A DNA stretch of 21,268 nt. Origin: a virus. Shown here in pieces: positions 1 through 21,268 of this stretch. The notes beneath the pieces are model-generated. The model was not told the origin of the DNA, made no database searches, and was given only the letters and a program-made list of their open reading frames with translations. The number at the start of each line of letters is the position of its first letter. Position 1 is the first letter of the stretch. Position numbers and translations under genes: made by a program. The stretch spans positions 1 through 21,268 of IMG/VR virus record IMGVR_UViG_3300010885_005516. One strand, given 5' to 3'.

Positions 1-105
1 GACGGTAAGCCGGTGCAGATTCAAGCGCTCGACATGACCAGGCTCTCAGATTCAGCGCTGGCCGAAATTCTCGCGGCGAAGGACGCGACGGAGGGTGAGC
101 AGTGA
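1..105 (+). CDS. terS: Probable terminase small subunit, C-terminal end only (partial)
   Basis: An open frame enters from the left edge and ends at TGA 103-105, giving 34 visible residues, including LDMTRLSDSALAEILAAKD. A short C-terminal segment of this 'LDxxxLSDxALxEIxAAxD' kind is typical of phage small terminase subunits, which recognise the packaging site and load the large subunit. The DNA-binding and oligomerisation parts lie outside the window, so the call rests on this tail plus position: P22-like phages place the small terminase just before the large one. Here a methyltransferase gene lies between the two. The stop overlaps the GTG start of that next gene (GTGA), so the two are probably translationally coupled. 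It could instead be another small packaging-module protein. Confidence 0.6.
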   Translation, partial: DGKPVQIQALDMTRLSDSALAEILAAKDATEGEQ

Positions 106-1367
106 CGGCAACGAAACCCAATCCGGCAGACAAAGTTGAGCGGCGCAAAGTCTCAGACCTCATCCCCTACGCTCGGAACTCTCGCACGCATTCAGATGCT
201 CAAGTCGCTCAGATAGCCTCGAGCATCCGCGAATGGGGCTGGACGACTCCGGTGCTGATTGACCAGGCAGGCATGATTATCGCGGGCCACGGGCGCGTTC
301 TCGCTGCGCGTAAGCTCGGTCTCGAGGATGTGCCTGTCGTTGTAGCAGATGGCTTGACAGACGCTCAGAAGCGAGCCTACGTCGTCGCAGACAATAAACT
401 CGCGCTCAATGCTGGATGGGATTTGGATCTTCTGGCTGTAGAGGTAGCCGGGCTATCCGAAGAGGGTTTCGATCTTCAACTCATCGGATTCTCAGATGAT
501 GAACTCGCTGCGATCCTCGCAGACCCATTACCGGCAGGGATGACAGATCCGGACGACGTACCAGATGCCACAGAGAATCCTGTCTCGGCTCTCGGTGACG
601 TTTGGATCCTCGGCAAGCATCGGCTGGTCTGCGGGGATTGCACCGATGCGCTCGTGGTCGATAAAGCGCTGAATGGAGTCACTCCGCACCTAATGGTTAC
701 CGATCCGCCATATGGGGTCGAATACGATGCAGACTGGCGCAATCACGCAAAGCGAGCAGACGGGTCTCCTATTGGAGCAAAAGCGGTCGGAAAAGTGATG
801 AACGACTTACAGGCCGACTGGAGGGACGCATGGGCGCTCTTCCCCGGCGCGGTCGCTTATATCTGGCATGCCGGAAACAAGAGCCATGTCGTGGCCGACA
901 GCCTGCTGGAGAGCGCCTTTGAATTGAGAGCGCAGATAATCTGGGCAAAAAGTCAGTTCGTGATTGGTCGAGGGCATTACCATCCCCACCACGAACCGTG
1001 CTGGTATGCAGTACGAAAGGGAGAAACAGGGCACTGGTCTGGCGACCGCAAGCAGTCAACCCTGTGGCAGATAGATAAGCCACGGAAGTCGGAGACTGGA
1101 CACAGCACGCAGAAGCCCGTCGAGTGCATGAAGCGGCCCATCGAGAACAACAGCAGTCCAGGGCAAGCGGTTTATGAGCCTTTCAGCGGCAGCGGGACGA
1201 CTATCATCGCCTCCGAGATGACAGGTCGTTGTTGCCACGCCATCGAACTTAACCCGGCGTATGTTGATATGGCCATTAAGCGCTGGCAGGAGTTCACCGG
1301 GAAAACGGCAACGCTCGAAGCAACCGGAAAGACCTTCGCTGAGATGGCGGAAGGGCGCGTCCCTTGA
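102..1367 (+). CDS. ParB-like nuclease domain fused to beta-class DNA methyltransferase
   Basis: A 421-residue protein with two modules. Residues about 14-130 form a ParB/Srx-type N-terminal domain with the GHGR motif at 62-65. Residues about 160-405 form an S-adenosylmethionine-dependent amino-methyltransferase. Catalytic motif IV is DPPYG at 201-205, and the AdoMet-binding motif EPFSGSGTT follows at 359-367. Motif IV before motif I is the beta-class order, so the product is expected to be N6-methyladenine or N4-methylcytosine; the target site cannot be read from sequence. GTG 102 is chosen because GGAGGG at 90-95 sits 6 bases upstream and the start overlaps the preceding stop. The gene end overlaps the TTG start of the large terminase. 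Similar ParB-methylase fusions are known in phages, often as orphan methylases. No partner restriction enzyme is visible. Likely roles are protection of virion DNA or marking DNA for packaging (inference). Confidence 0.9.
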   Translation: MTATKPNPADKVERRKVSDLIPYARNSRTHSDAQVAQIASSIREWGWTTPVLIDQAGMIIAGHGRVLAARKLGLEDVPVVVADGLTDAQKRAYVVADNKLALNAGWDLDLLAVEVAGLSEEGFDLQLIGFSDDELAAILADPLPAGMTDPDDVPDATENPVSALGDVWILGKHRLVCGDCTDALVVDKALNGVTPHLMVTDPPYGVEYDADWRNHAKRADGSPIGAKAVGKVMNDLQADWRDAWALFPGAVAYIWHAGNKSHVVADSLLESAFELRAQIIWAKSQFVIGRGHYHPHHEPCWYAVRKGETGHWSGDRKQSTLWQIDKPRKSETGHSTQKPVECMKRPIENNSSPGQAVYEPFSGSGTTIIASEMTGRCCHAIELNPAYVDMAIKRWQEFTGKTATLEATGKTFAEMAEGRVP

Positions 1368-2830
1368 ACCTGACCGCGACAGACCTCCTTAACGCAGAGC
1401 GCGAATACTGCAGGCGAAGCCTAGCCAGATTCGCTCGTCGCGCTTGGCATGTGCTAGAGCCGGTCGCCGAACTCAAATGGGGCTGGGCGCTCGATGCAAT
1501 CTGCCAGCATCTGGAGGCAGTCACCGAAGGGCGAATCACTCGTCTCCTGATGAACGTCCCGCCCGGCTCGATGAAGTCGCTATTAACGGGCGTCATCTGG
1601 CCAGCGTGGGAGTGGGGCCCGCGAGACTTGCAAGAGATGCGTTACGTCGGAACAGCACATGAGGAGCAGCTGGCGATTCGAGACAGTCGTCGCTGTCGAG
1701 ACTTGATTAAATCGGACTGGTATCAAGCGCTCTGGCCTGTCGAATTGCTGGCCGACCTCGATGGGAAACGAGAGTTCGGCAATCAGCGCAGAGGCATCAG
1801 AGCAGCGCGAGCGTTCACTTCGATGACCGGCGTGCGTGGTGACCGAATCATTCTCGACGACCCCATCTCAGCAGACGGCGCGAACTCAGACGCGAAACTC
1901 GAGGCGGCACGGATTGCATTCACCGAAACGCTGCCGACTCGAATCAATAACGAACGCTCTGCCATCATCGTCATCTCTCAGCGACTCAACGAGGCCGACA
2001 CCTCAGGCGTCATTCTCTCGATGGGCCTGCCGTACTGCCATCTCCGGATCCCGATGCGCTTCGAGGCAGGCAATCGCTGTCAGACCACAATCGGCTGGAC
2101 AGACCCTAGAACATCAGACGGTGAACTGATGTTCCCTGAGCGCTTCAGCGAGCAGCAGGTGAGCGAGCTAGAAACGACGCTCGGCAGCTACGGAACAGCA
2201 GGGCAGTTGCAGCAGCGACCAGCACCGAGAGGCGGCGGCATCATTCTCACGAAATGGTTCGGGTTCTGGGAAGTGCTGCCGCAGCTGGAGTTCAGATTTA
2301 TCACTGCGGACACGGCGCAGAAAACGAGCCAGCAGAACGACTATTCAGTCCTCCAGGCATGGGCACGCTCGACGACAGGTCAGGCGGTAGCGCTCGATCA
2401 GATACGGGGTCGCTGGGAAGCGCCAGAACTCGTACAGCAGGCTCGAGCGTTCTGGTTGAAGCATCAGGCAGAGGCAAGACCGCAAGCGAAGGGAGCACCT
2501 CTAAGAGGGCTCTGGTGCGAGGATAAAGTCTCCGGCACAGGATTGATTCAGACGCTGAGACGCGAAGGGATTCCGATACTCCCGATCCAGCGCAACACTG
2601 ACAAGATCTCCAGAGCGCACGATGCAGCCCCGTTCATCGAGTCAGGGAACGTCCTGCTGCCACAGAGCGCCCCGTGGCTCTCTGAGTTTCTAGCCGAAGT
2701 GCAGTCATTCCCAGCAGCGCCGCACGATGACCAGGTGGATCCGATGTTCGACGCGATTCAGCTGGCGCAGATGATGCCGGCATCGACAAAAGCCACGATC
2801 AAGCCGTTGCCGGTTGTGAGTCGCTGGTAA
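1364..2830 (+). CDS. terL: Terminase large subunit (ATPase and nuclease)
   Basis: The motor that cuts concatemeric phage DNA and pumps it through the portal, 488 residues. The N-terminal ATPase has a Walker A-like loop NVPPGSMKS at 64-72 and a Walker B strand RIILDD at 161-166. The C-terminal RNase H-like nuclease shows its acidic metal-binding positions: ADTAQK with D316, the ED pair at 386-387, and HDDQVD at 454-459. This layout matches the large family of phage terminases with an LDDP-type Walker B. TTG 1364 is the only plausible start: it overlaps the methyltransferase stop (TTGA), GGAAGGG lies 8 bases upstream at 1349-1355, and the first internal Met comes just before Walker A. All key residues are present, so it should be active. 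Confidence 0.95.
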   Translation: MNLTATDLLNAEREYCRRSLARFARRAWHVLEPVAELKWGWALDAICQHLEAVTEGRITRLLMNVPPGSMKSLLTGVIWPAWEWGPRDLQEMRYVGTAHEEQLAIRDSRRCRDLIKSDWYQALWPVELLADLDGKREFGNQRRGIRAARAFTSMTGVRGDRIILDDPISADGANSDAKLEAARIAFTETLPTRINNERSAIIVISQRLNEADTSGVILSMGLPYCHLRIPMRFEAGNRCQTTIGWTDPRTSDGELMFPERFSEQQVSELETTLGSYGTAGQLQQRPAPRGGGIILTKWFGFWEVLPQLEFRFITADTAQKTSQQNDYSVLQAWARSTTGQAVALDQIRGRWEAPELVQQARAFWLKHQAEARPQAKGAPLRGLWCEDKVSGTGLIQTLRREGIPILPIQRNTDKISRAHDAAPFIESGNVLLPQSAPWLSEFLAEVQSFPAAPHDDQVDPMFDAIQLAQMMPASTKATIKPLPVVSRW

Positions 2831-2863
2831 GAAATTTACGCTTACGCTTTCGGAGGGTATTCA

Positions 2864-5014
2864 ATGCCACGTCTAACGACAGACCAGAGACTCGCGAACA
2901 TCCACGAAGAGGCGATGCAGCGCTTCGACTCGATTCAGTCAGTCATGCGCGACGAGAGGCTTCAATGCCTGCAAGACCGGCGTTTCTATTCCGTCGCGGG
3001 CGCACAGTGGGAAGGCCCGCTCGCGGAGCAGTACGAAAACAAACCGAGATTCGAGGTCAACAAAGTGCATCTCGCGGTGATGCGAATCATCAACGAGCAG
3101 CGGAACAATCGAATCACCGTGGATTTCGTCTCGAAGGAGGGGGCCGAGTACGACGCCCTCGCCGATACTTGCGACGATCTCTATCGAGCAGACGAGCAGG
3201 ATTCTGCCGCTCGCGAGGCCTATGATAATGCGTTCGAGGAGGCTGTAGGAGGAGGCTTTGGCGCCTATCGGCTGACGACATGCTGGGAGAATGAGGAGGA
3301 CGACGACGACGAGCGACAGCGAATCAGGTTCGAGCCTATCTACGACGCAGATTCATCCGTCTGGTTCGACCTCGACGCGAAGCGCCAGGATAAAAGCGAC
3401 GCACGCTTTGCCTTCGTTCTCTCATCTCTGACTAGGCGTCGATACATCGAGCAGTATGGCGACGACCCGGCAACGTGGCCTAAGACGGTGCACCAGTACG
3501 AGTTCGACTGGGCAGCTCCCGACGTAGTGTTCGTCGCTGAATACTATCGGGTGGAGGAGAAATCCGAGACGGTGTCAATTTATGAGTCAATCGACGGAGA
3601 GACTGAGTCATATACCAAAGCAGACTTCGACGATGATCCGGAGCTAGAAATTAAGCTCAACGCTATCGGGACTGTTCTCGTGCGCGAGAAGCGAGTCAAG
3701 CGCAGGAAGGTATCGAAGTTCATCCTGTCGGGCGCATCGGTGCTCGAGGACTGCGGCTACATTGCAGGCCGGAACATCCCCATCGTGCCCATCTACGGCA
3801 AACGATGGTTCATCGATAACGTCGAGCGCTGCATGGGCCACGTTCGCCTCGTCAAGGACGCTCAGCGACTGAAGAATATGCAGCTATCGAAGCTCGCGGA
3901 GATCAGCGCATTCTCGAGCGTTGAGAAGCCTATATTCGTGCCCGAACAGGTTGCAGGCCACCAGGTCATGTGGGCCGAAGATAATCTAAAAAATTATCCG
4001 TACATGCTCGTGAATCCAGTCACCGACGCAGCTGGCGCTCAGCAGGTGTCCGGGCCGGTGGCGTACACGAAGTCGGCAGAGATTCCCCCAGCGCTGGCCG
4101 GGATTCTTCAGCTGACCGATGCAGACATTCGGGACATTCTCGGCAATCCAGAGCAGGCCGAGCAGATGCAGCCGAACATGTCGGGCAAAGCGATTGAACT
4201 CATTCAGACGAAAGTCGATCAGCAGTCGTTCATTTACATGTCGAACTTCGCAGTCGGCGTGCAGCGAGGCGGGGAAATCTGGCTCTCGATGGCGTCGGAG
4301 ATCTACTGCGAGCGCGGGAGAAAGATGAAGGGCATAAACGCCCAAGGCGAAATGAAATCAGTCGAACTGTCGCGACCGATGGTTTCAGAGACAGGAACGG
4401 TCGAGACAGAAAACGACCTTTCTGGCGCTCAGTTCGACGTTGTCGCAACCATCGGGCCCTCCAGCATCTCGAAGCGAGCATCGACAGTTCGAGCGCTCAC
4501 CGGGATGATCATGCTCGCAGCAGACGACGAGACAAAAGCCGTTCTCACCTCGATGGCCATGATGAACATGGACGGCGAAGGGATTGCCGATGTGCGCTCG
4601 TACTTCCGCAAAAAACTTCTCAAGGCTGGCGTCCTGAAGCCTGATGAGCAGGAAGCGCAGGAACTCGCGCAGGAAGCCGCGCAGAGACAGCCAGAAGCTC
4701 AGACGCTCTACCTCCAGGCGGCAGCAGAGGAGGCCAGGGCGAAGGCTCTCGAAGCGCAGAGCAGAACAGAGCGCAACATGGCGGATGCAGATCTGATTCG
4801 GGCGAAGACGGTGGAAACGATCGCCAATACGGACTCGACCGAGCAGCAGCAGGCGTTTGAAGTCATCGACAGAGTCTCTAAAGCTAGAGCGCCTGAGGCG
4901 AGCATGATGCCGCCTGCCGTTGTCGTCGCAGACATCCCGCAGCAGACATTCGAGCAGCCGCCAGAGACGGCGCAAATAATCCCGCAACAGCAGACAGGAG
5001 TTGAACCACAATGA
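2864..5014 (+). CDS. P22-type portal protein
   Basis: 716 residues, close to the 725 of P22 gp1. It forms the dodecameric ring at one capsid vertex through which DNA enters and leaves and to which the tail attaches. The N-terminal portion has features typical of P22-family portals, including a Tyr/Trp- and acid-rich stem/wing region and the segment FEVNKVHLAVMRIINEQRNN near residue 65. Residues about 593-680 are rich in Ala, Glu, Gln and Arg and are predicted helical/coiled coil, corresponding to the long C-terminal barrel of P22 portal that reaches into the capsid. The ATG at 2864 is preceded by GGAGGG about 8 bases upstream, inside a 33-base gap after the terminase. The gene ends in an ATGA overlap with the scaffold gene. 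Confidence 0.93.
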   Translation: MPRLTTDQRLANIHEEAMQRFDSIQSVMRDERLQCLQDRRFYSVAGAQWEGPLAEQYENKPRFEVNKVHLAVMRIINEQRNNRITVDFVSKEGAEYDALADTCDDLYRADEQDSAAREAYDNAFEEAVGGGFGAYRLTTCWENEEDDDDERQRIRFEPIYDADSSVWFDLDAKRQDKSDARFAFVLSSLTRRRYIEQYGDDPATWPKTVHQYEFDWAAPDVVFVAEYYRVEEKSETVSIYESIDGETESYTKADFDDDPELEIKLNAIGTVLVREKRVKRRKVSKFILSGASVLEDCGYIAGRNIPIVPIYGKRWFIDNVERCMGHVRLVKDAQRLKNMQLSKLAEISAFSSVEKPIFVPEQVAGHQVMWAEDNLKNYPYMLVNPVTDAAGAQQVSGPVAYTKSAEIPPALAGILQLTDADIRDILGNPEQAEQMQPNMSGKAIELIQTKVDQQSFIYMSNFAVGVQRGGEIWLSMASEIYCERGRKMKGINAQGEMKSVELSRPMVSETGTVETENDLSGAQFDVVATIGPSSISKRASTVRALTGMIMLAADDETKAVLTSMAMMNMDGEGIADVRSYFRKKLLKAGVLKPDEQEAQELAQEAAQRQPEAQTLYLQAAAEEARAKALEAQSRTERNMADADLIRAKTVETIANTDSTEQQQAFEVIDRVSKARAPEASMMPPAVVVADIPQQTFEQPPETAQIIPQQQTGVEPQ

Positions 5015-5841
5015 TCGACGAAGACGAGCGCTTAGTCACTGATGACGAGAAACAGACCATCGAGAATGCAGCCGATGAGAATGACCAGGCGGCAGAGCAG
5101 GACGCGGGAGAAGACGCGGGCGAGATCGTAGTCTCAATCGGCGAACCGGAGCCCGAGCAGCAGGAGCAGGAAGCCGCCCCAGAATGGGTTAGAGATCTGC
5201 GTCGAAAGAATCGCGAAGACCAGAGACGCATCCGAGAACTCGAAGACAAACTGCAAAAAATCTCGGCCCCGAAAACAGAGCCGCTCGGCGAGAAGCCAAC
5301 GCTCGAAGGGTGCGAGTTCGACCCGGATGCGTTCGAGCGAAAGCTAGTTGATTGGCATGAGCGCAAGCGCAAGATCGACAGCGCAGAAGCAGAAGCAGCA
5401 GCTGCTCAGCGCAAAGCATCCGACGACTGGCAAAAGACGCTAGACCGTTATGGCCAGCAGCGAACGTCTCTCAGAGCAGCGGACTTCGATGAGGTCGAGG
5501 CAACGACGGCAGACATTCTCGACCTCACTCAGCAGGGCATCGTCATCTCGGGCGCGGAGAATCCTGCCATCGTCATTTACGCCCTCGGGAAAAACGAGAA
5601 AAAGGCAAAGGAACTGGCGGCTATCACCGACCCGGTGAAGTTCGCTTTCGCGATCGCAAAATTGGAGGCGCAGTTGAAAATCAGCAGAAAAAAGCCAGCT
5701 ACGGAACCAGAGAAGCGGGTCGCTCAAGGCTCGGCACCAGTATCTGGCGCGGTCGATAGCACGCTTGAGCGGCTACGAGCAGAAGCCGCCAAGACTGGAG
5801 ACATGAGCAAAGTGGTTGCGTACAAGAGATCGAAGCGGTAG
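5011..5841 (+). CDS. Scaffolding protein
   Basis: 276 residues, slightly shorter than P22 gp8 (303). It would guide coat assembly into a procapsid and then leave. It is highly charged and low in hydrophobic residues. Residues 1-55 are strongly acidic and probably disordered. Residues about 58-90 and 105-155 are Arg/Lys/Glu/Gln/Ala-rich and predicted alpha-helical. The extreme C-terminus is basic and ends YKRSKR, matching the basic helix-turn-helix of P22-type scaffolds that binds coat protein. The assignment rests on composition, on this basic tail, and on its place directly between portal and coat. The start overlaps the portal stop (ATGA), suggesting coupled translation. A ~104-base untranslated stretch follows before the coat gene. 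Confidence 0.82.
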   Translation: MIDEDERLVTDDEKQTIENAADENDQAAEQDAGEDAGEIVVSIGEPEPEQQEQEAAPEWVRDLRRKNREDQRRIRELEDKLQKISAPKTEPLGEKPTLEGCEFDPDAFERKLVDWHERKRKIDSAEAEAAAAQRKASDDWQKTLDRYGQQRTSLRAADFDEVEATTADILDLTQQGIVISGAENPAIVIYALGKNEKKAKELAAITDPVKFAFAIAKLEAQLKISRKKPATEPEKRVAQGSAPVSGAVDSTLERLRAEAAKTGDMSKVVAYKRSKR

Positions 5842-5945
5842 GCTCCGCGCAATCGGGCTTCGCCGACCCTAAAAATGGCAGACGGCTCCCATCCGGCCTT
5901 CAGGATGAGTGGTAAAGAATCAATCACTCAAAACTGGAGGCCGCT
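5842..5945 (+). promoter_or_regulatory. Leader between scaffold and coat genes with a small hairpin
   Basis: This is the longest non-coding stretch in the window. It ends with a good ribosome binding site (CTGGAGG, 5934-5940) 5 bases before the coat ATG. Just upstream, GAGTGGT at 5907-5913 can pair with ATCACTC at 5923-5929: a 7-bp stem with one G-U pair and a 9-base loop. A weaker 5-bp pairing (CATCC/GGATG) lies at about 5889-5906. I see no convincing -35/-10 promoter. The region probably sets coat-protein translation or holds an mRNA processing site, but this is inference. Confidence 0.3.
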
Positions 5946-7220
5946 ATGGCTAACGCTTTTTCAAAAGAAGAACGCATTGCGTTTGAAGACATCCTTGAGG
6001 GCTTCCAAGACGCCCTCGTACTCTCTCGCAACGTCGCCGTTTACAACACCGACCAGACGCTCATGGAGCGCACCACCAACGTCATCTGGCGTCCGCAGCC
6101 GTACATTTCGACTTCGTACAGCGGCACCGACATGACCACGAACTTCGATGACTACACTCAGTTATCCGTCCCAGCGACCATCGGTTTCGCTCGCTCGGTT
6201 CCGTGGGTGATGACTGCGACCGAACTGCGCGACGCTCTGCAGGAGCAGCGCCTTGGTGATGCCGCGAAGCAGAAGCTCGCTTCTGACATCAACGTCGCAA
6301 TCATGAACGTGGCGGCTCTCCAGGGCACTCTGTTCGTCAAGCGAACCGGCGCGGCCAGCGGCTTCGATGATGTCGCTGAATGCGAAGCGGTGATGAACGA
6401 GCAGGGCGTTGTCGATTATGACCGCTATCTGGCTCTTTCCACTCGAGACTACAACGGCATGGCGTCTGATCTCGCGAAGGCTTCGCGCTCGTTCGGCAAC
6501 GAAACGACCGACAATGCCTACCGTCGCGCTTTCGTAGGCCGAGTCGCGAGCTTTGATACGTTCAAGTTGGATTATGCGGTTCGTAAGGCTGCGGCAGCTG
6601 GTGGCGGCTCTCTCACGGTTTCGACTTTGGCAGCTGCGTCGAACTACTGGGTGCCGAAGGCGACTTCGACCGCTTCGACTGGCGAAACCTCGAACGTGGA
6701 TAATCGCTACCAGACGATCACGGTTTCCAGCACCACTAACGTGGCTGCGGGCGACTCGTTCACCGTCGGCTCGGTCTTCGCGTGCCATCACATCACGAAG
6801 TCCAGCACCGGCATTCTGAAGACGTTCCGAGTGATTTCCGTGCCGAGTTCGACGACGCTCGTCATCTCGCCTCCGATCATCAGCAACCAGGGCGGCTCTG
6901 ATGCGGAAGCGCAGAACCAGAACGTCGTGATCGTGACTCCGAGCGCGACTGCTCCGATCGTGTTCCTGAACACGGTTGCCGGATCGATGAATCCGTTCTG
7001 GCAGAAAGATTCGCTCGAAATCTTGCCGGGTCGCTATGCAGTCCCGAGCGATGCGGGCGTGGCCGTCATGCGGGCATCGACTGACCAGGGAGTCGAACTG
7101 GTTATGTCGAAGCAGTACGACATCAACACCATGAAGACGAAATATCGTCTCGATACGCTCTACGGGGTAGTTAATAAACAGCCCGAAATGAGCGGAATCA
7201 TCATGTTCTCGCAGACTTAA
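5946..7220 (+). CDS. Major capsid (coat) protein, P22 gp5 type
   Basis: 424 residues, against 430 in P22 coat, with the features of the P22-type HK97-fold coat family. The N-terminus (MANAFSKEERIAFEDILEGF) is the expected N-arm. The middle, roughly residues 216-340, is a beta-rich insertion with strands around 256-300 (including ITVSSTTNVAAGDSFTVGSV) and corresponds to the extra I-domain of P22-type coats. The C-terminus ends in a strand-rich segment, GVVNKQPEMSGIIMF. Arginine codons are 11 CGC, 4 CGT, 4 CGA, 1 CGG and no AGA/AGG, whereas neighbouring genes use AGA freely, as expected for the most strongly translated gene. The start is ATG after GGAGG. The next gene begins 10 bases downstream. 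Confidence 0.93.
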   Translation: MANAFSKEERIAFEDILEGFQDALVLSRNVAVYNTDQTLMERTTNVIWRPQPYISTSYSGTDMTTNFDDYTQLSVPATIGFARSVPWVMTATELRDALQEQRLGDAAKQKLASDINVAIMNVAALQGTLFVKRTGAASGFDDVAECEAVMNEQGVVDYDRYLALSTRDYNGMASDLAKASRSFGNETTDNAYRRAFVGRVASFDTFKLDYAVRKAAAAGGGSLTVSTLAAASNYWVPKATSTASTGETSNVDNRYQTITVSSTTNVAAGDSFTVGSVFACHHITKSSTGILKTFRVISVPSSTTLVISPPIISNQGGSDAEAQNQNVVIVTPSATAPIVFLNTVAGSMNPFWQKDSLEILPGRYAVPSDAGVAVMRASTDQGVELVMSKQYDINTMKTKYRLDTLYGVVNKQPEMSGIIMFSQT

Positions 7221-7230
7221 GGGAGGCCCC

Positions 7231-7839
7231 ATGTCTAACGTAATCGCTCCATTCGGGACGCAGCAGATCACCATCCCGGCAAACGAATCGATCGCCGTCT
7301 TTACGCAGGGTTCCGCCACTGTAAGTCGGTTGATTGGTTACCCGAATTACCCGACGACTGGCACTCTTTTGGGCTCAGTCATCAACACCCAAACCGTGTT
7401 CGGACCCTACACTTCAGGCGCTGAAGTCGTTGTCGATGCGTCTGGCGGCTTGCAGGTTCTCTGGGAAGTCGGCACCGCTCCACAGGTTCAGCAGCAGCGA
7501 TTGTTGTCTCCGGTGCAGGTTGCTCCGAGCACTCTCAACGCGACCGGCACTCTCACCGTGGCGCTTTGCCTCGGCGGCATCGTGACCTCGACCACTGCTG
7601 CGGCAGTGACCGCGACGCTGGATACGGGTGCCATCTGGGATCTGGCCAGTAACTGGGCGGTCAATGATTCGTTTGACTGGGCCGTGATCAACACGGGCGG
7701 CGCGAACACCTTCACCGTCACGGCTGCGGCCTCAGGGCACACGCTCGTTGGTTCTGGCGCGGTCGCGAACACGACCAGCGGCCAGTTCCGCACCCGCAAG
7801 ACTGCTGCCGATACGTTCGTCACCTATCGCCTCGGCTAG
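7231..7839 (+). CDS. Probable head decoration or capsid-associated protein
   Basis: A 202-residue Thr/Ala/Val/Gly-rich protein with alternating short beta strands and no membrane segment. The N-terminal part (to about residue 85) and the C-terminal part (about 100-202, ending FVTYRLG) look like two beta domains. The second resembles small beta-sandwich modules seen in many phage structural proteins encoded just after coat. It starts 10 bases after the coat stop with its own GGGAGG site, and its codon use is coat-like (ACC, GGC, CGC), suggesting strong translation with coat. P22 itself has no gene here. The decoration role is inferred from position, size and composition; it could instead be a head-fibre or assembly protein. 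Confidence 0.55.
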   Translation: MSNVIAPFGTQQITIPANESIAVFTQGSATVSRLIGYPNYPTTGTLLGSVINTQTVFGPYTSGAEVVVDASGGLQVLWEVGTAPQVQQQRLLSPVQVAPSTLNATGTLTVALCLGGIVTSTTAAAVTATLDTGAIWDLASNWAVNDSFDWAVINTGGANTFTVTAAASGHTLVGSGAVANTTSGQFRTRKTAADTFVTYRLG

Positions 7840-7846
7840 AGGCTGA

Positions 7847-7885
7847 GACGCAGGCCGGGAGGGCTTCTGTCCACCGGCCTGCGTC
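7847..7885 (+). other. Perfect 12-bp stem-loop after the decoration gene
   Basis: GACGCAGGCCGG at 7847-7858 is followed by a 15-base loop and by its exact reverse complement CCGGCCTGCGTC at 7874-7885. It starts 8 bases after the stop of the decoration gene and ends 20 bases before the next start. No run of T follows, so it is not a classic intrinsic terminator. It could act as an attenuator or Rho-linked terminator that lowers downstream expression. It could also be a 3' stabiliser protecting the coat/decoration mRNA. The pairing is seen directly; the role is inference. Confidence 0.6.
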
Positions 7886-7905
7886 GCACTAACGGAGATT
7901 CTCGG

Positions 7906-8085
7906 ATGCCGATGAAGCAGGGTTACTCGAAAAAGACCATCTCTAAAAACATCTCGACCGAGATGAAATCAGGAAAGCCGCAAAAGCAAGCCGTCGCGAT
8001 GGCGCTCTCTACCGCCAGAACTGCTGCTATGAAGGCTGGGAAGCCGTCTAAGGCTCCCAAGCCGATGAAGAAGGGGTCAATGTGA
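7906..8085 (+). CDS. Small lysine-rich conserved phage protein (59 aa)
   Basis: A 59-residue protein opening MPMKQGYSKKTISKNISTEM. It has 13 Lys, 1 Arg and a single acidic residue, so it is strongly basic. The middle (QAVAMALSTARTAAMKAG) looks helical and the tail is Lys/Pro-rich. I recognise the general pattern 'GYSKKTIxKNIxxEMKxGKPQKQAVAxALSxAR' as a short protein common in phage genomes and of unknown function. An AGATT-spaced GGAG lies about 9 bases upstream of ATG 7906; a second Met is at codon 3. The stop overlaps the GTG start of the next gene (GTGA). A nucleic-acid-binding or virion-packaged role is possible but unproven. Confidence 0.8.
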   Translation: MPMKQGYSKKTISKNISTEMKSGKPQKQAVAMALSTARTAAMKAGKPSKAPKPMKKGSM

Positions 8086-8420
8086 TTTTGGTATTCAAAC
8101 TCAATGGGCCGCACTGGGGGCCGCCAGGGCTCAAGTACGACTCGAAGGGTGTTCACCCAGATGATCTAGACCAGGCACTCGAGCAGGGATGGAGCCCGGA
8201 TTTTCTGTCTGCTCTCGGGCTCGATGAGTCGCAGCCAGAGTCGCAGCCAGAGTCGCAGCCAGAGTCGCAGCCAGAGTCGCAGGGTGAAGTCGAACAGCCA
8301 GACAATTCGGCCCCAACGAGGGCGGAACTCGAGCAGATGGCCACCGAACTGGGAATCTCGTTCGATGGTCGCACGACCGACAGAAAGCTCGCAGAGCGAA
8401 TCGCAGAACAGCGCGCCTAA
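8082..8420 (+). CDS. Small protein with QPES tandem repeat and SAP/HeH-like C-terminal domain
   Basis: 112 residues in three parts. Residues 1-48 form a compact segment with Trp and Gly (GPHWGPPGLKYDSKGVHPDD). Residues about 49-67 are the low-complexity repeat E-S-Q-P, encoded by a 12-base tandem DNA repeat. Residues about 77-110 (RAELEQMATELGISFDGRTT followed by DRKLAERIAE) resemble the small helix-extended-helix/SAP-type module found at the ends of several phage head-proximal proteins. The GTG 8082 start overlaps the preceding stop. The next gene begins after a 27-base gap. The function is unknown; the architecture suggests a flexible linker joining two binding modules. Confidence 0.7.
   Translation: MILVFKLNGPHWGPPGLKYDSKGVHPDDLDQALEQGWSPDFLSALGLDESQPESQPESQPESQPESQGEVEQPDNSAPTRAELEQMATELGISFDGRTTDRKLAERIAEQRA
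8226..8282 (+). repeat. 12-bp tandem repeat, about 4.75 copies
   Basis: The unit GAGTCGCAGCCA occurs four times without mismatch at 8226-8273, followed by a 9-base partial copy at 8274-8282. It is in frame and encodes repeated Glu-Ser-Gln-Pro. Copy number could change by slipped-strand replication in steps of four residues without breaking the frame. Confidence 0.97.
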
Positions 8421-8447
8421 CATCAGACAGGCAAAGGGGGAAACGCC

Positions 8448-10181
8448 GTGTCGAATGACCTGATTAAGAGTTACAACGATGTCCGTCGCCGCAATCGAAA
8501 TATGCGGGATGGAACGTATGCGGAGGTCAATCAGCCATCGACGCAGTCGATGTTCCGAACGACGTTTGCGAAAGTCATCGCGAGCGGCGCGGATCCAGAT
8601 TTTTTTGCCCAGATCGGCCCTCGCGGAACCGGGATCACATATAGCCAGAGCGGCGGCGATCTCGTCATCAACACGGGCACGACAGCTAACTCTGAATTGA
8701 TTCTCCGGAGTAATGATTTCTTCAGCGGGCCTAATGTAGTTCGCTGGCAGTGTTCACTCTCTCAGCGAATCGCCGATCAGAATTTCGTCATCGAGCTGGT
8801 GGATGTTCTCGGTGATAACTGCGCCGTCACTATCAACAGCGCAGTATCGATTACGGTCAACATTCCAGGCTCACCGTTCACGAGCGCAAACGTCGGCCAG
8901 TCAGTCAGCGTTGGCGGGATTAGTGGTGCAGCAGGCAGACCAGGCAGATATGCGATCGCATCTGTAGCAGGCCCTCTCGTTACGCTCACCGTTGCAGGCT
9001 GGCCAGCATCAGGAACAGCGACCTGTACGGTGTACGGGTGGAATTTTCATCGCACAACGTACAACGGCACTACTGCAACGAATGCCGCCTATGACGCAGG
9101 CCGTCGAGGATATGCAAGCAGCGACACGACGGCGACGATCAATACGACAGCCTCTCCAGGCCACATGGGCATCATGACCTATGAGGACGGGATGACCTCG
9201 CTGCAAGATCAGCTAGTCGCCAGCAGCACTGTTCAGGCGACTACGCAGAGAGCGAGTCGAGTCGTAAACATCCCAGACGAAATCGCAAATCTTTATCTGC
9301 AGATTCGCTGCACGAACGGAACAACGGCCCCGGCCACCACCACTGCGTGGACGATCGGCATGGCTTCTGTTTCGGAATACTCTGCCGTGAACGTCGCGGT
9401 AAACTCTATCAGGCCTCAAGTCGCAAACTCGGCTGCTCCGGTCTCTATTGCCTCTGGAACGCTTCCCACAGTCACGACCGTGGGGACAATTACTGCAGCG
9501 AACCTGAACTTTCCTCAACTAGTCGTGGACGTCACCAGCGGCTCTATTACCGCAACGGTAACGAGCGCGACGGTGACTCCGACGTTCGGGATCAGTTATC
9601 AGGTCAATCTAGTAATTGGTGCTGTATCTGGAACAAGCCCGACGCTAGACGTTACGATTGAGGAATCGGACGACAGTGGCACTAGCTGGTATAAGGTCTA
9701 CGATTTCGGTCGAATCACGACCGGAAGCGCGACGTATAGAAGCCCGATGATTCCGCTTTCGGGGAATCGAGTTCGATACGTTCAGACCGTTGGCGGAACG
9801 ACTCCGAGTTTCACGCGAACAATCAATCGGCTTCAGTCGTCATACCCGGCGCTAGTGCAGCGGCAGTTGATTGATCGCACGGTTTCCCTGACGACCCTTA
9901 ACAGCACGACCCCGACTCTGATTTCTCGAGATGCAGGAAACGCAACGCAGTTGGTCATCAACGTCGGAGCAATCACAACGACCGCGCCTCAGTTGCAGCT
10001 CGAAGGTTCCGAAGACTTTGGCGCGACGTGGTACTCGATTGGCAGTCCCCTCACTGCGGTTGCCAGCAGCACCGTTCAGCAGACCGTGCTAGATATCAAC
10101 GCCGCGCTGCTTCGTGCGAGAGTCTCAACCGCAGGCGTGGGCGTCACCGCTGGCTACGTCATGATTAAAGCGCACGACTAA
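8448..10181 (+). CDS. Large beta-rich virion protein with two Asp-box-like motifs
   Basis: 577 residues, rich in Thr, Ser, Ala and Val, with no signal peptide or membrane segment. Residues 1-35 are polar. The middle contains Gly/Thr-rich beta segments. The C-terminal third appears duplicated: each half ends a strand with an Asp-box-like S-x-D-x-G-x-[ST]-W, SDDSGTSW at 407-414 and SEDFGATW at 521-528, each followed by Tyr and spaced 114 residues. Asp boxes are known from sialidase-like and other glycan-associated beta folds. GTG 8448 is supported by GGGGG at 8436-8440. The gene sits between head genes and gp4, where P22 has none, so a head fibre or surface protein is likely (inference). It does not match an enzyme I can name. 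Confidence 0.6.
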   Translation: MSNDLIKSYNDVRRRNRNMRDGTYAEVNQPSTQSMFRTTFAKVIASGADPDFFAQIGPRGTGITYSQSGGDLVINTGTTANSELILRSNDFFSGPNVVRWQCSLSQRIADQNFVIELVDVLGDNCAVTINSAVSITVNIPGSPFTSANVGQSVSVGGISGAAGRPGRYAIASVAGPLVTLTVAGWPASGTATCTVYGWNFHRTTYNGTTATNAAYDAGRRGYASSDTTATINTTASPGHMGIMTYEDGMTSLQDQLVASSTVQATTQRASRVVNIPDEIANLYLQIRCTNGTTAPATTTAWTIGMASVSEYSAVNVAVNSIRPQVANSAAPVSIASGTLPTVTTVGTITAANLNFPQLVVDVTSGSITATVTSATVTPTFGISYQVNLVIGAVSGTSPTLDVTIEESDDSGTSWYKVYDFGRITTGSATYRSPMIPLSGNRVRYVQTVGGTTPSFTRTINRLQSSYPALVQRQLIDRTVSLTTLNSTTPTLISRDAGNATQLVINVGAITTTAPQLQLEGSEDFGATWYSIGSPLTAVASSTVQQTVLDINAALLRARVSTAGVGVTAGYVMIKAHD

Positions 10182-10186
10182 CCGCG

Positions 10187-10663
10187 ATGAGTTACACCAA
10201 GCGCGAATTCGTCATGGCTGCATTCGAGGAAATCGGCATCGCCGGGTACACCTTCGATCTGCAGCCTCAGCAGCTAGAGTTCGCGCTGCGTAGGCTCGAC
10301 CTACTGATGGCAGGATGGAACGCTCGAGGCATTCGTCTAGCCTATCCTCTCGCATCGAGTCCGGGCGACAGCGACCTCGACGAAGAGACCCGAGTGCCAG
10401 ACTCCGCGAATGAGGCAATCGTCGCGAATCTGGCTCTCAGAATCGCCAGCGCTTTCGGTAAAACTCCAGCAGACTTGACGAGAGTGATGGCGAAGCAGGG
10501 TTACGATCTGCTGCTCTCTCGAGCCGCACAACCGATCGAGATGCAGCTGCCCAGCGAACTACCGGCAGGCTCTGGCACCAAGCCGTGGCGACGAGACAAC
10601 CCGTTCGTGCTGCCTCCAGTAGATCCGCTCCAGGTCGGATCTGACGCTTTGCTAGACTTCTAA
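10187..10663 (+). CDS. Tail accessory factor, P22 gp4-like
   Basis: 158 residues, against 166 for P22 gp4, and mostly helical. The opening MSYTKREFVMAAFEEIGIAG, the helix around LRRLDLLMAGWNARGIRLAY and the segment DSANEAIVANLALRIASAFG match the gp4 family that plugs into the bottom of the portal and stabilises packaged DNA. P22 gp4 also has reported muramidase activity; I cannot tell whether that applies here. The gene starts 5 bases after the preceding stop without a strong ribosome binding site, so it may depend on translation arriving from upstream. Confidence 0.88.
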   Translation: MSYTKREFVMAAFEEIGIAGYTFDLQPQQLEFALRRLDLLMAGWNARGIRLAYPLASSPGDSDLDEETRVPDSANEAIVANLALRIASAFGKTPADLTRVMAKQGYDLLLSRAAQPIEMQLPSELPAGSGTKPWRRDNPFVLPPVDPLQVGSDALLDF

Positions 10664-10673
10664 CGGAGGGACG

Positions 10674-11126
10674 ATGTCCACGATCAATCAGCTGTCCGGA
10701 TTAACCTCAGTCAGCGCAGGCGACCTCCTCGCGGTCTGGTCAACCAACAACGGCGACACTAGGCGCGTTGCAATCTCAGCACTGCTCGCTTACTTCCAGA
10801 CTCAGTTTGCCGCGCCAACGATGGCTACGAATGTCTATGTGCCAAGCACTGGATTCTCGATCACGGTGCCGACGCCTGTTTCTCAACAGCAGTGGATTCT
10901 TTTGCAGCCGGCAGCGGTGCTGGCCACAGGCACCATCGTTTTTCCGCTCAATACAGGCGTGCCAGACGGGACTGAAATCCTCATAACTAGCACTCAGACG
11001 ATTACCTCTCTCGCTCTCTCAGCAAACGGAGCCACGACCATCTCCGGGGCGATCACCACTATCGCAGGAGGAGGGAAAGCTAGATTCCGTTTCTACCAGG
11101 CGACGAACAGCTGGTATGCGATCTAG
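10674..11126 (+). CDS. Conserved phage structural protein, beta-rich (150 aa)
   Basis: The N-terminal segment (MSTINQLSGLTSVSAGDLLAVWSTNNGDTRR, given here as a pattern: INQL…GD…NGDxRR…LLAYFQ) resembles a short module seen at the start of many phage fibre-like and neck proteins. From about residue 45 the chain is a small beta domain with Thr/Val/Ile-rich strands ending RFRFYQATNSWYAI. It starts 10 bases after the gp4-like gene with GGAGGG at 10665-10670. P22 has no gene between 4 and 10, so this is an accessory insertion. It may be a small tail- or neck-associated fibre (inference). Its last 11 bases overlap the next gene in another frame. Confidence 0.6.
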   Translation: MSTINQLSGLTSVSAGDLLAVWSTNNGDTRRVAISALLAYFQTQFAAPTMATNVYVPSTGFSITVPTPVSQQQWILLQPAAVLATGTIVFPLNTGVPDGTEILITSTQTITSLALSANGATTISGAITTIAGGGKARFRFYQATNSWYAI

Positions 11127-11406
11127 CGCCTCAGATCCAAGACTCGCACGAGCGGGAGTCTCTGGCTATAACAAGCCGAAGGCGACTCCTGCTCACCCAA
11201 CGAAGTCGCACGTGGTCGTGGCCAAAGTGGGCGACGCAGTCAAGACGATCCGTTTCGGCCAGCAGGGAGTGAAGGGATCACCGAAAAAAGCGGGAGAATC
11301 TGAGGCGAACAAAAATCGCAGGGAATCATTCAAGGCTAGGCACGCAGAGAACATCGCGAAGGGGAAAATGAGCGCGGCCTATTGGGCCGACAAGGTCAAG
11401 TGGTGA
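11116..11406 (+). CDS. Small basic conserved phage protein (96 aa)
   Basis: 96 residues, with many Lys and Arg, containing RLARAGVSGYNKPKATP, HVVVAKVGDAVKTIRFGQQG and ending MSAAYWADKVKW. I recognise the pattern (an 'AGVSGYNKPK…HPTKSH…KTIRFGQQG…RRESFKARHAxNIxKGKxSAAYWAxKVKW' type) as a short protein found in many phages, with no established function. ATG 11116 overlaps the upstream gene by 11 bases and fits the expected N-terminus of that type. The gp10-like gene follows 4 bases later. The high positive charge suggests nucleic acid or capsid-interior binding, but nothing in the sequence proves it. Confidence 0.75.
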   Translation: MRSSASDPRLARAGVSGYNKPKATPAHPTKSHVVVAKVGDAVKTIRFGQQGVKGSPKKAGESEANKNRRESFKARHAENIAKGKMSAAYWADKVKW

Positions 11407-11410
11407 GCCT

Positions 11411-12817
11411 GTGCAGATCCCAATCCTAGCCGGAATCTACACCGACAACGCTCCAGCGCTGCGCACCAGTTACCCGGTAAACCTCCAGCCAGTCCCAAAA
11501 ACGCAAGCGCTTGGAACTGAATTTCTCAAGCCTGCGGATGGCATCATCGCGCTAGGAACTGGCCCCGGAATCAATCGTGGCGCCATCGAGTGGAACGGCG
11601 ATCACTACAGAGTGATGGGATCTCAACTCTGCCACATAGATACCGCAGGAACGCTCACAGACTTAGGCAGCGTGACAATCGGTTCCGGTAATCGAGTCTC
11701 GATGGATTACAGTTTCAGCAGGCTCGCCATTGCATCGAATCAGCGGCTCTATTACTACGACGGCACAACGCTCGACCAGGTCACCGACCCAGATTTAGGG
11801 GTCGTCCTTGATGTCATCTGGATCGACGGATATTTCATGGTCACCGATGGCGACACCATTGTCGTGACTGAGCTTAACGATCCGTTCGCAGTCAATCCGC
11901 TGAAGTACGGCTCGGCTGAAGTGGATCCAGATCCAATCGTCGCGCTCAAGAAATTGCGAAACGAAGCCTATGCAATCAATCGCCACTCGATTGAGGTCTT
12001 CGAGAACGTAGGAGGAGAGGGCTTCCCGTTCAGTCGAATCGACGGAGCATTCATTCCGAGAGGCGCAATCAGCACATCGACCTGCTGCGTTTTCATGGAC
12101 GCCATTGCATTCATCGGCGGGGCTCGAAATGAGAGCCCATCGGTCTGGCTCGGGCTCAACGGCAAAACGCAGAAAATCAGCACGCAAGAGCTAGATTCCG
12201 TGCTGCTTCAGTATTCGGAAAGCGTGTTAGCCGAATCAGTCCTCGAGACGCGAAACGATAAGTCGCACTCGCTGCTCTACGTTCATCTCCCAGACCGCAC
12301 GTTCGTCTACGATGCAAATGCATCTCAGGAGTTAGGCGAACCAGTCTGGCATATTCTCACCTCGACCCTCGATGGCTTCACGCAGTACAGAGCGCGCGAC
12401 TTCGTCTGGTCAAGCAACCGCTGGAACTGCGCGAACACGCAGACCAATCAGTACGGATACCTCACAGATCAGACGGGACAGCACTGGGGATCGAGAGTGC
12501 GCTGGGAGTTCGGCACTACGATCCTCTACAACGAGGGCGCGAAGGCGATCATCCATCAGATGGAACTAGTCGCGCTCACGGGCAGGATTGTAGTTGGGAC
12601 AGAGCCCAGAATCACGACGAGTTACTCAGTAGACGGTCGCGACTGGTCGCAAAGATTAGCGATAACTGCGGGCACCACCGGAGCAACGACGAAGCGGCTT
12701 GTGTGGTTTCAGCAGGGCCTGATTATCAACTGGCGCGTGCAGAGATTCGAGGGCGATTCTGATGCCCATATCTCATTCGCCAGGCTAGAAGCATCCATCG
12801 AAAAGCTGACGAACTGA
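11411..12817 (+). CDS. Packaged DNA stabilisation / tail hub protein, P22 gp10-like
   Basis: 468 residues, nearly identical in length to P22 gp10 (472). The family forms a hexameric hub under gp4 that seals the portal and carries the needle and tailspikes. The start MQIPILAGIYTDNAPALRTS and the 'PVNLQPVPK' segment match the 'YPVNxxxxPK' opening of that family. The rest has regular short beta strands with recurring Gly/Asp turns (LYYYDGTTLDQ, SIEVFENVGGEGFPF) consistent with a beta-propeller-like hub. GTG 11411 is chosen as it places the family N-terminus correctly; GGTGAG lies only 3 bases upstream. The stop TGA shares one base with the next ATG (TGATG). Confidence 0.88.
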   Translation: MQIPILAGIYTDNAPALRTSYPVNLQPVPKTQALGTEFLKPADGIIALGTGPGINRGAIEWNGDHYRVMGSQLCHIDTAGTLTDLGSVTIGSGNRVSMDYSFSRLAIASNQRLYYYDGTTLDQVTDPDLGVVLDVIWIDGYFMVTDGDTIVVTELNDPFAVNPLKYGSAEVDPDPIVALKKLRNEAYAINRHSIEVFENVGGEGFPFSRIDGAFIPRGAISTSTCCVFMDAIAFIGGARNESPSVWLGLNGKTQKISTQELDSVLLQYSESVLAESVLETRNDKSHSLLYVHLPDRTFVYDANASQELGEPVWHILTSTLDGFTQYRARDFVWSSNRWNCANTQTNQYGYLTDQTGQHWGSRVRWEFGTTILYNEGAKAIIHQMELVALTGRIVVGTEPRITTSYSVDGRDWSQRLAITAGTTGATTKRLVWFQQGLIINWRVQRFEGDSDAHISFARLEASIEKLTN

Positions 12818-14130
12818 TGGCCAGACTCAACGTCACTCGCGATCAGCTGTCGGAGTTTCTGACAGATCCGCAGCAGATCCGCCAGTTCGAGAAGCTCTTC
12901 GCGCAGGCTACTAACTCAAGCGTTCACAATAATCTAGAGGGCCTGCAAGGCGGCTCTCCTGCTCAGTATTACCATCTGACGCAGGCCGAGTACGCAGGAA
13001 CAGGCACCGGAGTCTTCGTCCGAACTGACTCGCCTGCATTTTCTGGGACGCTGACTGTTTCGGGCCCAATCGAAGCGACATCAGCGGCGTTCACAGGCCC
13101 TATTAGCGCAACGAGCGGTACGTTCACAGACGCTATCAACGGAACCTATGGGACGTTCACGGCAGACGTAGATATTGGCGGGACTCTGACAGTTACCGGA
13201 ACGTCTCAATTTACCGGCGCTGTTTTGTTTGATTCCGCTACGGGGACGGACATCGTTTGCGACACTGGCTCGCTTGCAGGCTATTCGTTTTCTGGCGATG
13301 ACATGACCTCAACTGGGTCAACCGGCGGGTTCGGTCAAATGAATTTTTACACGCTCAACACCGACATTCCGGCATCGGTGCTGGCCATGAATATCGACAA
13401 TCAGCAGCGACTGAACTTCCCGGCAGTTTCCTTGATTGGCGGGCCTCCGGGTTTGATCAATCCGACGAATTTCTATCAAGAGGGGCGGTCGTTTCTAGAC
13501 AATATCTCCCCGCCATCAACAACGAACACTTACGCCGTTTCCAACGTATTTGCCCCTGCAACACTGTCAGCAGATAACACCGGGGTCGTCTACACCTACG
13601 GCATCACGGTCTACATCGGCGGGCCGTTGCAGGAAGGCACAAATGTCACCATCGACGAAGAACTGGCGGTGGTCGTCAACAGCGGGAACTCTGCTTTCTC
13701 GGGAACGCTGTTCGTTGGCGGTGGATCTGGCAGCGTGGCGACATCAAACGCGCAGGGAGTGTTCTGCTCGCAGGGTGTTCTCGGCTACGGTAAAGATGCG
13801 TTCACCAACTCTCCGGGCGGCGCGGTCACTCAAACCGGGTCGAAATCCAATGGTGTCACGCTGAATAAAGGCTGCGGCGCAATCACGATGAACGCAGCTG
13901 CATTGGCTGCTGGAGCATCAGTCGAGTTCGTGCTGACGAATAGTTTCATCGCAGCGACTGACACCATCGTCACCAACATGGGGCCAGGAGGGACTGCATC
14001 TACCTATCTCGTGCAGTGCCAGGCGGTTGCCGCTGGCAGCTGCCGCTTCAGAGTTACGAACTACAGTGGAACATCGCGCTCTGAGGCGTGCGTCGTTAAT
14101 TTCTCGATCATCAAGGCGGTGAACTCATGA
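12817..14130 (+). CDS. Beta-repeat fibre protein in the tail-needle (gp26) position
   Basis: 437 residues. The N-terminal 45 residues (MARLNVTRDQLSEFLTDPQQ onwards) are helical and probably attach to the hub. A 'HNNLEGLQGG…YYHLT' linker follows, a pattern common in phage fibres. Residues about 76-131 are pseudo-repeats of about 11 residues rich in Thr, Gly and Phe, likely a trimeric beta shaft. The C-terminal ~110 residues, from GYGKDAFTNSPGG to FSIIKA, form a beta domain seen at the tip of other phage fibres. P22 has the 233-residue coiled-coil needle gp26 at this point; nothing like it is seen here. The protein may therefore replace the needle or add a short central fibre (inference). It overlaps both neighbours by 1-4 bases. 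Confidence 0.6.
   Translation: MARLNVTRDQLSEFLTDPQQIRQFEKLFAQATNSSVHNNLEGLQGGSPAQYYHLTQAEYAGTGTGVFVRTDSPAFSGTLTVSGPIEATSAAFTGPISATSGTFTDAINGTYGTFTADVDIGGTLTVTGTSQFTGAVLFDSATGTDIVCDTGSLAGYSFSGDDMTSTGSTGGFGQMNFYTLNTDIPASVLAMNIDNQQRLNFPAVSLIGGPPGLINPTNFYQEGRSFLDNISPPSTTNTYAVSNVFAPATLSADNTGVVYTYGITVYIGGPLQEGTNVTIDEELAVVVNSGNSAFSGTLFVGGGSGSVATSNAQGVFCSQGVLGYGKDAFTNSPGGAVTQTGSKSNGVTLNKGCGAITMNAAALAAGASVEFVLTNSFIAATDTIVTNMGPGGTASTYLVQCQAVAAGSCRFRVTNYSGTSRSEACVVNFSIIKAVNS
13042..13209 (+). repeat. Degenerate ~11-residue fibre-shaft repeats (coded)
   Basis: Residues 76-131 of the needle-slot fibre read as successive units: SGTLTVSGPIEA, TSAAFTGPISA, TSGTFTDAING, TYGTFTADVDI, GGTLTVTGTSQ. The second to fourth are exactly 11 residues each, with an aromatic or Leu at position 5 and Thr at 6. 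This resembles the repetitive beta shafts of trimeric fibres. Confidence 0.75.
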
Positions 14131-14585
14131 TCGTCTCGCCAGACATCACCAGCGCGGAGCTAGAGCGGGTCTACGCTGATGACTACATCAGACGAGCGGT
14201 CAGTCATGACGGCAGGCAGTTCAGCGCAATCACTCACAGCTGCGTTGAATACGTTGCGGCTCGAGTGGGCCATATTTTCTGCGGAGCCTTTCTGCTCGTG
14301 CGATTCTCTAGCATCGAGATCGAAATTCACTCGCTGCTATTCAGATCTGCCCTGCACTGGTCAAGGCATCTAGGCAGAGCGGCGATTGATTTTTGCTTCA
14401 CTCATCACCCGATACAGCGACTCACCGCTTATGTATTCTCCGACCTGCTGACGGCGGCTAATTTCTGCCTCAAGCTAGGATTCAGATACGAAGGCACTCG
14501 ACGAGATGCGTGTCGCCGTCAAGGGGTGCTGACCGGGGTCGATATTTTTGGGATCACGCGGACAGATTGGGAGGCTAAAAATTGA
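14127..14585 (+). CDS. GNAT-fold protein, P22 gp14-like head assembly factor
   Basis: 152 residues. The second half has GNAT acetyltransferase features: RHLGRA at 80-85 fits the acetyl-CoA-binding R/Q-x-x-G-x-A motif, and the later segment AANFCLKLGFRYEGTRRDAC fits the conserved C-terminal part of the family. P22 gp14, encoded at the same place between the needle and gp7, belongs to a GNAT-like family and is needed for infectious particles. Position and fold together suggest an equivalent role. Whether it acetylates anything is unknown. It starts in an ATGA overlap and ends in a TTGA overlap with the next gene, so it is tightly coupled on both sides. Confidence 0.7.
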   Translation: MIVSPDITSAELERVYADDYIRRAVSHDGRQFSAITHSCVEYVAARVGHIFCGAFLLVRFSSIEIEIHSLLFRSALHWSRHLGRAAIDFCFTHHPIQRLTAYVFSDLLTAANFCLKLGFRYEGTRRDACRRQGVLTGVDIFGITRTDWEAKN

Positions 14586-15220
14586 GCTTCATCGGTGACG
14601 TATTCGGTGAAATTTTTGGCGGCATCACCGGAGCAACTGCCCAGGCAGAGGCTGGAGTTAAAGCCGGAGAATTGCAGGCGCAGGCGGCGCAGCAAGGCAT
14701 CGCGGAACAGCGCAGGCAGTTTGATGCGATGGTTAAACTGATGTCGCCTTATGTCGGGGCAGGCAATAAAAGCATGGCGCAGCAGCTGGCGTTGCTTGGG
14801 CTGTCAGGAGAAGGTGCGCAGCAGGCCGTGATTAAGTCGATCCAGAAATCGCCCGAGATGACCGCGCTCATCCAGCAGGGAGAGAATGCAATCTTGCAGA
14901 ACGCATCAGCGACGGGCGGGCTTCGAGGTGGCAATGTCCAGAGAGCGCTCGGGGAGTTTCGTCCTCAAGTACTATCCTCGCTGCTACAAAAGAGATTCGA
15001 GAATCTCGGAGGCATCACTAAGATCGGGCAGGCAAGCGCGGCAGGCCAGGCAGCATCAGGCATCGAGTCGGGCACTAACGTCGCGAATCTGCTGGCCAAT
15101 TCGGCGCAGGCGAGAGCGGGTGGCGTGCTGGCAGAGGGAGGTCGTAATCGGCAGGCATTCAGCGATGTGCTGAACATTGCCGGGACGGCTGTCGGTGCTA
15201 AATCAGCCGGAATCTTTTAG
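14582..15220 (+). CDS. Ejection (DNA transfer) protein, P22 gp7-like
   Basis: 212 residues, near the length of P22 gp7 (229). The N-terminus (MSFIGDVFGEIFGGITGATA) is hydrophobic and Gly-rich, followed by Ala/Gln-rich helices. The segment ENAILQNASATGGLRGGNVQ matches a motif common in phage 'DNA transfer' proteins. Proteins of this type are packed in the head and ejected first to help form the channel across the cell envelope. TTG 14582 overlaps the upstream stop, with GGGAGG at 14569-14574 seven bases before it. P22 gp7 is cleaved near its N-terminus; no cleavage site can be assigned here. Confidence 0.78.
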   Translation: MSFIGDVFGEIFGGITGATAQAEAGVKAGELQAQAAQQGIAEQRRQFDAMVKLMSPYVGAGNKSMAQQLALLGLSGEGAQQAVIKSIQKSPEMTALIQQGENAILQNASATGGLRGGNVQRALGEFRPQVLSSLLQKRFENLGGITKIGQASAAGQAASGIESGTNVANLLANSAQARAGGVLAEGGRNRQAFSDVLNIAGTAVGAKSAGIF

Positions 15221-15228
15221 GAGGATAA

Positions 15229-16566
15229 ATGGCCGGAATAAATCCATTCGGGGCACCGCTCGACTATGCCGGGGCGATGGGTCAGGCATCGAATCCTGCC
15301 GAGTCTCTGCTGTCCGGTCTGAAGGTTGGGGCCGCTATCGGAGAACTCGCTGGGAAGGGCGCAGAGGCGAAGGCGGCTGCTCAATATCAGACCGATCTCG
15401 AAGAGACTCTAAAGCTCGGGACGCCGTCAGCATTTGCGGCACTAGCGGCGAAATATCCGGCATCAGCGACCGGCATCAAGTCTGCGTGGAGTACCCTCGA
15501 CGAGGGCCGAAAAGATCAGGAAATCACGCTCGGCACGCAGGCATATTTAGCGCTCTCTCGGGGACAGCCAGAAATCGCTCGCGGAATAATCGATGAGCAG
15601 ATTTCAGCGGCTAAGAACTCAGGACAGCCATTGACCAGGCTTCAGCTTGTGAGAGACGCCATCGACTCTGCTCCTGATCAGGCAAAAAACAGTCTCGCGC
15701 TGGCTCTCTCCACTATCGCTCCCGATAAATGGAAGATGACTGCCGCTTTCGAGATCAAGGAAGCAGAGTCGAAGAGTAAGAGTGCCGAATCGAATGCAAC
15801 GAAAGCCGCTGTCGAGGCAAGATATGCGGAATCGACTGCTGCCCAGGAAGCACTTAAGCGAGGCTTCGACATCCAGAAACTACAGCAGGACATCAGGCTC
15901 TCGGGAATCAATCAGCAGATCGCACTGGCCCAAGAAACGCGATCTAAAGCGAAGTCGGTCGATGATCAGCGCCAGGCAGATCTGAATCTGAAGAAGCTTC
16001 AGCTAGAGATTGATGGCAAGACTCGGGAAGTCGTCAACGAAGCAACAGAAGCCGCAGGCGCGAGCGACATCGTGCTCAACGCCATCGCCGAAACGCTTCC
16101 GATGATTGCGCAGACGGATGCGAACGGGAATTTGATTCTCGACAAAAATAAAAAGCCGACTTTTACGGACGCATTTGACAGAGCAACAGGCCCGAAGCAG
16201 GCAGGACTCCCGGAGTGGATGCGAAGCCAGGATGTCGCCAACATTCAAGAGCAGTTCAAGTCGCTGACGGGTCAACTGTCGTTTGCGAACATGGGGAAGC
16301 TAAAGGGTCTGCTGACGGATTCAGACTTTAAGGCACTAGGGTCAGCGCTCGGCAATCTGTCATTACGACAAGATCCGGCGCTGCTCTACAACCGACTCCA
16401 GACAATCGATACGCTAGTCAAAAAGGCGAAGGTTAAAGCGGCTGAACGATACGGAACACCGTCGGTTATGTCGACCCCACAGGTTCCAGGGACTCAGCAG
16501 GGAGAACCGACCGACGCACAGATTCAGAACGCTGTTAATCAAAACCTGAACCCACAGGGTCAATAA
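15229..16566 (+). CDS. Ejection protein, P22 gp20-like
   Basis: 445 residues, against 471 for P22 gp20. The first ~45 residues are Gly/Ala-rich (INPFGAPLDYAGAMGQASNP). Residues about 170-280 are strongly Ala/Glu/Lys/Gln-rich and predicted as long helices or coiled coil. The C-terminus is Pro/Gln-rich. Sequence similarity to a named family is not obvious to me; the assignment rests on position between the gp7-like and gp16-like genes, length and helical composition. It has the best ribosome binding site in this block, AGGAGG at 15219-15224, overlapping the upstream stop. The next ATG follows its TAA directly with no gap. Confidence 0.68.
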   Translation: MAGINPFGAPLDYAGAMGQASNPAESLLSGLKVGAAIGELAGKGAEAKAAAQYQTDLEETLKLGTPSAFAALAAKYPASATGIKSAWSTLDEGRKDQEITLGTQAYLALSRGQPEIARGIIDEQISAAKNSGQPLTRLQLVRDAIDSAPDQAKNSLALALSTIAPDKWKMTAAFEIKEAESKSKSAESNATKAAVEARYAESTAAQEALKRGFDIQKLQQDIRLSGINQQIALAQETRSKAKSVDDQRQADLNLKKLQLEIDGKTREVVNEATEAAGASDIVLNAIAETLPMIAQTDANGNLILDKNKKPTFTDAFDRATGPKQAGLPEWMRSQDVANIQEQFKSLTGQLSFANMGKLKGLLTDSDFKALGSALGNLSLRQDPALLYNRLQTIDTLVKKAKVKAAERYGTPSVMSTPQVPGTQQGEPTDAQIQNAVNQNLNPQGQ

Positions 16567-18579
16567 ATGGCAACGCTCGACGAACTTCAGCAGGCTCGAA
16601 AAAACGCCTTCATCGCAGGCAGAGATGCCGACGTATCGATTCTCGATTATGCGATTGCGAAACAGCGCACGCTCCCTGCTCAACAGCAGAACATGCCATC
16701 GGCCATCGCGAGCATGGTTTCGCCCGAGGAGATAATCCCCCCCAGAACGCAGCAGCCTTCGCTAGGCGAGCAGGCGCTAGGAGCAGCTGAAACAGCAGCG
16801 ACAGTCATCTCCGGAGCGACAGGCGGCACCGCAGGAATGCTGGGAGGCACGCTGAAGGGTATGGCTAGAGAAATGGTCGCGGGTGAGTTCGGCACTCCGG
16901 CAGCGGCGAATCGAATCGAGCAGACAGCGATGGATGCTTCTGGCGCACTCACCTATCAGCCGCGAACGGAAGCGGGCCAGCAGATGACGGAGGCGGTGAT
17001 GGAGCCAGTGATGGCGGTAGCGCCAGCACTAGGGCCGATTGCAGGCACGCTCGCCCCGGCGGCGGCTATGGTGCTGCCTGCTGCCCCATACGTTCGCGCT
17101 GCGACGACAGCAACGACTCGAGCGGCGAGCGATGTGTCGCGAGTCGCGCTCCAGCATCTCAGGGACTCGCTAGGCATTGTTGCGAGAGACACAGGAGAGA
17201 CAGGCGCACCAGGCGGCGCAGCAGCTCCAGGCGCGGCAGGAGCGCCACAGATGGGAGGGTTCGGCGCTGATAGCGCAGGCGCGGCTAGACTCTCATCAGC
17301 GCAGGAGCGCTTGCAGAGAGCGGCATCGATGCCGGTTCCGCTCTCTCTCACGAAGGGCGCTGCTGAGAGATCTGCGGAACTGCTCGCATTTGAAAAAGAG
17401 CAGATTAAAAACCCGGCGCTCGGTGCCCCTCTCCGAGAACGTGCCGAACTCAATAATCTGCAGATCTTGCAGAACATCGAAGCGCTGATCGACGAGACCG
17501 GAGCGCTAACTAGAGACAGACCAGCGATGGGGCGCTCAGTGACCTCGGCGCTTCTGACTGGCTACGATGAAATGAAAAACCGGGTGCGCTCTGCATATCA
17601 AGCAGCGAACGGTTCGGCAGGCGCACGCGAAATCGTAGACGTTGCGAAGCGAGTGGCGATTCCGGATGACCAGGGCGGGCTTCAGCAGGCCACCGTGTTC
17701 GACTACCTAAACGCCATCCCTGACAACCTGACAAGCACGGGCGTTCCGGATGCGGCAAAGTCATTTGCGCTTAAGCTCGGACTGGCGACCAAGGACGAAT
17801 CGGGCGCGATAGTCCCTGCTCGAGGCGCGACGGTTAAGCAGTGGGAGCAGTGGCGTCAGGAGATTGCGAGAGCTGTCGGAACCGAGCCCGCCGATAAAAT
17901 GTACGTCACCATGATCAAAAATGGCATCGACGACACGCTTGGAGATCTAGGCGGGAAGCCCTATCAGATGGCCAGAGCGTTGCGCAAGCAGATGGCACGC
18001 AAGTTTGAGAACAGGGGCATCGTTGCCAATCTCGTTGAGACAGTGAATGGTCGCAAAGATCCGAAGATTGCCGCGAACGAGGTTTATCAAAAAACGATCG
18101 CGCCATCATCGCCGGAAGAAGTTCGCTTCCTCAAGCGGGTTCTGATGACGACAGGGCCGGAAGGGCAGCAGGCATGGGCGGAACTTCAAGGAGCTGCGTT
18201 GCGCGAGCTATACGAAGTAGCCACGAAGAATGCGGGCCGTGACTCAGATCTCAATCCGATCGTCTCCCCGGCTCAGCTAAATCAGCGTGTGCGGGCTTTA
18301 GACTCTGCAGGACTGCTCGAAGAGTTATTCGGCAAAAAGAGAGCGGAGGTCATTCGTGACCTCAACGAGCTTTCCCTTGAGGTTTCGACTTCTCCTCCGG
18401 GGACGCTGATAAATAATTCCGGAACTTCGATGGCGATCTTCACCGCTCTCGCTGAGGCAGGAACTCTAGGAGTGCTGACAGGCATTCCGGTTCCGGTTCG
18501 TGCGTTGCTCACGGGAGCATCAGGCGCGATCAAAAATAATCGCCTAAAGGCCCGCATCGCGCGGCATTTGAAACCGTGA
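16567..18579 (+). CDS. Ejection protein, P22 gp16-like
   Basis: 670 residues, against 609 in P22 gp16. Residues about 70-190 are Ala/Gly-rich with hydrophobic stretches (GTLAPAAAMVLPAAPYVRAA), and another hydrophobic stretch (FTALAEAGTLGVLTGIPVPV) lies near residues 620-645; these could insert in membranes. Residues about 205-235 are a low-complexity Gly/Ala/Pro linker. The central 260-600 is mixed helical with many charged residues. As the last of three consecutive ejection-protein genes before the tail fibre, it fits gp16, which in P22 helps DNA cross the inner membrane. Clear catalytic motifs such as a lytic transglycosylase are not visible. The start directly abuts the preceding TAA. Confidence 0.68.
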   Translation: MATLDELQQARKNAFIAGRDADVSILDYAIAKQRTLPAQQQNMPSAIASMVSPEEIIPPRTQQPSLGEQALGAAETAATVISGATGGTAGMLGGTLKGMAREMVAGEFGTPAAANRIEQTAMDASGALTYQPRTEAGQQMTEAVMEPVMAVAPALGPIAGTLAPAAAMVLPAAPYVRAATTATTRAASDVSRVALQHLRDSLGIVARDTGETGAPGGAAAPGAAGAPQMGGFGADSAGAARLSSAQERLQRAASMPVPLSLTKGAAERSAELLAFEKEQIKNPALGAPLRERAELNNLQILQNIEALIDETGALTRDRPAMGRSVTSALLTGYDEMKNRVRSAYQAANGSAGAREIVDVAKRVAIPDDQGGLQQATVFDYLNAIPDNLTSTGVPDAAKSFALKLGLATKDESGAIVPARGATVKQWEQWRQEIARAVGTEPADKMYVTMIKNGIDDTLGDLGGKPYQMARALRKQMARKFENRGIVANLVETVNGRKDPKIAANEVYQKTIAPSSPEEVRFLKRVLMTTGPEGQQAWAELQGAALRELYEVATKNAGRDSDLNPIVSPAQLNQRVRALDSAGLLEELFGKKRAEVIRDLNELSLEVSTSPPGTLINNSGTSMAIFTALAEAGTLGVLTGIPVPVRALLTGASGAIKNNRLKARIARHLKP

Positions 18580-18589
18580 GGCGATAGTC

Positions 18590-20659
18590 ATGGCAACGCT
18601 TGTCTACAGTCTCGATGCGAATAATGCCTTGAGTTATCCGGGCTCAGGGTCTAGCTGGTTTGATGTCAGCGGGAACACCTATTCGACATCACCTACGATG
18701 TCGCTTATCAACGGCCCTGCTTTTGTAAATGCTGGAGCCTACAAGTATCTCCAGTTTACTCAGGCGGCATCTCAGTACGGCCAGTTTGCAATGGCAGCGG
18801 TGGCGGCTGGTGCCTATCCTTCAACGACTCTGGCATATCAGATTTATCAACAATCGTTTTCGATCGCGATGTGGGTGCGGTTAGATTCTGCGGCATATGG
18901 AGGGCAAGCGAGCCCACCACTGATACCGCAAATTCTAACGACCATGCAGTTTCGTCAATACATTGGCGGCGACATCATCCAGTGGTGTATCGGCGCTGGA
19001 GCGTTAGGAAATAGTTACGGCACGAATCAATTCACTGCGGGCTGGGCGAATCTTAATCTCGACTCCGCAAGCACGACCGGCGTAGTCGGCGGGCCAGGCT
19101 ATCCAATAACAGCGGGCGGTTGGCATCACGTTGTTGCGACATATGAAAAAACCGGGGCCGATTTCGGAGTAATTAAGTTTTACGTCGATGGGATTTTGCG
19201 CTGTCAGTTAAGCAAAACAACCGGGCTTGGGTTTGGTAGAGCCACATTCGATGGATCAAACGCACTCGTCATTTATCTGAATCGGACTTATTTTTTAGAG
19301 ACTGGTTTTTATGGTGTTTATTATGGCGACACCAGTTTTAATCTGTATCAGATCTATCAGGGCTTATTAAGCGATACAGACATTCTCAATCTATACACCG
19401 CGAGAGCGACATCATTCGGAATACCATCAATGTCTACGATTCAAGTCTTATCTCCCTACCCGATTTTCACTGACCGAGATGGTCAGCCTCTAGAGAACGG
19501 CTACGTCTACATCGGACAGCCGAATCTAGATCCGCAGACTAACCCGGTGAGCGTCTACTTCGATGAGGCTCTGACAGTTCTAGCAGCGCAGCCGATTCGG
19601 ACAATCAACGGCTACGCTTCTCAGGCAGGAACTCCTGCTCGACTGTTCATTGATGCGACGAGCTATTCGACTCGCGTTCTCGACAAAAATGGAACGCTGG
19701 TCGCGAACAGTCAGGCGCAACCGATACCGGCTGCGTTCACTACTGTATCCGCCACGATCTCGATGGACGCTCCACAGGCGACGTTCACCGACATGGATGC
19801 AACGACCAGCACTATCACCACGCTGGGCGCGACGACCGGCAACATCACAACGGTCAACGCTACGACGCTCAACGCCACCACGCTGACAACGACTGGCAAT
19901 ACAACGCTGGGCAACAGCGCGACAGCAGACACGGTTCGCATGAACGCATACGTCGGCGTGGGCCGAAGCGCTTCGACGACGTATCAGCTACTAGTCGCTG
20001 GCGAAGATTCGGGCTCGACTAACTACGCTTTCGGGGCCTTCAACTTTGGATCGACGCAGACGCTGTTCAGAGTGAGAAATGACGGTTACGTCGAACTCCC
20101 CGGCAGGCTTGGAATACAGCGCGGAGCAAATGCGAACTATTCCGCCATCATCGAGGGAACGAACACAGCGGCAACCGACTGGGCTTTAGGATTGTTCGAT
20201 GACGCATCAGCGAATGTCCTGCTCAGAGTCCGAAACGATGGCCAGTTCCAGGTCGGCTATGCGAGCCCGGAATCTCCGTACCTCAACACGACTGGGTCGG
20301 CGGCGAATCTCTTCATTTCGTCGGCCGGAGTTCTGCAGAGATACACATCGTCGATTCGCTATAAGACCGATGTCAAACCGGCGACGTTTGGTTTAGCTGA
20401 GGCGATGATGCTGCGCCCGGTTACGTTTAAGCATGTGAAAGGCGGCGACACGCTGTTCGCTGGCTTCATCGCTGAGGAAGTCGAGCAGGCTGGTCTGTCC
20501 GTGTTCGTCGATTACAACGATCAAGGCCAGCCGGATGCGCTGCATTATTCGAGCATGATGTCGCTCGCGATTTCCGCAATTCAGGAGCAGCAGCAGCAGA
20601 TTGAGACTCTCAAGCAGAAAGTCGCGGCGCTTGAGAGAAAAGCAGCTGCTGACGTATAA
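18590..20659 (+). CDS. Chimeric tail fibre: LamG-like, P22 head-binding, S74 chaperone
   Basis: 689 residues. Residues 1-280 are a LamG/concanavalin-like lectin domain (LDANNALSYPGSGSSWFDVS near the start; WHHVV at 178-182; later FYVDG). Residues 281-378 match the P22 tailspike head-binding domain (PIFTDRDGQPLENGYVYIGQ and VLDKNGTLVANS), beginning with Met281 at ATG 19430. Residues about 384-442 are Thr-rich shaft repeats. Residues 456-551 hold two copies of a unit offset by exactly 52 residues, each ending RVRNDG. Residues 587-689 are a peptidase S74 intramolecular chaperone: S587 and K592 fit the S-x-x-x-x-K self-cleavage pair, and the end is coiled coil. No glycan-cleaving beta-helix like P22's is present. 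GTGAGG precedes ATG 18590. Confidence 0.87.
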   Translation: MATLVYSLDANNALSYPGSGSSWFDVSGNTYSTSPTMSLINGPAFVNAGAYKYLQFTQAASQYGQFAMAAVAAGAYPSTTLAYQIYQQSFSIAMWVRLDSAAYGGQASPPLIPQILTTMQFRQYIGGDIIQWCIGAGALGNSYGTNQFTAGWANLNLDSASTTGVVGGPGYPITAGGWHHVVATYEKTGADFGVIKFYVDGILRCQLSKTTGLGFGRATFDGSNALVIYLNRTYFLETGFYGVYYGDTSFNLYQIYQGLLSDTDILNLYTARATSFGIPSMSTIQVLSPYPIFTDRDGQPLENGYVYIGQPNLDPQTNPVSVYFDEALTVLAAQPIRTINGYASQAGTPARLFIDATSYSTRVLDKNGTLVANSQAQPIPAAFTTVSATISMDAPQATFTDMDATTSTITTLGATTGNITTVNATTLNATTLTTTGNTTLGNSATADTVRMNAYVGVGRSASTTYQLLVAGEDSGSTNYAFGAFNFGSTQTLFRVRNDGYVELPGRLGIQRGANANYSAIIEGTNTAATDWALGLFDDASANVLLRVRNDGQFQVGYASPESPYLNTTGSAANLFISSAGVLQRYTSSIRYKTDVKPATFGLAEAMMLRPVTFKHVKGGDTLFAGFIAEEVEQAGLSVFVDYNDQGQPDALHYSSMMSLAISAIQEQQQQIETLKQKVAALERKAAADV
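19955..20242 (+). repeat. Two-copy 52-residue repeat inside the tail fibre
   Basis: Residues 456-499 and 508-551 align without gaps at an offset of 52. Shared features are the opening G-x-x-R, a mid-segment 'NYAFGAF' / 'DWALGLF', and the closing FRVRNDG / LRVRNDG. They are probably tandem beta units of the fibre shaft arising by duplication, now diverged at the DNA level. Confidence 0.8.
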
Positions 20660-20674
20660 CTCGGAGCGTTTTTT

Positions 20675-20920
20675 ATGACTTGGACTCTCGACATGCAGGC
20701 CTTGATCAACGTCTCACTCGGCGCTCTCGTAACGATTATGGTCTGGCTCGCCGGGGAGCTATATTCGGCAGTTAAGGAGCTGAAGCAAGATCTCGCGAAG
20801 CTCCGGGAAGATCTGCCGAAGACCTACGTCCTCAAGGAGGACTATCGTCGCGACCTTTACGAGATCAAAGATCTGCTCTCGAAAATCTGGGACAAACTCG
20901 ACGGGAAGGCGGACAAATGA
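20675..20920 (+). CDS. Small membrane protein with coiled coil, possible holin-like lysis protein
   Basis: 81 residues. One hydrophobic segment at about 10-29 (LINVSLGALVTIMVWLAGEL) is followed by a charged helical tail (AVKELKQDLAKLREDLPKTY, then KEDYRRDLYEIKDLLSKIWD). This single-span membrane plus coiled-coil layout is common for small phage genes next to endolysins. It lies two genes upstream of the endolysin, so a holin or holin-associated role is plausible. Membrane topology and lethality cannot be judged from sequence, and it could equally be an accessory virion protein. GGAG lies about 10 bases upstream, before a T-rich spacer. The stop overlaps the next start (ATGA). Confidence 0.6.
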   Translation: MTWTLDMQALINVSLGALVTIMVWLAGELYSAVKELKQDLAKLREDLPKTYVLKEDYRRDLYEIKDLLSKIWDKLDGKADK

Positions 20921-21084
20921 AAAACGGGCTATACGCGAACATCAACGCAAAGCGCCAGCGAATCGAGGCCGGGAGTGGTGAGTCGATGAAGAAACCAGGC
21001 GCGAAGGGTGCGCCGACGAAAAGCGACTTCATCGAAGCAGCGAAAACAGCTAAACCGGCCAAAAAGAAACGGAAGGCGAAATGA
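20917..21084 (+). CDS. Small lysine-rich conserved phage protein (55 aa)
   Basis: 55 residues starting MKNGLYANINAKRQRIEAGS, with 13 Lys, 3 Arg and 4 acidic residues, and ending in a Lys/Ala-rich tail. The pattern 'GLYANINAKRxRIxAGSGExMxKPGxKGAPT' is one I recognise from many tailed-phage genomes, with no known function. It is coupled on both sides by ATGA overlaps, between the membrane protein and the endolysin. It is the third small basic protein in this window, after 7906-8085 and 11116-11406. It is too short for most gene finders but its family pattern makes it credible. Confidence 0.8.
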   Translation: MKNGLYANINAKRQRIEAGSGESMKKPGAKGAPTKSDFIEAAKTAKPAKKKRKAK

Positions 21085-21268
21085 TGACTCTTGGAGAGAA
21101 GCAGCGCTTGTTTACGAAATTAGTCGGCCTACTGATTGAGTACGCATACGCGAACGGTTTGGAATTGACGTTTGGCGATGCCTATCGAAGCCCAGAGCAG
21201 GCCAGGGCGAACGCATCAGCAGGCAAAGGCATCATCAACTCTCTGCACTGTGAGCGTCTCGCGATCGA
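21081..21268 (+). CDS. Endolysin, peptidase M15 family (N-terminal part, cut by window edge)
   Basis: 62 complete codons are visible, continuing past the right edge. LTFGDAYRSPEQARAN at about 29-44 and SLHCERLAID at 54-63 match M15-type D-Ala-D-Ala carboxypeptidase/endopeptidase endolysins, which cut the peptide part of peptidoglycan to release progeny. H56 and the acidic residue at 63 (codon truncated) are the expected first zinc ligands; the remaining ligands lie beyond the window. Two adjacent ATG codons are possible starts; 21081 is chosen because it overlaps the upstream stop (ATGA). No signal peptide is seen, so export would need a holin. Confidence 0.82.
   Translation, partial: MMTLGEKQRLFTKLVGLLIEYAYANGLELTFGDAYRSPEQARANASAGKGIINSLHCERLAI

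Follow-up and report, generated by a model that had tools for sequence, protein, structure and literature searches.

The fibre gene analysed here raises the question of why a lectin-like domain should stand ahead of a virion anchor, and whether it belongs to that anchor or was added to it. The DNA under study (the window, a 21,268-base IMG/VR virus record) contains a fibre/tailspike-type open reading frame of 689 aa (18590..20659, + strand) that was predicted to encode a LamG-like domain followed, from an in-frame methionine codon at 19430 (Met281), by a P22-type head-binding domain.

A LamG domain precedes a P22-type anchor in the fibre gene

The window carries a P22-like structural module comprising terminase, portal (PF16510), scaffold, coat, adaptor and gp10-like hub genes. 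The hub gene (Phage_stabilise; 11411..12817, + strand; PF11134, E 5e-32; PHROG 578) is followed by a fibre gene at the needle position (12817..14130, + strand), by genes at the gp14, gp7, gp20 and gp16 positions, and finally by the fibre open reading frame. In P22-type tails the gp10-like hub is the expected docking site of the tailspike anchor, and here a cognate hub and portal (PF11134 and PF16510, with an Ad3 adaptor) are present in the same window as the head-binding domain.

Several other genes of the window have features of their own. A DNA methyltransferase fused to a ParB-like domain adjoins the terminase (102-1367), and the protein at the gp14 position (14127-14585) has matches both among acyl/acetyltransferase PHROGs and to a PHROG for head morphogenesis. 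Between coat and adaptor lies a 577-aa gene (8448-10181) that found no match in Pfam or PHROGs; because its identity to the closest relative drops to 65-87% (in 150-base steps) against ~94% elsewhere, it may encode a virion protein that is exposed at the surface and interacts with the host. The body of the needle-position fibre shares 67-80% identity with its counterpart in phages whose hub is only 27% identical, and its first 40 residues differ from those phages, which would represent another anchor/body swap.

Pfam was run on separate pieces of the fibre protein. The LamG/concanavalin A-like lectin domain (residues 1-280; 18590..19429, + strand) matched LamG_3 (PF13385) at residues 86-213 with 35.0 bits (E 1.9e-8, cut-off 27.6), and the piece covering residues 281-383 matched Head_binding (PF09008) at its residues 4-90 with 26.8 bits (E 6.6e-6, cut-off 24); in the full-length protein the latter match scored 22.4 bits, just below the cut-off. 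The head-binding, or virion anchor, domain (residues 281-378; 19430..19723, + strand) is followed by a short repetitive shaft (residues 379-586; 19724..20347, + strand), in which Pfam and PHROGs recognised no enzymatic or receptor domain, and by an S74 intramolecular chaperone with an SSIRYK motif and a C-terminal tail (residues 587-689; 20348..20656, + strand; Peptidase_S74, PF13884, at 587-634, 24.4 bits, cut-off 22).

The relationship of residues 281-378 to the P22 domain was also detected by other means. The P22 tailspike structure 1lkt matched residues 281-383 as a single sequence (phmmer, E 4.5e-4), a profile built from 13 relatives matched the tailspikes of P22 (E 1.7e-6) and Sf6 (7sg7, E 2e-5), and residues 281-378 were 45-57% identical to tailspike N-termini in BFVD over ~98 aa. 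A profile of LamG plus head-binding domain matched ConA/LamG-type structures (4qvs, E 4e-17), a sialidase lectin domain (4c1w, E 1e-8) and pentraxin (E 1.6e-6). The LamG domain is complete, because residues ~4-278 align end to end with stand-alone phage LamG proteins of ~230 aa; its orthologues in contigs L002-L004 score below the Pfam LamG_3 threshold, yet the alignment spans the whole domain. The predicted architecture, including the joint at Met281, is thus borne out by the separate domain searches, by 1lkt and by its recurrence in further contigs. LamG-anchor fusions occur in five contigs, and an assembly artefact was therefore rejected.

An AlphaFold model of the protein was of moderate quality (mean pLDDT 71), with the LamG part only moderately confident. 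Because confidence was low in the linker around residues 282-288, the model suggests that LamG may be flexibly tethered to the anchor. ConA-like proteins in BFVD matched the model with TMt up to 0.73, and uncultured Caudovirales proteins with TM 0.7. Hits of the model in the viral structure library fall into two sets, one of ConA-like proteins and one of P22-type tailspike N-termini, and none of the 50 best matches clearly covers both domains together. The top Foldseek hits in the PDB for a model of residues 1-400, clostridial neurotoxin binding domains, were rejected as kin: the likeness reflects the jelly-roll in general, and the structures superpose poorly as a whole (rmsd ~15 A).

An internal head-binding domain is rare among related loci

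The head-binding domain starts at residue 281 in the window and at residue 278 in L002, rather than at the protein N-terminus. L002, one of 17 viral head-binding loci, has this fusion too, and its protein is 91% identical to that of the window over the full length. At the remaining 16, the first codon of the open reading frame marks the start of the domain or lies close to it, and several have a stop codon immediately before the head-binding ATG. No recognisable domain was found ahead of the head-binding domain at these 16 loci, in three phage records or at three bacterial loci, which supports the rarity of the layout; scans of bacterial genomes found almost no relatives of the anchor. The companion claim, that this domain normally begins at residue 1, held, at or near that position, for the other loci examined and has published exceptions in other phages (PMC6517402). 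In CBA120, the head domains of TSP2 and TSP4 lie behind N-terminal regions of ~170 and 340 aa, and that of G7C gp66 lies behind 294 aa (PMC6517402); these N-terminal regions are described as serving assembly (PMC6517402, PMC7506556).

The window's protein therefore resembles several known systems and differs from each. Its residues 281-378 match the head-binding domain of the P22 and Sf6 tailspikes (PF09008), with a gp10-like hub and adaptor in the same window; however, the domain is internal, and a short S74 fibre follows it instead of a beta-helix endorhamnosidase. CBA120 TSP2 and TSP4 and G7C gp66 likewise have an extra region before the head domain, but theirs is for assembly or docking (T4 gp10-like in CBA120 TSP2), whereas that of the window is a LamG domain absent from near-identical relatives. 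No T4 gp10-like region was matched in residues 1-280 by Pfam or PHROGs, searches of limited sensitivity here since the published CBA120 match needed HMM-HMM methods. The stand-alone phage LamG/ConA-like lectins (PF13385) share the domain over its whole length at ~25% identity; they are separate ~230-aa genes, often in tandem, or lie C-terminally in longer open reading frames, whereas in the window the domain stands before an anchor. Extra regions ahead of a head domain are thus already known, and the unusual point is a lectin-like domain on that side of the anchor.

The same LamG domain stands before a second anchor family

The LamG domain of the window was found in four other contigs. In L002 it precedes the same P22-type anchor. 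In L003, L004 and L009, where it is 84, 50 and 52% identical to that of the window, respectively, it is followed by a different anchor (phrog_26190 type) that starts with a methionine at the junction; this methionine is kept in all five fusions. A profile of the second anchor matched the 'Tailspike head-binding domain' of cyanophage Pam1 (7eeq, E 3e-11), a Foldseek search of the PDB with its model returned Pam1 7eeq, Pan3, P22 (2vky/1lkt) and Sf6 tailspikes, and the two anchor families align with each other by profile (P 5e-5). Because the second anchor matches these tailspikes and aligns to the first family, both recipients of LamG look like virion anchors at the level of sequence and model. 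The Pam1-type anchor shares the P22-like fold by Foldseek but is a different sequence family from the anchor of the window, and its hub is only ~27% identical.

Among 80 loci with the second anchor, a domain in front was seen only in L003 and L004. A scan with the LamG of L009 found only itself, and a scan of viral contigs with the junction DNA pattern, which is short, gave mostly chance matches.

Near-identical loci with and without LamG

Contigs L003, L004 and L009 have the needle-position fibre gene directly upstream of the LamG fibre, and they share its body with the window from about residue 41. In these contigs the order is needle-position gene, ATG-LamG and ATG-anchor. In L088, L089 and L090 the stop of this same gene and a Shine-Dalgarno sequence (TAGGAG) lead straight to the GTG start codon of the second anchor. 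Hub identity between occupied and empty contigs was 98.3% for L009 and L090, which have the same IMG sample number, and 96.2% for L092 and L089, and the anchors of L088-L090 are nearly the same as those of L003, L004 and L009. LamG was found nowhere in the records of the empty-site contigs, these records being fragments. For the lineage of the window itself, a gp16 search for a sister contig without LamG retrieved only L002, which has LamG.

The empty sites and the second anchor family rule out that LamG is part of the canonical anchor. This outcome, an N-terminal region that is simply anchor in many homologues, had been named as the finding that would overturn the original prediction, and it does not occur: another anchor follows the same LamG, and near-identical loci are without it. 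Sequence comparison thus identifies LamG as an optional module, added in frame ahead of virion anchors. Anchor type tracks hub lineage, hubs that accompany the P22-type head-binding domain being 97-98% alike and 27-28% identical to the second group, and LamG crosses these lineages.

A short direct repeat, TAATGGCAACNCT, flanks the module in L003 and L009 (L003:2227-2239 and 3067-3079; L009:4061-4073 and 4898-4910), with two copies against none expected; it overlaps the stop codon upstream as well as the two start codons. At the LamG-anchor junction of the window, ...TCATTCGG-N10-ATG (19410..19432, + strand), the spacing is the same as in L009, where the other anchor follows. Because the repeat bounds the module, joining by short homology at start codons is suggested, though not proven. 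LamG domains of this group occur only in contigs with the needle-position fibre body (5/5). The same fibre body is also found without LamG in L088-L091 and L094 (fragments), which weakens obligatory co-inheritance of the two.

LamG alleles are exchanged and kept under purifying selection

Between the window and L002, no part of the fibre has diverged more than LamG (82% amino acid identity, dS 0.74), against 96-98% identity and dS 0.12-0.30 in the rest. The LamG sequence of L002 is nearer to that of L003 (83.8% of nucleotides) than to that of the window (80.0%), and informative sites within LamG are clustered into 78 runs where 132 were expected (0/10,000 permutations as low). Taken together, these comparisons indicate recombination of LamG alleles between backbones that share only 27% identity in their hubs. 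A diversity-generating retroelement was not supported as a source of the differences, which lie 60% at third positions and are not adenine-dominated (63/164).

With a dN/dS of 0.12-0.21 (window, L002 and L003) and indels that keep the frame, the fused LamG is, by these sequence measures, a maintained protein domain under purifying selection; dN/dS gave no sign of positive selection on it. Tandem arrays of stand-alone ~230-aa LamG genes lie in other viral contigs (L013:218-8014, L030:4-7488 and L024:4563-7688) and are a possible source pool for the module.

Proposed role of the LamG domain and alternative readings

What the DNA shows directly is the fusion and how it recurs on two anchor families, together with the empty sites, recombination and purifying selection. 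To account for these features, the reading that we consider fairly probable is a trimeric P22-type fibre, attached to the hub through its internal head-binding domain, whose N-terminal LamG is optional, exchanged and probably serves glycan binding. According to this proposal the internal head-binding domain would attach the fibre trimer to the gp10-like hub, because anchor type follows hub lineage, and the accessory LamG module would sit on the N-terminal side of the anchor, exactly at the tailspike anchor start codon. LamG would probably supply or assist glycan binding in reversible adsorption, given a short shaft in which neither a receptor-binding nor a depolymerase domain is recognisable; no carbohydrate ligand and no binding residues could be assigned to it. 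The P22 virion carries six tailspike trimers; with six trimers here as well, LamG would be displayed near the tail base in 18 copies per virion. The geometry first envisaged, with the lectin on the hub side of its anchor, decorating the neck or folding back, is conjectural.

This proposal takes the gene to make a single long protein, and the start sites bear on that. Upstream of 18590, the TGA stop of the gp16-position gene overlaps GAGG (18577..18589, + strand), giving the ATG a strong Shine-Dalgarno sequence (anti-SD duplex -9.1 kcal/mol). No Shine-Dalgarno sequence precedes 19430 in either the window or L002 (-3.5 kcal/mol, against a mean of -3.9 for background ATGs), and free-standing anchor starts elsewhere reach -5.0 to -9.2 kcal/mol. 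The full-length product is therefore expected, and the short form starting at residue 281 that had been envisaged is disfavoured. That an internal start at Met281, or cleavage, nevertheless yields a canonical fibre, with LamG as a minor or separate product, would fit the coincidence of Met281 with the start codon of head-binding relatives and the retention of the junction methionine in every fusion; we regard it as the least probable of the alternatives, given the missing Shine-Dalgarno sequence, the lack of any stop codon after LamG, the frame-keeping indels and the purifying selection on LamG in frame.

Two further alternatives accept the long protein and assign LamG another task. It could be a docking or branching domain to which a second fibre binds, or could itself attach to the virion, leaving the head-binding domain as only a head-domain fold. 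Assembly-mediating N-terminal regions before head domains are a published precedent (PMC6517402, PMC7506556), and the needle-position fibre body that accompanies LamG in every case is a possible partner. That body also occurs in contigs without LamG, residues 1-280 gave no T4 gp10-like match, and LamG must be dispensable for attachment where near-identical hubs and anchors lack it, so we judge this reading unlikely. It is slightly less likely still that LamG is a structural or assembly element, such as a spacer, neck decoration or stabiliser, that binds no ligand. Purifying selection without positive selection would suit such an element, and the LamG fold assignment alone is no proof of sugar binding; however, presence/absence polymorphism and allele exchange would point to an adhesion module more readily than to a structural part, and LamG has as phage relatives stand-alone ConA-like proteins that are often arrayed in tandem.

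Optional glycan binding by LamG on a hub-attached fibre could be part of a wider picture, which we put forward tentatively and rate somewhat below even: a mobile lectin module that is repeatedly placed in frame at anchor starts, forming a crown of up to 18 copies at the tail base and allowing adsorption independent of the fibre tip. A lectin crown at the podovirus tail base was not described as an adsorption layout in the literature searched.

Accounts of tailspike modularity usually pair an N-terminal anchor with an exchangeable receptor-binding part at the C-terminus. In this fibre the exchangeable domain has been added on the opposite side of the anchor, and the naturally matched loci with and without LamG on near-identical hubs would make both the tolerance of the anchor for such an addition and the role of LamG in adsorption directly testable.
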